Shown here: positions 1 through 64,000 of the stretch, piece by piece
How the letters are laid out: each line of letters starts with the position of its first letter
How positions within the stretch are numbered: the first letter of the stretch is position 1
NCBI RefSeq assembly: GCF_003711805.1
Contig: NZ_QXCP01000004.1
Location: forward strand, 434,001 to 498,000
DNA length: 64,000 bases
Source of the DNA: Brachybacterium sp. EE-P12
GTDB taxonomy: Bacteria > Actinomycetota > Actinomycetes > Actinomycetales > Dermabacteraceae
Direction of reading: 5' to 3'
The notes under the pieces: model-generated
Told to the model about the DNA's origin: nothing
Seen by the model: only the letters and a program-made list of their open reading frames with translations
Database searches by the model: none
Program-made: the position numbers and the translations under genes

Positions 1-2
1 GC

Positions 3-1622
3 TCCCTGGCCGTGATGGGCCTGCTCCCGCGCACGGCGAGCATCAGCGGCGAGATCGAGATGCTGGGGCACAGGATGTTCGAGCTCGACGACAGGCAGCT
101 CTCGCGCCTGCGCGGCAACACGATCTCCATGGTCTTCCAGGATCCGCTCTCCGCGCTCACCCCGGTGTACCGGGTGGGGGAGCAGATCGCGGAGGTGGTG
201 CGCATCCACCACCCCGAGACCTCCAAGGCCCGTGCCCATCAGCGGGCGGTCGAGCTGCTCGACGCGGTCGGGATCCCCGAGCCCGGCCGACGGGCGAACC
301 AGTACCCCCACGAGTTCTCCGGCGGCATGCGCCAGCGCGCCATGATCGCGATGGCCATCGCCAACGAGCCCGAGCTGATCATCGCCGACGAGCCCACCAC
401 CGCGCTGGACGTGACCATCCAGGCGCAGGTGATGGATCTGCTGAAGTCCGCGCAGGAGCTCATCGGCGCGGCGACCGTGCTGATCACGCATGACATGGGA
501 GTGGTCGCCGGATTCGCCGACCGGGTCCTGGTAATGAAGGACTCGCGGATGGTCGAGCTCGGCACGGTGGACGAGATCTTCTACACCCCGCGCGAGCAGT
601 ACACGCGGGACCTGCTCGCCGCGGTGCCCCGGGTCGACGCCGGCGAGGCGGGGGAGTCCCGCAGCGTCGCCGGCTCCGCGATGCAGAAGCTCGCCGAGGT
701 CGTCGACGACGACGGGGCCCGGCCCCCGCGCGAGGAGATGCCGACCGTGCTCGAGGTCGAGGAGCTGGTGCGGGTCTTCCCGATCACGAAGGGCGCCATC
801 GTGCGCCGGAAGGTCGGCGAGCAGCGCGCCGTGGACGGCATCTCCTTCGACATCCGTCAGGGCGAGTGCCTGGCGCTGGTGGGCGAGTCCGGCAGCGGGA
901 AGACCACCACGCTGATGGAGATCATGCAGCTGCGCACCCCGCAGCAGGGCGTCATCCGCATCGGCGGCAAGGAGACCGGCGCGCTGACCCGCAAGGAGCG
1001 CGCGGCGCTGCGCTCGGACGTCACCGTCGTCTTCCAGGACCCGATGGCCGCGCTCGACCCGAGGATGCCCATCGCGGACATCATCAAGGAGCCTATGCGC
1101 GTCCAGGGGTACAGCAAGGAGCGCATGGACGAGCGGGTGGACTGGCTGCTGAAGATGGTGGGGCTGCTGCCCGAGCACGCGGCCCGCTTCCCGACCGAGT
1201 TCTCGGGCGGGCAGCGCCAGCGCGTCGGCGTGGCCCGGGCGCTGGCCTGCGATCCGAAGCTGATCATCCTCGACGAGCCCACCTCCGCGCTCGACGTGAC
1301 GGTCCAGGCCGGGGTGCTCGCGATGCTCGCCGATCTGCGCGCGCGCCTCGGGGTGAGCTTCCTGTTCGTCTCCCACGACCTCTCCGTGGTCCGGCACATC
1401 TCGGATCGCATCGCGGTGATGCAGAAGGGGCGGATCGTCGAGCTGGGCGACACCGAGGAGGTGTTCACGAACCCGCAGCACCCCTACAGCCGGGAACTGC
1501 TCTCCGCGGTGCCGATCCCGGATCCGGAGGTCGCCCGCGCACGGCGCCGCGAGAGCATCGACCGCGAGGCCTTCGAGGGCACCACCGGCGGCTTCCTCCC
1601 GGATCCGGAGGACGCGGAGTGA
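3..1622 (+). CDS. Oligopeptide/dipeptide ABC transporter, fused double ATPase (5' partial)
   Basis: Two nucleotide-binding domains in one chain, equivalent to a DppD-DppF or OppD-OppF fusion, powering peptide import at the inner face of the membrane. The frame is open to the left edge, so the true start and the first Walker A lie outside the window. In the first domain the Q-loop (VFQDP), the signature FSGGMRQR and Walker B IIADEPTTALD are visible. The second has Walker A GESGSGKTTT, Q-loop VFQDP, signature FSGGQRQR and Walker B IILDEPTSALD. Each domain ends in the peptide-family extension (YTRDLLAAVP and YSRELLSAVP). A family 5 binding lipoprotein follows after a strong hairpin. Domain identity is secure; the exact substrate is not. 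Confidence 0.95.
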   Translation, partial: SLAVMGLLPRTASISGEIEMLGHRMFELDDRQLSRLRGNTISMVFQDPLSALTPVYRVGEQIAEVVRIHHPETSKARAHQRAVELLDAVGIPEPGRRANQYPHEFSGGMRQRAMIAMAIANEPELIIADEPTTALDVTIQAQVMDLLKSAQELIGAATVLITHDMGVVAGFADRVLVMKDSRMVELGTVDEIFYTPREQYTRDLLAAVPRVDAGEAGESRSVAGSAMQKLAEVVDDDGARPPREEMPTVLEVEELVRVFPITKGAIVRRKVGEQRAVDGISFDIRQGECLALVGESGSGKTTTLMEIMQLRTPQQGVIRIGGKETGALTRKERAALRSDVTVVFQDPMAALDPRMPIADIIKEPMRVQGYSKERMDERVDWLLKMVGLLPEHAARFPTEFSGGQRQRVGVARALACDPKLIILDEPTSALDVTVQAGVLAMLADLRARLGVSFLFVSHDLSVVRHISDRIAVMQKGRIVELGDTEEVFTNPQHPYSRELLSAVPIPDPEVARARRRESIDREAFEGTTGGFLPDPEDAE

Positions 1623-1663
1623 CCCGCCTCTGACCCGCACCTGACCGGGTGCGATGCCCGTCT

Positions 1664-1695
1664 CGGCGGGCGGCGCACGCAGGCGCCGCCCGCCG
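1664..1695 (+). terminator. Intrinsic terminator-like hairpin after the ABC ATPase gene
   Basis: Perfect 12-bp inverted repeat: CGGCGGGCGGCG, an 8-nt loop, then CGCCGCCCGCCG. It lies 42 bp after the ATPase stop codon. There is no U-tract, which is usual for high-GC actinobacteria. It may lower read-through into the binding-protein gene or protect the upstream mRNA end. The rest of the 1623-1902 gap holds no gene that I can support. Confidence 0.6.
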
Positions 1696-1902
1696 TCGGC
1701 GTGCCCCGGGACGGGCCGTGGATCGCTGTGTTGCGAACGGGTAACAGGAGTGTTCCGTGCACACGTCGGTAACCGGCTGGTGACAGACTGATCACACCGC
1801 AGGACAGTGCGCGACCACGGTGGTCGCCGCCGATCACGCCTGCTGGTACAGACCATCGAGCGGACTCGACGATCTCGTTGTCCGCGAACGAAGGAGATTC
1901 AT

Positions 1903-3639
1903 ATGCGTGTGACGCGGCGTTCCATCCTGGGGGCGACGGCTCTGACCGTCTCGATGACCGCGCTGGCGGCGTGCAGCCAGGACCCGGGCACCGGCGGCGG
2001 CAGCGGCGGCTCCGACGGCGGGGGCGGCGAGCAGATCGCCTCCGATCAGAACGACATCAATGCCAAGGAGCGGGACGAGCTCGGCGAGGGCGGCGTGCTG
2101 CGCCTGGCCAACAACGCCTTCCCCGCGAACTGGAACGGGAACCACTCCGACGGCAACGAGGGCAACACGACGGAGATGCTGGAGGCGATCTACCCGGTCC
2201 TCACCCTGGCTGATGCCGCCGGCGTCGTCGGCCCGAACCCGCAGTACACCAAGCGCATCGAGCTCGTCTCCGAGGACCCGCAGGTCATGGAGATCGAGCT
2301 CAACGAGGGCATGACCTGGTCCGACGGCACTCCGATCGACTACAAGTCGATCGAGAACGTCTTCAAGGTCATGGACGGTTCCCAGGAGGAGTACGCGATC
2401 GCCTCCTCCGAGGGCTACAGCAAGGTGGAGAAGATCGAGCAGGGCGACAGCGACCTGATCGCCGTGGTCACCTTCAAGGAGAAGTACGCCGACTGGATCG
2501 GCCTGGTCTCCGTGATGCCGGATGCCCTCGTCGAGTCCGCCGATGAGTTCAACACCGGGTGGATCGAGGAGCCGAAGGTCACTGCCGGCCCGTACAAGAT
2601 CGGCAAGATCGACTCCGGCAACAAGACGGTGCTGCTCGAGCCCGACGAGAACTGGTGGGGCGACAAGCCCTTCCTCGACCAGGTCCTGTTCACCACCATC
2701 GAGGACCCGGCCGCGACGGCGACCAGCTTCCAGAACGGCCAGCTCGACGTCATCGAGACCACCGTCCCGGCGACCTACTCCGTGGTCGAGCCGCTGATCG
2801 GCAACGGCGCGGTGCTGCGCGAGGCCGCGGGTCCGAACTGGAGCCACATCACCCTCAACGGCGCCGAGGGCCGTCCGCTCGCGGACCAGGCCGTGCGCCA
2901 GGCGATCTTCCGCGCGATCGATCGCGAGGAGGTCTTCCTCTCGGTCAACGCCACGATGCCCTACCCGGACGGCACCGAGCCCCTGAACAACCACCTCCTG
3001 ATGACCAACCAGGAGGGCTACCAGGACAACGCCGGCGATATGGGCACCTACGATCCCGAGGCCGCCAAGAAGCTGCTCGAGGACGCCGGCTACACCCTCG
3101 AGGGCGAGGGCGACGACCTCGTCGCCTCCAAGGACGGCGAGCCGATCGAGATCACCTACGTCTACAACGACGGCTCGAAGACCAACGAGGCCGTGGTCCC
3201 CGTGGTCCAGGAGCAGCTCAAGGCCGTGGGCATCACCATGAAGGTGCAGAAGGTTCCGCCGACGGACCTCTTCTCGAAGTACGTCATCCCCGGCGACTTC
3301 GACCTGACCCTCTTCGGCTGGCTGGGCACCCCGTTCCTCTCCTCGGGCGACGCCATCTGGAAGACGTCGGGCGAGCAGAACTTCGGCAAGATCGGCGACG
3401 AGGAGACGGACAAGCTCATCGACCAGGCCGCGGTCGAGACCGATCCCGATGCGCGCCTCGATCTGGTCAATCAGATCGACGCGAACCTGTGGCAGCTCGC
3501 CGGCACGATCCCGCTGTGGCAGTCCTACGACTTCTTCGTGCAGAACGAGGATCTCGCGAACTTCGGGGCCAAGGGATTCCAGACCCCGGACTGGACCAAG
3601 ATCGGCTACGTCGCCGGCTCCGCGAAGCTCGAGGGCTGA
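1903..3639 (+). CDS. ABC transporter substrate-binding lipoprotein, family 5 (peptide type)
   Basis: Extracellular binding protein of 578 aa delivering peptides or related solutes to the transporter whose ATPase lies upstream. The N-terminus has twin Arg (TRRS), a hydrophobic stretch and the lipobox LAAC, so the mature protein is lipid-anchored at that Cys. A Gly/Ser-rich linker follows, then the SBP_bac_5 fold with WSDGTPIDY, RAIDREEV and YDPEAAKKLLEDAGY. The ATG at 1903 is chosen because AAGGAG lies 6 nt upstream and the signal peptide begins there; an earlier in-frame start would put about 30 non-signal residues in front. A perfect hairpin at 3666-3695 ends the unit. Family is certain; the ligand is unknown. 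Confidence 0.95.
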   Translation: MRVTRRSILGATALTVSMTALAACSQDPGTGGGSGGSDGGGGEQIASDQNDINAKERDELGEGGVLRLANNAFPANWNGNHSDGNEGNTTEMLEAIYPVLTLADAAGVVGPNPQYTKRIELVSEDPQVMEIELNEGMTWSDGTPIDYKSIENVFKVMDGSQEEYAIASSEGYSKVEKIEQGDSDLIAVVTFKEKYADWIGLVSVMPDALVESADEFNTGWIEEPKVTAGPYKIGKIDSGNKTVLLEPDENWWGDKPFLDQVLFTTIEDPAATATSFQNGQLDVIETTVPATYSVVEPLIGNGAVLREAAGPNWSHITLNGAEGRPLADQAVRQAIFRAIDREEVFLSVNATMPYPDGTEPLNNHLLMTNQEGYQDNAGDMGTYDPEAAKKLLEDAGYTLEGEGDDLVASKDGEPIEITYVYNDGSKTNEAVVPVVQEQLKAVGITMKVQKVPPTDLFSKYVIPGDFDLTLFGWLGTPFLSSGDAIWKTSGEQNFGKIGDEETDKLIDQAAVETDPDARLDLVNQIDANLWQLAGTIPLWQSYDFFVQNEDLANFGAKGFQTPDWTKIGYVAGSAKLEG

Positions 3640-3665
3640 GCGGGCGCACAGCGCCATCGACGGGC

Positions 3666-3695
3666 GGGGCCCCGAGCGGAGACGCTCGGGGCCCC
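3666..3695 (+). terminator. Strong intrinsic terminator hairpin after the binding-protein gene
   Basis: Perfect 13-bp stem (GGGGCCCCGAGCG) with a GAGA tetraloop, 26 bp after the stop codon. It separates the peptide transporter operon from the molybdenum cofactor cluster. Confidence 0.8.
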
Positions 3696-3797
3696 ACCCC
3701 GTTCACGGGGAGCAGGGCCGGCGCCGTGCCCAGCTGCAACCTGACTGCTGGGACGGAGGTCGGGAGGTGCATCGGCGCGGTGGGGGAGACTGGAGCC

Positions 3798-5033
3798 ATG
3801 AGCAGCACCGACCGGACCACCTCCTCCCCGCCGAGGATCCTGGACCTCGCGGTGCCGCCGGACCGGCCCGCCGCAGCGGATCTCGACGACCGGCGGCACA
3901 TGCGCCAGATGCGTCTGCCGCAGCTGGGGGAGACCGGGCAGAGGCGTTTCGCCGGTGCCCGGGTCGCGGTGATCGGTGCCGGTGGCCTGGGCGCTCCGGT
4001 CCTGTCCTATCTCGCCGCCGCGGGCATCGGCGAGATCACGATCTTCGACCCCGACACCGTCGATGCCACGAACCTCCACCGGCAGGTGCTGTTCACCGAG
4101 GCGGACCTCGGTCGGTCCAAGGCCGTCGCAGCCGCCTCTCACCTGCACGCCCAGGCGCCGCAGGTCACGGTGCGCGCCGTGGTCGAGGCCCTCACCCCGG
4201 CGAACGCCCTCGAGCTTCTCGCGGGCCACGATCTCGTGCTCGACGGGACCGACAACTTCCCCACCCGCTATCTCGCCTCCGACGCCTGCGAGATCCTCGA
4301 CCTTCCGCTGGTGTGGGGGTCGATCCTCGCCTTCTCCGGTCAGGTCAGCGTGTTCTGGGGCGCGGGCGGAAGCGGGGTCACCTATCGCGACGTCCATCCC
4401 GTCCCGCCGCGGCCCGGAGAGGTGCCCAGCTGCGCGGAGGCCGGGGTGCTCGGGATGCTGTGCGGGGTGATCGGCTCGACGATGGCGATGGAGGCCGTGA
4501 AGGTCCTCGCCGGTATGGGCGACGTGCTCTTCGGCCGGCTCGCCCTCTACGACGCGCTGCGTGCCCGCTGGGACGAGCTGCCGCTCGCACGGGACTCTGC
4601 CCGCCGCCCGGTCAGCGCGATCGAGGACGTGATGGTCACCTGCGGGCTGCCGGGGCCGACGGGGCCGGCGGGAGACGAGGTCACCGCCGAGGACCTGCCT
4701 GCCCTGCGCGCGGCCGGGACGCGCCTGATCGACATCCGCGAGAGCGCCGAGCTCGCCGAGGGGATGATCCGCGGTGCCGAGCACGTGCCCATGGGGGAGC
4801 TGCTCAGCGCGGTAGGAGCGGGTGACGGTGGCGGCGGCGACAGCGGGGCTGACGGGGGCGGGGCCGACGGCGGCGGGGACGAGTTCGCCGGGGCGGTGCT
4901 CTACTGCGCCGCCGGTTCCCGCTCGGCGAGCGCGCAGCGGGTCCTTGCCGACCGAGGGATCGCGGTGCGCTCGCTGCGCGGCGGCTTCGCGGAGGTGCCG
5001 GAGGCCGAGATCGAAGAGTCGCCGGGCAGGTGA
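3798..5033 (+). CDS. moeB: Molybdopterin-synthase adenylyltransferase MoeB/ThiF with C-terminal rhodanese domain
   Basis: E1-like enzyme of 411 aa that would adenylate the C-terminal glycine of MoaD so that it can be thiolated. The nucleotide-binding motif GAGGLG lies near residue 57, followed by ATNLHRQ, the usual DNLHRQ-type helix. DGTDNFPTRY and SCAEAGVLG are also present. The C-terminal rhodanese domain has the persulfide loop CAAGSRS, and a Gly/Asp-rich insert separates its two halves. The two CxxC pairs that hold zinc in classical MoeB are not intact: the first region reads TYRD and the second keeps only one Cys. Genes for MoaD and MoaA follow on the other strand. MoeB is favoured over ThiF by this context. 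Confidence 0.88.
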   Translation: MSSTDRTTSSPPRILDLAVPPDRPAAADLDDRRHMRQMRLPQLGETGQRRFAGARVAVIGAGGLGAPVLSYLAAAGIGEITIFDPDTVDATNLHRQVLFTEADLGRSKAVAAASHLHAQAPQVTVRAVVEALTPANALELLAGHDLVLDGTDNFPTRYLASDACEILDLPLVWGSILAFSGQVSVFWGAGGSGVTYRDVHPVPPRPGEVPSCAEAGVLGMLCGVIGSTMAMEAVKVLAGMGDVLFGRLALYDALRARWDELPLARDSARRPVSAIEDVMVTCGLPGPTGPAGDEVTAEDLPALRAAGTRLIDIRESAELAEGMIRGAEHVPMGELLSAVGAGDGGGGDSGADGGGADGGGDEFAGAVLYCAAGSRSASAQRVLADRGIAVRSLRGGFAEVPEAEIEESPGR

Positions 5034-5056
5034 GACGCCTCCTGCCGGAGCGCCCG

Positions 5057-5470
5057 TCAGCCGCCGGCGAAGGGCGGCAGCACGTCCACGCGGACGCCGT
5101 CCTCGAGCTCGTGTCCGCGGTCCGTGCGCGCGACCCCGTCGACCAGGAAGCTCGAGCGGGCGATCACCTGCGCCGCCCGCTCGGAGGCCCCGGCGGTCAG
5201 GGCGTCCACGAGTCCCTGCAGGGTGCGTGCGTGCACGGTCGTCGCGTCGGCTCCGTACTCTGCGGCGGCCCCCGCGAACAGACGCACGGCGATGGTCGGC
5301 GTGGTCGGCGCTCCAGATGTCGGCACCCCAGATACAGCCAGAGCCCCAGGTGCGGCCTGGGCCCCGGCCGCGGTCTGGGCCGCCGCAGGCACGGCGGAAC
5401 CGTCGCTGCGCGGGTCCTGCCCGGAATGCTCGTCGAGCCGGTGGTCGGACTGGGTGTCGATGCTGGTCAT
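5057..5470 (-). CDS. moaD: Molybdopterin synthase sulfur-carrier subunit MoaD
   Basis: Ubiquitin-like sulfur carrier of 137 aa; its C-terminal Gly-Gly becomes a thiocarboxylate that supplies sulfur to cyclic pyranopterin in the MoaD-MoaE complex. The protein ends FAGG as required. The beta-grasp core starts near residue 58 (TIAVRLFAGAAAEYG), so an Ala/Gly/Pro-rich extension of about 55 residues precedes it, unusual for a family of about 80 aa. The start is supported by GAGGAGG 5 to 11 nt upstream. It lies 10 nt after moaA on the same strand, indicating a moaA-moaD operon. Confidence 0.88.
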   Translation of the reverse strand: MTSIDTQSDHRLDEHSGQDPRSDGSAVPAAAQTAAGAQAAPGALAVSGVPTSGAPTTPTIAVRLFAGAAAEYGADATTVHARTLQGLVDALTAGASERAAQVIARSSFLVDGVARTDRGHELEDGVRVDVLPPFAGG

Positions 5471-5480
5471 GCTGTCCTCC

Positions 5481-6581
5481 TCAACCGCCGATCGCGCTCA
5501 TCGGGCGCTCCGGCTGCACGAAGTCGTCGCGGTCCATGCCGTGTCCGGCCTTCTTGCCCCACTGGGCGGCGCGCCAGATCTGCGCGATCGCCTCGTCGTC
5601 CGCCCCCGAGCGCAGCGCGGTGCGCAGATCCGTCTCCTCGCGCGAGAACAGGCAGGTGCGCACGCGCCCCTCGGCGGTCAGCCGGGTGCGTCGGCAGTCC
5701 GCGCAGAACGGACGGGTCACCGAGGCGATGATCCCCACCCTGCCGCGATGGCGACCGGTGGCGCGGTCGGCCACCTCGAACAGCTCGGCGGGGGCGCCGT
5801 CGCGCGGCTCCGCGACCGGGGCGAGCGCATAGCGGGGGGCGAGCATCGCGTGGACGTCCTCGGCGGTGATCATCGCCCCGCGGTCCCAGAGGTGGTCGGC
5901 GTCCAGCGGCATCTGCTCGATCACCCGCAGCTGCAGGTCGCGCTCGAGGCACCAGTCCAGCAGGTCGGGCAGCTCGTGGTCGTTGATCCCGGGCATGAGC
6001 ACGGCGTTGACCTTGATCGGATCCAGACCCGCGGCGCGGGCGCCGTCGATCCCGGCGAGCACGCGGTGCAGCAGCGGGCGCCGGCTGAGCCGTTCGAAGG
6101 TCTCGGAGACCACCGAGTCCAGGGAGACGTTGATCCGGTCCAGCCCGGCCTCCCGCAGCGGGGCGGCGCGATGGTCCAGGCCGATCGCGTTCGTGGTCAG
6201 TGAGATGTCCGGGCGCTGCTCGAGGGAGGCGACCCCGGCGATGATCTCCTCGAGATCGGGCCGGGTCAGCGGCTCCCCGCCGGTGAAGCGCACCTGCTGG
6301 ATCCCCAGCCGCTCCACGCCGATGCGCACCAGGCGCACGATCTCCGTGGCCGACAGCAGCTGGTCCTTCTTGAGGAACACCATCCCCGACTCGGGCATGC
6401 AGTAGGTGCAGCGCAGATTGCAGAAGTCCGTCAGGGACAGGCGCAGATCCGTCGCCGCGCGTCCGAAACGGTCCGCGAGCGCCGGGGTGTCCGGACGATC
6501 GGAGGTGTCGGGGAGGGAGTCGGCGGTCTCGTCGGTGCGTCGCGGCACCGGCATCCCGAGGGACACCCGACGGGTCGACAT
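5481..6581 (-). CDS. moaA: GTP 3',8-cyclase MoaA (radical SAM)
   Basis: First enzyme of molybdenum cofactor synthesis, 366 aa, converting GTP to 3',8-cyclo-GTP with MoaC acting next. The radical SAM cluster motif CNLRCTYC lies near residue 55, and the second Fe-S cluster is in FCADCRRTRLTAEGRVRTC. FTGGEPLTRPDLE is the SAM-binding GGE motif. The protein ends in Gly-Gly, the activating tail of the family. The ATG at 6581 is preceded by GGAGGAGG; longer readings upstream have no motif support. It is divergent from moeA across a 330-bp region. Confidence 0.96.
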   Translation of the reverse strand: MSTRRVSLGMPVPRRTDETADSLPDTSDRPDTPALADRFGRAATDLRLSLTDFCNLRCTYCMPESGMVFLKKDQLLSATEIVRLVRIGVERLGIQQVRFTGGEPLTRPDLEEIIAGVASLEQRPDISLTTNAIGLDHRAAPLREAGLDRINVSLDSVVSETFERLSRRPLLHRVLAGIDGARAAGLDPIKVNAVLMPGINDHELPDLLDWCLERDLQLRVIEQMPLDADHLWDRGAMITAEDVHAMLAPRYALAPVAEPRDGAPAELFEVADRATGRHRGRVGIIASVTRPFCADCRRTRLTAEGRVRTCLFSREETDLRTALRSGADDEAIAQIWRAAQWGKKAGHGMDRDDFVQPERPMSAIGG

Positions 6582-6660
6582 GCGCTCACCTCCTCCTGCA
6601 TCCCGGCACGACCGGGGCCCCTCCAGGATAGGACGGGTCCCCGAGACGGGGGCGGGACCT

Positions 6661-6744
6661 GTGCGTGGCACCGGGCACCGTACGGGTGGCATCGCGCACT
6701 GTGAGGGTGCTGCCGTGCACGGTGCGGATCGCATCGCGCACCAC
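6661..6744. repeat. Four degenerate 21-bp tandem repeats between divergent moaA and moeA
   Basis: Units start at 6661, 6682, 6703 and 6724 and share the core GCATCGCGCAC or close variants such as GCACCGGGCAC. A 21-bp period equals two helical turns, so repeated sites would face the same side of DNA. The rest of the 6582-6910 gap holds the moaA ribosome-binding site and an AAGGAG ahead of moeA; I see no gene there. Regulatory function is inference. Confidence 0.5.
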
Positions 6745-6910
6745 GATCGGCCGCGGGTCCCGCGGCGGAGCGCCATACTGGACAGGTGCGCCGCGACCAG
6801 CGGGACGCCCCGCACGGGCGGGCGAGGGACGGCGCACCGCCCGGCGCGCACGCACCGTCGCCGGGCAGGCACGCCGCGCCGAGGAGCGCACGAGAAGGAG
6901 ACCGCAGCAC

Positions 6911-8233
6911 ATGACGCCACCGCGCCGCACACCCCTGGCCGACCACGTGGCCGACGCCGTCGCGCTGCTGGCCCTCGTGCGCGGCACCGAGGTGATCCCG
7001 CTGGACGGCGGGGCTTCCGGGCGCATCGCCCACGCCGAGCAGCGCGCCCTCGTCGACCTCCCCGGCCACGACGACTCCCAGATGGACGGCTTCGCGGTCT
7101 CGAGCGCCGACCTCGCCGGCGACGGCACCGAGGTGACCCTCCCGCTAGGGCTGACGATCGCCGCCGGCGACCCGCCCGGTGAGCTCGCCCCCGGCACCGC
7201 CCGCCCGATCATGACCGGCGCGCCGCTGCCCGCCGGCGCCGATCTCGTGCTCCCCGTCGAGGAGAGCGCACAGGGACGCTTCACCGCCGACGGCCCGGGC
7301 GGAAACGGGGCCGACTCCGGCACCGGCGGCCCCGACGGGACCGTCGCCGGCGAGGACGGCGCGGGTGGGACCGTCACCCTCACCCCCGTCTCGGCCGCGC
7401 CGGGTCGCTTCGTGCGTCGCCGCGGCTCGGACACCCATCGCGGGGACACCGTCCTGCGCGAAGGGCACCTGCTCACCCCCGCGCGCATCGCCCACCTCGC
7501 CGCCTGCGGGCTGCGGGACGTCGAGGTGCTCGCCCCGGTGCGGGTCGTGGTGCTGTCCACCGGCTCCGAGGTGCGCCCCGCGGCCGACGGAGAGCCCGGC
7601 CCCGGCGCCCGGCACGACGCGAACGGGCCCGGCCTCGCCGCCGCCCTCACCGAGGCCGGCGCCGAGGTCGTCCGCACCGGCACCGTCCCCGACGACGCCG
7701 AGCAGCTCCTCGACGCCCTGCGCTCCCATGTCACCGCGCACAACGCGGACCTCGTGGTCACCAGCGGCGGAGTGAGCATGGGCGCCTTCGAGGTGGTGCG
7801 CCACGCCTCGCAGCTGCCGGGCACCGCCCTCACCTTCCCGAAGATCGCGATGCAGCCCGGCGGGCCGCAGGGCATCGGCACCCTCGAGGTCGACGGGCGC
7901 CGCATCCCCTGGCTCGCCTTCCCCGGCAACCCCGTCTCCGCCCTGCTGAGCTGCGAGCTGATCGCCCGCCCCGCTCTCGGCGCCCCCGCGAGACGGCGTC
8001 TGCGCCTGCCCGTCCAGCTCGAGCAGCCCGAGGCCTCGCCCGCCGCGCTGGCCCAGTACCGTCGGGCCCGCGTCCTGCCCTCGGGACAGGTGCGCCTGGT
8101 GGGCGGTCCCTCCTCCCACCTCATCGGCGGATACGCCGCCGCCGACGCGCTCGCGATCATCCCCGTGGGCATCGACGCCGTCCGCGACGGCGACCTGCTC
8201 GAGACCCTGCTGATCCCCGGAGGAGACTCATGA
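6911..8233 (+). CDS. moeA: Molybdopterin molybdenumtransferase MoeA
   Basis: Inserts molybdate into adenylylated molybdopterin; 440 aa. Family motifs are DSQMDGFAV (usually DNSAMDGYA), TGAPLPAGADLV, RRRGSDTHRGD, STGSEV, TSGGVSMGAFE and FPGNPVSAL. A Gly/Asp-rich insert of about 35 residues interrupts the region after VLPVEESAQGRF, where relatives are shorter. The start has AAGGAG 10 nt upstream. It overlaps moaC by ATGA, so moeA, moaC and the mogA-moaE fusion are translationally coupled. Confidence 0.95.
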   Translation: MTPPRRTPLADHVADAVALLALVRGTEVIPLDGGASGRIAHAEQRALVDLPGHDDSQMDGFAVSSADLAGDGTEVTLPLGLTIAAGDPPGELAPGTARPIMTGAPLPAGADLVLPVEESAQGRFTADGPGGNGADSGTGGPDGTVAGEDGAGGTVTLTPVSAAPGRFVRRRGSDTHRGDTVLREGHLLTPARIAHLAACGLRDVEVLAPVRVVVLSTGSEVRPAADGEPGPGARHDANGPGLAAALTEAGAEVVRTGTVPDDAEQLLDALRSHVTAHNADLVVTSGGVSMGAFEVVRHASQLPGTALTFPKIAMQPGGPQGIGTLEVDGRRIPWLAFPGNPVSALLSCELIARPALGAPARRRLRLPVQLEQPEASPAALAQYRRARVLPSGQVRLVGGPSSHLIGGYAAADALAIIPVGIDAVRDGDLLETLLIPGGDS

Positions 8234-8769
8234 CCGACGCCTCTGCCACCCCGTCCGAGCCCGCCCCCGCGCCTGCCCCCGGTGCCGGCGACGGGGACCT
8301 CTCGCACGTGCGTGCCGACGGCACCGCCCACATGGTCGACGTGACCGTGAAGCAGGTCACCTCCCGCGAGGCGACCGCGCACGCGACGCTGCGCACCCGG
8401 GAGGACGTCGTCGCCCGCATCGCCAGCGGCGATCTGCCCAAGGGGGAGGCGCTGGCCACCGCGCGCCTGGCCGGGATCATGGGCGCCAAGCGCACCAGCG
8501 AGCTGATCCCGCTGTGCCATCCGCTGCCGCTGACCGGGATCGAGGTGGACCTCGCCCCGCGCGGCGACCGCGTCGAGATCACCGCGACCGTGCGCACCAA
8601 GGGCGTCACCGGCGTCGAGATGGAGGCGCTGACCGCGGCGAGCACGGCGGCGCTGGCCCTCTACGACATGATCAAGGCCGTCGACCACCTCGCCGTCATC
8701 GAGCGGATCGAGGTGCTCGCGAAGTCCGGCGGCAAGAGCGGGGACTGGCGACGCGAGGAGGAACGATGA
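8230..8769 (+). CDS. moaC: Cyclic pyranopterin monophosphate synthase MoaC
   Basis: Converts 3',8-cyclo-GTP to cyclic pyranopterin monophosphate; 179 aa. The catalytic region is intact: AHMVDVTVK, the KGEALATARLAGIMGAKRT stretch, LIPLCHPLPLTG, VRTKGVTGVEMEALTAAS and YDMIKAVD. A Pro/Ala-rich tail of about 25 residues precedes the conserved LSHVRADG. GGAGGAG precedes the start, which overlaps the moeA stop. It in turn overlaps the next gene by ATGA. Confidence 0.97.
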   Translation: MTDASATPSEPAPAPAPGAGDGDLSHVRADGTAHMVDVTVKQVTSREATAHATLRTREDVVARIASGDLPKGEALATARLAGIMGAKRTSELIPLCHPLPLTGIEVDLAPRGDRVEITATVRTKGVTGVEMEALTAASTAALALYDMIKAVDHLAVIERIEVLAKSGGKSGDWRREEER

Positions 8770-9953
8770 GGCAGATGCCCGCCGCACGCACCGACGCCGA
8801 CTGCACCGTGCGCGAGGACCCTGACGCGCCGCCGCTGCTGCACGGCAGCGCCCGCGTGCTCATCGCCTCGACCCGCGCCGCCGACGGCAGCTACGAGGAC
8901 CGCACCGGCCCGCTGCTGGTGCAGTGGCTGTGCGGCAGGGGACTGGACCCCGTGGAGAAGCTCGTCGTGCCCGACGGTCCCGAGGTGGGACGGGCGCTCG
9001 CCTCCGCGCTCGCCGACGGCACCGACGTGGTGATCACCTCCGGCGGGACCGGCATCAGCCCCACCGACGTCACCCCCGAGCAGACCGCGCCGCTGGTGGA
9101 TCGGGAGATGCCGGGCATCCTCGAGGCCGTGCGCCGCCGCGGCGCCGAGAAGAAGGCCACCGCCCTGCTCAGCCGCGGCATCGCCGGGATGGCGGGACGG
9201 AGCCTCGTGGTGAACCTGCCCGGCTCGCGCGGCGGCGTGAAGGACGGCATCGCCGTGCTCGACCCGATGCTGGACCACCTCCTCGAGCAGCGCGACGGCG
9301 GAGACCACGTCGAGCCGGAGGGGGCCGCAGAGGAGCCCGCGGACGGTCGCCTGGACGCGGTCTCGGACGATCCCGAGGGCACTGCCCTGGACGCAGCCGG
9401 TGCCCCGTCGGCCGTGGACCCGACCCGGGGCACGACGCCCCTCGGCGCGGGGGAGAGCGGCGCCGAGCGCGGCGACGCCGCGGCGCAGGGCCTGCGGATC
9501 CCGGGAGATCCCGCGATGGGAGAGGCAGCGCAGCGCGTGCGGCATGCCACCGTCTCGGCCGAGCAGATCTCCGTCGGCGCGATGGCCGAGGCCGTCGCCG
9601 ACCCCCGGTGCGGCGCCGTGGTCACCTTCGACGGCGTGGTCCGCGACCACGACGGCGGCCGCGGCGTCGAGCGTCTGGAGTACAGCGCCCACCCGTCGGC
9701 GGACGCCGTGATCGCCGAGGTCGCGGCCGAGATCGCCGAGCGCTATCCGGACACCCTGGTCGCCGTCGCCCACCGCGTGGGCCCGCTCGCGATCGGCGAC
9801 TCGGCGCTCGCCTGCGCGGTCGCCGCCCCGCACCGCAAGCAGGCCTTCGTCGCCTGCGACGAGCTGGTCGACACCGTCAAGCAGCGCGTTCCCGTGTGGA
9901 AGCACCAGGTGTTCGAGGACGGCGGGAGCGAATGGGTGGGCGCGCTGGGCTGA
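8766..9953 (+). CDS. MogA/MoaB-MoaE fusion (MPT adenylyltransferase + MPT synthase large subunit)
   Basis: A 395-aa two-domain protein. Residues about 20-178 are a MogA/MoaB domain with TSGGTGISPTDVTPE and NLPGSRGGVKDG, which adenylates molybdopterin. A linker of roughly 80 residues rich in Ala, Gly, Asp and Glu follows. From about residue 260 a complete MoaE domain has DGVVRDHDGG, HRVGPLAIGD and the catalytic segment KQRVPVWKHQVFEDG. MoaE pairs with MoaD to add the dithiolene sulfurs, so the chain carries an earlier and a later step of the same pathway. AGGAGGA sits just ahead of the ATG inside moaC. I see no frameshift; the reading frame is continuous through the linker. Confidence 0.92.
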   Translation: MRQMPAARTDADCTVREDPDAPPLLHGSARVLIASTRAADGSYEDRTGPLLVQWLCGRGLDPVEKLVVPDGPEVGRALASALADGTDVVITSGGTGISPTDVTPEQTAPLVDREMPGILEAVRRRGAEKKATALLSRGIAGMAGRSLVVNLPGSRGGVKDGIAVLDPMLDHLLEQRDGGDHVEPEGAAEEPADGRLDAVSDDPEGTALDAAGAPSAVDPTRGTTPLGAGESGAERGDAAAQGLRIPGDPAMGEAAQRVRHATVSAEQISVGAMAEAVADPRCGAVVTFDGVVRDHDGGRGVERLEYSAHPSADAVIAEVAAEIAERYPDTLVAVAHRVGPLAIGDSALACAVAAPHRKQAFVACDELVDTVKQRVPVWKHQVFEDGGSEWVGALG

Positions 9954-10003
9954 GCGACCGGCACGTCACCTCCCGGCCACCTCGCGGGGATACGGTGCGG
10001 ACC

Positions 10004-10858
10004 ATGCGCATCCTGCACCTGACCGACACGCACCTCTACGGCGACCCCGCCGCCCGCCACTACGACCGGATCGACACCACGGCCGCGCTGCGCGGCGTGC
10101 TCGAGCGTCTCGAGGGGCTGACGGGCATCGACGCCGTGGTCCACACCGGCGACGCCTCCGAGGACGGCTCCCCGGGAAGCTACCGCCTGCTCCACGAGAT
10201 CCTCGACCCCTTCGCAGCCGCGCTCGCGGCCCCGCTCGTGGTCGTCATGGGCAACCACGACGTCTCCGCCGTCTACGGCGAGGAGATCACGGCGGGGGAG
10301 CGCAGGCCGGACAGCCAGGACCGCGTGGTCCCGCTCGCAGGCGGCGGAAGAGTGGTCGTGCTGGACTCGAGCGTGCCCGGCGCCGGCTACGGGCACCTTC
10401 ACCCCGAGCAGCTCGACTGGGTGCGCGGCGTGCTGGCGGAGCCGGCCCCGGGCGGGAGCGTGCTCGCGATCCATCACCCGCCCCTGGTCGGGGCGACGGA
10501 CCTGCTGCGCGGCCTGGACCTCGACGGACTCGACGAGCTCGCCGACGTCCTCTCCGGCAGCGATGTGCGGATCGTGCTGTCCGGCCACTACCACCACGAG
10601 ATGACCGGGCAGATCGCGGGGATCCCGGTGCACGTCGCTCCCGGGATCACCAACGTGGTCGACCCCGTCGGCGCGGACGCGCACGAGCAGGCGCTGGCGC
10701 TGTCCGGCGCGAGCATCGTCGAGCTGGGGGAGGGTGCGCCGCGCGTGGTCAGCTCCGCCTATCCCAACGCGGGGGACACCGCCGACGACGCGGAGCGCCC
10801 CGTCTACCGCTTCTCGCCCGAACAGGTCGCACGGATCCTCGAGGCCGCGGGGCGCTGA
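10004..10858 (+). CDS. Calcineurin-like metallophosphoesterase (class III cyclic-nucleotide phosphodiesterase type)
   Basis: A 284-aa binuclear metallophosphoesterase with all five family motifs in order: LTDTHLYG, HTGDASEDG, VMGNHD, AIHHPP and LSGHYHHE. This order resembles CpdA/Icc-type enzymes acting on cyclic nucleotides or phospholipid headgroups; substrate not determinable here. TACGGT ends 7 nt before the ATG, so transcription is probably leaderless and the start is well defined. It follows the molybdenum cofactor operon with a 50-bp gap but has its own promoter. Confidence 0.9.
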   Translation: MRILHLTDTHLYGDPAARHYDRIDTTAALRGVLERLEGLTGIDAVVHTGDASEDGSPGSYRLLHEILDPFAAALAAPLVVVMGNHDVSAVYGEEITAGERRPDSQDRVVPLAGGGRVVVLDSSVPGAGYGHLHPEQLDWVRGVLAEPAPGGSVLAIHHPPLVGATDLLRGLDLDGLDELADVLSGSDVRIVLSGHYHHEMTGQIAGIPVHVAPGITNVVDPVGADAHEQALALSGASIVELGEGAPRVVSSAYPNAGDTADDAERPVYRFSPEQVARILEAAGR

Positions 10859-10886
10859 CGCGTCGCGCGGGGCCCGCCGGGAGCGG

Positions 10887-11054
10887 TCAGTAGCCGAAGC
10901 CGTAGGGGCGGATGCCCTGGGAGCCGTGACGGGCGGCAGCGGCGGCGGCATCGCTGCCGCCGTGCTGGTGCGAGCCCGCCTCGACGATGTCCTGGGCGAT
11001 CTGGTGGTCGCTGCGGCGGCGGAAGGCGGATCGAAGGGTGCGGATGAAAGCCAT
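10887..11054 (-). CDS. Small hypothetical protein, 55 aa
   Basis: Not recognised. Reads MAFIRTLRSAFRRR at its start and ends IRPYGFGY. The first 20 residues are basic and could form an amphipathic helix; the middle has a short poly-Ala run and a QHGGSD stretch; the C-terminus is aromatic and Gly-rich. GAGGAG lies 9 to 14 nt upstream of the ATG, and TAGAAC further up could be a -10. Codon use matches the neighbours. It is convergent with the metallophosphoesterase, 28 bp away. The interval between it and the groES promoter (11055-11313) shows no other gene. Confidence 0.55.
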   Translation of the reverse strand: MAFIRTLRSAFRRRSDHQIAQDIVEAGSHQHGGSDAAAAAARHGSQGIRPYGFGY

Positions 11055-11313
11055 GGCGGACAGCTCCTCGGGGTCGGAGGTTTCATGAGTGTGCGCGAGG
11101 GGCCCTGGATCGCAGGTGCTCCGTCGCTCTCGACATCTCCAGTTCTAGCGCGCGCACGAGGTGACGTCATGGGTTCTCGCGCGACAAGTTGCCCGCTTCA
11201 CAAAAAGGGTGTGACCTGCGGCTCCAGAGCGAGCGTGGCGAAGTGGCGGCACGTGCCGGCCGGGGCGCGGGAGCGGGCGGGGGCCGCCGTCGTGCAGGGC
11301 GGCTCGCCCAGAT

Positions 11314-11340
11314 CTGGCACTCGTCTTGCGTGAGTGCCAA
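11314..11340 (+). promoter_or_regulatory. CIRCE element 1 (HrcA operator)
   Basis: Inverted repeat CTGGCACTC - 9 nt - GAGTGCCAA, close to the CIRCE consensus TTAGCACTC-N9-GAGTGCTAA. It covers the probable -35 of groES, consistent with repression by HrcA in the absence of heat shock. Confidence 0.9.
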
Positions 11341-11355
11341 CCGCCGTCCTAGAGT
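11326..11355 (+). promoter_or_regulatory. groESL sigma-70-type promoter
   Basis: TTGCGT (-35, 11326-11331) and TAGAGT (-10, 11350-11355) with an 18-bp spacer. The -35 lies inside CIRCE 1, and CIRCE 2 begins just downstream of the -10, so both operators are well placed to block initiation. Confidence 0.65.
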
Positions 11356-11363
11356 GAGCGCCG

Positions 11364-11390
11364 TTGGCAGTCGACGGCCGAGAGTGCCAG
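11364..11390 (+). promoter_or_regulatory. CIRCE element 2 (HrcA operator)
   Basis: Second inverted repeat, TTGGCAGTC - 9 nt - GAGTGCCAG, with the same 9-nt spacer and one arm less conserved than in element 1. It lies 50 bp downstream of element 1, start to start, near the expected transcription start. Confidence 0.8.
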
Positions 11391-11497
11391 AGGCTGCCGC
11401 GAAGGGACCCACCCCGGTCGGCACCGCGACGACGATCGGATCCGGGCCCCGCCCCCGAACTCAAGCAGAGTCATCTCTTCATGAAGGAGTGAGCCGC

Positions 11498-13386
<1,889 letters not shown>

Positions 13387-13445
13387 TCGGTTCGGAGTGA
13401 TCCTCCGAGTCGGGGATCGGCATCGCGTCGATCCTGCTCGACCCC

Positions 13446-13487
13446 GAGGGGCGGGAGGTGCGGGATTCCCTGCACCGCCCGCCCCTC
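13446..13487 (+). terminator. Terminator hairpin after groEL
   Basis: 16-bp stem GAGGGGCGGGAGGTGC paired with GCACCGCCCGCCCCTC (one mismatch) and a 10-nt loop that can itself pair partly (GGGATTCCC). It lies 60 bp after the groEL stop. Confidence 0.8.
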
Positions 13488-13657
13488 CGTCGTGCCGCGG
13501 ACCCCGATGCCCGAGGAACATCCCGACCAGGGGGCGGAGGGTAGGTCCGCTCCGCGTCGCAATGCCGTGCCGCGTCGGGTGCGAGTCCTAAGATGAGCGC
13601 ACCCGCCCGGAATCCCCCGGAGCGGTCCCCTGGACAGCGAGAGTCGGAGGAGCAGTG

Positions 13658-14359
13658 GTGACGAGCACGCCGGGCACTGCGCCCGCCTCGGCCGGCGGGG
13701 ACCTGCCCACCCGCACCTTCGGGCCGCCCGCCGCCGTCGTGATCGGCGCGCTGATCATCGGGTTCGTGTTCACCGTGGTGCTCGAGTTCCTGGTGATCAT
13801 CAGCTTCGTGGGCCAGCGCCTGTGGCGGGATCCGCTGATGATGCACGACGTGCTGTTCACGCTGCCGCTGGTGCTGTGGGTGCTGGTCGCGGCCGGCGCG
13901 AGCGTGGTCTGCCTGCGGGTGATCACGCAGTGGCTGCAGCTGGACGAGGACGGATTCGAGCTGCGGAGCCTCTTCCGTCGCACCCGCTCCGCGCGCTGGG
14001 AGGAGGTCGGCTCCGTCATCGCCGTGCGGGACATCTCCCGCAGCACCGACGCCGGCGAGGCGCTGGACCCTCCCGAGACGGCGTACGACGGGGTGTACGT
14101 CCTGGACCGCGAGGGCCGACGGCTGCTGGCCGTCTCGAGCCGCTTCTTCGGCGAACGGGCCCAGGAGATGGCGCTGCGTCGGGCGCGCGCCGCCGGGATC
14201 CGCATCGAGCACATCGACGCGATCACCCTCGCCGAGCTGGGGCGCGAGGCGCCCCAGGCGCTGACCTTCATGGATCGTCACCCGACGCTGCTGCTGCTCG
14301 GGCTCCTGGCCTTCTATGCGGGCCACAACGTGCTCACCTTCGTCGTGTGGGGGCTGTGA
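13658..14359 (+). CDS. Membrane protein with PH-like cytoplasmic segment, unknown function
   Basis: About 233 aa. Two N-terminal membrane segments lie near residues 25-55 (AVVIGALIIGFVFTVVLEFLVIIS) and 65-90 (VLFTLPLVLWVLVAAGASVVCLRV). A soluble part follows with ITQWLQLDEDGFELRSLFRRTRSARWEEVGSV, a pattern typical of bacterial PH/YdbT-like domains, and a last hydrophobic stretch ends the protein. The second of two adjacent GTG codons is taken because GGAGG is then 7 nt away. It overlaps the next gene by GTGA, so the two are co-translated. No specific function can be given. Confidence 0.75.
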   Translation: MTSTPGTAPASAGGDLPTRTFGPPAAVVIGALIIGFVFTVVLEFLVIISFVGQRLWRDPLMMHDVLFTLPLVLWVLVAAGASVVCLRVITQWLQLDEDGFELRSLFRRTRSARWEEVGSVIAVRDISRSTDAGEALDPPETAYDGVYVLDREGRRLLAVSSRFFGERAQEMALRRARAAGIRIEHIDAITLAELGREAPQALTFMDRHPTLLLLGLLAFYAGHNVLTFVVWGL

Positions 14360-15306
14360 CCCCGGGCGGCCGGGCCGCCCGCCGCCGTGCCCGTCGGCTG
14401 CCGCCCCCGCTCCTGCAGCGCGAAGGCCTGGACGCCGTGCGCTGGCGGATCGGGCAGGACGCGAGCCCCGGCCTCGCCGTGCACAGGCTCCGAGAGCGGT
14501 TCCCCGCCCTCGCGGATCCCGCGGCGACCCCGCTGGCCGACCGCTTCGCCGCCGGCGAGATCGTCGACGCGCACGGCCGGGTCTGGGCGGCGACCGATCC
14601 CGTCGGCCCCGGCGACGAGCTCTGGTTCCACCGCGAGCTGCGCCCGGAGGAGGTGCCGGCCGATCCTCTGCCGATCCTCTTCCGCGACGAGCACCTGCTC
14701 GTGATCGACAAGCCCCACGACGTGGCGACCATGCCCCGCGGCGCGCACGTCCTCTCCAGCGCCCTGGTCCGGCTGCGCCGGGAGACCGGGGTCGCGGAGC
14801 TCGTGCCCCTGCACCGGCTCGATCGGCGCACCGCCGGGGTGCTCGCCTTCGGGATCCTGCCGGCAGAGCGCAGCGCCTACCAGGAGCTGTTCGCCCGCCG
14901 CGAGGTGGACAAGCGCTACGAGGCGCTCGTGCGGCCCGGCCAGGACTGTGCCCTGCCGCGGGGGCCGGGGGAGCGGGCTGTGCTCGAGGACCGGCTGCTC
15001 AAGGAGCGCGGCGTGCTCACCGCCGTCGTGGTGCCCGGCACTCCCAACGCGCTCACCGAGCTCGAGGTGCTCGGCCCCGCCGACGGTGCAGCGCTCCGCC
15101 TCGCGCTGCGACCGCGCACCGGTCGCACCCACCAGCTGCGCATCCAGCTCTCCTCCCGCGGAGCACCGATCGTGGGGGAGGACCTCTATCCCGTCCCGCA
15201 GGTGGAGCCCGACGGCCCGCTCCGGCTGCTCGCCCGCTCCCTCGCCTTCACCGATCCGATCACCGGTCGGACGCGGGAGTTCCACAGTCACCGGACCGTA
15301 CGCTGA
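14356..15306 (+). CDS. RluA-family pseudouridine synthase
   Basis: 316-aa enzyme expected to isomerise uridine to pseudouridine in rRNA or tRNA. The family motif HRLDRRTAG carries the catalytic Asp; FRDEHLLVIDKPHDVATMPRG precedes it, and GRTHQLRIQLSSRGAPIVGEDLYP closes the fold. An S4-like or catalytically unassigned stretch of about 90 residues is N-terminal. The GTG start overlaps the stop of the preceding membrane protein gene. The exact target site is not predictable from sequence. Confidence 0.9.
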   Translation: MTPGGRAARRRARRLPPPLLQREGLDAVRWRIGQDASPGLAVHRLRERFPALADPAATPLADRFAAGEIVDAHGRVWAATDPVGPGDELWFHRELRPEEVPADPLPILFRDEHLLVIDKPHDVATMPRGAHVLSSALVRLRRETGVAELVPLHRLDRRTAGVLAFGILPAERSAYQELFARREVDKRYEALVRPGQDCALPRGPGERAVLEDRLLKERGVLTAVVVPGTPNALTELEVLGPADGAALRLALRPRTGRTHQLRIQLSSRGAPIVGEDLYPVPQVEPDGPLRLLARSLAFTDPITGRTREFHSHRTVR

Positions 15307-15311
15307 CCCCT

Positions 15312-16082
15312 GTGAACACGTCCCCGCCTGCGGTCCCCGATCGGGCCGCCCCCGCCCCGCGCCGCAGCCGCGGCGGCGAGGTGCTCGTCGGCCCCTCGGT
15401 GCGCGCCCGCTACCTGCCCGGTGCGCTGATCGGGCTGCCGCTGGTCGCGCTGCTGCTGAGCCCCCTCGCCGGTGCAGGCCTCCAGCAGTGGCGCGCCTCC
15501 CGGCGGTCCGCCGGGCACGACGGGGCCCTCGAGCAGCTCCTCGCCCCGACCTGGGCGCAGCTGCTGCTCGGCGCGCTCGCGCTCTGGGCGCTGTTCGCGC
15601 TGTGGGCCCTGGTGCCGCTGCTGCTGACCCGCACCCTCGTGCTGCTGGACGAGGAGCGGCGGACGCTGCGCCTGCGCAAGGGTCTGCGAATCCGGGACCG
15701 CGGCAGCGTCGACGAGGTCGAGTACGCGGTGGGGGAGGCGGTGCGGGGCAGCCTCGGCCTGATCGGCGTGCGCACGCCGGGCCAGGCGCAGCCCCGGCAG
15801 TGGGTGGTGCCCGAGATCGGCTGGGACGACGCCTCCTTCGACGGTCTGCGCCTCCTGCAGGCGGCCGCCGGGTTCACGCCCGCGCCGCCGCGCGCCGAGC
15901 TCATGGCCGAGCACGTCCGCTCCCGCCGCGAGGCCGCGCACCGCGAGCTCGCCACCCGGCTGGGTATGCCCTGGCGGGAGGAGTACGCGCAGGACGACGC
16001 GGTCTTCCGGGCGGAGTTCGATCGGGTCCGGCGCGTGCTCGGCGGGAAGGAGCCGCCCCGGGAGGGGGATCCGGAGCCCTGA
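15312..16082 (+). CDS. Two-TM membrane protein, unknown function
   Basis: 256 aa, GTG start 5 bp after the pseudouridine synthase stop. Two hydrophobic segments lie near residues 33-60 (YLPGALIGLPLVALLLSPLAGAG) and 85-115 (LLLGALALWALFALWALVPLLL). A soluble tail follows, with LVLLDEERRTLRLRKGLRIRDRGSVDEVEYAVGE resembling the PH-like part of the gene two places upstream. A Glu/Arg-rich C-terminus ends it. Convergent with the phosphate transporter. Not recognised beyond this. Confidence 0.7.
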   Translation: MNTSPPAVPDRAAPAPRRSRGGEVLVGPSVRARYLPGALIGLPLVALLLSPLAGAGLQQWRASRRSAGHDGALEQLLAPTWAQLLLGALALWALFALWALVPLLLTRTLVLLDEERRTLRLRKGLRIRDRGSVDEVEYAVGEAVRGSLGLIGVRTPGQAQPRQWVVPEIGWDDASFDGLRLLQAAAGFTPAPPRAELMAEHVRSRREAAHRELATRLGMPWREEYAQDDAVFRAEFDRVRRVLGGKEPPREGDPEP

Positions 16083-16176
16083 GCCGGGGCCCTGCGGGCG
16101 GGGCCGACAGGGCGCCGCCCGGGCGCTCGCGGACGAGGGGCGGCGGGGCGGTGCCGCCGAGCCCAGGAGGCCGGGC

Positions 16177-17826
16177 TCAGAAGATGGCGCGCAGCACCAG
16201 CACCACGACCGCCCCGATCCCTGCGGCCGCGGGCAGGGTGATGATCCAGGCGAGGAAGATCGGTCGCATGAGCTTCCAGTTCGCGGCGTGGTTGACGATG
16301 CCCACGCCGAGCACGGCACCGATGAGGATGTGGGTCGAGGAGACCGGCAGCCCCAGCACCGAGGCGAGCAGCACGATCGTCGCCGCCGCGAGCTCCGCGG
16401 CGAACCCGGAGGAGGGATGCATCGCCGTCAGGCCGGTGCCGACGGTGTGGATGACCTTGCGTCCCACGAACCACAGGCCCGAGATCAGCGCGATGCCGAA
16501 GGCGATCAGCGCGGCGCTGGGCACGGCGGCCTCCTCGCCGATGGTGCCGGTCTTGAGCACGTCGAGGACGGCCACGAACGGCCCGATCGCGTTGGCGATG
16601 TCGTTGGCGCCGTGGGAGAAGGCGAAGGCGCAGGCGGTGAACACCTGCATCCAGCTGAACATGATGAACGTGGCGCGCGAGATCGACTGCTTCTTCAGCG
16701 CGCGGGCGAAGACCGTCGTGGCCATCCACACGCCGAGGGCGAGCATCAGCAGCATCAGCACGCCGCCGCCGACGGAGATGTTCAGCCCCACGTTGTCCAG
16801 GCCCTTGAACACGAGCATCGCGGCCAGCAGCACGGCCGCGCCGGCGGCCAGGGGCGGGACCCGCTTCTCGAGGGCGTGGTAGGCGGCCTTGCGCTCCACC
16901 TTGCGGGCGGCCTTGCGCTCCTTCTTCGTGAGGTTCGCGGCGTTCTCGACGAGCTCGGCGCCCGGACCGCCCGGGGTGATGTCCAGCGCGGCGGACTCGG
17001 CGAACGCGGACTGCTGCAGCTCCGTCACGCGCTCGGAGGCGGGCACGTGGCGCTGCTCGTCATCGTCGTCATCGTCATCGTCGTCGTCATCGTCGTCGTC
17101 GTCCTCCGCGTCGTCGTAGCCGCGCGAGCCCAGCGCGATCGCCCGGGCCGCGGGAGCGAGGATCCGGCGCTTGATCGTGCCGAACAGGACGAAGGAGGCA
17201 ATCCCGCCCAGCAGCGGGGAGAGCACCCAGGAGATCGCGATCTTCCCGATCTCGCCCCACTGCACCATCGCGAAGCCGCCGGTGCCGGTGGAGATACCGG
17301 TCGTGACCGCGGCGCCGACGATGCCGCCGATGATCGCGTGGGTGGTGGAGACGGGCCAGCCCATCTTCGTCGCCAGCAGCAGCCACACCGCGGCACCGAG
17401 CAGGGCGGACATCATGATGAGGGCGAAGGCGAGAGGGTCGATCGCCATCCCCCCGAGGTCCACGATGCCGCTGCGCACGGTCTCGGTGACGGAGCCGCCG
17501 GCGAGGACCGCGCCGGACACCTCGAAGACGGCGGCGACCACGAGCGCCTGCTTCATCGTCAGGGTCCCTGCGCCGACGCTCGTGCCGAAGGAGTTCGCGA
17601 CGTCGTTGCCGCCGATGTTGAAGGCCATGAACAGGCCGAAAGCGATCGCGAGGACGAGCAGGAAGGCGTTGACGTCGGTGCCCGTGTGGGTGAACGCCCA
17701 GATGGTGAAGGCGACCACGGTCGCGAGGGTCATCAGCCCTGCGCCGAGGTGCCAGTTGCGGTCGGGGCCGAGGAAGCCCTGCGCCACAGGGGCGTCGGTC
17801 GTGCGCTGGTCGGAGGTGCGTGCCAT
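16177..17826 (-). CDS. Inorganic phosphate transporter, PiT family
   Basis: 549-aa low-affinity cation-coupled phosphate permease of the plasma membrane. Both family repeats are present: FMAFNIGGNDVANSFGTSVGAGTLT in the N-terminal half and FSHGANDIANAIGPF in the C-terminal half, with GWPVSTTHAIIGGIVGAA and GLPVSSTHILIGAVLGVG as the paired loop motifs. About ten membrane segments are visible. The central cytoplasmic loop carries 15 consecutive Asp codons (17059-17103) followed by a charged stretch. The ATG gives MARTSDQ and the first membrane helix about 30 residues later. No PhoU-like partner is adjacent. Confidence 0.93.
   Translation of the reverse strand: MARTSDQRTTDAPVAQGFLGPDRNWHLGAGLMTLATVVAFTIWAFTHTGTDVNAFLLVLAIAFGLFMAFNIGGNDVANSFGTSVGAGTLTMKQALVVAAVFEVSGAVLAGGSVTETVRSGIVDLGGMAIDPLAFALIMMSALLGAAVWLLLATKMGWPVSTTHAIIGGIVGAAVTTGISTGTGGFAMVQWGEIGKIAISWVLSPLLGGIASFVLFGTIKRRILAPAARAIALGSRGYDDAEDDDDDDDDDDDDDDDEQRHVPASERVTELQQSAFAESAALDITPGGPGAELVENAANLTKKERKAARKVERKAAYHALEKRVPPLAAGAAVLLAAMLVFKGLDNVGLNISVGGGVLMLLMLALGVWMATTVFARALKKQSISRATFIMFSWMQVFTACAFAFSHGANDIANAIGPFVAVLDVLKTGTIGEEAAVPSAALIAFGIALISGLWFVGRKVIHTVGTGLTAMHPSSGFAAELAAATIVLLASVLGLPVSSTHILIGAVLGVGIVNHAANWKLMRPIFLAWIITLPAAAGIGAVVVLVLRAIF
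17059..17103 (-). repeat. Asp codon microsatellite inside the PiT gene
   Basis: Fifteen uninterrupted Asp codons (mixed GAC and GAT). Slippage by whole codons would change the acidic tract length without breaking the frame. Confidence 0.9.
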
Positions 17827-18013
17827 CGTCGCTGTCCCAGGGTGAGGAGGGGCGGGGAGAGGGCGCGGAGCCGAGAGGGCCGTGGGGCGCCGCGGCCACT
17901 CTAGGCCCAAAGTGTCGCTGCGGTGACATCGTCGTGAACTGACGTGGTGCGGCGCAGCACATGCGTGGCCGGTCCCACGTCGGACGGGGTGACCTCGCCG
18001 TCCCGCCGGGACG

Positions 18014-19525
<1,512 letters not shown>

Positions 19526-19612
19526 GCCCGGATCCACCGGAGTCACGCAGCGAGCGACGGGCACGTGCGACGAGTGGAGCGGGCGCCCGGTCCTCGGTCG
19601 ACGACCTCCGCC

Positions 19613-20062
19613 TCACACCTCGCGCCGCGGGGTCCGGCTGCTCGCGGTCTCGGTCGACGGGTCGGTGCCGTGCTCGTAGCCGATCAGCCACAGCACCCCG
19701 TAGCGGTCCCGGACCTGCCCGTCGGAGGCGCCCCACGCCCGTCGCTGCAGCGGGTCGACCACCTCGCCGCCCTCGGCGAGCGCCACGAACCAGGTGCGCA
19801 GCGTCGTGGGCTCCGCCGCGCCGAGCAGCGCGAGCATGAGGCCCTGCGCGCGGAACGGCTCGTCGCGTTCGCCGGCGTCGGAGACGTGCAGGTCCACCGC
19901 ACCGCGCAGAGTGCCGTGCGCGATCGCGGAGGCGGGCCCGTCGGTCCGCTCGAACTCGGCGAACGTCGAGGTGGAGACCTCCCCGCCGAAGACCCCCTGA
20001 TAGAACTCGAGCGCCTCGGCAGCGGTGCCGGGCAGGTGCAGGTACAGGGCGGGCGCGGGCAT
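19613..20062 (-). CDS. VOC-family (PhnB/glyoxalase-like) protein
   Basis: 149-aa vicinal-oxygen-chelate fold protein. Begins with MPAPALYLHLPGTAAEALEFYQGVFGGEVSTSTFAEF-like sequence, the beta-alpha-beta entry of the PhnB group, and later has DRYGVLWLIGYE. GAGGAG lies 6 nt upstream of the ATG. Metal ligands and substrate cannot be assigned with confidence. Encoded opposite to guaB and the exonuclease. Confidence 0.8.
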   Translation of the reverse strand: MPAPALYLHLPGTAAEALEFYQGVFGGEVSTSTFAEFERTDGPASAIAHGTLRGAVDLHVSDAGERDEPFRAQGLMLALLGAAEPTTLRTWFVALAEGGEVVDPLQRRAWGASDGQVRDRYGVLWLIGYEHGTDPSTETASSRTPRREV

Positions 20063-20204
20063 CGGATCTCCTCGGAGCGACAGACGGTCGGCGGGCCCGT
20101 CCGCTCGGGGACGGGCAGGGGCGATCATCCCTCCCCACGGCCGCCGCGTCCACAGCGCCCGCCGGCCGGGACGGGACGCGGCCGACGGGCCCTACTCTTG
20201 GGGC

Positions 20205-20915
20205 ATGAGCACCTCCTCCTGGATCGACGCCCCGCTGCTCGGCTTCGACACCGAGACCACCGGTACGAACGTGGCCGAGGACCGGATCGTCACGGTCGCG
20301 CTCGTGCACTCCGTCGGCCCGGGCCGGGAGAACGAGACGGTCGCGACCTGGCTGATCGACCCGGGCGTGGAGATCCCCGAGCCCGCCCAGCGGGTGCACG
20401 GCATCAGCACCGCGCACGCCCGCGAGCACGGCATGCAGCCGGCCGAGGCGCTGGACGAGGTCGCGGCGATGATCGTCGACGCGCTCGGGAAGGACGTGCC
20501 GCTGGTCGCCTTCAACATCGGCTTCGACCTCGCGATCCTCGAGAACGAGCTGCAGCGGCTCGGTCTGCCCACCCTCGTCGAGCGGCTGGGGCACGACATC
20601 GCCCCGGTGATCGACGGGCTCGTGATCGACCGGGGCGTGGATCGCTACCGCAAGGGCAAGCGCACCCTCACCGACGTGCTCGCGCACTACGGGCTCGAGC
20701 AGGACGGCCGCCTCCACACCGCCGACGTCGACGTCTCGGCGACCCTGGATGTGGTGCGCGCCATCGCCGCGAAGTACCCCCAGGTCGTCTCCTCCACCCT
20801 CGAGGACCTCCACCGCGAGCAGGTGGGGTGGCACCGCCGCTGGGCCGAGGGCATGAACGAGTGGCTCACGAGGAAGGGGAGGACCCCGGACGTGAACACC
20901 GCCTGGCCGCTCTGA
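20205..20915 (+). CDS. DEDDh 3'-5' exonuclease (DNA polymerase III epsilon-like)
   Basis: 236-aa exonuclease. Exo I is FDTETTG near residue 15, Exo II is VAFNIGFDLAIL, and Exo III is HTADVDVSATLD, so the DEDDh catalytic set is complete. No helicase or polymerase domain is attached, so it is a stand-alone nuclease or proofreading-like protein. TACTCT ends 6 nt before the ATG (leaderless). The last 50 bp overlap the convergent gene on the other strand. Confidence 0.9.
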   Translation: MSTSSWIDAPLLGFDTETTGTNVAEDRIVTVALVHSVGPGRENETVATWLIDPGVEIPEPAQRVHGISTAHAREHGMQPAEALDEVAAMIVDALGKDVPLVAFNIGFDLAILENELQRLGLPTLVERLGHDIAPVIDGLVIDRGVDRYRKGKRTLTDVLAHYGLEQDGRLHTADVDVSATLDVVRAIAAKYPQVVSSTLEDLHREQVGWHRRWAEGMNEWLTRKGRTPDVNTAWPL

Positions 20916-21495
20916 CGCCCTCTCCGACCCCGTCGCGCTCGTCCACCCACAGCGTCTCGATGCGGAGCTGCAGGCGGCGGCCCGCCAGCGCGATGCCCCC
21001 GCCGATCAGCAGCAGCGGCCACCCGGGCTCGAGCCCGGAGGGGCGACCGTCCAGCAGCGACCACAGCCCCAGCAGGCCCATCAGCGCGATCGCCGCGCCG
21101 GCCCCCACCACCCAGGGCCCGTGCAGAGCGTGTTCCTGGGTGAGCCCCCAGGCCGCGGTGGCCGGGGAGCCGCCCCGCGCACGGGTCCGGGCGCGGGAGC
21201 GCACGAGGGCGAGCAGCTGCAGCAGTCGGGCGAAGGAGTACCCGCTGAGGGCGAGGGCCGAGGCGAGCACGAGCGGGACCATGGGGGGTGCCTGCCCGGG
21301 AGCGGGGGAGGCGCGGAGCAGCTCGCCGAGCGCGAGCCCCGCGCCGAGCACGCCGAGAGCGGTGACCGCGCCGGGCGGGAGCCGCGAGGGGGAGCGCTGG
21401 AGCGCCGGGCGTGCAGGCGTCTCCGCGTCCTCGCGCACGATCATCCCGTCGGCGTCCAGGCGCGGACGGGGCGGATCGCCGGGGGAGGAGCTCAT
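20866..21495 (-). CDS. Four-TM membrane protein, unknown function
   Basis: 209 aa. After an Asp/Pro/Arg-rich N-terminus of about 40 residues, four hydrophobic segments follow: VTALGVLGAGLALGELL, PLVLASALALSGYSFARLLQL, AAIALMGLLGLWSLL and PLLLIGGGIALAGRRLQL. TACCGT (read on the minus strand, 21502-21507) ends 6 nt before the ATG, supporting this start and leaderless expression. The 3' end overlaps the exonuclease gene by 50 bp tail to tail. Divergent from guaB3, only 76 bp apart. Not recognised. Confidence 0.75.
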   Translation of the reverse strand: MSSSPGDPPRPRLDADGMIVREDAETPARPALQRSPSRLPPGAVTALGVLGAGLALGELLRASPAPGQAPPMVPLVLASALALSGYSFARLLQLLALVRSRARTRARGGSPATAAWGLTQEHALHGPWVVGAGAAIALMGLLGLWSLLDGRPSGLEPGWPLLLIGGGIALAGRRLQLRIETLWVDERDGVGEGVRAARRCSRPGSSPSS

Positions 21496-21571
21496 CGCCC
21501 CACGGTAGCCGCGGCGGGCCGGGAATCCGGGCTGGCCCGTGGAGGCCGCCGGGATCGGTAGACTCCCCGGT

Positions 21572-22684
21572 GTGATGAGCGAGATCGAGATCGGCCGCAA
21601 CAAGCGGGGACGCCGCAGCTACAGCTTCGACGACGTGGCGGTGGTCCCCTCCCGCCGCACCCGCGATCCGGAGGACGTCTCCACCTCCTGGCAGGTGGAC
21701 GCCTACCACTTCGACATCCCGATCTTCGCCGCCCCCATGGACTCCCTGATGTCCCCGGAGACCGCGATCGCCCTCGGCGAGCACGGCGGCCTCGGCGTGC
21801 TGGACCTCGAGGGGCTGTGGACCCGCTACGAGGACCCCACCGCCCAGTTCGACCGGATCGCGCAGGCCTCGGACGAGGACGTCGTCGCGGTGATGCGCGA
21901 GATCTACGGCGAGCCGATCAAGCCCGAGCTGATCCGCGACCGGATCCAGCAGCTGCGCGAGGCCGGGGTGACCGCGGCCGGCTCGCTGTCCCCGCAGCGC
22001 ACCCAGGAGCACTGGAAGACCGTCGTCGACGCGGGCGTGGACCTCTTCTTCATCCGCGGCACCACCGTCTCCGCAGAGCACGTCTCCTCGGACCGCGAGC
22101 CGCTGAACCTCAAGCGGTTCATCTACGAGCTCGACGTGCCCGTGATCGTCGGCGGCTGCGCGACCTACACCGCAGCCCTGCACCTCATGCGCACCGGCGC
22201 CGCCGGCGTGCTGGTCGGCTTCGGCGGCGGCGCCTCGCAGACCACCCGTGAGACCCTCGGCATCCAGGTCCCGCTCGCGAGCGCGGTCGCCGACGTCGCC
22301 GCTGCCCGCCGCGACTACATGGACGAGTCCGGCGGCCGCTACGTGCACGTCATCGCCGACGGCGGCCTGGGCCGCAGCGGGGACCTGGTCAAGGCGATCG
22401 CCTGCGGGGCCGACGGGCTCATGGTCGGTGCCGCCCTCGCACGCGCCGAGGAGGCCCCGGGCCGCGGGAACCACTGGGGCAGCGAGGCGCACCACCCCAC
22501 CCTGATCCGCGGGCACCGTGTCGAGGTCGGCACCGCCGGATCGCTCGAGCAGATCCTCTTCGGCCCCTCGATCGCCGCCGACGGCGCCACGAATCTCGTC
22601 GGCGCGCTGCGTCACGCGATGGCGACGACCGGGTACACCGACCTCAAGGAGTTCCAGCGGGTCGAGGTCGTGACCACCCGCTGA
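21572..22684 (+). CDS. guaB3: GuaB3 family IMP dehydrogenase-like protein
   Basis: 370-aa barrel protein of the IMPDH/GMP reductase superfamily without CBS domains. Conserved parts include FDDVAVVPSRRTRDPEDV, FAAPMDSLMSP, GTTVSAEHVSS, VIADGGLGRSGDLVKAIACGADG and the C-terminal GRGNHWG. The loop that in GuaB reads GPGSICTTR here reads GGGASQTTR, so the catalytic Cys is a Gln. TAGACT ends 7 nt before GTG at 21572, which is followed directly by ATG; I take the GTG as the start of a leaderless message. Family is clear; enzymatic activity is doubtful. Confidence 0.93.
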   Translation: MMSEIEIGRNKRGRRSYSFDDVAVVPSRRTRDPEDVSTSWQVDAYHFDIPIFAAPMDSLMSPETAIALGEHGGLGVLDLEGLWTRYEDPTAQFDRIAQASDEDVVAVMREIYGEPIKPELIRDRIQQLREAGVTAAGSLSPQRTQEHWKTVVDAGVDLFFIRGTTVSAEHVSSDREPLNLKRFIYELDVPVIVGGCATYTAALHLMRTGAAGVLVGFGGGASQTTRETLGIQVPLASAVADVAAARRDYMDESGGRYVHVIADGGLGRSGDLVKAIACGADGLMVGAALARAEEAPGRGNHWGSEAHHPTLIRGHRVEVGTAGSLEQILFGPSIAADGATNLVGALRHAMATTGYTDLKEFQRVEVVTTR

Positions 22685-22700
22685 CGGGCCCCGCCGCACC

Positions 22701-22738
22701 CCGGCGACGTCGCGCCGGATCCTCGGCGCGACCGCCGG
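22701..22738. terminator. Bidirectional hairpin between guaB3 and the convergent membrane gene
   Basis: GTCGCGCCG - 6 nt - CGGCGCGAC perfect stem, extended outward by CCGGCG/CGCCGG after a small internal bulge. Located 16 bp after guaB3 and 21 bp past the end of the opposite gene. Confidence 0.7.
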
Positions 22739-22759
22739 GCGGCGCGGACGGTGCGCTGT

Positions 22760-23323
22760 TCAGGCGGAGCGGACCAGGGCGATGATCCCCCAGATCGTCA
22801 TCACGAGCGCGACGAGCCCGAGGAGCACCGGCAGCGCCACCCCGATGCCGAGGCTGATCAGCACCCCGCCCATCCCCGCGTCCCACAGGGCGACCGCTTC
22901 CCCGCCCTCGCAGGTCACGGTCACCTCCTGGTCGCCGAAGGCCTGGACGTCGTAGAGGTCGTAGTAGGCCACGCCGTCGACGTCCCCGCTGGTGATCTCC
23001 GTCGAGCCGGGCGTGACGTCGATGTCCGTCCCGTCGATCTCGCAGGTGGTGGTCCCAAGGTCCTCCTGCGGCACCGCGATCGTGTACAGGCTGAACGAAG
23101 AGGCCTGGAAGCTGTCGCCGGCGGGGTCCAGGGGCGTCAGCGCCGTGTTCGAGGACATCGTCAGCACTGCGCCGATCATCGCCGCGATGATCGGCATCAC
23201 CACCAGGCCGATCGCGTTGGCGAGCAGGCCCAGCGCCCCGAAGACGGTGCGCTTGATGCCGCGGCGCCTCGGTCGCGGTGCCTGGGCGTACGGGACGTGG
23301 CCGAAGGACGGCGGATAGGTCAT
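22760..23323 (-). CDS. Two-TM protein with extracytoplasmic domain, unknown function
   Basis: 187 aa. A Pro/Arg-rich N-terminus precedes one membrane segment (VFGALGLLANAIGLVVMPIIAAMIGAVL) and a second lies at the C-terminus (LISLGIGVALPVLLGLVALVMTIWGIIALV). The roughly 80-residue region between them has two Cys (TTCEIDGTD and VTCEGGEAV) that could form a disulfide outside the membrane. AGGGGG precedes the ATG. It follows the heme-locus run in the same orientation, 60 bp after the DUF916 gene, so co-transcription is possible. Not recognised. Confidence 0.75.
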   Translation of the reverse strand: MTYPPSFGHVPYAQAPRPRRRGIKRTVFGALGLLANAIGLVVMPIIAAMIGAVLTMSSNTALTPLDPAGDSFQASSFSLYTIAVPQEDLGTTTCEIDGTDIDVTPGSTEITSGDVDGVAYYDLYDVQAFGDQEVTVTCEGGEAVALWDAGMGGVLISLGIGVALPVLLGLVALVMTIWGIIALVRSA

Positions 23324-23383
23324 GGTTCCCCCTGGAGATTTCACGGACGTGCAGGTCCAGCGTAGACGGGAGGGACGGGCTCC

Positions 23384-24421
23384 TCAGCGCTCGGGAGCAG
23401 CGTCATCCTCGGCTCGAGCGGCGTCGGCCTTCGCGGGAGCGACGGGGCCGGTGCCGCTGCGGCGGCCGAGGCGCACTCCGAGCACGATCGCGACCGTCAG
23501 GACGAGGGCGCAGACGATCAGGAGCGTCCACGGCGCGGCGAAGCGGTGCGCCTCGAGCGACTGCGTGCTGCCGGGGGTCTCGTCGACCGCGAAGGAGCTG
23601 GTGTCCACCTCGATCGTGTTCCACAGCAGCGCCCGGGCATCGACCTGCACCGTGCGCTCGACGGTCGCGCCGGGCAGCACCTCCTGCAGCGTCGCATCGG
23701 TGCGCAGCGCGCCGATGCCGAGCGGTCCGGAGGCGGTGATCGCCTCCTGCGCATAGATCCGCGCGGACCCGGTGTTGGTCAGCGTGTAGGTGACGGTCGC
23801 GGTCGACGGCCCGAGCAGAGACCAGGTCGAGGGCAGGGAGACCTGCAGGTCCGAGACGTCGTGGGAGACCGTGAGGTCGCCGGGGACGCGCACGTCGACC
23901 CGGGTGGCGACCCGGTTGTCGACGGAGACGGTGTCTCCCTCGGTCGAGTAGGTGACCACCACGCCGCCGGAGAAGTCGCCGGGAGCGGCGTCGGCGGGGA
24001 CGGTCAGGGTGAACGGAACGGTCACCGACTCGCCGGCGGGGATGTCCACGGTGTCCTGCGGCAGGGAGACCCAGGCACCGATGCCGGTGTCCGGCTCCTC
24101 GGGCAGCGCCAGGCTCAGGTTCCCGTCGCTCGTGGTGACGGCGTCCTTGACGTCCAGGGAGAGCTGCAGGGAAGTGGCGTTGTGATTCGTGACGACGACC
24201 GAGTCCTCGATGCTCGCCCCGGGCTCGAGCACCCACGCGAAGGAGTCCCCGCGCTGCGCGTCCTCCGGCACCGGGCCCGGAGCGATCGAGAGGGTGACGT
24301 CCTCCGCGCGGGCCACGGGCAGGGCCGCGCAGATCAGGAGCGCGGAGAGGACGAGGAGACGGACGAGCAGCAGGAGCGCCCGGGCGGGGGCGGGCGACGC
24401 AGCGGGAGGGGCGGAGAGCAT
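23384..24421 (-). CDS. DUF916 / WxL-interacting-like membrane-anchored surface protein
   Basis: 345 aa. A long hydrophobic signal peptide (LLLLVRLLVLSALLICAALPVARA) is followed by two beta-rich domains. The first (GDSFAWVLEPGASIEDSVVVTNHN to DFSGGVVVTYSTEGD) is the DUF916 fold known from WxL-interacting proteins of Firmicutes; the second resembles the domain that follows it there. A C-terminal membrane helix (WTLLIVCALVLTVAIVLGVRLG) and a basic, then acidic tail end the protein. It lies 73 bp downstream of the HtaA-WxL-like gene with a strong hairpin between. Inferred role: membrane anchor or clamp for that protein. Confidence 0.75.
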   Translation of the reverse strand: MLSAPPAASPAPARALLLLVRLLVLSALLICAALPVARAEDVTLSIAPGPVPEDAQRGDSFAWVLEPGASIEDSVVVTNHNATSLQLSLDVKDAVTTSDGNLSLALPEEPDTGIGAWVSLPQDTVDIPAGESVTVPFTLTVPADAAPGDFSGGVVVTYSTEGDTVSVDNRVATRVDVRVPGDLTVSHDVSDLQVSLPSTWSLLGPSTATVTYTLTNTGSARIYAQEAITASGPLGIGALRTDATLQEVLPGATVERTVQVDARALLWNTIEVDTSSFAVDETPGSTQSLEAHRFAAPWTLLIVCALVLTVAIVLGVRLGRRSGTGPVAPAKADAARAEDDAAPER

Positions 24422-24450
24422 GGAGGACCTCGGGGATCGGACGGGACGGC

Positions 24451-24487
24451 GGCGGGTGCGCCCCCCGCTGAGGGGAGCGCACCCGCC
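24451..24487 (-). terminator. Hairpin between the HtaA-WxL-like gene and the DUF916 gene
   Basis: Perfect 11-bp stem GGCGGGTGCGC/GCGCACCCGCC with inner C/G pairing, only 8 bp after the end of the upstream gene. It probably lowers transcription of the DUF916 gene relative to the surface protein gene. Confidence 0.7.
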
Positions 24488-24494
24488 GCGAGTG

Positions 24495-25973
24495 TCACCG
24501 GAGGGAGGTGATGGTGAGGGTGGAGGTGTAGGCGCCGGGTGCCGCGTCAGCGGGGGCCTGGAGCTGCAGGTCGGCGGTGGCGTCCACCGAACCTGCCGGG
24601 TGGCCCTCCGGGGCGGAGACCAGGGTCTGCGCCGAGGCGAGGCCCGGCTCGTTCACCTTGACCGCGCCACCGGCCTTTGCCTCGGTGATGGTGCCGGTGG
24701 CCGACGGGGTCCAGCCCAGCGCCTCGGCGCCGAAGCTGCCGGCGGTGCCGGTGAAGTCCGTCGCCTGCGCCGAGACGGTGAAGGCGTTGTCGGTCGTGTG
24801 GGTGTCCTTCACCGTGATCGACGGCAGGGTGCCGGAGGCGGCGAAGCCGGCGGCGTTCTGCTCAGCGGTGCCGAGGTTCGTGGTGGAGTCCGAGATGGTC
24901 ACCGAGAACTCGGGGTCTTCGGGCTCGGTCGGATCCGTCGGGTCGGTGGGGTCCGTGGGGTCCGTCGGGTCGGTGGGGTCCGTGGGATCGGTGGAGCCCT
25001 CGCCCTCGGGGACCTCGACGCCGACCTCGATGTCACCCTCCTCCGTGCCCTCGGGCTCGGTCGGCTCGGGGTCCTCGACGGGCTGGGCGTCGAAGGCCAC
25101 GACGATGTCCGCCGCGGTCTTCTTCGCATCGACCTGGCCGCCGGAGGTGTACCAGTAGGCGGACTGTCCGGTCAGGAGGTTGTAGTCGACCCAGGACTGC
25201 GGGAAGGATCCCCAGCCCTCCTTGTCGCGGTTCTGCGGGTTGAAGGTGCCGCTCTCGTCGCCTTCGACCTCGACGCCCTCGTAGTCCGGGGTGATGGTGA
25301 CGCCGTCCGCGGTGAGGTCCACGCCGGAGAAGGTCGCCAGCTCGATCTCGGTATCCGGCAGCTCCACCCACTTCGAGGGGTCGTACATGTCGGCGCCGTA
25401 GCCGGAGGCGGTCCCGGTCAGGGTCCCTTCGCCGTTCTCGACGGTCAGGACCGGGTCGCTGATCGTCCAGTAGGTCATGCCGCCGTAGTAGACGATCGTG
25501 AAGTCGCCGTCGAAGGAGAGGGTCCCCGAATCGGAGGCCTCGTCGACCGAGCCGGTGCCGCCGGTGAAGTTCACCTGGTTGCCGGAGGTGGATCCGGCTG
25601 CGGTGGTCGCGTTGGTACCGGCGGAGGTCTGGCACTTGGTCGACCAGGTGGGCTGGACCTGCTTGCCGTCGGCGTCGGGCTTGGTGATGGTGACGTCGCC
25701 GTCGGTCGTCTTGTAGTTCGCATCGGCGAACGCGGATCCCCACACGGAGGACATGCCGTTGTCGCCGGCAGCGCCGGCGACCAGGAAGTTGCAGCCGCCG
25801 AAGAAGGCGCCGCCGCCGGACTCGTCGTTCACCCGCCAGGAGAAGGAGGCGTCGTCGACGTCGACAGGAGCGGCATGGGCGGCCGTGGCGCCGAGCGCGA
25901 GGCCGGAGCCTGCGAGCAGGGTCGCCCCGGCGATGCCCACGACGGACCGTCGCAGGGTGGAGAAGGTGGTCAT
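24495..25973 (-). CDS. Secreted HtaA-domain protein with WxL-like C-terminal domain
   Basis: 492 aa. Signal peptide with cleavage near AAHAAPVD. Residues about 42-300 form one HtaA-like domain: FSWRVNDESGGGAFFGGCNFLVAG, a second Cys in STKC, VYYGGMTYWTISDPVLTVENGEG, YGADMYDPSKWV and WGSFPQSWVDYNLLTGQS. A spacer of seven P-T-D repeats follows, then a domain of about 140 residues ending YTSTLTITSLR that resembles WxL surface domains but has no Trp in the second motif and reads FTVSAQ at the first. No membrane anchor or sortase motif is present, so retention would depend on a partner. RBS AAAGG precedes the ATG. HtaA family call is firm; the WxL relation is my reading of the pattern. Confidence 0.8.
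   Translation of the reverse strand: MTTFSTLRRSVVGIAGATLLAGSGLALGATAAHAAPVDVDDASFSWRVNDESGGGAFFGGCNFLVAGAAGDNGMSSVWGSAFADANYKTTDGDVTITKPDADGKQVQPTWSTKCQTSAGTNATTAAGSTSGNQVNFTGGTGSVDEASDSGTLSFDGDFTIVYYGGMTYWTISDPVLTVENGEGTLTGTASGYGADMYDPSKWVELPDTEIELATFSGVDLTADGVTITPDYEGVEVEGDESGTFNPQNRDKEGWGSFPQSWVDYNLLTGQSAYWYTSGGQVDAKKTAADIVVAFDAQPVEDPEPTEPEGTEEGDIEVGVEVPEGEGSTDPTDPTDPTDPTDPTDPTDPTEPEDPEFSVTISDSTTNLGTAEQNAAGFAASGTLPSITVKDTHTTDNAFTVSAQATDFTGTAGSFGAEALGWTPSATGTITEAKAGGAVKVNEPGLASAQTLVSAPEGHPAGSVDATADLQLQAPADAAPGAYTSTLTITSLR
24931..24993 (-). repeat. Seven 9-bp tandem repeats encoding P-T-D units
   Basis: Each 9-bp unit encodes Thr-Asp-Pro. Forms the spacer between the HtaA-like and WxL-like domains. 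Unit gain or loss keeps the frame. Confidence 0.9.
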
Positions 25974-26069
25974 GATGGCCTTTCATCGGGTGGAAGGGGT
26001 GCCGGGAACCCGGCGGGAGCACAGCTCTGCGCACGAGATGCGCCCCGGCTGCGGCGGGGGTCGGGGAGA

Positions 26070-29000
26070 TCAGGGGGAGGCGGTCAGGAAGGGGATCCTC
26101 GGACGGGGGAGGACCAGCCAGCCCTTCTTCAGCGAGAGGACGAGCACCGTCGTGACGAGACCGAGGAACCCGGTGGTCCCGAGCACCCGCAGCGGGGTGC
26201 CGAACGCCGCGTCGAGGGCCAGCGGGATGAGAGTCCCTCCGCTCCATGCCGGAGAACTCAGCGCGTAGTCGGCGGCGTAGTCCTCCGCGGCGAGGGCGAC
26301 CGGTGACACCGACGTGCTCACCGGGGCCGTCGTCGGCAGGGCGCTCGGGAGCACCCCGCCTGATCCTGAGCCGAGGCCGGAGCCCGAGCCGAGTCCGGAG
26401 CCCGAGCCGAGTCCTCCCTCGGGCTGGACCGCACCGCCGCCGCCCGGCAGCACAGCACCACCGCCGCCGGGCGGGACGGCACCGCCCTCGCCCGAGGCGG
26501 ATGTGCCGGGGCTGGTCGAGCTGGCGGGCGCCTGCGGGGAGGCGGCGTCCCAGCTCACCGTCAGCGGCAGCGGGGGCTTCGCACGATCACGCAGACCGCC
26601 GGAGCTGTACCAGTAGGACGACTGGCCGGTGGCGACTTGGAAGTCCACGAAGTCCTGCGGGAAGGAACCCCAGTAGTCAGCGTCCTTCACCTGCGGGTTC
26701 ATGCCACCGCTGGCGTCGATGCTCACCCCGCGGTAGTCGGGGGTCACGCTGAATCCGTTCTCGGTGAGCTCGGCGTTGCGGAAGTTCGCGAGGGTCACGG
26801 TCCGGGTCTCGAGCTTCACCCACTTCGAGGTGTCGAACATGTCCGCGCCGTAGCCGCCGACGGTCGCCTTCAGCGTGCCGGTGCCGTCGGCGTTCACCGT
26901 CAGGACTGGGTCCTTCGCCCACCAGTAGGTCATCCCGCCGTAGAACACGACGGAGAAGGAGCCCTTCCAGCTCACGCTCGCGGTGGTCCCCGCGGCCCCG
27001 GGCTCCCCGTCGAGGGTGCCGGTGCCGCCCTCCATCACGATCTCGGTCCCGGTGCCGACGGTCGAGTTCGTGCTGACGGTCGCGCCGGAGGCATCCTTGC
27101 AGCGGTCCTTCCAGGACGGAGCCGCACCGTCCCGCTCCAGGCGGACGTTCCCGGCGGAGGTCTTGTAGACCTTCTTGCCCTCGGCGTCGGACCACACGTG
27201 GCTCGAGCCCATGTCCGGGACGGAGCCGGCGACGAGGAAGTTGCAGCCGCCGAAGAACGCCGCGGAGGTCGTCTCCTCGTTGATGCCCCAGCGCAGCTGC
27301 GCATTCGAGAGGGTGCGGTCGCCGTCCTGGGCGCGCGACGCGTCGGTGCCGCTGCCGCCGCCTGTCGCGGTCCCGCCGTTTCCGCTGCCGCTGCCGCTTC
27401 CGCTGCCGTCGCCGTTGCTGGTGCCGCTGTCGTCGCCGTCGTCCTTGCCGCCCCCGCCGCCGGGCGCAGGATTCTCCACGGGATCCGAGGCGTCCCAGCT
27501 GATGACGATGGGGGCCGCGGTCTTCTTCGCGTCGACCTGGCCGCCGGAGGTGTACCAGTCGGCGGACTGTCCGGTGAGGAGGTTGTAGTCGACCCAGGAC
27601 TGCGGGAAGGAGCCCCAGCCGTCCTTGGTGCGGTTCTGCGGGTTGAAGGTGCCGCTGTCGTCGCCCTCGACCTCGACGCCCTCGTAGTCGGGGACGATCG
27701 TCATTCCCTTGTCGGTGACCTCTGCTCCGGAGAAGGTCGCGAGCTCGATCTTCTTCTCGGGGAGCGTCACCCACTTGGAGGGGTCGTACATGTCGGCGCC
27801 GTAGCCGGAGGCGGTGCCGGTGAGGGTGCCTTCGCCGTTCTCGACGGTGAGGACCGGGTCGCTGATGGTCCAGTAGGTCATGCCGCCGTAGTAGACGATC
27901 GTGAAGTCGCCGTCCCAGGAGGCGCTCGCGGTGTCGGTGGCCTCGTCGAAGGTGAACTCCTCACCGGTGAAGTTCACCTGGTTCCCGCTCGTGGAGCCGA
28001 CAGCGGTGCTCACGGCGGTGCCCGAGGAATCCTGGCACTTGGTCGACCAGGTGGGCTTGGTCTGCTTGCCGTCGGCGTCGGGCTTGGTAATGGTGACGTC
28101 GCCGTCGGCGGTCTTGTAGTTCGCCTCTGCGAATTCGGAGTCCCACACGGAGGACCTGCCGTTGTCGCCGGCGGCACCGGCGACCAGGAAGTTGCAGCCG
28201 CCGAAGAAGGCGCCGCCGCCGGACTCGTCGTTCACCCGCCAGGACAGAGAGGATGCAGACTCGTCGTCGGGAGTCGGTGCCTCCTCAGAGGGCTGGGTCT
28301 CCTCGGGGATCTCAACCCCCAGCTCGATCGCGCCTTCTTCCTTCTTCTGCTTCAGCTCCTCTGCCGAGGCGCGCGTCGCTGCCCAGGGGGAGATCGCGGA
28401 GGCGGCGCCGAGGGTGAGCAGCGCCAGGCCGAGGGCAGCACCCTGCCGGGCGCGTCGGCCCGCCGCGCCGCCACGCACGTCGGTGCCCGGACCGGGCCAC
28501 ACTCGCTCCCCGGGAGCGGCGGCCGCGCGCTCCGCCTCGCGCTCGGCGGCCTCCGCCGCGGCGGCGGCGCGCTTGGCAGCCCGGCGCCTGGCGATCAGGC
28601 GGACCAGGCTCGTGATCACCGCGACCAGCAGCACCAGCAGCACCAGGCCCACCAGGATCAGCACCACGATCATGACGATGTCCCAAGCACCCAGGGACCC
28701 GGCCTCGTCGACCTGCGCGGTGGCGCCCGCGGGAGCTCCGGCGGTGACCGTGAAGGATGCCCGCGCGGTCTGCTCCGAGGCGGCGCCGGTGAGGGTGATG
28801 ACGTGCGTGCCGGGGCGGAGGTCCGCGGGGATCGGCAGCGAGCCGGCGATCTCGCCCGAGGCGCCGGACTGGTAGGGGCCGGCAGCGCTCGTGCCGTTGT
28901 CGAGGGTGCCCACCACCTGCTCGCCGGGGAGGAACCCGCGCGCCGTGAAGCTCAGTGCACCTCCTTGCGAGGCATCCTTGGAGACCAGCCCCACCTGGGC

Positions 29001-29864
29001 CTCGCCGAGCTCAGCCGTCTCGGCCGATGCGTCAGCGGCGTCCTCGCCGGCGGCCGCGGCGGCGGGATCGTCGGCCTCCTCGGAGCCCTCAGATCCCTCG
29101 GAGCCCTCGGCGGCGGGTGCGGGGGCGGCCTGCGCGGAGTTCGACTGCTGCGGGGCAGCACCCTCGGCGGAGGCGTCACCCTCGGAGCCCGCCGCGTCCG
29201 CGGAAGCCGCCTCGTCCCCGGAGGCTGCGTCGTCCCCGGAGGTCCCCTCGCCCTCGGCGGCAGGAGCCTCGCCGACGAACTCGATCGGGGTGAAGGTCTC
29301 GTTGTTCGCGTTCTTCACGCCGTGCGCACCGATCGTGATGATGCCGCACTGCACCTCGAGGCAGTTCACCCGGGTGACGTTGCCGTCGCGGTCCATGCTG
29401 TCGAACTCCGGGCCGGGGATGATCATCTGCGCGTTCCAGGTGCCGTCGGCCGCGAGCTCGCCGCCATTGGCCGCCCCGGCCGTGGAGGAGCCGGGGAAGG
29501 TGACGAAGCGCTGGTAGCCCTGGTTGTCCTTCGTCTCCGAGTCCGGGACGTACTGGTAGTCGGTGCCGGTGGCGCCGCCCTCGGAGGGACGCCATCCGTC
29601 GGAGATCGTCCCGAACAGCACGTAGATCCCGCCGAACCCGCCCTGGACGGACTGGAAGCCGCTGCCCGAGAGGGACACGGTGGTCGGCGCGGTCGTGGAG
29701 GCCTTCGCGCCCCCGAGCTCCGAGGAGACGCTCACGCGGGCAGCGGCCTGCGCAGGCTGGGCCGCGTGCACCGCGGTGAGCAGCAGCGCGGCGAGCACTG
29801 CGCCGAGCGCGAGGAGCCGTCGCTTCAGCGGATTCGCGGCGGCGGACGGGCGGGGCGTGGTCAT
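26070..29864 (-). CDS. Large multi-domain HtaA-type surface protein, putative heme receptor
   Basis: 1264 aa. Order: signal peptide (LLALGAVLAALLLTAVHAAQPAQA); a beta domain to about residue 200 with a Cys pair (NCLEVQC); an acidic Ala/Glu/Ser linker; a second beta domain; a membrane helix near 391-425 (WDIVMIVVLILVGLVLLVLLV) and an Arg/Ala-rich stretch; a second signal-like hydrophobic segment near 470-500 ending ATRASAEE; two HtaA-like domains (about 540-790 and 855-1105); Gly/Ser and Pro/Gly repeats; and a C-terminal membrane helix with a basic tail. Its ATG overlaps the hmuV stop. HtaA proteins of corynebacteria take heme from hemoglobin and pass it to HmuT; that role is inferred here. 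The chain looks like two surface proteins joined. Confidence 0.85.
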   Translation of the reverse strand: MTTPRPSAAANPLKRRLLALGAVLAALLLTAVHAAQPAQAAARVSVSSELGGAKASTTAPTTVSLSGSGFQSVQGGFGGIYVLFGTISDGWRPSEGGATGTDYQYVPDSETKDNQGYQRFVTFPGSSTAGAANGGELAADGTWNAQMIIPGPEFDSMDRDGNVTRVNCLEVQCGIITIGAHGVKNANNETFTPIEFVGEAPAAEGEGTSGDDAASGDEAASADAAGSEGDASAEGAAPQQSNSAQAAPAPAAEGSEGSEGSEEADDPAAAAAGEDAADASAETAELGEAQVGLVSKDASQGGALSFTARGFLPGEQVVGTLDNGTSAAGPYQSGASGEIAGSLPIPADLRPGTHVITLTGAASEQTARASFTVTAGAPAGATAQVDEAGSLGAWDIVMIVVLILVGLVLLVLLVAVITSLVRLIARRRAAKRAAAAAEAAEREAERAAAAPGERVWPGPGTDVRGGAAGRRARQGAALGLALLTLGAASAISPWAATRASAEELKQKKEEGAIELGVEIPEETQPSEEAPTPDDESASSLSWRVNDESGGGAFFGGCNFLVAGAAGDNGRSSVWDSEFAEANYKTADGDVTITKPDADGKQTKPTWSTKCQDSSGTAVSTAVGSTSGNQVNFTGEEFTFDEATDTASASWDGDFTIVYYGGMTYWTISDPVLTVENGEGTLTGTASGYGADMYDPSKWVTLPEKKIELATFSGAEVTDKGMTIVPDYEGVEVEGDDSGTFNPQNRTKDGWGSFPQSWVDYNLLTGQSADWYTSGGQVDAKKTAAPIVISWDASDPVENPAPGGGGGKDDGDDSGTSNGDGSGSGSGSGNGGTATGGGSGTDASRAQDGDRTLSNAQLRWGINEETTSAAFFGGCNFLVAGSVPDMGSSHVWSDAEGKKVYKTSAGNVRLERDGAAPSWKDRCKDASGATVSTNSTVGTGTEIVMEGGTGTLDGEPGAAGTTASVSWKGSFSVVFYGGMTYWWAKDPVLTVNADGTGTLKATVGGYGADMFDTSKWVKLETRTVTLANFRNAELTENGFSVTPDYRGVSIDASGGMNPQVKDADYWGSFPQDFVDFQVATGQSSYWYSSGGLRDRAKPPLPLTVSWDAASPQAPASSTSPGTSASGEGGAVPPGGGGAVLPGGGGAVQPEGGLGSGSGLGSGSGLGSGSGGVLPSALPTTAPVSTSVSPVALAAEDYAADYALSSPAWSGGTLIPLALDAAFGTPLRVLGTTGFLGLVTTVLVLSLKKGWLVLPRPRIPFLTASP
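26368..26415 (-). repeat. 18-bp tandem repeats encoding GLGSGS units near the HtaA C-terminus
   Basis: Units begin at 26368, 26386 and (partial) 26404. They encode a flexible Gly/Ser linker just before the C-terminal membrane helix; a related Gly/Pro repeat (GGAVxPGG) adjoins it. Confidence 0.85.
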
Positions 29865-30751
29865 GCGGGCAGCTCCATCGGGATCTCGAGCGGGGCGGGG
29901 GCGTCGGCGTCCGGCCGACGACGCACGGGGACGATCAGCAGCTCCCCGCCCTCCGGAGCGGTGAGCACGGTGACGGGATGCTGGTACACCTCGGAGAGAA
30001 GCTCGGCGGTCAGCACCTCGGCGGGGGAGCCGACGGCGCGCACGCGGCCGTCCTCCAACAGCACGATGCGGTCCGCATAGGCGGCGGCGAGCGAGAGGTC
30101 GTGCACGATCACCATCACGGTCGCGCCGGCGCGGGCGCGCGCCCGGGCGGCGGCGATCACATGCTCCTGGTGGCGGATGTCCAGGGCGGCGGTCGGCTCG
30201 TCCAGCAGCAGGATCTCGGTCTCCTGCGCGAGCAGGCGGGCGAAGGCGACGCGCGAGCGCTCGCCGCCGGAGAGGCTCGGCACCTGGCGTGCGGCGAGAT
30301 GGGTGACCTCGCCGGCCGCGAGCGCGGCGGCGATCACCTCGTCGTCACGCTCCTCCTCCGGGGTGCCGACCCAGGGCGCACGGCCCATCTCGACGGCGTC
30401 ACGAGCCGTGAAGGAGAAGGCCAGGCGCGAGTCCTGCATCTGCACGGCGCGACGCCGGGACAGCTCCTTCGGGCGCAGCGCGGAGACGTCCGCGAGCTCG
30501 CGGGACGCCGACCCGCCGGCCGCGGGGGAGCCGGCGATGATCCGCACGGTGCCCGCACGGGGAGCGATGTCCCCGGCGAGCACCCCGAACAGGGTCGACT
30601 TGCCGGCGCCGTTGGGGCCGACGAGCACGGTGACCTCACCGCGGCGCAGGTCCAGATCGACCTCGGTGAGGATCGGCGTGCCGCCCAGGTGCACGGTGAC
30701 CCCGCGCGCCTCGAGCGTCACCTCGCCGGGGGAGAGGGGAGCCGTGCTCAT
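29861..30751 (-). CDS. hmuV: Hemin ABC transporter ATP-binding protein HmuV
   Basis: 296-aa ATPase of the iron-siderophore/heme type. Walker A GPNGAGKST near residue 40, Q-loop VQMQDSRLAF, signature LSGGERSRVAFARLLAQ, Walker B ILLLDEPTAALD and the switch His in VIVHDLSLAAAYAD. Pairs with the permease HmuU. The start overlaps the hmuU stop and the stop overlaps the htaA start, each by ATGA, so all are translated together. Confidence 0.93.
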   Translation of the reverse strand: MSTAPLSPGEVTLEARGVTVHLGGTPILTEVDLDLRRGEVTVLVGPNGAGKSTLFGVLAGDIAPRAGTVRIIAGSPAAGGSASRELADVSALRPKELSRRRAVQMQDSRLAFSFTARDAVEMGRAPWVGTPEEERDDEVIAAALAAGEVTHLAARQVPSLSGGERSRVAFARLLAQETEILLLDEPTAALDIRHQEHVIAAARARARAGATVMVIVHDLSLAAAYADRIVLLEDGRVRAVGSPAEVLTAELLSEVYQHPVTVLTAPEGGELLIVPVRRRPDADAPAPLEIPMELPA

Positions 30752-31929
30752 GACCAGCCTCCCGCCCCGCGCCGGGTGCGACGGATGAGGTAGAAGAAGA
30801 ACGGGCCGCCGACGAGCGCCGTGAGCAGGCCGATGGGCAGGTCCGCATAGGGCACGGCGGTGCGGGCCACGGTGTCGGCGACCGCGAGCAGCAGGGCGCC
30901 GCCCAGCATCGAGGCGGGCAGCAGCACCCGGTGGCCGGGGCCCACCATCATGCGGATGAGGTGCGGGACCACGAGCCCGACGAAGGAGATGATCCCCGCG
31001 AAGGCGACGGCGGCCGAGGTCAGCAGCGCCACGAGCACCACGACCGACAGGCGCAGCCGCTCCACGTCGACACCGAGGTGGCGCGCGGGCTTCTCGCCGA
31101 GGGCGAGCAGGTCGAGGCTGCGGGCGCTCAGCAGCGAGGCCGCGAGGCACACCAGCACCACGGGGGTCACGATCCACACGTGGTCCCAGCGGCTGCCGTT
31201 GAGGCTGCCGAGCTGCCAGAAGACGATCTCCTCGCGCGCGCTCGAATCGCCCAGGAAGGTCATCAGCGCGATCACGGCGCCGCCGACGGCGTTGACCGCG
31301 ATGCCGGTGAGGACCAGGGTCACCACCTCGGTGCGTCCGTCCTGCCGGGCGGTCGTGTACACGACGGCGGTCGCGACGAGACCGCCGACGAAGGCGCCCG
31401 CCACCATCGTCCACTCGCCGAGGAAGGTCAGGCCGAAGACGATGACGATGCACGCCGCGGCCGCCGCGCCGGAGGAGACGCCGACGATCCCGGGCTCGGC
31501 CAGGGGATTGCCGAAGACGCCCTGCATGAGCGCCCCGCCGCAGGCCAGGGCCGCCCCGACGAGCAGCGCCATGAGCACGCGCGGCAGCCGCACCGTCACG
31601 AGCGCGGCGTCGGCCATCTGGGTGGCGCGGTCCGGGGCGGCTGCACCGGTGAGCGCGCGGCGCAGGCCCGCGACCACCTCCGCGGGCGAGATCGAGTACT
31701 GGCCGGTGCCCACGGAGACCAGCGCGGCGAGCACCAGGCCGAGGACGAGCGCGGCCAGCAGCCAGGGGACCCGGCGCAGGCGGACGTCCATCACGGGGGC
31801 CTCGTGCCCGGCGGCGGCAGGGGCCGGTGCTGCCTGCTCGGGGGACTCGTGGACGGCGACCGTGCCCGCCGGGTCCGCCTGCGGGGCGGGAGAGGTGCCG
31901 GTCAGCCGCACCGGCGCGACGGCGCTCAT
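30748..31929 (-). CDS. hmuU: Hemin ABC transporter permease HmuU (FecCD family)
   Basis: 393-aa integral membrane permease. After a Pro/Ala-rich N-terminus, about nine or ten helices follow, with the FecCD hallmarks LPRVLMALLVGAALACGGALMQGVFGNPLAEPGIVGVSSGA, GIAVNAVGGAVIALM, GIISFVGLVVPHLIRM and LPIGLLTALVGGPFFFYLI. It would carry heme or iron chelate through the membrane with HmuV. ATGA overlap with hmuT upstream. Confidence 0.93.
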   Translation of the reverse strand: MSAVAPVRLTGTSPAPQADPAGTVAVHESPEQAAPAPAAAGHEAPVMDVRLRRVPWLLAALVLGLVLAALVSVGTGQYSISPAEVVAGLRRALTGAAAPDRATQMADAALVTVRLPRVLMALLVGAALACGGALMQGVFGNPLAEPGIVGVSSGAAAAACIVIVFGLTFLGEWTMVAGAFVGGLVATAVVYTTARQDGRTEVVTLVLTGIAVNAVGGAVIALMTFLGDSSAREEIVFWQLGSLNGSRWDHVWIVTPVVLVCLAASLLSARSLDLLALGEKPARHLGVDVERLRLSVVVLVALLTSAAVAFAGIISFVGLVVPHLIRMMVGPGHRVLLPASMLGGALLLAVADTVARTAVPYADLPIGLLTALVGGPFFFYLIRRTRRGAGGWS

Positions 31930-33083
31930 GCTGCCTGCCCGCCGCTCTGCGCCGCCGCGGCGTTCGCGGTCTCCGGCGCGTAGACGGCCACGGCGAGCGC
32001 TTCGAGGGCGGCGGCGGTGGCCGGGCCGAAGCTCATGATCTCGGTGTCCGCCATGTCGACGACCCGTCGCGTCTGACCGGCCGGGGTCAGCGCGATGGCG
32101 GGCAGCGACTCGAGCATCCCGTCGATCCCGCCCATCGAGGCCAGGCCCTTGGTCATCATGAGCAGCAGATCGGGGGAGGCCTCGAGGAAGGCCTCGTCGG
32201 TCATCGGCTTCATCCCGTCCCAGCCGATCTCGGCGGCGACGTCGATCCCGCCGATCGAGCTGATCAGGTCGTCGGCGCCGGAGCCGGTGCCGAAGATGTA
32301 GTAGGTCCCGGACTGGCCGCGGGCGTAGAAGAACATCATCCGCAGCTTCTTCGCCTCATCGCTCGGGGCGATCTCCGCGATCCTGGCGAGGGACTCCTGG
32401 ATCTCCCGGTCGGTGCGCTCGGCGAGGACCGATCCCTCCTCGGGCAGGCCCACCGCGTCGGCGACCTGCTGGATGAGATCGGGGGTCCCGTCGAGCGAAC
32501 GGTGGGAGTCCACGACGACCACCGGGATGCCGCTCTCGCGCATCTGGAGGACCACGTCCCAGGGGCCCAGGGAGGAGTCGGTGATGATCAGTGTGGGGGC
32601 GAGCTCGAGGATCGACTCCCCGTTCAGCTCGTGGCCGTTCTGGGTGACCAGCGGCAGGTCCTGGATCTCCGCGTACTGGGAGGAGGTGTCGCGGCCCACG
32701 ATGTTCGCGCCCAGCCCGAGGTCGAAGACGATCCGGGAGGTCGAGCCGTAGAGGTCGATCGCGAGGATGCGCGAGACGTCCTCGATCGTGACCTCGGTGC
32801 CCTGGCTGTCGGTGAGCGTGACGGGGAGGGAGGGCGTGGGCTCCTCGGCGACGGGGCGGATGCCCACCTCGGCCGGCAGCGCTGTCGAGGGGCCCTCGTA
32901 GGCGAGCGGGTCCTCGAGGAAGTCGGCGTCCTCGAGGGTGCTGCCGAGCTCGGACTCCGAGCCCGAGGAGCTCGGCAGCAGCGAGCACGCGGACAGCGTG
33001 GAGGTCAGTCCGAGGGCGGCGGCGAGAGCGAGGGGCAGGCGCGGCAGCTCGCGGCGGCTCAAGGGGGTCGGGACGGCAGGCAC
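31926..33083 (-). CDS. hmuT: Heme-binding lipoprotein HmuT
   Basis: 385-aa solute-binding protein of the TroA/BtuF-like heme group. The signal peptide ends in the lipobox LSAC. The two lobes carry VSRILAIDLYGSTSRIVFDLGLG, NGHELNGESILELAPTLIITD and IFGTGSGADDLISSIGG; the His in NGHELN sits where family members often have a heme ligand. I chose GTG at 33083 because GGAGAG lies just upstream and the signal peptide then has normal length; a GTG at 33155 would add 24 residues. First gene of the heme run, downstream of a DtxR-like box. Confidence 0.9.
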   Translation of the reverse strand: MPAVPTPLSRRELPRLPLALAAALGLTSTLSACSLLPSSSGSESELGSTLEDADFLEDPLAYEGPSTALPAEVGIRPVAEEPTPSLPVTLTDSQGTEVTIEDVSRILAIDLYGSTSRIVFDLGLGANIVGRDTSSQYAEIQDLPLVTQNGHELNGESILELAPTLIITDSSLGPWDVVLQMRESGIPVVVVDSHRSLDGTPDLIQQVADAVGLPEEGSVLAERTDREIQESLARIAEIAPSDEAKKLRMMFFYARGQSGTYYIFGTGSGADDLISSIGGIDVAAEIGWDGMKPMTDEAFLEASPDLLLMMTKGLASMGGIDGMLESLPAIALTPAGQTRRVVDMADTEIMSFGPATAAALEALAVAVYAPETANAAAAQSGGQAA

Positions 33084-33188
33084 AGCTCTCCAGGACGAAG
33101 TGAAGGAGGGTGGGCGGGAACGCCCTAGGGGATGCGATGGGGTGCGATAGCGCACTTCTTAACGCAATGAAACTGTTGCATAATGCAT

Positions 33189-33207
33189 TGAGGCTAGGCA
33201 AGCCTAA
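33189..33207. promoter_or_regulatory. DtxR/IdeR-type iron box between hmuT and hmuO
   Basis: Read on the minus strand, TTAGGCTTGCCTAGCCTCA agrees at about 15 of 19 positions with the DtxR consensus TTAGGTTAGCCTAACCTAA. It lies 106 bp upstream of the hmuT start. Iron-dependent repression of the divergent heme genes is expected from family knowledge. Confidence 0.8.
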
Positions 33208-33351
33208 GTCCTACCGCGGTACGGTGTCGATCGTCACATGTCAGGAAACGAATGGGTGACGATGCAGGTCGCGAGCTGGAAAGGGTCGCGTTTGGTGCCG
33301 GCGTCAGATCGGTGGCGAGCGGCGAGGGGTTCGCTTCGGGGCGGGCGGGGC

Positions 33352-33380
33352 TTGCCGGTGCCCTTCCGTCGGGGCATAGT
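33352..33380 (+). promoter_or_regulatory. Candidate hmuO promoter
   Basis: TTGCCG (33352-33357) and CATAGT (33375-33380) with a 17-bp spacer, pointing towards the heme oxygenase gene. The start would be near 33387, giving an untranslated leader of about 100 nt. Confidence 0.5.
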
Positions 33381-33396
33381 TCTCCCACGAGTTCAT

Positions 33397-33411
33397 CTGA
33401 CACAGTGTCAG
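33397..33411. promoter_or_regulatory. Operator-like perfect palindrome in the hmuO leader
   Basis: CTGACACAGTGTCAG: 7-bp perfect arms around a single A, about 10 to 24 bp past the predicted transcription start. The position suits a repressor site. Other than these elements the 33084-33489 region has no gene I can support; a longer in-frame N-terminus for hmuO is possible there but has no motif support. Confidence 0.55.
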
Positions 33412-33489
33412 GAAAACTCGGATCCGCCCGGTCGGGAAGCCCGGACCAGCGGCGGCGACCACCCGCCCGACGAGCACGAGGAGCGTCCC

Positions 33490-34194
33490 ATGACCACTGC
33501 CACCACGAGTCCGCAGCATCGTCCCGACACCGGAGCCGCGGGCGCCGAGCGCCCGTCGGGCGCGGCGGGGTCGGCGGCGGGGAGCGCGCCGTTCTCCACC
33601 GTGCTGCGCGAGGCGACGCGCGAGGAGCACACCGCAGCGGAGACCCGGGGGTTCATCACCCGGCTCATGGGCGGCGAGCTGGAGGAGGGGGACTACTGGC
33701 GCCTGCTGGCCCAGTACCTGCCCGTGTACGAGGCGCTCGAGCAGTCGATCGCCGCGGCCGCCGAGGTCGATCCCCTCGCCGCCGCCTTCCACGACGCACG
33801 CCTCGCACGCGTCGCGGCCATACGGTGCGACCTGGCCGCGCGCTTCGGGAAGGACGCCGAGGTCGATCCGCCGCTCCCCGTCACCGAGCGCTATGCGCGC
33901 CGCATCCGCGAGGCGACGGTGCCGCAGCTGCTGGCCCACCACTACCTGCGCTATCTCGGGGACCTCTCGGGCGGTCAGGCCATCGGCGCGCTCGTCGCTC
34001 GCCACTACCAGGTGCCGGGCGGGCAGCTGGCCATGTGGGACTTCAGCGCCATCGACAAGCCCAAGCGCGTGAAGGACGAGTACCGCGCCCGGCTCGACGA
34101 GATCACCGATCCTGAGATCAGGGACGAGTTCCTCGCGGAGACGAAGCGCGGCTACGAGCTGGCCGGGGAGCTCTTCGCCGCGCTCGACCGCTGA
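33490..34194 (+). CDS. hmuO: Heme oxygenase HmuO
   Basis: 234-aa biliverdin-producing heme oxygenase that opens heme and releases iron and CO in the cytoplasm. The proximal His lies in LREATREEHTAAE; the distal helix motif YLRYLGDLSGGQAIG is intact; QYLPVYEALEQ is also conserved. GAGGAG lies 6 to 11 nt upstream of the ATG. Divergent from the heme uptake operon with the shared iron box, so imported heme would be degraded by this enzyme. The stop is 10 bp from the convergent DUF488 gene. Confidence 0.95.
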   Translation: MTTATTSPQHRPDTGAAGAERPSGAAGSAAGSAPFSTVLREATREEHTAAETRGFITRLMGGELEEGDYWRLLAQYLPVYEALEQSIAAAAEVDPLAAAFHDARLARVAAIRCDLAARFGKDAEVDPPLPVTERYARRIREATVPQLLAHHYLRYLGDLSGGQAIGALVARHYQVPGGQLAMWDFSAIDKPKRVKDEYRARLDEITDPEIRDEFLAETKRGYELAGELFAALDR

Positions 34195-34203
34195 GCCGAA
34201 CGG

Positions 34204-34554
34204 TCAGCGGGAGAGCAGGTCCTTTAACACCACGGCCTGGCTGATGTCGACGGCCTTCGAGGCGGTCAGCAGGGTCAGCCGCTTTCCCCTCACGCTCTCG
34301 CGGAGCGCGGACAGGGCCTCCCTGCCCTCCTCGGAGTCCAGCTCCTCCTGGTAGCGCCGGGAGAACTCCTCGAACTTCTCCGGATCGTGGCCGTACCACG
34401 TGCGCAGCTCGGTCGAGGGGGCGACGTCCTTGTTCCAGTCGTCCAGCGCCGCCTTCTCCTTGCTGATGCCACGAGGCCAGACGCGATCGACCAGGACCCG
34501 CGTCCCGTCGTTGCGGGCAGGCTCGTCCTGGATGCGCTTCACCACGATGTCCAT
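34204..34554 (-). CDS. DUF488 family protein
   Basis: 116-aa cytoplasmic protein. Family signature VLVDRVWPRGISKEKAALDDWNKDVAPSTELR-type sequence is intact, followed by WYGHDPEKFEEFSRRYQEEL and LTLLTASK. Function is not known for the family. On the minus strand TATAAC ends 6 nt before the ATG, so it has its own leaderless promoter and is not simply part of the upstream gene's unit. Confidence 0.88.
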   Translation of the reverse strand: MDIVVKRIQDEPARNDGTRVLVDRVWPRGISKEKAALDDWNKDVAPSTELRTWYGHDPEKFEEFSRRYQEELDSEEGREALSALRESVRGKRLTLLTASKAVDISQAVVLKDLLSR

Positions 34555-34561
34555 GGTTCCG

Positions 34562-35335
34562 TTATACGCCGTTCGAGCTGTCGGCGTTCGTCGCCTCGTC
34601 GGCGCGCGTGTAACGGAGCAGGAGCTCGCCGCCGGAGCGCAGGATCCCCGCCGGCTCCATCGCCGTCGGCGCGGCCATGGGGAAGCGGGTGATGCGTCCC
34701 GCATCCCCGGCCTCGAGCGTGGGCGCGAGGGTGAGGCACAGCTCGTCGACGACGCCCGCGGCCAGGAGAGTGCCGAACAGCGTCGGGCCGCCCTCGCTGT
34801 GGATCCGCTCGTGCCCGCGGGCATGGAGCACCTCGCGCAGGGCGCGCGGGTCCACGGCGGTGCCGCCGACGTCGAGGACGTCCGCCACCTCCGCGAGGCG
34901 CGCCCGCCGCTCGGCCGGGGCCTCCTCGACGGTCAGCACGAGCGGACGCACCGGCGCGTCGACGAACACCGAGGAGGTGGGATCGAGGTCGAGGCGGCCG
35001 CTGACCAGGGCGAAGACCGGCTGCTCGGCAAGACCGTGCGCGCGCCGCCACGACGCCGCCTCCGCGGACAGGCGCATCGCGCCGTATCCCTCGGTGCGGA
35101 CGGTGCCGGCGCCCACCAGCACCACGTCGGCCCAGCGCCGCAGCAGCTCGAACACACGCCGGTCCCCGTCGCCGCCGAGCCCGCCCGAGCGGCCCTCGCG
35201 CGTGACCGCCCCGTCCAGGGACTCGACGAAGTTCATCCGCAGCCACGGCCCGTGCGGCGGGGCGTAGAGCCCCAGGATCTGCTCATCGGTGAGGGCGCAG
35301 CGCACCCCCGGCCAGATCTCGTCGATGCCGTCCAT
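34562..35335 (-). CDS. RibD C-terminal-like pyrimidine reductase / dihydrofolate reductase-fold protein
   Basis: 257-aa NADPH-type reductase fold. MNFVESLDGAVTREGRSGGLGG and VVLVGAGTVRTEGYG are the RibD_C entry motifs; HSEGGPTLFGTLLAAGVVDELCLTLAP is the C-terminal motif. No deaminase domain is present. A GGAGG-like site (GGGAGGAG) precedes the ATG. Riboflavin reductase activity is possible but this group includes many proteins with other substrates. It lies between ackA and DUF488 in the same orientation. Confidence 0.85.
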   Translation of the reverse strand: MDGIDEIWPGVRCALTDEQILGLYAPPHGPWLRMNFVESLDGAVTREGRSGGLGGDGDRRVFELLRRWADVVLVGAGTVRTEGYGAMRLSAEAASWRRAHGLAEQPVFALVSGRLDLDPTSSVFVDAPVRPLVLTVEEAPAERRARLAEVADVLDVGGTAVDPRALREVLHARGHERIHSEGGPTLFGTLLAAGVVDELCLTLAPTLEAGDAGRITRFPMAAPTAMEPAGILRSGGELLLRYTRADEATNADSSNGV

Positions 35336-35371
35336 CGCTCCTCCCCTTCCCCGGAGCCTCGCGGCCCCGGC

Positions 35372-36631
35372 TCAGCCCCGCGCGAACGCCAGCGCCTGCC
35401 GGGCGATCGAGAGCTCCTCGTCCGTGGGCAGCACGAGAACCAGCACGTCGGAGTCCTCCGTCGAGATCACCCGGGCCTGCTTCGAGCGTTCCGCGTTCTT
35501 CTCGCGGTCCAGGCGGATCCCGAAGCCCTCCAGCCCCGTCAGCAGCCGCTCGCGCACCTCGGGCACGTTCTCGCCGATCCCGGCGGTGAACGTGATCACG
35601 TCCAGGCCGCCGAGCACGAACGCGTAGGAGCCGACGTACTTCCGCAGCCGGTGCACGTAGATCTGCATCGCGAGCTCCGCCTGCCGATCGCCCGCGGCGA
35701 TCGCGGCGGTGATGTCGCGGAAGTCGCTCATCCCGCACAGGCCCTGCATGCCCGAGCGCTTGTTCAGCACGGTGTCGATCTCGTCGATCCCCTTCCCGGC
35801 GCTGCGCGAGAGATGCGCGTACACCGACGGGTCGATGTCCCCGGTGCGGGTGCCCATCACGAGACCCTCGAGGGGGGTGAGCCCCATCGAGGTCTCCACC
35901 GGCCGACCGCCCTGGACGGCCGAGGCGGAGGCGCCGTTGCCGAGGTGGAGCACGATCTGTCGCAGCGTCGAGGCGTCCCGGCCGTGGGCGGCGGCGAGCT
36001 CCGCCGCCTGCTCGGAGACGTACTGGTGGCTCGTCCCGTGCGCGCCGTAGCGGCGGATGCGGTACTCGTCGGCGATCTCCTTGTTCAGCGCATAGGTGCG
36101 CGCCGCCTCCGGGAGCGCGGTGAAGAACGCGGTGTCGAACACGGCCACGTGCGGGATGGCGGGGAAGAGCTTGCGCGCTGCGTCGATCCCGTCGACCGCG
36201 GCGGGGTTGTGCAGCGGGGCGAGGGCGCCGAGGGCGGCGATCTGGTCACGCACCCAGGAGTCGATGAGTGTCGGCTCGGAGAACCGCGCGCCGCCCTGCA
36301 CCACGCGGTGGCCGACGGCCACGACGTTGGCCTCCTCGAGCGAGAGCGCGGCGTCCTCGAACAGCTGCATCACCACCCGCATCGCCACCGTGTGATCGGG
36401 GACCTCCCCCTTGTAGGGCTGGGTGACCGTCCCGGTCTCCAGGCGTGCCACGCCGTGGTCCAGGCCGATGCGCTCGACGATGCCGGAGGCGAAGACCTCG
36501 CCCGCGACGGGATCCAGGAGCTGGAACTTCAGGGAGGAGGAGCCCGAGTTCAGCACGAGCACCGTCGCGGCCTCCGGGATCCCCGGGGCATGCTCGGCGC
36601 TGTCCGAGGCAGCCTGGGCGGGCGGGGTCAT
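35372..36631 (-). CDS. ackA: Acetate kinase
   Basis: 419-aa enzyme interconverting acetyl phosphate and acetate with ATP formation. LVLNSGSSSLKFQ near the N-terminus, GHRVVQGGARFSEPTLID, FDTAFFTALPEAARTYALNKEIADEYRIRRYGAHGTSHQYVSEQA-type core, IVLHLGNGASASAVQGG and FTAGIGENVPEVR are all present. The ATG overlaps the pta stop (ATGA), so Pta and AckA form the usual coupled pathway. Confidence 0.97.
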   Translation of the reverse strand: MTPPAQAASDSAEHAPGIPEAATVLVLNSGSSSLKFQLLDPVAGEVFASGIVERIGLDHGVARLETGTVTQPYKGEVPDHTVAMRVVMQLFEDAALSLEEANVVAVGHRVVQGGARFSEPTLIDSWVRDQIAALGALAPLHNPAAVDGIDAARKLFPAIPHVAVFDTAFFTALPEAARTYALNKEIADEYRIRRYGAHGTSHQYVSEQAAELAAAHGRDASTLRQIVLHLGNGASASAVQGGRPVETSMGLTPLEGLVMGTRTGDIDPSVYAHLSRSAGKGIDEIDTVLNKRSGMQGLCGMSDFRDITAAIAAGDRQAELAMQIYVHRLRKYVGSYAFVLGGLDVITFTAGIGENVPEVRERLLTGLEGFGIRLDREKNAERSKQARVISTEDSDVLVLVLPTDEELSIARQALAFARG

Positions 36632-38736
36632 CGCTTCTCCTTCGACTGGTCCGTCCGAGCGCTCTCCGCGTCGGCCGCCTGGGCCTGGATCGCGGTGATC
36701 ACCACGGTGTTGATGATGTCGTCCACGAGCGCTCCGCGGGAGAGGTCGTTGACCGGCTTGTTCAGGCCCTGCAGCACCGGACCGATCGCGATCGCGCCGG
36801 CCGATCGCTGCACTGCCTTGTAGGTGTTGTTGCCGGTGTTCAGGTCGGGGAAGACGAACACCGTCGCCCGACCCGCGACCGAGGAGTCCGGCAGCTTGGT
36901 CTTGGCGACCGAGGCGTCCACCGCGGCGTCGTACTGGATCGGTCCCTCGACGTCGAGCGCCGGATCGGCGGTGCGCACGAGCTCGGTCGCCTCGCGCACC
37001 TTGTCGACGTCGGCGCCGCTGCCCGAGGTGCCGGTGGAGTAGGAGAGCATCGCGATGCGCGGGTCGACGCCGAACTGGGAGGCGGTGGTCGCGGACTGCA
37101 CCGCGATGTCGGCCAGCTGCTCGGCGGTGGGATCGGGGTTCACCGCGCAGTCGCCGTAGACCAGCACGCGGTCCTCGAGCGCCATGAGGAACACCGAGGA
37201 GACGATCTTCGCGCCCGGCCTGGTCTTGATGATCTCGAAGGAGGGGCGGATGGTGTGGGCGGTCGAATGGGCCGCCCCGGAGACCATCCCGTCGGCCTCT
37301 CCCATCTGCACCATCATGGTGCCGAAGTAGGAGACGTCCTGGACCTTCTCACGGGCCTGCTCGAGGGTGACGCCCTTCTTCGCCCGCAGGCGCGCATACT
37401 CCTCGGCGAAGCGCTCGACATGCTCGGGGTCGTGCGGGGAGACGACGCGCGCCTCGGAGATGTCGTGCCCCAGCTGCGAGGCCCTGGCGCGGATCGCGTT
37501 CTCCTCGCCCAGCAGCACGAGGTCCGCGACGCCGCGGGCGAGGATCGCCTCGGACGCGGCGAGGATCCGCGGATCCTCCCCCTCCGGCAGCACGATCGTC
37601 TTCTTCGCACCGCGCGCCCGGGCGAGCAGCTCGAACTCGAACATCATCGGGGTGACGACCTCGCTGCGACTGACCTCGAGGGCGGAGAGCAGCTCGTCGG
37701 TGGGCAGGTGCTCGGCGACCTCGCGTCGTGCCGCGTCGAGCTTCTGCGGGCTGGCTGCGTCGAGGCGGCCGCGGGCACGGGCGATCTGCAGCGCGGTGTC
37801 GAAGGTGGACAGCTGCGAGGCGATGATCGGCAGGTCCTGCTGCACGCCGGAGATCAGCCTGTCGATCTCCTCGGGCACCTCGTAGCCGCCGGTGAGCACG
37901 ATCCCGGCGAGCGAGGGGAAGGTGCCCGACTGCTGCGCCATCACCAGCCCCGGCAGCAGGTCGTAGCGGTCGCCGGGGGCGATCACGGTGCAGTTCTCGG
38001 TCAGGCGGGTGAGCACGTTCGGAAGGCTCATCGCGGCGATCACCGCACCCACCGAGACGCGCTCGAGCCATTCGGGGCTGCCCATCAGGAGCGTGCCGTC
38101 CACGGCGTCCTTGAGCTGCTGCACGGTGGGAGCCATGATCGTCGGGTTCTCAGGGATCGCGGCGACGAGCGCGCCGGGCACCTTCGCGGAGACCGCGGTG
38201 CGCACGGCATCGAGGGAGGCGACCTCGGCGCGGTTGACCACGACCGCGAGCGGCATCGCGTGATGCCCGCCGAACTCTCCGACGGCCACGGCCGCGAGCG
38301 CTCCGATCTGGTCGGGGCTGCGGTCCAGGCCCGAGAGCACCACCACGACCGGGGCGCCCATGTTGGCGGCGACCTCGGCGTTGAAGGCGAGCTCCGTGGG
38401 GTTGGCGAGGTCGTCGTAGTCCGAGCCGAGGACCACGAGCACCGAGTACCGCTCGGCGAGCTCGCGATGGCGGGCGAGGATCCGCTCGTGCGCGGTGTCG
38501 GGGTCCGACAGCACCAGCTGGTGATCCACTCCGATCGCGTCCTCGTAGGACTGGTCCACGGCGGGGTGGCTGATCAGCAGGTCCACGGCGTAGTCGCGCG
38601 TGGACTCGGAGCGGACCACGGGGCGGTACACCCCGACGCGATCGGAACGGGAGGCGAGGGCTTCGAGCAGACCGAAAGCCACGATCGACTTGCCGGTCAT
38701 CCCCTCCGGGCTGGCGATATACACACTCTGCGACAC
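36628..38736 (-). CDS. pta: Phosphate acetyltransferase (long form)
   Basis: 702-aa enzyme making acetyl phosphate from acetyl-CoA. The N-terminal third is a P-loop BioD-like domain (YIASPEGMTGKSIVAFGLLEAL), a DRTGG-type domain follows, and the catalytic PTA_PTB domain is C-terminal (VLPEGEDPRILAASEAI, MVSGAAHSTAHTIRP, VYGDCAVNPDPTAEQLADIA, PDLNTGN). TATGCT (minus strand, 38744-38749) ends 7 nt before GTG at 38736, so I take the GTG; the in-frame ATG at 38748 falls inside that hexamer. Leader operon gene of pta-ackA. Confidence 0.94.
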   Translation of the reverse strand: MSQSVYIASPEGMTGKSIVAFGLLEALASRSDRVGVYRPVVRSESTRDYAVDLLISHPAVDQSYEDAIGVDHQLVLSDPDTAHERILARHRELAERYSVLVVLGSDYDDLANPTELAFNAEVAANMGAPVVVVLSGLDRSPDQIGALAAVAVGEFGGHHAMPLAVVVNRAEVASLDAVRTAVSAKVPGALVAAIPENPTIMAPTVQQLKDAVDGTLLMGSPEWLERVSVGAVIAAMSLPNVLTRLTENCTVIAPGDRYDLLPGLVMAQQSGTFPSLAGIVLTGGYEVPEEIDRLISGVQQDLPIIASQLSTFDTALQIARARGRLDAASPQKLDAARREVAEHLPTDELLSALEVSRSEVVTPMMFEFELLARARGAKKTIVLPEGEDPRILAASEAILARGVADLVLLGEENAIRARASQLGHDISEARVVSPHDPEHVERFAEEYARLRAKKGVTLEQAREKVQDVSYFGTMMVQMGEADGMVSGAAHSTAHTIRPSFEIIKTRPGAKIVSSVFLMALEDRVLVYGDCAVNPDPTAEQLADIAVQSATTASQFGVDPRIAMLSYSTGTSGSGADVDKVREATELVRTADPALDVEGPIQYDAAVDASVAKTKLPDSSVAGRATVFVFPDLNTGNNTYKAVQRSAGAIAIGPVLQGLNKPVNDLSRGALVDDIINTVVITAIQAQAADAESARTDQSKEKR

Positions 38737-38957
38737 GCGTCCCAGCATAGGCGCGCAAGGGGCCGACGGCACGGGACCGGCGGCCCCTTCCGCGACGGTG
38801 CGGCTGGGGTACGGCGTCCCCGCCCGGAGAGGAGGAGGCGTGCCAGGTCAGGGACGTCCTCGCAGGCCGGAGCGCGGAGCAGGGGAGCGGCGGGCCGCAC
38901 ACGTGACCGAGGTCGCCATCCGGTTCCTGCACGGGATGCAGCTCGTACCATGGGGCC

Positions 38958-39830
38958 ATGCTCCGCGTCGCCCTCCGCCCCCGCTTCCTCGGGATGCTCG
39001 CCCTGATGGTGGTGGCGACCCTCGTGTGCGGGCTCCTCGCCGGATGGCAGTGGGACCGCGCGCACCGGGCGATCAGCGACAAGGCCGACGGTCCCCAGCA
39101 GCTCGGCGAGATCCAGGACGTCGTCGGCGTGGGCGATGCGGTCACCAACGAGATCGTGGGCGACGTGGTCACGGCCGAGGGCCGCTTCCAGCCCGGCCGG
39201 CAGATCCTCGTGCCCGGTCGCGAGATCGACGGCGAGGACGCCGTGATCGTCGTGGCCTCCTTCCTCGTCGAGCTCGAGGACGGCACCGAGGCGCGGCTGC
39301 CGGTCGCGCGGGGCTGGGTCCCCGCAGCGGAGGTGACCGGGACGGACGGCACGCTCGATGCGGACCTCGCCCCGCCGGTCCCCGAGGGGACGGTCGCCGT
39401 CTCCGGGCGGCTCGAGGCGAGCGAGTCCGCCTCCGGCGGCATCGCCGACGGCGTCGCCCGCGAGATCGCGACCCCGCTGCTGGTCAACGAATGGGGCTCG
39501 CCCATGTACGCCGGCTATCTGGCGCTGGACGAGGCCGGTGCCCCGCTGCACGTGCTGCCCGCCGCCGAGTCCGAGTTCTCCCGCGGCCTGAACTGGCAGA
39601 ACATCGGCTACTCGTTCCAGTGGGTGATGTTCGGCGGCTTCTTCCTGTATCTGTGGTGGCGCTCCGTGCGCTCCACCTATCTCGACGAGGCCGCCGACCG
39701 CCGCGAGGAGCTCGAGCGCCTCCTGGAGGAGGCCGACGACTCCGCGCACGGCGACCGCGCCCTGACCGTCTCGGGGACCGGCCCGGCCCCCCGCCCCATC
39801 CCCGATCCGACCTCCGACAAGGACGTGTGA
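38958..39830 (+). CDS. SURF1 family cytochrome oxidase assembly-type protein
   Basis: 290 aa. N-terminal membrane helix (LGMLALMVVATLVCGLLAGWQWDRA) with the SURF1 hallmark WQWDRA, a large extracytoplasmic domain (GRFQPGRQILVPGREIDG, PVARGWVP), and a C-terminal helix beginning NIGYSFQWVMFGGFFLYLWWRS. SURF1 proteins help insert heme a into cytochrome oxidase; no oxidase gene is in the window. TACCAT ends 6 nt before the ATG (leaderless). GTGA overlap with the next gene. Confidence 0.9.
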   Translation: MLRVALRPRFLGMLALMVVATLVCGLLAGWQWDRAHRAISDKADGPQQLGEIQDVVGVGDAVTNEIVGDVVTAEGRFQPGRQILVPGREIDGEDAVIVVASFLVELEDGTEARLPVARGWVPAAEVTGTDGTLDADLAPPVPEGTVAVSGRLEASESASGGIADGVAREIATPLLVNEWGSPMYAGYLALDEAGAPLHVLPAAESEFSRGLNWQNIGYSFQWVMFGGFFLYLWWRSVRSTYLDEAADRREELERLLEEADDSAHGDRALTVSGTGPAPRPIPDPTSDKDV

Positions 39831-40234
39831 CCGTGCCCGCAGAACGCCCCCTCGACGAAGTCGCCGCCAGGACCTCCTTCGCCCGTTTCCGCGTGGCCTC
39901 CATCGTGGAGGGCATCGCGCTGCTGGTGCTGGTCGCGATCATGATCATGCGCTATCTCGTCTTCGGCGGCGACGGTGCGTTCACCTCGACCTCGGACACC
40001 TGGACCCAGATCTCCAAGACCTGGTCCCCGATCCACGGCCTGATCTACATGGTCTACGTGGTCCTCGGCTTCGACCTGTGGCTGAAGATGCGCTGGCGCC
40101 TGCCGCGGATGCTGCTGCTGATGTTCTTCGGCGTGGTCCCCGTGCTGTCCTTCTTCGGCGAGCGCTGGACCCACCAGAAGATGGAGTCCGACCTCGCCCG
40201 CCGCCCCACCCTCCAGGACGAGGAACGGGTCTGA
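39827..40234 (+). CDS. DUF3817 membrane protein
   Basis: 135 aa, about three membrane helices: ASIVEGIALLVLVAIMIMRYLVFG, IHGLIYMVYVVLGFDLWLKM and RMLLLMFFGVVPVLSFFGERW. The motif SIVEGIALLVL and the histidine in PIHG are typical of DUF3817. GTG start overlaps the SURF1 stop; a GTG two codons later is an alternative. Function unknown; coupling to SURF1 suggests a respiratory-assembly context (inference). Confidence 0.85.
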   Translation: MTVPAERPLDEVAARTSFARFRVASIVEGIALLVLVAIMIMRYLVFGGDGAFTSTSDTWTQISKTWSPIHGLIYMVYVVLGFDLWLKMRWRLPRMLLLMFFGVVPVLSFFGERWTHQKMESDLARRPTLQDEERV

Positions 40235-40309
40235 CCCGCGCCGCGCGAGCGTGAGCAGGCTCGCCCCCGGGGCCGACGGACCGCGGTGCCCGCGGGGTCG
40301 GGCGCGTCG

Positions 40310-40315
40310 TAGACT
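40310..40315 (+). promoter_or_regulatory. guaA -10 hexamer, leaderless promoter
   Basis: TAGACT ends 6 nt before the guaA GTG. This also settles the start codon. Confidence 0.65.
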
Positions 40316-40321
40316 CGCCGG

Positions 40322-41923
40322 GTGACCGACACCGACCAGCGCCCCGTCCTCGTCGTCGACTTCGGCGCCCAGTACGCACAGCTCATCGCCCGTCGCGTGC
40401 GCGAGGCCCGGGTCTACTCCGAGGTAGTTCCGCACTCGATGTCCGTCGAGCGGATGCTCGCGAAGGACCCCCGCGCGATCATCCTCTCCGGCGGCCCGAG
40501 CTCCGTCTACGCCGAGGGCGCGCCGCGCCTGGACCCGGCCCTGCTGGAGGCCGGCGTGCCCGTGCTCGGCCTCTGCTACGGCTTCCAGTCGATGGCGGCC
40601 GCCGCCGGCGGCACCGTCTCCCCGACGGGCGTGCGCGAGTACGGCGCGACCCGTCTGGAGAGCCTCGAGCCCGGCTCCCAGCTGCTCGCCGATCAGGACC
40701 TCGACCAGAACGTGTGGATGAGCCACGGCGACTCCGTGACCGCCGCCCCCGAGGGCTTCGAGGTCGTCGCGACCTCCTCCGGCAGCCCCGTCGCCGCCTT
40801 CGAGAACGCCGAGAAGCGGCTCTACGGCGTGCAGTGGCACCCCGAGGTGGGCCACTCCGACCGCGGCCAGGAGGTGCTGGAGAACTTCCTCCACCGCGGC
40901 GCGGGCATCGAGCCGTCGTGGACCACCGGGAACGTCATCGAGGAGCAGGTCGAGCGGATCCGCGCCCAGGTGGGCGAGGGCACCGCGATCTGCGGCCTCT
41001 CCGGCGGGGTCGACTCCGCCGTCGCCGCTGCGCTGGTGCAGCGCGCGATCGGGGACCGCCTCACCTGCGTGTACGTGAACCACGGCCTCATGCGTCAGGA
41101 CGAGTCCGCGCAGATCGAGCAGGCCTTCGGGGCCTCCACCGGCGGTGCGAAGCTCGTCATGGTCGACGCCGAGGAGCAGTTCCTCGCCGCGCTCGCCGGT
41201 GTCACCGACCCGGAGCAGAAGCGCAAGATCATCGGCCACGAGTTCATCCGCACCTTCGAGCAGGCCCAGGCCGACATCCTGCGCGAGCAGGGCGTCGTCG
41301 AGGGTGAGGGCACGGACGCGCACGCCGAGCACAAGGCGTTCCTGGTCCAGGGCACGCTCTACCCCGACGTCGTCGAGTCCGGCGGCGGCGAGGGCGCGGC
41401 GAACATCAAGAGCCACCACAACGTGGGCGGCCTGCCCGAGGACCTCTCCTTCGAGCTGGTCGAGCCGCTGCGCACCCTGTTCAAGGACGAGGTGCGCGCG
41501 GTCGGCTCCGAGCTCGGCCTGCCCGACGAGATCGTCTGGCGCCAGCCCTTCCCGGGCCCCGGCCTCGGCATCCGCATCATCGGCGAGGTCACCGAGGAGC
41601 GCCTGGACATCCTCCGCGCGGCCGACGCGATCGCCCGCGCCGAGCTGACCGCCGCCGGACTGGACCGCACCATCTGGCAGTGCCCGGTCGTGCTGCTGGC
41701 CGACGTGCGCTCCGTGGGCGTGCAGGGGGACGGGCGCACCTACGGCCACCCGGTCGTGCTGCGGCCGGTCACGAGCGATGACGCCATGACCGCGGACTGG
41801 GCCAAGGTGCCCTACGACGTGCTCTCGCGCATCTCGACCCGCATCACCAACGAGGTCAGCGAGATCAACCGCGTCACCCTCGACATCACCTCGAAGCCCC
41901 CAGGCACCATCGAGTGGGAGTGA
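40322..41923 (+). CDS. guaA: GMP synthase (glutamine-hydrolysing)
   Basis: 533-aa enzyme converting XMP to GMP. The class I glutaminase domain has [11 protein letters not shown] (catalytic Cys) and QWHPEVGHS; the ATP-pyrophosphatase domain has the P-loop [12 protein letters not shown]; the dimerisation domain has [15 protein letters not shown] and ends KPPGTIEWE. It completes the IMP-to-GMP route with guaB. A long perfect hairpin follows the stop. Confidence 0.98.
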
Positions 41924-41951
41924 GCGTCGCGGCATGAGCCGCGACCTCCGC

Positions 41952-42008
41952 GAACGGGCCGGGACCCGAGCAGCCGCATCGCGCGCAGCCTCGGGTCCCG
42001 GCCCGTTC
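41952..42008. terminator. Bidirectional terminator hairpin between guaA and the GNAT gene
   Basis: Perfect 19-bp inverted repeat (GAACGGGCCGGGACCCGAG and its complement) with a 19-nt loop, in the 113-bp gap between two convergent genes. Confidence 0.85.
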
Positions 42009-42036
42009 CTCGTTCTGCCTCGTGGTGCGGTCGGTC

Positions 42037-43134
42037 TCAGCTGCCCGTCGGCGGCTCGAGGAGACGCGAGGGATGCGAGGGCGCGGTCGCATGCCAGGAG
42101 CGGGTCCGCTCGAACGTCTCCCAGCCCATCGAGGCGTAGATGCCGTCGGCGCCGGTGGGGGAGTCGTCGTCGACCTCGAGGTCCACGAAGCCTCGGCCGC
42201 GCTCGGCGGCGTCGCGGATCGCGGCGCGCAGCAGCGACTTGGCGATCCCGTGGCCGCGAGCGCTGCGGTGCACGCCGAGGTACTCGAGATAGGTGCCCTC
42301 GCCGCGGGTCTCGGTGGCCTTCATCGGGGCGGCGACGAGCCCGCCCGCGGGCAGCCATCGGCCGTCCCGCTCGATCTCTGCGATCCACCAGTGGTCCCAG
42401 TCGGCCTCCTCGGGGTTCTCGATGAGGCGCTGGGCGAACTCGGCGAAGGACTCGCGGTAGGAGTTGAAGTGGTCGGCGAAGGACTCCTCGAGCATCCGGT
42501 GCACGGTGCGGACGTCCTGCGCGACCGGCAGGCCGGAGGGGTGGCGGTGCACGCGCCTGACCCGCGTCCCCTCCCGCGGTGCGGGCAGGGAGGCGGCCTC
42601 CTCGGGGGCGACGGGCCTGCGCATGTGCAGCCAGGTGCGCACCATCTCGTAGCCGGCCGCCTCGAGGAGGCGCTGGCGATCGGTGTCCAGCTCGTCGGTG
42701 TCGGTGGTGAGCTTGGTGGTCTCCACTCCGCGGGCGCGGGCGAAGGAGCCGCCCACCTCCACCGCCCAGTCCAGCAGCGAGGCGGCCAGGGCCTCGCGCT
42801 CCGGCGCCTCGGCGGCCAGGACGAACTGGACGTTGGTGCGGCCGCTCGCGCGGTCCTCGAGAGCGATCCAGGCCAGCGGGTGCGCATCGAGGGAGGCGGT
42901 GCCGTCGGCGGCCACCGGCACCACGACCACCTGGCGCCTGGCCCAGGACTTCAGCCCCACCATCCGCGAGCGCAGCGCCGCCTCGTCGGCCGCGGCCTCG
43001 GGGTCGAAGCGGCGCATCGCGGCGGTGAGCAGGCCGGTCACGGGCGCGACGTCCTCCGGCTGCGGCACACGCGTGGTGAGCCGCCCCTCGAGGGCGGCGG
43101 GCAGAGCGGGCGGGAAGTGATCCACGAGCAGCAT
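42037..43134 (-). CDS. GNAT family N-acetyltransferase, two-domain
   Basis: 365 aa with two GNAT-like halves. The first (about 20-160) is degenerate; the second (about 190-350) has the acetyl-CoA loop VHRSARGHGIAKSLL and ends with GADGIYASMGWETFERT, the usual aromatic end of the fold. The architecture recalls MshD-like double GNATs, but other MshD features were not verified, so I leave the substrate open. AAAGAT ends 6 nt before the ATG on the minus strand. Confidence 0.85.
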   Translation of the reverse strand: MLLVDHFPPALPAALEGRLTTRVPQPEDVAPVTGLLTAAMRRFDPEAAADEAALRSRMVGLKSWARRQVVVVPVAADGTASLDAHPLAWIALEDRASGRTNVQFVLAAEAPEREALAASLLDWAVEVGGSFARARGVETTKLTTDTDELDTDRQRLLEAAGYEMVRTWLHMRRPVAPEEAASLPAPREGTRVRRVHRHPSGLPVAQDVRTVHRMLEESFADHFNSYRESFAEFAQRLIENPEEADWDHWWIAEIERDGRWLPAGGLVAAPMKATETRGEGTYLEYLGVHRSARGHGIAKSLLRAAIRDAAERGRGFVDLEVDDDSPTGADGIYASMGWETFERTRSWHATAPSHPSRLLEPPTGS

Positions 43135-43202
43135 CCGCCCATCTTTCCACGAGCGGCGGCGGCCCCGCCGGGTCGCCGTGGTCTGCGGCATCGGGATGTG
43201 CG

Positions 43203-43236
43203 ACGGCCCCGCCGACCGGGAGGGCGACGGGGCCGT
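43203..43236 (-). terminator. Terminator hairpin after the MFS gene
   Basis: ACGGCCCCG - 16 nt - CGGGGCCGT, perfect 9-bp arms, 20 bp past the MFS stop codon and ahead of the GNAT gene. Confidence 0.6.
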
Positions 43237-43257
43237 GCCAGGGGAGCGCGGCCGGGC

Positions 43258-45162
<1,905 letters not shown>

Positions 45163-45175
45163 TTACCATGGATCC

Positions 45176-45811
45176 GTGATGCACGCTCAGACCCCCGTCG
45201 ACCACGACCACGATCCCGCCGGTGCCGAGGAGCTCGGCCTGCGGGAGCAGAAGAAGCGCCAGACCCGCATGGCCATGCACCGTGCGGCGCTCGAGCTCGT
45301 CGTCGAGCACGGCCTCGCCGGCGTCACGGCGCAGCGGATCGCCGAGCGCGCCGGGGTCTCCACCCGCACCTTCTTCAACCACTGGGCGACCAAGGAGTCC
45401 GCGATCCTCGGGGTGATCGGCGACGAGGGGAAGAGGGCCGTCACCTCGCTGCGCGACAAGCTCGAGGTGATGAGCGTGCGCGACGCCATGCGCGCGATGA
45501 TGCGCGAGGCGATCGCGAACGTCCCCGTCGATCGCGGGCTGCGCGAGCTGAAGAAGCAGGTCATGGAACAGGAGCCGAGCCTGCACCTGGTCTCCAGCGG
45601 GAACCTCCAGGCGATGCAGACCGAGCTGGTCGAGGTGCTGGAGGAAGCCCTCGACGGCGAGGACGCCCGCGACCGCGCCGTGATCCACGTGCAGGTCAGC
45701 TTCGCCCTGACGCGCAGCGCCTTCGCGATCTCCATGCGTCGCGGCATCGACCCGGCCAGCGCCTTCGACCAGGTCCTCTCGCTCTACGACGAGCCCGACA
45801 TCGACCTCTGA
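45176..45811 (+). CDS. TetR family transcriptional repressor
   Basis: 211 aa. The N-terminal helix-turn-helix reads QTRMAMHRAALELVVEHGLAGVTAQRIAERAGVSTRTFFNHWATKESAI-type sequence, the TetR_N signature with the conserved FFNHW. The ligand domain is not recognised. TACCAT ends 6 nt before GTG at 45176, which is directly followed by ATG; leaderless initiation at the GTG is likely, though the ATG gives 210 aa. Likely represses the divergent MFS pump and itself through the two palindromes between them. Confidence 0.9.
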   Translation: MMHAQTPVDHDHDPAGAEELGLREQKKRQTRMAMHRAALELVVEHGLAGVTAQRIAERAGVSTRTFFNHWATKESAILGVIGDEGKRAVTSLRDKLEVMSVRDAMRAMMREAIANVPVDRGLRELKKQVMEQEPSLHLVSSGNLQAMQTELVEVLEEALDGEDARDRAVIHVQVSFALTRSAFAISMRRGIDPASAFDQVLSLYDEPDIDL

Positions 45812-45878
45812 GGCGGCGCGAGGGACCCCACAGGCTGATCCGTGCCGGTGGCGGCGGGGGCGGGAGGCAGGAGTCCGT

Positions 45879-46889
45879 TCAGCGCAGCAGCCGCCCGCTG
45901 CCCGTCGTCCAGCCGCGACCGTCGGCCAGGCGCTCGGCGACCCCGCGCTCGAGCCGGGTGCGGCGGGGGAGGGTGTCCGGGTCCACCGGGGGCCGCTTCC
46001 CGAAGGCGAAGAACAGCGCGCCGTCGGCGCCGTGCGGGTCGCTGCCGATCATCTCCCAGCGCGCGGCGAAGCGCGCCAGGTTCGACTCCGGTCCCGTGAT
46101 CTCCGCGAACTGGTCGCTCAGCAGCCAGGAGTCGCAGGTGAACTCGTGCCCGAAGCGAGGAGCGTCCGCGGGACGGTCCTCGCCCAGATCCGTGTAGTTC
46201 TCGGTGAAGTAGGCGACGGCCGCGTCGAAGGAGGCGTCGACCTCAGCCGGATCGAGCGGACCGGTCGCCGGGATGTGGGTGCCGATCACCCAGCGCTCGG
46301 GTTCCTCGGCGCCGATCCGCTCCCGGCCGTGCTCGAGCCGGGCCACCCGGCGACGGGAGAGGTCGAACTGGAGCCGGCCCAGGTGCACGAGCCGGCCCGC
46401 CCAGTTCCCGCTCACCCAGTTCAGCTGGTGCAGGCCGAGCTGTTCCGTGCCCGCGCGGTGGACCCGCATCTGCTGGCCGAGATCGGCGAGCACGTGCCAG
46501 GACCGGGCGGCGTCGAGGCCGCGCGCGGTGTGCCAGGCCCGCACCGTCGAGGTCGAGACGAGGAAGGCGAGGATCGCGAGCAGCCCTTCCCCGGGGGCGA
46601 GGCGCTGCTGGAGGGCGTCGTGGCGGTCCTTGTCCGCGGCGAGATCGATCGCAGGGACCTCCAGCCCGGCGGCGGCCCGCAGGCGGTTCGCCGTCGCGGT
46701 CACCTCGGCGAGGATCTCCTCGTCCGTCGTCGCCGCGTCCAGCAGCGGCAGCAGATCCTCGGCGTCCGCACCGGTGATCCCGAGGTTCTCGAGCAGCGCG
46801 GTGCGGGAGGGTGCGGTGAGCATGACGCGCACCTCGGCGGCAGAGAGCTCGTCCTCGGCACGGATCTCGACCGGTGGGGAGGGAATCAT
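45879..46889 (-). CDS. Acyltransferase-like protein (NAT_N / GNAT_C type)
   Basis: 336 aa. The middle and C-terminal parts (QLNWVSGNWAGRLVHLGRLQFDLSRRR, VIGTHIPATGPLDPAEVDASFDAAVAYFTENY, GHEFTCDSWLLSDQFAE) match the pattern of actinobacterial proteins with a split N- and C-terminal GNAT-like region. TACCGT on the minus strand ends 6 nt before the ATG, giving a leaderless start. Divergent from the HerA-like ATPase gene. Biochemical role is unknown. Confidence 0.7.
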   Translation of the reverse strand: MIPSPPVEIRAEDELSAAEVRVMLTAPSRTALLENLGITGADAEDLLPLLDAATTDEEILAEVTATANRLRAAAGLEVPAIDLAADKDRHDALQQRLAPGEGLLAILAFLVSTSTVRAWHTARGLDAARSWHVLADLGQQMRVHRAGTEQLGLHQLNWVSGNWAGRLVHLGRLQFDLSRRRVARLEHGRERIGAEEPERWVIGTHIPATGPLDPAEVDASFDAAVAYFTENYTDLGEDRPADAPRFGHEFTCDSWLLSDQFAEITGPESNLARFAARWEMIGSDPHGADGALFFAFGKRPPVDPDTLPRRTRLERGVAERLADGRGWTTGSGRLLR

Positions 46890-46978
46890 CCCCACACGGT
46901 AACGGGTGAGCCACCTCTCCCCGCTACGATCGGTCCGTCCGCACTCGAACGAGCCGGAACGCCGGCGAGGAGGCCCCG

Positions 46979-48598
46979 ATGACCAGCCCGCAGCAGGAGC
47001 TCGCCACCCCCGAGGCGCAGGACGCCCCGGCCGCACCGCCCGCGAGCTCGGCCGAGGCGGAGGCCGTCCGCACCGCGTACGCCTTCGAGGGAGGCCGCAT
47101 CCACCTCGGCGCGATGCTCGACGGGGACCAGCCCGATCCGAGCGTGCCGGTGAACCTCGCGGTGTCGATGCTGAACCGCCACGGCCTCATCGCCGGCGCC
47201 ACCGGCACCGGCAAGACCCGCACCCTGCAGGTCATCGCCGAGCAGGCCGCCCACGCCGGAGCGGCCGTGTTCGTCGCCGACATGAAGGGCGACCTCTCCG
47301 GCATCGCCGTGCCCGGCGAGGCCTCCGAGAAGCTCACCGCACGCGCCGCCGCCCGCGGCCAGGAGTGGGTCTCCCGCGCCGCGCCGACGGAGTTCTTCAC
47401 CCTCGGCGGGCAGGGGGAGGGGGTGCCGATCCGCACCACCGTGAGCGACTTCGGGCCCGTCCTGATGGCGAAGGTGCTCGAGCTGAACCCCACCCAGGAG
47501 TCCTCGCTCGGTCTGATCTTCCACTACGCGGACTCCCAGGGTCTCGCCCTGCTGGACCTCAAGGACCTGCGCGCCCTGATCCAGTTCCTCACCTCCGACG
47601 AGGGCAAGGACGAGCTCAAGGGCATCGGCGGGATCTCGAGCGCGACCGCGGGCGTGATCCTGCGCAGCCTCACCGCCTTCGAGGCATCCGGCGCGGACGT
47701 CTTCTTCGGCGAGCCCGCCTTCGACACCCAGCAGCTGCTGCGCACGAAGGACGGCGCGGGCATGATCTCCTGCCTCGAGCTGCCCGGGGTCGCCTCCCGC
47801 CCGGCGCTGTTCTCCACCTTCATGATGTGGATGCTGGCCGAGCTGTACCAGGAGCTGCCCGAGGTGGGCGACGCCGAGGTGCCGAAGCTGGTGTTCTTCT
47901 TCGACGAGGCGCACCTGCTGTTCAAGGACGCCTCCAAGGCATTCCTGGACCAGGTGGTCCAGACCGTGCGCCTGATCCGCTCCAAGGGCGTGGGCATCTT
48001 CTTCATCACCCAGACCCCGAAGGACATCCCCGGCGACGTCCTCGCCCAGCTCGGCAACCGCGTCCAGCACGCGCTGCGCGCCTTCACCCCCGACGACGCG
48101 AAGGCGCTCAAGGCCACCGCGAAGACCTTCCCCACCTCGCAGCACGACCTCGAGGAGGTCATCCCCGCGCTCGGCACCGGCGAGGCGATCGTGACCGTGA
48201 TGAGCGAGGACGGCGCCCCGACCCCGGTCGCGATCACCGCCGTGCGCGCCCCGGAGAGCTCGATGGAGCCCGCCGGCGAGCAGGTCATCGCCGAGTCCGC
48301 GAAGGCCTCGCCGCTGATGGCCGAGTACGGCACGCCGGTGGACAACGAGTCCGCCTACGAGATCCTGCAGCAGCGGGCCGAGAAGGACGCGGCCGCCCAG
48401 GACGCCGCCGAAGCGGAGAAGGCGACCGGGGCGGGCACCGAGCCCGCGGCGAAGCCTTCCGGGAGGAAGACGTCCTCGACGAAGAAGGACGAGGGACTGC
48501 TCGGCAACCCGGCCGTGAAGTCCTTCCTCCGGTCGGCCGGGACGGTGCTGGGCCGCGAGATCAGCCGCTCCCTGTTCGGGACTCGCAAGCGCCGCTGA
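46979..48598 (+). CDS. HerA-like ATPase, DUF853 family
   Basis: 539-aa P-loop NTPase of the FtsK/HerA type. Walker A GATGTGKTRT near residue 72, VADMKGDLSGIA, Walker B LVFFFDEAHLLF, sensor region VGIFFITQTPKDIPGDVLAQLGNRVQHALRAF. The C-terminal 60 residues are Ala/Glu/Lys-rich and end in a basic tail. RBS GAGGAGG precedes the ATG. No NurA-type nuclease is adjacent. Related to E. coli YjgR; precise role unknown. Confidence 0.88.
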   Translation: MTSPQQELATPEAQDAPAAPPASSAEAEAVRTAYAFEGGRIHLGAMLDGDQPDPSVPVNLAVSMLNRHGLIAGATGTGKTRTLQVIAEQAAHAGAAVFVADMKGDLSGIAVPGEASEKLTARAAARGQEWVSRAAPTEFFTLGGQGEGVPIRTTVSDFGPVLMAKVLELNPTQESSLGLIFHYADSQGLALLDLKDLRALIQFLTSDEGKDELKGIGGISSATAGVILRSLTAFEASGADVFFGEPAFDTQQLLRTKDGAGMISCLELPGVASRPALFSTFMMWMLAELYQELPEVGDAEVPKLVFFFDEAHLLFKDASKAFLDQVVQTVRLIRSKGVGIFFITQTPKDIPGDVLAQLGNRVQHALRAFTPDDAKALKATAKTFPTSQHDLEEVIPALGTGEAIVTVMSEDGAPTPVAITAVRAPESSMEPAGEQVIAESAKASPLMAEYGTPVDNESAYEILQQRAEKDAAAQDAAEAEKATGAGTEPAAKPSGRKTSSTKKDEGLLGNPAVKSFLRSAGTVLGREISRSLFGTRKRR

Positions 48599-48606
48599 GC
48601 CGGGAA

Positions 48607-48646
48607 CGAGAACGGCGCCCCCACCGCACGGTGGGGACGCCGTTCC
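48607..48646. terminator. Bidirectional terminator between the HerA-like gene and gpmA
   Basis: CGAGAACGGCGCCCCCACCG pairs with CGGTGGGGACGCCGTTC plus further bases, nearly perfect over about 18 bp with a 2-nt loop. Convergent genes on both sides. Confidence 0.75.
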
Positions 48647-48669
48647 TCGTCTCGTCGGGCGAGGTCAGC

Positions 48670-49416
48670 TCACTTCCTGCCCTGGTTGGCGACGGCCTCG
48701 GCGGCGGCCTTCGCGGCGACCGGGTCGAGATAGCGGCCGCCCTTCTCGACGGGCTGGAAGTCCTCGTCGAGCTCGTAGACCAGCGGCTGGCCGGTGGGGA
48801 TGTTCAGCCCCGAGATCTCCTCGTCGGAGATGCCGTCGAGGTACTTCACCAGCGCGCGCAGCGAGTTGCCGTGGGCGGCGATCAGCACGACCTTGTTCTC
48901 CGCGAGGTCGGGCTTGATGCCCTCCTCCCAGTAGGGGAGGAAGCGCTCGACGACGTCCTTGAGACACTCGGACTTCGGCAGCTGGTCGCCGAGGTCGGCG
49001 TACTGCGGGTCCTGGTCCTGGGAGAACTCGGTGCCGAACTCGATCTCGGGCGGCGGGGTGTCGTAGGAGCGGCGCCAGGCCATGAACTGCTCCTCGCCGT
49101 ACTTCTCGCGGATCTCGGCCTTGTCCATGCCCTGCAGGGCGCCGTAGTGGCGCTCGTTCAGGCGCCAGTCGCGCTTGACCGGGATCCAGTGGCGGTCGGC
49201 CGCGTCGAGGGCGAGGTTCGCGGTCATGATGGCGCGACGCTGCAACGAGGTGTGCACGACATCCGGGAGGATGCCGGCCTCCTTCATCAGGTCGCCGCCC
49301 TCGACGGCCTCCTGGCGGCCCTTCTCGGTGAGGTGCACGTCCACCCATCCGGTGAACAGGTTCTTCGCGTTCCAGTCGCTCTCGCCGTGGCGGAGCAGCA
49401 CGAGTGTGTAGGTCAT
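48670..49416 (-). CDS. gpmA: 2,3-bisphosphoglycerate-dependent phosphoglycerate mutase
   Basis: 248-aa glycolytic enzyme interconverting 3- and 2-phosphoglycerate. [27 protein letters not shown] contains the phospho-accepting His; [28 protein letters not shown] and [19 protein letters not shown] (second active His) are present. TAGGCT on the minus strand ends 6 nt before the ATG, so it is probably leaderless. Confidence 0.97.
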
Positions 49417-49542
49417 GGCCCCAGCCTACGCGGGCCGGGCGCGAACATGCATGCGGTGGCCACCGGTGGCCATGAGCGGCGGTCGCGGTGCGCGCGTGGG
49501 CGGCCGGGCCGCGGGCGCGTCGCCCGCGGCTATGGTCGGGCC

Positions 49543-50214
49543 ATGACCGCCGCGCCCTCCCTCGACCTCCGCTCGACGCCCGTGGTGCTGCTGGACCTCG
49601 ACGGCACCGTCGTCGAGTCCGCCCCCGGGATCCTCGCCGCCCTCGACCATGCCTTCGCCGCCTGCGGCGAGGAGCATCCCGGTGCCGAGCGCCTGCAGTC
49701 CTTCATCGGTCCGCCGCTGGCGGACTCCTTCCGCAGCGAGCTCGGCCTCGACGACGAGCGGTCCGAGGCGCTGCGCCTCGCCTACAGCGAGCACTACCTC
49801 GAGAGCGGGTACCGCCGGTCCGCTCCCTACGCGGGGATGGCCGAGCTGATCGCCGCGCTGCGCGCCGAGGGCCGCACCGTCGCCATCGCGACGAACAAGC
49901 CCGAGACCACGGCCGTGCGCGTCCTGGAGCATCAGGGGCTGACGGGCGAGCTCGACCTCATCGGCGGCACCGACCTCGCGGCGGGCCGCACCCACAAGGC
50001 GCAGGTGATCGCCAGCGTGATGGAACGGCTCGGCGCCTCTCCGGCCGACGGCGCGGTGATGGTGGGCGACCGCCTCCACGATGCCGACGGCGCGGCGGCG
50101 CACGGGCTGGAGGCCGTGCTCGTCGGCTGGGGCTACGGGGGCCGGGCCGAGCGCGAGGCAGGGCTGCCGTTCGCGGAGACCGTCGCGGAGCTGGACCGGC
50201 TCCTGCGCGGCTGA
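49543..50214 (+). CDS. HAD-superfamily phosphatase, phosphoglycolate phosphatase-like
   Basis: 223 aa. HAD motif I LLDLDGTVVES, cap helix region, motif II VAIATNK, motif III THKAQ and motif IV VMVGDRLHDADGAAAHG are complete. Phosphoglycolate or pyrophosphate (PpaX-like) substrates are possible. TATGGT ends 6 nt before the ATG (leaderless). Convergent with dtd, 26 bp apart. Confidence 0.88.
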   Translation: MTAAPSLDLRSTPVVLLDLDGTVVESAPGILAALDHAFAACGEEHPGAERLQSFIGPPLADSFRSELGLDDERSEALRLAYSEHYLESGYRRSAPYAGMAELIAALRAEGRTVAIATNKPETTAVRVLEHQGLTGELDLIGGTDLAAGRTHKAQVIASVMERLGASPADGAVMVGDRLHDADGAAAHGLEAVLVGWGYGGRAEREAGLPFAETVAELDRLLRG

Positions 50215-50240
50215 GGGTCCGTCGGATCGGGCCGGGCCGT

Positions 50241-50666
50241 TCAGGCCTCCAGCAGGATCGTCACCGGCCCGTCGTTGGTCAGCCCGACGCGCATGTGCGC
50301 GCCGAACCGCCCGGTCGCGACCGTGATGCCGCGCTCCCGGAGCGCGTCGACGACCTGCTCGACGAGCGGCTCGGCGACCGCGGCGGGAGCCGCCCCGTTC
50401 CAGGACGGGCGGCGCCCCTTGCGCACGTCGGCGTAGAGGGTGAACTGGGAGATCACGAGCACCTGCGCACCGGTGTCGAGCACCGATCGCTCGCCCCCGA
50501 GGATCCGCAGCTCGGCGATCTTCCGGGCGATCGCGGCGACCTGCTCGGGGCCGTCCTCGTGGGTGACGCCCACGAGCGCCACCAGACCCTCGCCGCTGAT
50601 CTCGCCGACCGCCTCGCCCTCGACCTCGACCCGGGCACCGTCGACTCTCTGGAGCACTGCACGCAT
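50241..50666 (-). CDS. dtd: D-aminoacyl-tRNA deacylase
   Basis: 141-aa proofreading enzyme that removes D-amino acids from t[20 protein letters not shown], the active-site motif SQFTLYAD and the C-terminal [10 protein letters not shown] are in place; the cross-subunit motif is usually NxGPxT, satisfied here by NDGPVT. CACGAT on the minus strand ends 6 nt before the ATG. Confidence 0.96.
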
Positions 50667-50702
50667 GCCCCGATCGTGGCACAGCGGGGCGGTGCCGGGC
50701 GC

Positions 50703-52271
50703 TCAGCGCGGAGGGATCGAGGAGATCCGCCGCTCCTGGGTGGGGGAGTCGTCCTGCGCGGTCCCCAGTGGGGGCGCGGCCTGATCCGGAGCGGGCCGCG
50801 ACGGGGCGGCTCGCGGTGGCACGGAGGGCGGCGGGGCGGCCTGCGGTGGAGCGACTTGCTGCGGAGCGACCTGCTGCGGAGCGACCTGCTGCGGAGCGGG
50901 CTGCTGCGGGACGGGCTGCGCCGGCCCCGACTGTCGGGCAGACGCCGCCCGCTCCAGCCGCAGCCGCTCCGCGTGCCGCGCCGCCTGGACCCATTCCTCC
51001 GCCACGCGCACGATCGCCTCGGTGGCGGCCTCCCAGGCCGCCTCCTGCTGACGGTGCGGGCCGGTGGCGAGCGAGAGCACCACACCCGCGGAGCGCAGGG
51101 CGAGCTCGACGGGGTCGACCCGCTCCTCGAAGGTCGTGCGCCAGGTGTGGATCGCATCCTCGACCCGCTCCTGCATGCCGCGATCGATCCGCCCCGCGTT
51201 CCCGTAGTCCGCGAGCACGCTCAGATGCGCGAGGAGGCAGGCGAGGTCGTCGGCCCGTCGGCCGGGCCCGACCGTGTCGATGTCGAGCAGGCCCACCACC
51301 TTCCCCTCGCGGACGAACACCTGCGCCTCGTAGAAGTCGCCGTGGACCACGTCGTGCGGGCGCATGTCGATCCGCTGCTCGAGCGACGTCAGACCCTCCC
51401 GGATCTCCCGCACCAGCGCATCCAGCCGCGGCCCGAGGGACGGCACCGCGGAGGCGACGATCCCCGCGTAGAACTCGACCGAGTCGGTCCACGGCGGGCG
51501 CAGCGGCAGCGGGTACATCGAGGCGGGCAGCCGGTCCAGCAGCGCCACGAGGTCCTCCGCCCGGCAGGAGGCCACGCCCTCGTCGATCACGGCGCGGGCC
51601 AGCGGTCTGCCCGGCAGCTCCGCGAGCACCACGAGCCCCTGATGGTGGGCGATCACCTCGGGCACCGGCACCCCGGCGGCGAGCAGGCGCTGATGGCGCT
51701 CCACGATCTCGCCGCTGCGATGAGGCTGCATGACCTTCAGGTACACCGCCGCCGGGCCCTGGGAGGCGCGCAGCACCGCGCGGCGGCCCGGACGGTAGGA
51801 GACGACGTCGATCGCGATCGGCTCGGCCGGGTCCGGGCCGAGCGCGACACCGAGGTCGTGCAGGGTGCGACCGACGATGTCGGGATAGCAGACCTGGGGG
51901 AGCATCGGCAGCCACGGATCGTGGGGATAGCGCCACACGCGCACGTTGATGTCCCCGTCGGTCATCACCAGCGTCTGCTCGGCGACGTAGAGGTTCTTCT
52001 CGCGCTCGCCGATGTGGGCGCTGGCCCCGAACAGCTCCTCCCGCGCCGGGGCCTGCGGACCGTCCAGCTCGGGCCAGGAGACCTGCGTGCGGTACAGGGC
52101 CTTGGTGCTGCGGCCGGGACGGTGGTCGACATGGTCGAGCTGCCAGCTGTGCAGCACCCCGCCCGAGTTGCCGACGGCCGAGCGGAGCAGCCCTCCGGCC
52201 CCGGGCCCGGTGAGCAGCTCGGAGCCGTCCTGCGTGTGTGACATGGGCGATTCACTCTGTTCTGTGGTCAT
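50703..52271 (-). CDS. Aminoglycoside phosphotransferase-fold kinase-like protein
   Basis: 522 aa. The core has VVHGDFYEAQVFVREGKVVGLLDIDTVGPGRRADDLA, which is the APH catalytic loop (HGDF) and metal-binding DIDT. Upstream parts show VLRASQGPAAVYLKVMQP as the likely Lys strand. The C-terminal 80 residues are Pro/Gln/Ala-rich with a 15-bp tandem repeat and look disordered. The ATG at 52271 is 26 bp from the divergent DUF3151 gene; no clear RBS, and MSHTQ nine codons later is an alternative. Antibiotic resistance is not implied; most such actinobacterial proteins act on metabolites. Confidence 0.82.
   Translation of the reverse strand: MTTEQSESPMSHTQDGSELLTGPGAGGLLRSAVGNSGGVLHSWQLDHVDHRPGRSTKALYRTQVSWPELDGPQAPAREELFGASAHIGEREKNLYVAEQTLVMTDGDINVRVWRYPHDPWLPMLPQVCYPDIVGRTLHDLGVALGPDPAEPIAIDVVSYRPGRRAVLRASQGPAAVYLKVMQPHRSGEIVERHQRLLAAGVPVPEVIAHHQGLVVLAELPGRPLARAVIDEGVASCRAEDLVALLDRLPASMYPLPLRPPWTDSVEFYAGIVASAVPSLGPRLDALVREIREGLTSLEQRIDMRPHDVVHGDFYEAQVFVREGKVVGLLDIDTVGPGRRADDLACLLAHLSVLADYGNAGRIDRGMQERVEDAIHTWRTTFEERVDPVELALRSAGVVLSLATGPHRQQEAAWEAATEAIVRVAEEWVQAARHAERLRLERAASARQSGPAQPVPQQPAPQQVAPQQVAPQQVAPPQAAPPPSVPPRAAPSRPAPDQAAPPLGTAQDDSPTQERRISSIPPR
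50848..50907 (-). repeat. Four 15-bp tandem repeats encoding A-P-Q-Q-V units
   Basis: Units at 50848, 50863, 50878 and 50893; the middle two are identical. They lie in the disordered tail of the kinase-like protein. Confidence 0.9.
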
Positions 52272-52297
52272 CGGGCGGCTGCGCCTACGATGCTTGC

Positions 52298-52723
52298 ATG
52301 GCTGATCGTACCGATAACCTCACCAGCGGGAATCTCCTGGGGATCCCGGAGACCCGCCTCCCCGACGACTTCGTGGACGTCCAGGTCGCCGAGGAGCTCG
52401 CCGACGGCGAGCCCCGCGAGGTCGTCGCCGCGCATCTCGACTCCCCGCTCGCCTGGGCCACGCTCGCCGAGGACGCCCTGAGCGACGGCGATCTGATCAC
52501 CGCCTACGCCTGCGCCCGCACCGGCTACCATCGCGGCCTGGACGCCCTGCGCCGCAACGGCTGGCGCGGCCAGGGCCCGATCCCCGCCTCCCACGTCCCC
52601 AACCGCGGTGTGCTGCGGGCGCTGGCGCTGCTGGGGGAGACCTCACGCCGGCTCGGCGACCAGCCCGAGGCCGATCGCATCACCGACTTCCTGCGCGAGG
52701 CCGATCCCAGCCTGCTCGACTGA
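52298..52723 (+). CDS. DUF3151 family protein
   Basis: 141-aa cytoplasmic protein. Contains [52 protein letters not shown] and [16 protein letters not shown], a helical pattern found throughout actinobacteria. TACGAT ends 6 nt before the ATG (leaderless). Located 123 bp ahead of purA. Function unknown. Confidence 0.88.
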
Positions 52724-52845
52724 CCCTCGGCCGGCCGTCGACGACCGAGTGGGCTCACGAGCAGTGCTTGGTAGGATCCACGCGGCCCCGTGCACCGCTC
52801 GCGGCCACGTGTCCGCAAACCACAGCACCGTCCCCAGGAGTCGCC

Positions 52846-54144
52846 ATGCCCGCCGTCGTGATCGTCGGAGCCCAGTGGGGCGACGAGGGGAAGGGCAAGG
52901 CCACCGACCTGCTCGGAGAGCGCGTCGACTACGTCGTCAAGCCCAACGGTGGCAACAACGCCGGCCACACCGTGGTCGTCGACGGTGAGAAGTTCGAGCT
53001 CAAGCTCCTCCCCGCCGGCATCCTCTCCCCGCGGGTCACGCCTGTGATCGGCAACGGCGTGGTGGTCAACCTCGAGGCGCTCTTCGAGGAGATCGGGGTG
53101 CTCGAGGCGCGCGGGGTGGACACAACTCGCCTGCGCATCAGCGCCAACGCGCACATCGTCGCGCCCTACCACCAGACTCTCGACAAGGTCACCGAGCGCT
53201 TCCTGGGCAAGCGCGCGATCGGCACCACCGGGCGCGGCATCGGCCCGGCCTATCTGGACAAGGTGGGTCGCCTGGGCGTGCGGGTCCAGGACCTCTTCGA
53301 CGCCTCGATCCTGCGCCAGAAGGTCGAGGGCGCTCTGCGCCAGAAGAACGAGCTGCTGGTCAAGGTCTACAACCGCCGTTCCGTCGAGGTCGACGAGATC
53401 GTCGAGGGGCTCCTGTCCTACGCGGAGCGCCTGCGCCCCATGGTCGTGGACACCACGGTGCTGCTGAACGACGCGCTGGACCGCGACGAGGTCGTGCTCA
53501 TGGAGGGCGGCCAGGCCACCTTCCTCGACGTCGACCACGGCACCTACCCGTTCGTCACCAGCTCCAACCCGACCGCGGGCGGCGCCTCCACCGGCACCGG
53601 GATCGGCCCCACCCGCATCGACCGGGTGATCGGGATCGTCAAGGCGTACACCACGCGCGTCGGCGCCGGTCCCTTCCCGACCGAGCTCGAGGACAAGTGG
53701 GGCGAGTACCTCCAGCGCGTCGGCGGCGAGGTGGGAGTCAACACCGGCCGTCCCCGCCGCTGCGGCTGGTACGACGCGCTGATGATCCGCCACGCGGTGC
53801 GCATCAACGGGTTCACCGACATCGTGCTGACCAAGCTCGACGTGCTCACCGGCATCGACGAGGTCCCGATCTGCACCGGCTACGACGTGGACGGGGTGAT
53901 CCACCGCGAGATGCCGATGACGCAGACGGAGTTCCACCACGCCGTGCCGGTCTACGAGACCCTGCCCGGCTGGACCGAGGACCTCTCCGAGGCGCGCACC
54001 TTCGAGGAGCTGCCCGAGAACGCACGGGCCTACGTCCGCCGTCTCGAGGAGCTCGCCGGCTGCCGGATCAGCGCGATCGGCGTCGGCCCGGACCGCACGG
54101 ACACCATCGCCGTCCACGACCTGCTGCCGGAGGCGACCGACTGA
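52846..54144 (+). CDS. purA: Adenylosuccinate synthetase
   Basis: 432-aa GTP-dependent enzyme making adenylosuccinate from IMP and aspartate, the first step to [19 protein letters not shown] at the N-terminus, [57 protein letters not shown]-type loop and [14 protein letters not shown] are present. AGGAG lies 5 nt ahead of the ATG. Followed without gap by a sterol-carrier-like gene. Confidence 0.98.
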
Positions 54145-54145
54145 C

Positions 54146-54565
54146 GTGGTGACCCGCCGTACCGACCCCGAGGCCGGGCGTGCCGCGCTGACCGCCTGGG
54201 CACGGGATCCCGAGGGGGCGCGCCGTCCCGTCCTGGCCCCCGCCGTGCGCCACACACTCGAACTCTTCGCCGAGGAGCATCCCGGCGGCGCGGTCGAGCT
54301 GCGCGTCCCGCCCTACGCCGCGGTGCAGGCCATCGCCGGCACCCGGCACACCCGCGGCACCCCGCCGGCCGTCGTCGAGACGGACGCCGCGACCTGGCTC
54401 GCCCTCGTCACCGGCGAGGAGAGCTGGGCGGGAGCCGTCGCCGCAGGGCGCATCACCGCCTCCGGGGAGCGCAGCGACCTCTCCGCGCTGCTGCCCCTGA
54501 CCGGTCCGCGGCGCGTGGTCCGCACCGCCCGTGCCGACGGGCACCCCGCCGAGGAGGAGCGATGA
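54146..54565 (+). CDS. Sterol carrier-like family protein
   Basis: 139 aa. PPYAAVQAIAGTRHTRGTPPAVVETDAATWLALVTGEESWAGAVAAGRITASGERSDLSALLP-type sequence is characteristic of a small SCP-2-like actinobacterial group, where ATWLALV and GRI.ASG are conserved. GTG start one base after the purA stop; a GTG one codon later is possible. Overlaps cutC by ATGA. Ligand unknown. Confidence 0.78.
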   Translation: MVTRRTDPEAGRAALTAWARDPEGARRPVLAPAVRHTLELFAEEHPGGAVELRVPPYAAVQAIAGTRHTRGTPPAVVETDAATWLALVTGEESWAGAVAAGRITASGERSDLSALLPLTGPRRVVRTARADGHPAEEER

Positions 54566-55359
54566 GCCCCGCCGTCGAGATCGCCGTCGAGGACCTGGTG
54601 GGCCTCGAGGTCGCCGCCCGCGCCGGCGCCGACCGCATCGAGCTGTGCCACGACCTCGCCCGCGGCGGCACCACCCCCGATCCCGAGCTGGTCCGGCAGT
54701 CCGTGGACCGCGCGAAGGCGCTCGTCGCCGCGCGCGAGGCGAAGCCCCATCTCGACGTGCACGTGCTGATCCGCCCCGAGGCGCGCACCGGCGACTTCCT
54801 GGACCGCCCCGGCGAGTTCGCGGCCGACGCCGCCGCCGTGGAGCGGATGGCGGACCATGCCCGCGCCGCCGTCGACGCGGGAGCGGCCGGGGTGGTCCTC
54901 GGCATCCTCACCGCCGACGGCGAGCTCGACGTGCCCGCAATCGAGGCGGTGCGCGACAGCGCCCTGATCGCCGCCCAGTGCGCCGGCCGGGGCCTGAGCC
55001 TCACCCTCCACCGCGCCGTCGACGCGATGCCCTCGCGGCAGGCGCGGGTCGGAGCGGTCGAGGCGGCGATCGGCCTCGGGATCCACCGAGTTCTCAGCTC
55101 GGGAGGGCACTCTCGTGCCCTCGACGGCGCCGATGACCTCGCCGCGATGGTCGACGCCGCGGAGGACCTCGTCGAGATCTGCGCCGGCGGCGGGGTGCGC
55201 CCCGCCGACGTCGCCGATCTGGTCCGCCGCTCCGGTGTCGGCTCCGTGCACCTGTCCGCGCGACGGCGCCCCGGCGCGCCCGTCGAGCCCGACGCCCCCG
55301 AGACCCTGACCGACCCGGCGATCGTCGCCGCGGCGGTCGACGCCGCAGGAGACCTGTGA
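54562..55359 (+). CDS. cutC: CutC family protein
   Basis: 265-aa TIM-barrel protein. VEIAVEDLVGLEVAARAGADRIELC, LARGGTTPDPELV, LDVHVLIRPEARTGDF, VLGILTADGELD, LTLHRAVDAM and HRVLSSGGHSRALDG follow the family order. CutC was linked to copper tolerance but its biochemical role is uncertain. ATGA overlap with the preceding gene and GTGA overlap with the next, so it is in a translationally coupled set after purA. Confidence 0.92.
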   Translation: MSPAVEIAVEDLVGLEVAARAGADRIELCHDLARGGTTPDPELVRQSVDRAKALVAAREAKPHLDVHVLIRPEARTGDFLDRPGEFAADAAAVERMADHARAAVDAGAAGVVLGILTADGELDVPAIEAVRDSALIAAQCAGRGLSLTLHRAVDAMPSRQARVGAVEAAIGLGIHRVLSSGGHSRALDGADDLAAMVDAAEDLVEICAGGGVRPADVADLVRRSGVGSVHLSARRRPGAPVEPDAPETLTDPAIVAAAVDAAGDL

Positions 55360-55787
55360 ACACCGTGAACACCACCGAGCAGCCCGAGAGCCCCGCCGAG
55401 GAGCCGCGCGAGGGCGACGAGCAGCCACGTGAGGACGCCGACGGGACCCCTGGCGCCGACGTCGCGCCCCTGAGCCATGGCCCCGAAGAGCCCCGCGAGG
55501 TGGTGGACGCACCTCGCGACGAGGCCGACGAGCTCCGGGCGGACGTGCAGACCGCGCTCTACGTGCGCCGCAGGCGCACCCCCGCCCTCGGCTTCTGGGT
55601 CCTGCTCTCCTTCCTCGTCCCCGGGGTCGCGGCGCTGATCGCCGCACCGCTGCTCCAGTTCGGCGACCTCCGCGGCGTGGTGAACTTCGTGATCCTGGCC
55701 ATGGTCGTCGTGGGCCTGCCGCTCGCCGCCATCGCCTCGTTCATCGACGCCCGCCGCCATCGCGGGGAGGGCCGCGGACGCCGTTGA
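55356..55787 (+). CDS. Two-TM membrane protein with acidic N-terminus
   Basis: 143 aa. About 70 residues rich in Glu, Asp and Pro precede two membrane helices (WVLLSFLVPGVAALIAAPLL and VVNFVILAMVVVGLPLAAIASFI) and a short basic tail. GTG start overlaps the cutC stop. Last gene of the purA-cutC run, 72 bp before purF. Not recognised. Confidence 0.75.
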   Translation: MNTVNTTEQPESPAEEPREGDEQPREDADGTPGADVAPLSHGPEEPREVVDAPRDEADELRADVQTALYVRRRRTPALGFWVLLSFLVPGVAALIAAPLLQFGDLRGVVNFVILAMVVVGLPLAAIASFIDARRHRGEGRGRR

Positions 55788-55859
55788 GCGCCGCGGACGT
55801 CCCGCCCGCTGCGCGGACCGCCCGGTGGGCGACGCCCCTCGCTGTGGCATCATGGCCGG

Positions 55860-57350
55860 GTGGCACGTGGCGACGGACGACTCTCCCATGACCTGCTCCC
55901 CGGCGAGAAGGGCCCCCAGGACGCCTGCGGCGTCTTCGGTGTCTTCGCCCCCGGTGAGGACGTCTCCAAACTCACCTACTACGGGCTCTACGCCCTCCAG
56001 CACCGCGGACAGGAATCTGCGGGCATCGCGACCTCCGACGGCTCCCAGATCCTGGTCTACAAGGACATGGGCCTGGTCTCGCAGGTCTTCGACGAGGCCT
56101 CCCTCGAGACGCTGCAGGGCCATATCGCGATCGGGCACACCCGCTACGCCACCACCGGCGGCTCGGTGTGGTCCAACGCCCAGCCCACCCTCGGCCCGCG
56201 CCACGAGGGCACCGTCGCCCTCGCCCACAACGGCAACCTCGTCAACACCGAGGAGCTGCTGGAGCTGATCCACGAGCGCCAGGGCACCCCCCGCGCCGGC
56301 GAGCTCGCCCGCGGCAACACCACCGACACCGCCCTGGTGACCGCGCTGCTGAACTCCGAGGGGACCCTCGCCGACTCCCTCCGCGAGGTGATGCCGCTGC
56401 TGCGCGGCGCCTACTGCTTCACGCTGATGGACGAGACCGCGCTGTACGCGGCCCGCGACCCGCAGGGCATCCGCCCGCTGGTGCTGGGCCGGCTCGAGCG
56501 CGGCTGGGTCGTCGCCTCGGAGACCGCGGCGCTGGACATCTGCGGCGCGAGCTTCGTGCGCGAGGTCGCCCCGGGCGAGATGGTGATCGTGGACGAGCAG
56601 GGCCTGCACAGCGAGCAGGTGATCGAGCCCCGCCCCAAGGGCTGCGTCTTCGAGTACGTCTACCTCGCCCGCCCCGACACCCGCATCGCCGGGCGCAGCG
56701 TGAACGAGTCCCGCGCCGAGATGGGCCGCCAGCTCGCCCGTGAGCATCCCGTCGAGGCGGACCTCGTGATCCCCACCCCGGAGTCCGGGACGCCGGCCGC
56801 GATCGGCTACGCCCAGGAGTCCGGGATCCCCTACGGGCAGGGGATGGTGAAGAACGCCTATGTGGGTCGCACCTTCATCCAGCCCAGCCAGACCATCCGC
56901 CAGCTCGGCATCCGCCTCAAGCTCAACCCCCTGCGCGAGGTGATCGCCGGCAAGCGCCTGGTGGTCATCGACGACTCGATCGTGCGCGGCAACACCCAGC
57001 GCGCCGTGGTGCGGATGCTGCGCGAGGCCGGCGCCGCCGAGGTCCATGTGCGGATCTCCTCCCCGCCGGTGCGCTGGCCCTGCTTCTACGGCATCGACTT
57101 CGCCTCGCGGGCCGAGCTGATCGCCAACGGGCTGGGCATCGAGGAGATCGCCCGCTCGCTGGGCGCGGACTCGCTGGGCTACATCTCCGAGGAGGGGATG
57201 ATCGCCGCGACCGCGCAGCCGGAGGAGCGGCTGTGCACCGCCTGCTTCTCCGGCAGGTACCCCGTCTCCCTGCCGGAGCCCGTCGCCCGGGCGCAGGGCA
57301 TCCTCCAGGCTCGTCAGGACGAGCCGGCCGTCGTCGGGAAGGACGCATGA
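55860..57350 (+). CDS. purF: Amidophosphoribosyltransferase PurF
   Basis: 496-aa enzyme that starts purine synthesis by making phosphoribosylamine from PRPP and glutamine. Cys at residue 23 (DACGVFGVF) is the glutaminase nucleophile, so a 22-residue propeptide must be removed. RGQESAGIA, NGNLVN and the PRPP site VVIDDSIVRGNT are present, as are Cys ligands of the Fe-S type (GCVFEY, RWPCFYG, CTACF). CATCAT ends 6 nt before the GTG, consistent with leaderless start. ATGA overlap with purM. Confidence 0.97.
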   Translation: MARGDGRLSHDLLPGEKGPQDACGVFGVFAPGEDVSKLTYYGLYALQHRGQESAGIATSDGSQILVYKDMGLVSQVFDEASLETLQGHIAIGHTRYATTGGSVWSNAQPTLGPRHEGTVALAHNGNLVNTEELLELIHERQGTPRAGELARGNTTDTALVTALLNSEGTLADSLREVMPLLRGAYCFTLMDETALYAARDPQGIRPLVLGRLERGWVVASETAALDICGASFVREVAPGEMVIVDEQGLHSEQVIEPRPKGCVFEYVYLARPDTRIAGRSVNESRAEMGRQLAREHPVEADLVIPTPESGTPAAIGYAQESGIPYGQGMVKNAYVGRTFIQPSQTIRQLGIRLKLNPLREVIAGKRLVVIDDSIVRGNTQRAVVRMLREAGAAEVHVRISSPPVRWPCFYGIDFASRAELIANGLGIEEIARSLGADSLGYISEEGMIAATAQPEERLCTACFSGRYPVSLPEPVARAQGILQARQDEPAVVGKDA

Positions 57351-58504
57351 ACACCACCTCTCGCTCCGCCGCCGAGGGCGCCGGGATCACCTACGCCTCC
57401 GCCGGCGTCGACACCGCCGCCGGCGACCGCGCCGTCGACCTCATGAAGGAGGCCGTCGCGGCGACCCACGGCCCGCAGGTGCTCGGCGGGATCGGCGCCT
57501 TCGCCGGCCTCGTCGACGTCTCCGCGCTGAAGGACTACCGCCGCCCCCTGCTGGCCTCCTCGACCGACGGGGTCGGCACCAAGATCGCGATCGCCCGCGC
57601 CCTGGACGTGCACGACACGATCGGCCGGGACCTCGTGGGCATGGTCGTCGACGACATCGTCGTGGTCGGAGCGGCGCCGCTGGCGATGACCGACTACATC
57701 GCCTGCGGCGCGGTGGTCCCCGAGCGGATCGCCGACATCGTGCGCGGCATCGCCGAGGGCTGCCGTCTGGCGGGCTGCGCGTTGGTGGGCGGCGAGACCG
57801 CCGAGCACCCGGGCCTGATGTCCCCCGAGGACTACGACGTCGCCGGTGCGGCGGTCGGCGTGGTCGAGGCCGATGCCCTGCTGGGTCCCGAGCGGGTGCG
57901 CCGCGGCGACGTGGTGATCGGCATGGACGCCTCGGGTCTCCACTCCAACGGCTACTCCCTCGTGCGCGCCGTGGTCTCCGCGGCGGGGCTCTCCCTCGAG
58001 CAGCACGTCCAGGACTTCGGCCGCACGCTGGGGGAGGAGCTCCTCGAGCCCACCCGCATCTACACCGCCGACCTGCTCGCCGTGCTCGGCGACGAGCGTT
58101 CCGCGGGTGCCGTCCACGCGCTCAGCCATGTCACCGGCGGCGGGCTCGCCGCGAATCTCGCCCGCGTCATGCCGCAGGGGCTCGCGGCCCGCGTGGACCG
58201 AGCCAGCTGGGAGCCGGGTGCCGTGTTCTCCCGCGTCGCCGGCTGGGGCTCGGTGCCGCAGCTGGACCTGGAGGGCACGCTGAACATGGGGGTCGGCATG
58301 GTCGCTCTCGTCGCGCAGGAGCGGGCCGACCAGGTCCTCGCCGTGCTCGCCGAGCGGGGTCTCGGTGCCCGCGCGATCGGCGAGGTCGTGGCCGAGGAGG
58401 ACCTTCCCGAGCCGGGTGCGCCGCTCGAGCACGTGGTCGCCGGGGCCAAGGGCGTCGAGGGCGGCGCGGTCATGCTCGCCGGTCAGCACCCGGGCTGGGT
58501 CTGA
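57347..58504 (+). CDS. purM: Phosphoribosylformylglycinamidine cyclo-ligase PurM
   Basis: 385-aa AIR synthetase, fifth step of purine synthesis. ITYASAGVD, STDGVGTK, VGMVVDDIVVVGAAPLAMTDYIACG, GCALVGGETAEHPG, GLHSNGYSLVR and HVTGGGLAANLARV-type sequence are diagnostic. Overlaps purF by ATGA. A strong bidirectional hairpin follows. Confidence 0.97.
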   Translation: MNTTSRSAAEGAGITYASAGVDTAAGDRAVDLMKEAVAATHGPQVLGGIGAFAGLVDVSALKDYRRPLLASSTDGVGTKIAIARALDVHDTIGRDLVGMVVDDIVVVGAAPLAMTDYIACGAVVPERIADIVRGIAEGCRLAGCALVGGETAEHPGLMSPEDYDVAGAAVGVVEADALLGPERVRRGDVVIGMDASGLHSNGYSLVRAVVSAAGLSLEQHVQDFGRTLGEELLEPTRIYTADLLAVLGDERSAGAVHALSHVTGGGLAANLARVMPQGLAARVDRASWEPGAVFSRVAGWGSVPQLDLEGTLNMGVGMVALVAQERADQVLAVLAERGLGARAIGEVVAEEDLPEPGAPLEHVVAGAKGVEGGAVMLAGQHPGWV

Positions 58505-58544
58505 GCGGAGCAGGGCGCGAGCCGATGGTCCGCAGGGAGCGCAC

Positions 58545-58585
58545 GGAGAAGGAGGGCCGACCCGGTGGGTCGACCCTCCTTCTCC
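58545..58585. terminator. Bidirectional terminator between purM and the DUF3073 gene
   Basis: 19-bp stem (GGAGAAGGAGGGCCGACCC with its complement, one mismatch) and a GGT loop; the minus-strand reading ends in a C/T-rich tract. Located 40 bp after purM. Confidence 0.85.
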
Positions 58586-58619
58586 GGCACGGGGCTCGGC
58601 GGCGCCTGCCGCGCGTCGC

Positions 58620-58820
58620 TCAGCGGCGACGCGCGGACGGGGCGTCCTCGTCGGCCCAGTCCTCTGCGTCCTCGCCCCAGTCGTCTCCATCGGCGGAGGA
58701 GGTCTCGCTCCGCTGGGACTGCAGCTCGCGCTGCAGCGCCGTGAGGTCCGTCGGCGGGCTGTAGTACTTGAGGTCCCGTGCCACCTTGGTGTGCTTGGCT
58801 TTCTGTCGGCCGCGACCCAT
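58620..58820 (-). CDS. DUF3073 family protein
   Basis: 66-aa actinobacterial protein starting MGRGRQKAKHTKVARDLKYYSP, the invariant part of the family, followed by an acidic Asp/Glu/Trp-rich half and a basic end. AGGGGG precedes the ATG. Function unknown. The 58821-59175 gap to bldC contains promoter signals for both genes but no further ORF that I can support. Confidence 0.9.
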   Translation of the reverse strand: MGRGRQKAKHTKVARDLKYYSPPTDLTALQRELQSQRSETSSADGDDWGEDAEDWADEDAPSARRR

Positions 58821-59095
58821 GGATCTGACCCCCTGTGCGTCGGGTGCCGGGTGTTCTCGACGACCCGGAGGATGGCATTAGTTTCGGAGGCCAAGACTAC
58901 ATGGTCGCCCCCGTGGACGGCGAACCGCGGCCGCCCGGACGTGCCCGACATCCCTTCGCCGGGGGGATCGACGACGCGCCCGGGAGGGCCGCTCCGAGCC
59001 GCGGCGACGTCGCAGGGGAGGGGAGGGTCACGTCTCAGGTGGAGGAATTGGGCGGATCACGGCCCGTCTTTTACCGGTGCGCAGACCTTACCGGG

Positions 59096-59101
59096 TAGTC
59101 T
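59096..59101 (+). promoter_or_regulatory. Candidate -10 for bldC
   Basis: TAGTCT, 74 bp ahead of the bldC ATG, with TTACCG 19 bp upstream as a weak -35. A leader of about 65-70 nt would follow, unlike the leaderless genes nearby. Confidence 0.35.
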
Positions 59102-59175
59102 TGTGACGGTACTCGAGTGCACTTGGGCCCTGACCCGGCTCGAGCCGTCTCCCCCAGCGAAAGGTCACCTCCTCG

Positions 59176-59406
59176 ATGAACGCTCCCACGGATCAGCACC
59201 CCGGTGGAGTGCCGGACGGGGACGACGACGCCACGGAGCTGATGACGCCCGCAGAGGTGGCGAGCATGTTCCACGTCGATCCGAAGACCGTCACGCGCTG
59301 GGCGCAGGCCGGCAAGCTGACCTACATGCGCACCCTCGGCGGCCACCGTCGCTACCGCCGCGGCGAAGTGGTGGAGCTGCTGCGGGAGAGCTCCAAGGAC
59401 GTGTGA
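59176..59406 (+). CDS. bldC: BldC-family MerR-like DNA-binding regulator
   Basis: 76-aa DNA-binding protein. A winged helix-turn-helix of the small MerR-like type occupies residues 23-70: MTPAEVASMFHVDPKTVTRWAQAGKL and GGHRRYRRGEV. An acidic N-terminal arm precedes it. In Streptomyces BldC controls the timing of development; in non-differentiating relatives the role is unclear. AAAGG lies about 12 nt before the ATG, a loose RBS. The stop overlaps the GTG of the hydrolase gene. Confidence 0.93.
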   Translation: MNAPTDQHPGGVPDGDDDATELMTPAEVASMFHVDPKTVTRWAQAGKLTYMRTLGGHRRYRRGEVVELLRESSKDV

Positions 59407-60437
59407 GCACGGACCCCGTCCTCGGGGAGGGGTACACGCTCGAGCGGATCGACCTCGGCAGCGACGACGAGGGTCCCCTCCTCGCGAGCCTCGTCCATCG
59501 CGAGCCCGCCCCCCGCGACCTGCCCGGCGGGCCGGGAACGCCGCCGCTCCTCCTCATGCACGGCTGGTCCGACTACGTCTTCGACCGGGACCTGATGGAC
59601 CATCTGGGCCGTCGCGGCCATGACGTGTGGGGACTGGACCTGCGCAAGTACGGGCGCAGCCTCCTGCCCGGGCAGACGCCCACCGAGATCGACCACCTCA
59701 GCCGCTACGACACCGAGATCGGCGCGGCGCTGCGCCGCATCGGCCACGAGCGGCCGCCGGTGGTGCTGGCCCACTCCACGGGAGGTCTCACCGCGGCGCT
59801 CTACGCGCTGCGCCACCCGGGCCGTGTGCGGGGCCTCGCCCTGAACTCCCCCTGGATCGAGATGCATCTGGGCCCGGGCGCGCGTGCGCTCCTGGAGGCG
59901 CCGGTGCGGCTGCTCGCCGAGATGCTGGGGCAGCGGCCCATCCTGCCCCAGGGAAGCGACCACTATGCCCGCACCACCCATCGCGCGCTCGGCGGCGACT
60001 ATGAGTACGACCTCTCGCTGAAGCCGCCCGGCGGGCACCGCTTCCCCGCCACCACCCTCAACGCCGTGCTGGACGGTCAACGACGACTGGCCGCCGCCGG
60101 TCCCCTCGCCGCGCCCGTGCTCGTGATGCACTCCGCGCACAGCCGGCTCACGCCCCGCTTCGACGAGCGGATGCTGCATGCCGACTCCGTGCTGGACGTG
60201 CGCTCGCTGGCGGCCGCCGCACGGAGGCTCGGGCCCCGGGTGCGGATCGTCCCGATCGCCGGGGCGCGGCACGACGTCTTCCTCTCCGCCCCCGCGGTGC
60301 GGGCGCGGGCGATCGCCGTCCTGGACGACTGGCTGGCGACGGACCTGCTCGCAGCCCCTACGATGCCGGGGGCGGGCCGCACCGCGGGGGACGGCGCCCC
60401 CGCTCCCGAGGACCAGGCAGAAGGAGGATCGCGATGA
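59403..60437 (+). CDS. Alpha/beta hydrolase (serine hydrolase, lysophospholipase-like)
   Basis: 344 aa. Oxyanion strand LLLMHGWSDYVFDRDLMDHLGRRG, nucleophile elbow HSTGG, acid in the VLVMHSAHS region and catalytic His in IAGARHDVFLS. This set resembles the S33/lysophospholipase group. GTG start overlaps the bldC stop, so the two are co-translated. A Pro/Ala/Gly-rich tail ends the protein. Substrate unknown. Confidence 0.85.
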   Translation: MSTDPVLGEGYTLERIDLGSDDEGPLLASLVHREPAPRDLPGGPGTPPLLLMHGWSDYVFDRDLMDHLGRRGHDVWGLDLRKYGRSLLPGQTPTEIDHLSRYDTEIGAALRRIGHERPPVVLAHSTGGLTAALYALRHPGRVRGLALNSPWIEMHLGPGARALLEAPVRLLAEMLGQRPILPQGSDHYARTTHRALGGDYEYDLSLKPPGGHRFPATTLNAVLDGQRRLAAAGPLAAPVLVMHSAHSRLTPRFDERMLHADSVLDVRSLAAAARRLGPRVRIVPIAGARHDVFLSAPAVRARAIAVLDDWLATDLLAAPTMPGAGRTAGDGAPAPEDQAEGGSR

Positions 60438-60955
60438 GCGCGGACGCCCGGGCCCTGCGCGGCCTCGCCGAGGCCCAGCGCCGCGCCGCCGACCGCCTCA
60501 CCCTGCTGCGCCTGCGCCTGGCGAACACCCTGGCTGACGCCGCCCGCTCCGAGGACCCGCAGCTGAGAGAGATCGGTGCGCGTGCCCATGAGCGCTGGAC
60601 GCTCGAGGAGCACCCCGAGCTGGGCCGCCTCGCCGCCGGGCTGCGCGCCGCGGCGACGCGCCTCGACGACGCCGCGGTCCTCGCCGAGCGTCGCAGCGGC
60701 AGACGCCTCGGCGGATACACCGGGGCGGGGTTCCTGGGCCGCGGAGAGGAGGCCAGCCGCCACGTGCACGAGGTCGCCTCCTTCGTCGGCACCGAGCATG
60801 GGGCGAGCATCGGCGGCTACCCGCTGCGGCCCGGCGCCCACGAGGGGCTGCTCGCCCACCCCTCGTACACCCTCGGCATCGAGACCCCGGACTTCGACGA
60901 CGAGGCCGACGGAGCTGACGGGCGCGACGGGTCCGACGGCACGGTCGGGTCCTGA
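60434..60955 (+). CDS. Hypothetical helical protein
   Basis: 173 aa. The first two thirds are Ala/Arg/Leu-rich helices (RGLAEAQRRAADRLTLLRLRLANTLADAARS-type heptads), then YTGAGFLGRGEEASRHVHEVASFVGTEHGASIGGYPLRPGAH. The C-terminus is Asp/Gly-rich and probably disordered. ATGA overlap with the hydrolase gene, completing a bldC-hydrolase-hypothetical unit. Not recognised. Confidence 0.72.
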   Translation: MSADARALRGLAEAQRRAADRLTLLRLRLANTLADAARSEDPQLREIGARAHERWTLEEHPELGRLAAGLRAAATRLDDAAVLAERRSGRRLGGYTGAGFLGRGEEASRHVHEVASFVGTEHGASIGGYPLRPGAHEGLLAHPSYTLGIETPDFDDEADGADGRDGSDGTVGS

Positions 60956-61006
60956 GCCCGCGCCGCTCGTCGGCGCGGCCTCGCGCGGGCCGGGGTGCGC
61001 GCCGCG

Positions 61007-62107
61007 TCAGTCCGCCGCGGCCCGGCTCGGCACCCGGGCGAGCGCGAGGGCGACCGCGGCGCCGCCGGCCAGCAGCGGCACCACCAGCATCGCCACCAGC
61101 AGCAGGAGCATCGCGGCGGCGGCGTCGGCCGAGGCGACTCCGAGCGCCACCAGCACGGCCCCGCTCACGGTCTCGGAGATCCCGGCCCCGCCGGGCGTCA
61201 GCGGCACGAGCGCGAGCACTCGCCCCAGGGCGAAGACCGCGAGCGTGAACAGCAGCGGGACCTCGGCGCCGACCGCCTCGATCGCGAGCCACAGCGCCGC
61301 CCACTGCGCAGCGCGCGCAGCGAGCGTGGGCAGCGCGAGCGCCACCGCACGTCCGCGCAGCATCCCCACCAGAGCGTCCCGCTGACGCAGCACCTCCGCA
61401 GCGGTCCCCCCGGGCACCAGCCCCTCGGCACGGGAGAGCAGCACCGTGAGCACTCCGCGCCGCAGCAGCACCGCGCAGAGGATCAGGGCCAGCGCGGCTC
61501 CCGCGACGGCGAGGAGAGCGGCCCACAGCCAGCCGGTCCGCAGGGAGATCGCGGGTGTCACCGCGGAGCCGAGCAGGAGGGCGCCGCCGCCCAGCAGCGG
61601 GACCAGGACCGAGGTGAGCGCCATCTCGACCAGCGACGCGGCGAGGATCCCCGTGACCACGACCGGGAGCGCGATCCCGGCGCGGCGCAGGATCCAGGCG
61701 AGCAGGCCGAGCCCGAGCACGGACCCGCCGGGCAGGGCGAGCGACGCGCCCTGAGAGGCGGTGTGGCCGAGCAGGGTCGTGCGGTAGCGCGCCCCCGGCA
61801 CCGCGGTGCGGACCGTCATCGCCTCCAGCAGCAGCGCGGTCGCACCGAGCACGACCATCGCCGGCAGGGCCCAGAACGGCAGGCCCCCGACCGTCGCGGC
61901 GATCCGCGACCAGCTCGCGCCGGTGGCCCACGGCAGCCCCCAGCCCAGCAGGGCGAGCACGAGCAGGCCCGAGCAGACTGCGGCGAGGAGGCGACCGGCC
62001 CCGGGCCGCGCGGGCGGGGCGGCGCCGAGATCCTCGGAGAGGAGCGCCAGGTGCTCGTCGGACGGGTCCGAGGGAGGGTCCTGGGGGCCGGGAGGTGCCG
62101 CTGACAT
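61007..62107 (-). CDS. UPF0104 / lysylphosphatidylglycerol synthase-type membrane protein
   Basis: 366 aa with an N-terminal Pro/Asp-rich tail and about eight membrane helices. LALPGGSVLGLGLLAWILRRAGI, LVPLTPGGAGISETVSGAVLVALG and AMLLLLVAMLVVPLLAGG match the conserved pattern of AglD/UPF0104 transmembrane proteins, where PGGAGISE is typical. The soluble transferase domain of MprF is absent. GAGAAT on the minus strand ends 6 nt before the ATG. Lipid-linked transfer or flipping is possible. Confidence 0.8.
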   Translation of the reverse strand: MSAAPPGPQDPPSDPSDEHLALLSEDLGAAPPARPGAGRLLAAVCSGLLVLALLGWGLPWATGASWSRIAATVGGLPFWALPAMVVLGATALLLEAMTVRTAVPGARYRTTLLGHTASQGASLALPGGSVLGLGLLAWILRRAGIALPVVVTGILAASLVEMALTSVLVPLLGGGALLLGSAVTPAISLRTGWLWAALLAVAGAALALILCAVLLRRGVLTVLLSRAEGLVPGGTAAEVLRQRDALVGMLRGRAVALALPTLAARAAQWAALWLAIEAVGAEVPLLFTLAVFALGRVLALVPLTPGGAGISETVSGAVLVALGVASADAAAAMLLLLVAMLVVPLLAGGAAVALALARVPSRAAAD

Positions 62108-62167
62108 GCGGCGATTCTCGCACGCACGGGTGAGGACCTTCCCAGACCGAGGATCTAACATCGTGTC

Positions 62168-62503
62168 ATGTCCTTCCTGATCTCGCTCTTCGTCGTCCTG
62201 CACATGATCTGCTGGGCCGTGGCGCTCGGCACCTGGGTCGCCTCCGCCCGCACACGAGTCCCCAACAAGGGGATGGCTCACGCCACCGCCGGTGCGCTCG
62301 TGTTCGGCATCGTCCTGGCCGCCCTGGTCTCGATCGGCGGCGACCCGAACCACATGAAGCTCGGCATCAAGCTGCTGATCTCGATCGTCGCCGTGGTCCT
62401 CGCCTACGTCGCGAACAAGAAGCAGACCGAGACGCCGTCGGCCGTCTGGTTCGGCATCCCCGCCGCGATCCTCGTCAACATCGTCGTCGCGGTCTTCGTC
62501 TGA
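62168..62503 (+). CDS. Small four-TM membrane protein, unknown function
   Basis: 111 aa made of four helices: FLISLFVVLHMICWAVALG, AGALVFGIVLAALVSIG, LGIKLLISIVAVVLAYVA and FGIPAAILVNIVVAVFV. TAACAT ends 6 nt before the ATG (leaderless). It is divergent from the UPF0104-type gene, with 60 bp between them. The terminator hairpin at 62551-62582 follows. Not recognised. Confidence 0.78.
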   Translation: MSFLISLFVVLHMICWAVALGTWVASARTRVPNKGMAHATAGALVFGIVLAALVSIGGDPNHMKLGIKLLISIVAVVLAYVANKKQTETPSAVWFGIPAAILVNIVVAVFV

Positions 62504-62550
62504 GCCCGGACCCGTCGGACCTCTCCTCCACGACGACCGCTCGCCCCCAC

Positions 62551-62582
62551 GGGGCCCGGCAGCGCACGCGCTGTCGGGCCCC
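62551..62582 (+). terminator. Terminator hairpin ahead of pcrA
   Basis: GGGGCCCGGCAGCG pairs with CGCTGTCGGGCCCC (one wobble) around a 4-nt loop, 47 bp after the small membrane protein gene. Confidence 0.75.
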
Positions 62583-62602
62583 GCGCCTATCCTGGAGGCC
62601 TC

Positions 62603-64000
62603 ATGAGCTCACTCTTCGACGACCTCTCGCTGCCCGACGCCTTCCGCCGCCTGGACGGGGTGCGGGTGCACCCTGCGACCTCGCCGCACGAGGAGCCGCC
62701 GCGAGAGGAAGAACCTCCCGTCGACGAGGAGCCGCCCCACGAGGAGGAGCCTCCCTACGACGAGCTCCCGCCCGTCGACGACCGCCCGGTGCCCGTCCCG
62801 TCCCGGCCCGGCCCGGCGCGCGCCGGAGGCCCCGGGCTCGACGAGCTCGTGGACGGACTGAACCCGGCCCAGCGCGAGGCCGTCGAGCACCGCGGCAGCC
62901 CCCTGCTGATCGTGGCGGGCGCCGGCTCCGGGAAGACCCGCGTGCTCACCCGCCGCATCGCCCACCTGCTGCGCACCGGGGAGGCGATGCCCGGCGAGAT
63001 CCTCGCGATCACCTTCACGAACAAGGCCGCGGCCGAGATGCGCGAGCGCGTCGAGGAGCTCGTCGGCCCCGCCGCGCGCTCCATGTGGGTCTCCACCTTC
63101 CACAGCGCCTGCGTGCGGATCCTGCGCCGTGACGCCGCCGCGGCCGGTCTGAAGAGCTCCTTCACCATCTACGACAGCGCGGACTCGCTGCGGCTGATCA
63201 CCACGATCGCCAAGGACCTCCAGCTGGACACCAAGAAGCACGCCCCCCGCGCGCTCGCCTCGCGGATCTCCACGCTGAAGAACGACCTGACGGACCCGAT
63301 CGACTTCGCCGACCAGGCCGAGAGCGCGAAGAACCCCTTCGAGAAGACTCTCGCGAAGATCTACACGAACTACACCGAGCGCCTCCGGCAGGCCAATGCG
63401 GTGGACTTCGACGACCTCATCGGCCTCACCGTCGCCCTGCTGCGGGACAACCCCGCGATCCGCGAGGGCTACCGGCGCCGCTTCCGCCACCTGCTGGTGG
63501 ACGAGTACCAGGACACCAACATCGCCCAGTACCAGCTGGTGCGCGAGCTGGTGGGGGAGGACCCGCGCGCCGACCTCACGGTGGTGGGCGACTCGGACCA
63601 GTCGATCTACGCCTTCCGCGGCGCGACGATCCGCAACATCATCGAGTTCGAGCAGGACTTCCCCTCGGCCCGCACCATCGTGCTCGAGCAGAACTACCGC
63701 TCCACCCAGAACATCCTCACCGCCGCGAACGCCGTGATCGAGGAGAACCGGGGACGGCGCGAGAAGAACCTGTGGACCGATCAGGGCGAGGGCGAGCAGA
63801 TCACCCTCTACGTCGCCGACGACGAGCAGTCCGAGGCCCGCTACATCGGCCGCCAGATCGATGCGCTCGTGGACGACGGGCGCCGCGCCGGGGACATCGC
63901 GATCTTCTACCGCGCCAACGCCCAGTCCCGCGCGCTCGAGGACCAGCTGATCCGGGTGGGGCTGCCCTATCGCGTGGTGGGCGGCACCCGCTTCTACGAG
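62603..64000 (+). CDS. pcrA: UvrD/PcrA superfamily I DNA helicase (3' partial)
   Basis: First 466 codons of a 3'-5' helicase; the frame is open at the right edge. Q motif LNPAQREAVEH, Walker A AGAGSGKTRVL, motif Ia ITFTNKAAAEMRERV, motif II LLVDEYQDTN, motif III VVGDSDQSIYAFRGA and motif IV LEQNYRSTQNIL are visible. The first 75 residues are an extension with repeated Glu-Pro-Pro units, longer than in typical PcrA. GGAGG lies 3 nt or so ahead of the ATG; TATCCT precedes it. Expected to act in nucleotide excision repair and replication restart. Confidence 0.95.
   Translation, partial: MSSLFDDLSLPDAFRRLDGVRVHPATSPHEEPPREEEPPVDEEPPHEEEPPYDELPPVDDRPVPVPSRPGPARAGGPGLDELVDGLNPAQREAVEHRGSPLLIVAGAGSGKTRVLTRRIAHLLRTGEAMPGEILAITFTNKAAAEMRERVEELVGPAARSMWVSTFHSACVRILRRDAAAAGLKSSFTIYDSADSLRLITTIAKDLQLDTKKHAPRALASRISTLKNDLTDPIDFADQAESAKNPFEKTLAKIYTNYTERLRQANAVDFDDLIGLTVALLRDNPAIREGYRRRFRHLLVDEYQDTNIAQYQLVRELVGEDPRADLTVVGDSDQSIYAFRGATIRNIIEFEQDFPSARTIVLEQNYRSTQNILTAANAVIEENRGRREKNLWTDQGEGEQITLYVADDEQSEARYIGRQIDALVDDGRRAGDIAIFYRANAQSRALEDQLIRVGLPYRVVGGTRFYE

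Follow-up and report, generated by a model that had tools for sequence, protein, structure and literature searches.

A cluster of minus-strand genes and one divergent neighbor reside in a 64,000-nucleotide stretch of Brachybacterium sp. EE-P12 DNA (hereafter the window), and together they carry the components of a HmuTUV-type importer, two HtaA proteins and a DUF916 protein (Table 1). Consistent with an earlier note on this DNA, hmuT, hmuU, hmuV and the gene for a large HtaA protein (P0003) form a run coupled by ATGA overlaps at three junctions (HmuT/U, U/V and V/HtaA), followed in the same direction by genes for a secreted HtaA protein (P0002) and a DUF916 protein (P0001). The last two genes are preceded by gaps of 96 and 73 bases, respectively.

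Table 1. Features of the heme uptake locus. Coordinates are window positions.
Feature	Position	Strand	Evidence
WxLIP/DUF916 membrane protein P0001	23384..24421	-	PF06030 E 3.7e-10; model; Foldseek
18-bp G+C hairpin between WxL-like and DUF916 genes	24449..24489	-	-47 kcal/mol, z -4.5
Secreted HtaA/WxL-like protein P0002	24495..25973	-	PF04213, WxL-related C terminus, AF2 model
WxL-like domain of P0002, residues 350-492	24498..24926	-	profile comparisons
P0002 strand 311-321, motif GDIEVGVEVPE (313-323), ahead of DPT-repeat linker	25005..25043	-	AF2 strand
HtaA (CR) domain of P0002, two-cysteine type	25083..25859	-	PF04213; Foldseek
Membrane HtaA-type protein P0003, 1264 aa	26070..29864	-	PF04213 six-frame match
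P0003 motif GAIELGVEIPE, residues 511-521	28302..28334	-	PSSM score 18.1
hmuV (ATPase)	29861..30751 (ATG start 30751, stop 29861)	-	NCBIfam PRK13548, ATGA junctions
hmuU (permease)	30748..31929	-	FecCD E 2e-94; ATGA junction with hmuT
hmuT (substrate-binding lipoprotein)	31926..33155	-	Peripla_BP_2 E 3.8e-31
DtxR/IdeR-like iron box TTAGGCTTGCCTAGCCT, in the interval separating hmuT from the heme oxygenase gene	33191..33207	-	pattern match
Divergent heme oxygenase gene	33238..34194	+	Pfam Heme_oxygenase E 4.3e-37

Organization of the operon

As expected for a HmuTUV importer, a binding protein, a FecCD permease and a heme ATPase are encoded within a single operon. The FecCD, ABC_tran, Peripla_BP_2 and heme oxygenase matches all pass in a Pfam scan, HmuV scores 277.3 bits against the NCBIfam heme ABC ATPase model PRK13548 (cut-off 261), and visual inspection reveals an LSAC lipobox in HmuT. 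The iron box is the sole match to TWAGGTTAGSCTAACCT, which we take to be the DtxR/IdeR consensus, at three or fewer mismatches within 64 kb (0.01 expected), using a pattern that was cut to 17 bases only once the site had already been seen. A sigma-70 scan yielded no sites (0.1 expected), and a terminator scan yielded two (1.5 expected). The hairpin has no space in B. halotolerans, where the WxL-like and DUF916 open frames share 1 base. The csc-type set of CscA, CscB, CscC and CscD is incomplete in this operon, which encodes the DUF916 protein and a single, large WxL-like protein; neither a small WxL gene nor a small LPxTG gene was seen there.

P0003 consists of an N-terminal region (named P3N in this analysis) with a transmembrane helix, a second hydrophobic segment, two HtaA repeats and a C-terminal transmembrane helix. 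Its identity as an HtaA protein, proposed earlier, is borne out by a six-frame search (PF04213, 27.8 bits, above the cut-off); a Pfam scan of the whole protein gave no HtaA match. The description as a large HtaA protein needs correcting, as P0003 is a fusion whose counterparts in Occultella are two genes (429 and 424 aa). A P3N-HtaA fusion recurs at locus L069 (B. halotolerans), at L052 and L057 (both Dermabacteraceae) and at L098 (a Bifidobacteriaceae bin), and P3N and HtaA are separate genes elsewhere; a sequencing or frameshift artefact was rejected on these grounds.

The WxL-like domain and the neighboring WxLIP protein

P0001 is a member of the DUF916 family, as the earlier note had claimed. 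Its PF06030 (WxLIP_PGBD) score of 40.3 bits exceeds the Pfam cut-off of 27.3, a PDB profile search matches it to EfmWxLIP1 (E 9.8e-5), and the top three Foldseek matches of its structure model (pLDDT 88.8) are E. faecium WxLIP chains (1.1e-12 to 4e-12). The fold match spans 259 columns of WxLIP with a TM-score of 0.49 on the query, and 37 of the 38 sequences in the P0001 set match DUF916 at E<=0.01. The protein comprises an N-terminal hydrophobic helix, a beta ectodomain and a C-terminal transmembrane helix (residues 298-322), the last being present in the model as expected of a WxLIP. No DUF3324 match was found in a Pfam scan of P0001, and by eye the NQIDKxxxYFDLK motif is absent from both P0001 and the A5 consensus.

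P0002 is a secreted protein in which no anchor is apparent. Its HtaA domain scores 32.6 bits against PF04213 (cut-off 24), and the best Foldseek matches of its model are the HtaA CR domains 8smu, 6jsc and 6jsa. In sequence comparisons, the C-terminal domain resembles WxL only in the sense of a divergent relative. Whole P0002 yields no WxL match in Pfam at E<=1. A six-frame search of the whole genome with PF13731 (WxL) gives one match, at window positions 24516-25037, which is the C terminus of P0002, with a sub-threshold score of 13.3 bits (cut-off 25, E 0.12), and the WxL-like domain scores 14.2 bits, also below the cut-off. Both Trp-x-Leu motifs are absent, with FTV and ITS at those positions; many relatives carry the tryptophan of the first motif, and in the aligned rows another residue stands in place of the second. 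Ahead of the first motif, the Arg of an Asp-x-Arg sequence is nearly invariant among relatives, and P0002 has D-T-H. Pfam searches with the WxL-like set matched PF13731 more often than any other family (E<=1 for 16 of the 29 members, 3.3e-5 at best), with 13 members lacking such a match. For the broad set A1, profile-profile comparison with 13 enterococcal or Melissococcus WxL proteins yields a probability of 89% (E 2.3e-6); for the heme-type domain alone it yields a weak 25% (E 7.7e-4). Foldseek fails to resolve the WxL-like part of P0002, and no chain of 9i25, an entry that includes a WxL chain, is among the best 50 matches listed. As expected of a WxL domain, it is C-terminal and its gene adjoins a DUF916 gene. 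The resemblance to WxL proposed earlier stands as a profile relation, and does not extend to the Pfam cut-off or to the tryptophans.

The WxL-like/DUF916 pair is a conserved unit, beyond chance. PF06030 was found in 53 of 297 genomes from the order, and 52 of these also have a WxL-like domain (12 expected); both are found in the same 9 of 58 genomes when the genome studied here is counted. A listed WxL-like place lies within 3 kb for 75 of 88 PF06030 places, and every one of these 75 close pairs is on the same strand with the WxL-like gene upstream; the pairing covers eight family codes, and the adjacency is conserved across many genera. In a collection of 67 fetched HtaA loci, DUF916 comes directly after 38 of 43 WxL-like proteins and occurs in none of the 25 loci without a WxL-like domain, seven of which lie on stretches shorter than 12.3 kb and may be cut. 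Because these loci were fetched by HtaA patterns, the presence of HtaA in them is by construction. Of the 42 fetched loci that encode a WxL-like protein, 34 have all three of hmuT, hmuU and hmuV. One locus (L058) has a WxL-like protein and no DUF916 within 9.7 kb of flank. A chance resemblance of the P0002 C terminus to WxL was rejected on the pairing across genomes and the profile-profile relation.

In the loci without WxL, the outer HtaA protein often has another wall anchor, as evident by LPxTG motifs, SLH domains (E 1.3e-27) or CWB2 domains (E 1.6e-47). This exchange of anchors supports the anchoring role that had been suggested for the pair. Elsewhere, WxL-like/DUF916 pairs occur with other cargo, having a metallophosphatase-like protein or GH43 neighbors.

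A strand motif common to P0002 and P0003

The earlier reading did not include a strand that P0002 and P0003 have in common, which sharpens the idea of a tethered HtaA-WxL-like protein near the membrane HtaA protein. In P0002 the strand is predicted with a pLDDT of about 90 and is flanked by disordered stretches. The P0003 motif lies past the internal hydrophobic segment and ahead of the first HtaA repeat, and its PSSM score compares with a null maximum of 6.9 among 149 secreted N termini. A strict pattern for the strand matches the mature N terminus of the membrane HtaA protein at 27 of the 33 WxL loci that were scored, and at none of 20 others. The same 27 loci have PSSM scores of at least 12.7, against at most 2.4 in the 20 non-WxL loci and at most 6.9 in the 149 other secreted N termini. 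With a threshold fixed beforehand (16.2), 22 rather than 27 of the 33 WxL loci pass, as do 10 of 2493 internal 62-residue segments, none of the 149 secreted N termini and none of seven CscD-like proteins. The counts for segments and N termini argue against a chance origin of the motif. A first, loose pattern matched 6.5% of segments and also one of the 20 non-WxL loci, inside a signal peptide. Ten WxL loci were left unscored; among these, L065, L082 and L084 have the motif by eye, and L072 and L079 lack it.

An HmuU tree shows a single change in the strand motif and four changes in WxL, and of three independent pairs that bear on their association, one agrees and two show no difference. We therefore treat the link between motif and WxL as a hypothesis, because it is not phylogenetically independent. 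A KGWLVLP-type C-terminal tail of the membrane HtaA protein was considered as an extra link and set aside as too patchy (13 of 33 WxL loci, none of 20 others).

The strand resembles the small LPxTG peptides of WxL clusters. The actinobacterial PSSM does not recognise the three enterococcal CscD peptides tried. When enterococcal CscD peptides were compared with WxL N termini of the same cluster, in a sample that includes some close relatives and some peptides with variant or no LPxTG motifs, none of 1000 shuffles reached the observed likeness in 4 of 11 clusters. In three further clusters the same strand was involved, and the likeness was matched by 32, 60 and 122 of 1000 shuffles; in the last four the best CscD match lay elsewhere (7, 382, 453 and 568 of 1000).

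A proposed route for heme

We consider it reasonably probable that this locus is a heme-acquisition operon, probably iron-regulated, whose outer receptor is tethered by an actinobacterial WxL-like/WxLIP pair. That P0001 tethers P0002 at the surface is likely. By analogy with the solved E. faecium pair, the P0001 ectodomain would bind the WxL-like domain of P0002, to which the wall perhaps also binds. Such a tether would set the outer HtaA domain beside P0003 and HmuT, so that the ligand would pass from P0002 to P0003, HmuT, HmuUV and then heme oxygenase. The common strand may in addition link P0002 to P0003 if it pairs, as a beta strand, with the complex of WxL and WxLIP, and we offer this docking of P0003 only tentatively. 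It is more doubtful still that the strand preceding WxL is a transferable docking strand carried by WxL proteins, CscD peptides and the membrane heme receptor, a monoderm counterpart of donor-strand assembly employed here as a heme wire. If this were true, one WxL/WxLIP complex could clip to the wall or to the importer, the role of CscD would be explained, and the operon would build a wall-to-membrane heme wire.

An unlikely alternative takes donor-strand assembly literally: WxL-like domains would be pilin-like sandwiches that lack a strand, WxLIP would be their membrane chaperone, and exchangeable donor strands (the N-terminal one of WxL, that of the membrane HtaA protein and the LPxTG peptides) would build HtaA-WxL chains rooted on the membrane HtaA protein. 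In the Foldseek list of the P0001 model, the WxLIP chains are followed by RbmA, a biofilm protein (9.5e-9), and by fimbrial chaperone entries of CFA/I (3.6e-8) and Csu (9.9e-7), but the list also holds unrelated two-Ig proteins such as transglutaminases and Vps26 with similar E-values. Some WxL-like members show weak similarity to DUF4402 (E<=1 for 10 of 29, 5.1e-4 at best) and one of the 29 to SCPU. The Foldseek matches of P0002 include pilin proteins (EcpA, AfaE/DraE, the type 1 rod); however, these matches are weak (E 5e-3 to 0.23). The alternating strand common to P0002 and P0003 would suit a donor, yet it is ordered inside P0002's own monomer model, and we know of no polymer. Less probable again is that the P0002 C terminus is a generic Ig-like stalk, with DUF916 performing an unrelated job and adjacency reflecting operon history. 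The sub-threshold WxL score and the relatives with other anchors or none are compatible with a stalk, but the 52 of 53 genomes, the eight family codes and the 75 uniformly oriented close pairs, some with other cargo, argue against it, as do the profile relation to true WxL proteins and the joint absence of the pair from 25 loci.

The tethered receptor would very likely carry heme or a related tetrapyrrole. A siderophore, corrinoid or coproporphyrin in place of heme would accord with an HtaA branch devoid of the axial tyrosine: the helix 1 motif S[FLY]RxY, presumably the canonical axial tyrosine pattern of HtaA, is present in none of 158 HtaA domains, and position 57 is Tyr in just 20 of 30 and Phe in P0002. 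The HmuU permease also scores best against BtuC models, though below their cut-offs. Conversely, the adjoining heme oxygenase, the score of HmuV above the heme-ATPase cut-off, the HtaA CR fold and the presence of Tyr163, Tyr168 and Tyr273 in 30 of 30 HtaA domains make a non-heme ligand quite improbable.

Isd-type NEAT proteins are sortase-anchored heme receptors. As in such systems, the present locus combines an outer wall receptor, a membrane receptor and an ABC importer, whereas the proposed WxL-like/WxLIP tether is non-covalent and involves no sortase motif, which would constitute a non-sortase route for placing a heme receptor in the Gram-positive wall. A Brevibacterium HtaA protein with LPxTG was found among the fetched loci. 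NEAT domains have a fold other than that of HtaA, according to a paper that also describes corynebacterial HtaA CR-fold domains acting with HmuTUV and a C-terminal helix that holds HtaA (PMC12494546). The domains studied here likewise accompany HmuTUV, as in the corynebacterial HtaA, HtaB and ChtA, but belong to a CR branch that has two cysteines and lacks S[FLY]RxY. Unlike the corynebacterial proteins, presumed to be held in the membrane by C-terminal helices, a second, secreted HtaA protein with a WxL-like/WxLIP pair is present.

Earlier studies describe Firmicute csc clusters with CscA (DUF916), CscB and CscC (WxL) and CscD (small LPxTG) (PMC1534035, PMC10599100, PMC9772566). Similarly, the DUF916 protein here adjoins a C-terminal WxL-type protein on the same strand with small gaps, and some actinobacterial clusters have a small LPxTG peptide. 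In contrast to those clusters, the phylum is different, the WxL tryptophans of P0002 are lost, DUF3324 is unmatched, CscB and CscD are lacking, and a heme-type domain, encoded within a transporter operon, forms the cargo. The same studies place WxL proteins almost entirely in Lactobacillales and Bacillales (PMC10599100), with more than 91% in Firmicutes (PMC9772566), and tie them to adhesion or sugar use (PMC10599100, PMC9772566). A literature search joining HtaA with WxL found no paper, and another that combined WxL domains with heme and actinomycetes listed a single paper, on Lactiplantibacillus. The actinobacterial WxL-like branch described here is widespread, has members that score low with Pfam, and is linked to heme uptake. 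How WxL, WxLIP and CscD proteins assemble is a question that dates to 2006 (PMC1534035), and the common strand provides a concrete handle on how they may hold together.

Identity and arrangement of the two proteins

As the earlier note had proposed, the membrane protein P0001 belongs to the WxLIP/DUF916 family, as evident by its score of 40.3 bits against Pfam WxLIP_PGBD (cut-off 27.3); in its alignment of 38 sequences (P0001 counted), 37 match this family at E ≤ 0.01. A PDB search with a profile of this set picks out EfmWxLIP1 (E 9.8e-5). When the AF2 model of P0001 (pLDDT 88.8) was searched with Foldseek, three solved E. faecium WxLIP chains occupied ranks 1 to 3 (E 1.1e-12 to 4e-12), and the first match after them appeared at E 9.5e-9. 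The title of one of the E. faecium entries gives it as a complex with long WxL.

The secreted protein P0002 is an HtaA protein both by Pfam and by fold, with HtaA CR domains as the top matches. Its C-terminus is the single place in the genome found with PF13731 (WxL), at a score under the cut-off. In an alignment of 29 WxL-like members, WxL is the commonest Pfam match (16/29 at E ≤ 1, best 3.3e-5), and it is matched in 5 of the 15 members of a broader set. When profiles were compared with those of 13 WxL proteins encoded on Enterococcus and Melissococcus plasmids, the probability was 89% (E 2.3e-6) for the broader set, 65.5% with full heme-type proteins and 25% when the heme-type domain was used by itself. 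In the comparison for the broader set, D-x-R, the first motif position, F and the terminal P..Y are co-linear. Because the aligned rows have another residue in place of the second WxL tryptophan, the window has Phe at the first, and its PF13731 score is sub-threshold, we describe this C-terminus as WxL-like and stop short of assigning it to the WxL domain.

Features of the heme-uptake operon and of related loci
Feature	Position	Strand and context	Remarks
hmuT, hmuU, hmuV and HtaA-type gene (P0003)	26070-29864 (P0003)	minus	ATGA junctions; P0003 1264 aa
[KR]GWLVLP-type tail of P0003	26070-26160		after C-terminal helix
P0002	24495-25973	minus, after HtaA-type gene	492 aa, secreted
Hairpin	24449-24489	between P0002 and P0001 genes	perfect, 18 bp, G+C
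P0001	23384-24421	minus, after P0002	345 aa, membrane protein
Heme oxygenase gene		divergent from hmuT operon	
Second WxL-like/DUF916 pair, own genome	G000:C11:70353-79741 (L047 8354-17742)		WxL-like protein 219 aa
Metallophosphatase-like protein with WxL-like domain	L041 10719-13187 (G055)	DUF916 adjoining	function by eye
WxL-like protein with ESFRRYV	L042 9578-11257 (G043)	heme locus	
Enterococcal CscD-type peptides	L140 13436-13768; L143 9423-9758; L145-L152		

The sole DtxR/IdeR-like box in the window (0.01 expected) lies in the upstream region common to the operon and the heme oxygenase gene. The hairpin may set the relative dosage of the WxL-like and DUF916 genes. The tail of the membrane HtaA protein recurs in 13 of 33 WxL loci, and it possibly contacts HmuUV.

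Conservation in heme-uptake loci

Use of the WxL-like/WxLIP pair in actinobacterial heme uptake is real and conserved. Named genomes were scanned once with HtaA patterns, covering the best 80 of 150 relatives; this left 67 loci, and 42 of these encode 43 proteins with a WxL-like domain. A DUF916 gene follows on the same strand in 38 of the 43 cases, with gaps of at most 281 bases and three with overlapping open frames. In four of the five misses the protein ends no more than 700 bases short of where the stretch stops; the fifth, the WxL-like protein of L058, has no DUF916 in a 9.7 kb flank. Genes hmuT, hmuU and hmuV are all present in 34 of the 42 loci; contig ends truncate six of the remaining eight, and L058 and L076 are uncut. 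DUF916 was found in none of the 25 loci that lack a WxL-like domain, seven of which are stretches shorter than 12.3 kb. The organisms scanned include Dermabacteraceae, Pseudoclavibacter, Cellulomonas, Arthrobacter, Occultella, Tessaracoccus, Labedella, Streptomyces and Bifidobacteriaceae. A limited search of open-licence PMC papers, preprints excluded, found no description of this use.

Both members of the pair occur in the identical nine of 58 genomes (own counted), and none of the 58 carries one member alone. Of 297 genomes in the order, 68 have the WxL-like profile and 53 have PF06030 (WxLIP/DUF916) at E ≤ 1e-5; both occur together in 52 (12.1 expected), 16 carry the WxL-like domain without PF06030, and one the reverse. 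At least 75 of 88 PF06030 places have a WxL-like place among those listed within 3 kb, a lower bound since only the best WxL-like places were counted, and in 75/75 of these close pairs the WxL-like gene is upstream on the same strand.

A shared strand and exchangeable anchors

The part of the finding that could exceed a variation on known systems is a strand shared by P0002 (residues 313-323) and P0003 (511-521). In the AF2 model of P0002, an ordered strand at 311-321 has disorder on either side and precedes the DPT-repeat linker. A similar alternating V/I strand lies ahead of the WxL-like domain in other members (43 of 44 by a loose pattern), and it is also found where the mature membrane HtaA protein begins; there, a strict pattern matches 27 of 33 scored WxL loci versus 0 of 20 without WxL. 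A PSSM whose training set was WxL-like proteins alone (56 of 78, giving 48 distinct 9-mers, the 22 without the full pattern omitted) gave the same 27 loci scores of 12.7-23.0 and the remaining six at most 0.2; the highest score was 2.4 among loci without WxL and 6.9 among 149 N-termini from other secreted proteins in these operons. At a threshold of 16.2, set from training scores, it recovered 22/33, 0/20 and 0/149, respectively. The six scored WxL loci without the strand are from Pseudoclavibacter, Gulosibacter and [Zimmermannella] (L053-L056, L059) and Streptomyces (L066). Ten WxL loci and five without WxL went unscored, as no gene with the P3N region adjoins the HtaA gene there. Inspection by eye shows the strand in unscored WxL loci L065, L082 and L084 but not in Streptomyces L072 and L079. 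Because the motif changes once on the HmuU tree, common ancestry can explain its association with WxL.

The shared strand gains some independent support from small LPxTG proteins encoded next to WxL/DUF916 genes in actinobacteria. Four of seven score 12.5-15.5 and the other three 5.3-7.5, such that none reaches 16.2; the seven were chosen partly by eye (L048 and L049 included), and one LPxTG-like match not adjoining DUF916 was omitted. Of 11 clusters from enterococci and Melissococcus, some of which are related, 4 have a small LPxTG-type peptide whose likeness to the WxL N-terminus in that cluster exceeds all of 1000 shuffles. Siezen et al. (PMC1534035) describe CscD peptides as not usefully alignable and propose anchoring through unknown interactions, and Hassan et al. 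(PMC10599100) predict insertion of a WxLIP strand into WxL beside the WxL N-terminus. A [ST][ND]G.[IV].F-like strand, similar to the WxL N-termini encoded alongside, is present in several CscD-type peptides of enterococci.

An anchoring role for the WxL-like part is best supported by the exchange of anchors on the same kind of HtaA protein. Among 22 HtaA tails inspected, 21 from loci without a WxL-like domain and eight run against Pfam, we found LPxTG (L068, L073, L118), LAxTG-like sequences by eye (L081, L086, L087, L093, L109), SLH (L094, E 1.3e-27) and CWB2 (L099, E 1.6e-47); the others have Ig-like repeats or no anchor (L102).

Ligand chemistry and other clusters

Although the gene context of the operon is heme, S[FLY]RxY occurs in 0 of 158 HtaA domains. 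This HtaA branch must therefore either differ in ligand chemistry from the crystal structures or bind a ligand other than heme. In the HtaA structures described in PMC12494546, the axial ligand is a helix 1 tyrosine with a helper His or Tyr. Two cysteines (each 29/30) and Tyr163, Tyr168 and Tyr273 (each 30/30) mark the branch, and a weak alignment places a His of 6jsa opposite Tyr163. In the WxL-like protein of L042, a canonical-looking HtaA start and, by eye, a P3N-like stretch take the place of the two-cysteine HtaA.

The second pair in the host genome is followed by three large proteins whose domains are GH43-type, Laminin_G and Ig-like, which makes this an actinobacterial WxL cluster of the carbohydrate type. 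On plasmids of Cellulosimicrobium protaetiae and Clavibacter phaseoli (L141, L142), DUF916 is annotated, its small WxL-like neighbour is labelled hypothetical, and LamG or GH43 genes are near both. A WxL-like domain is also carried by the metallophosphatase-like protein of L041.
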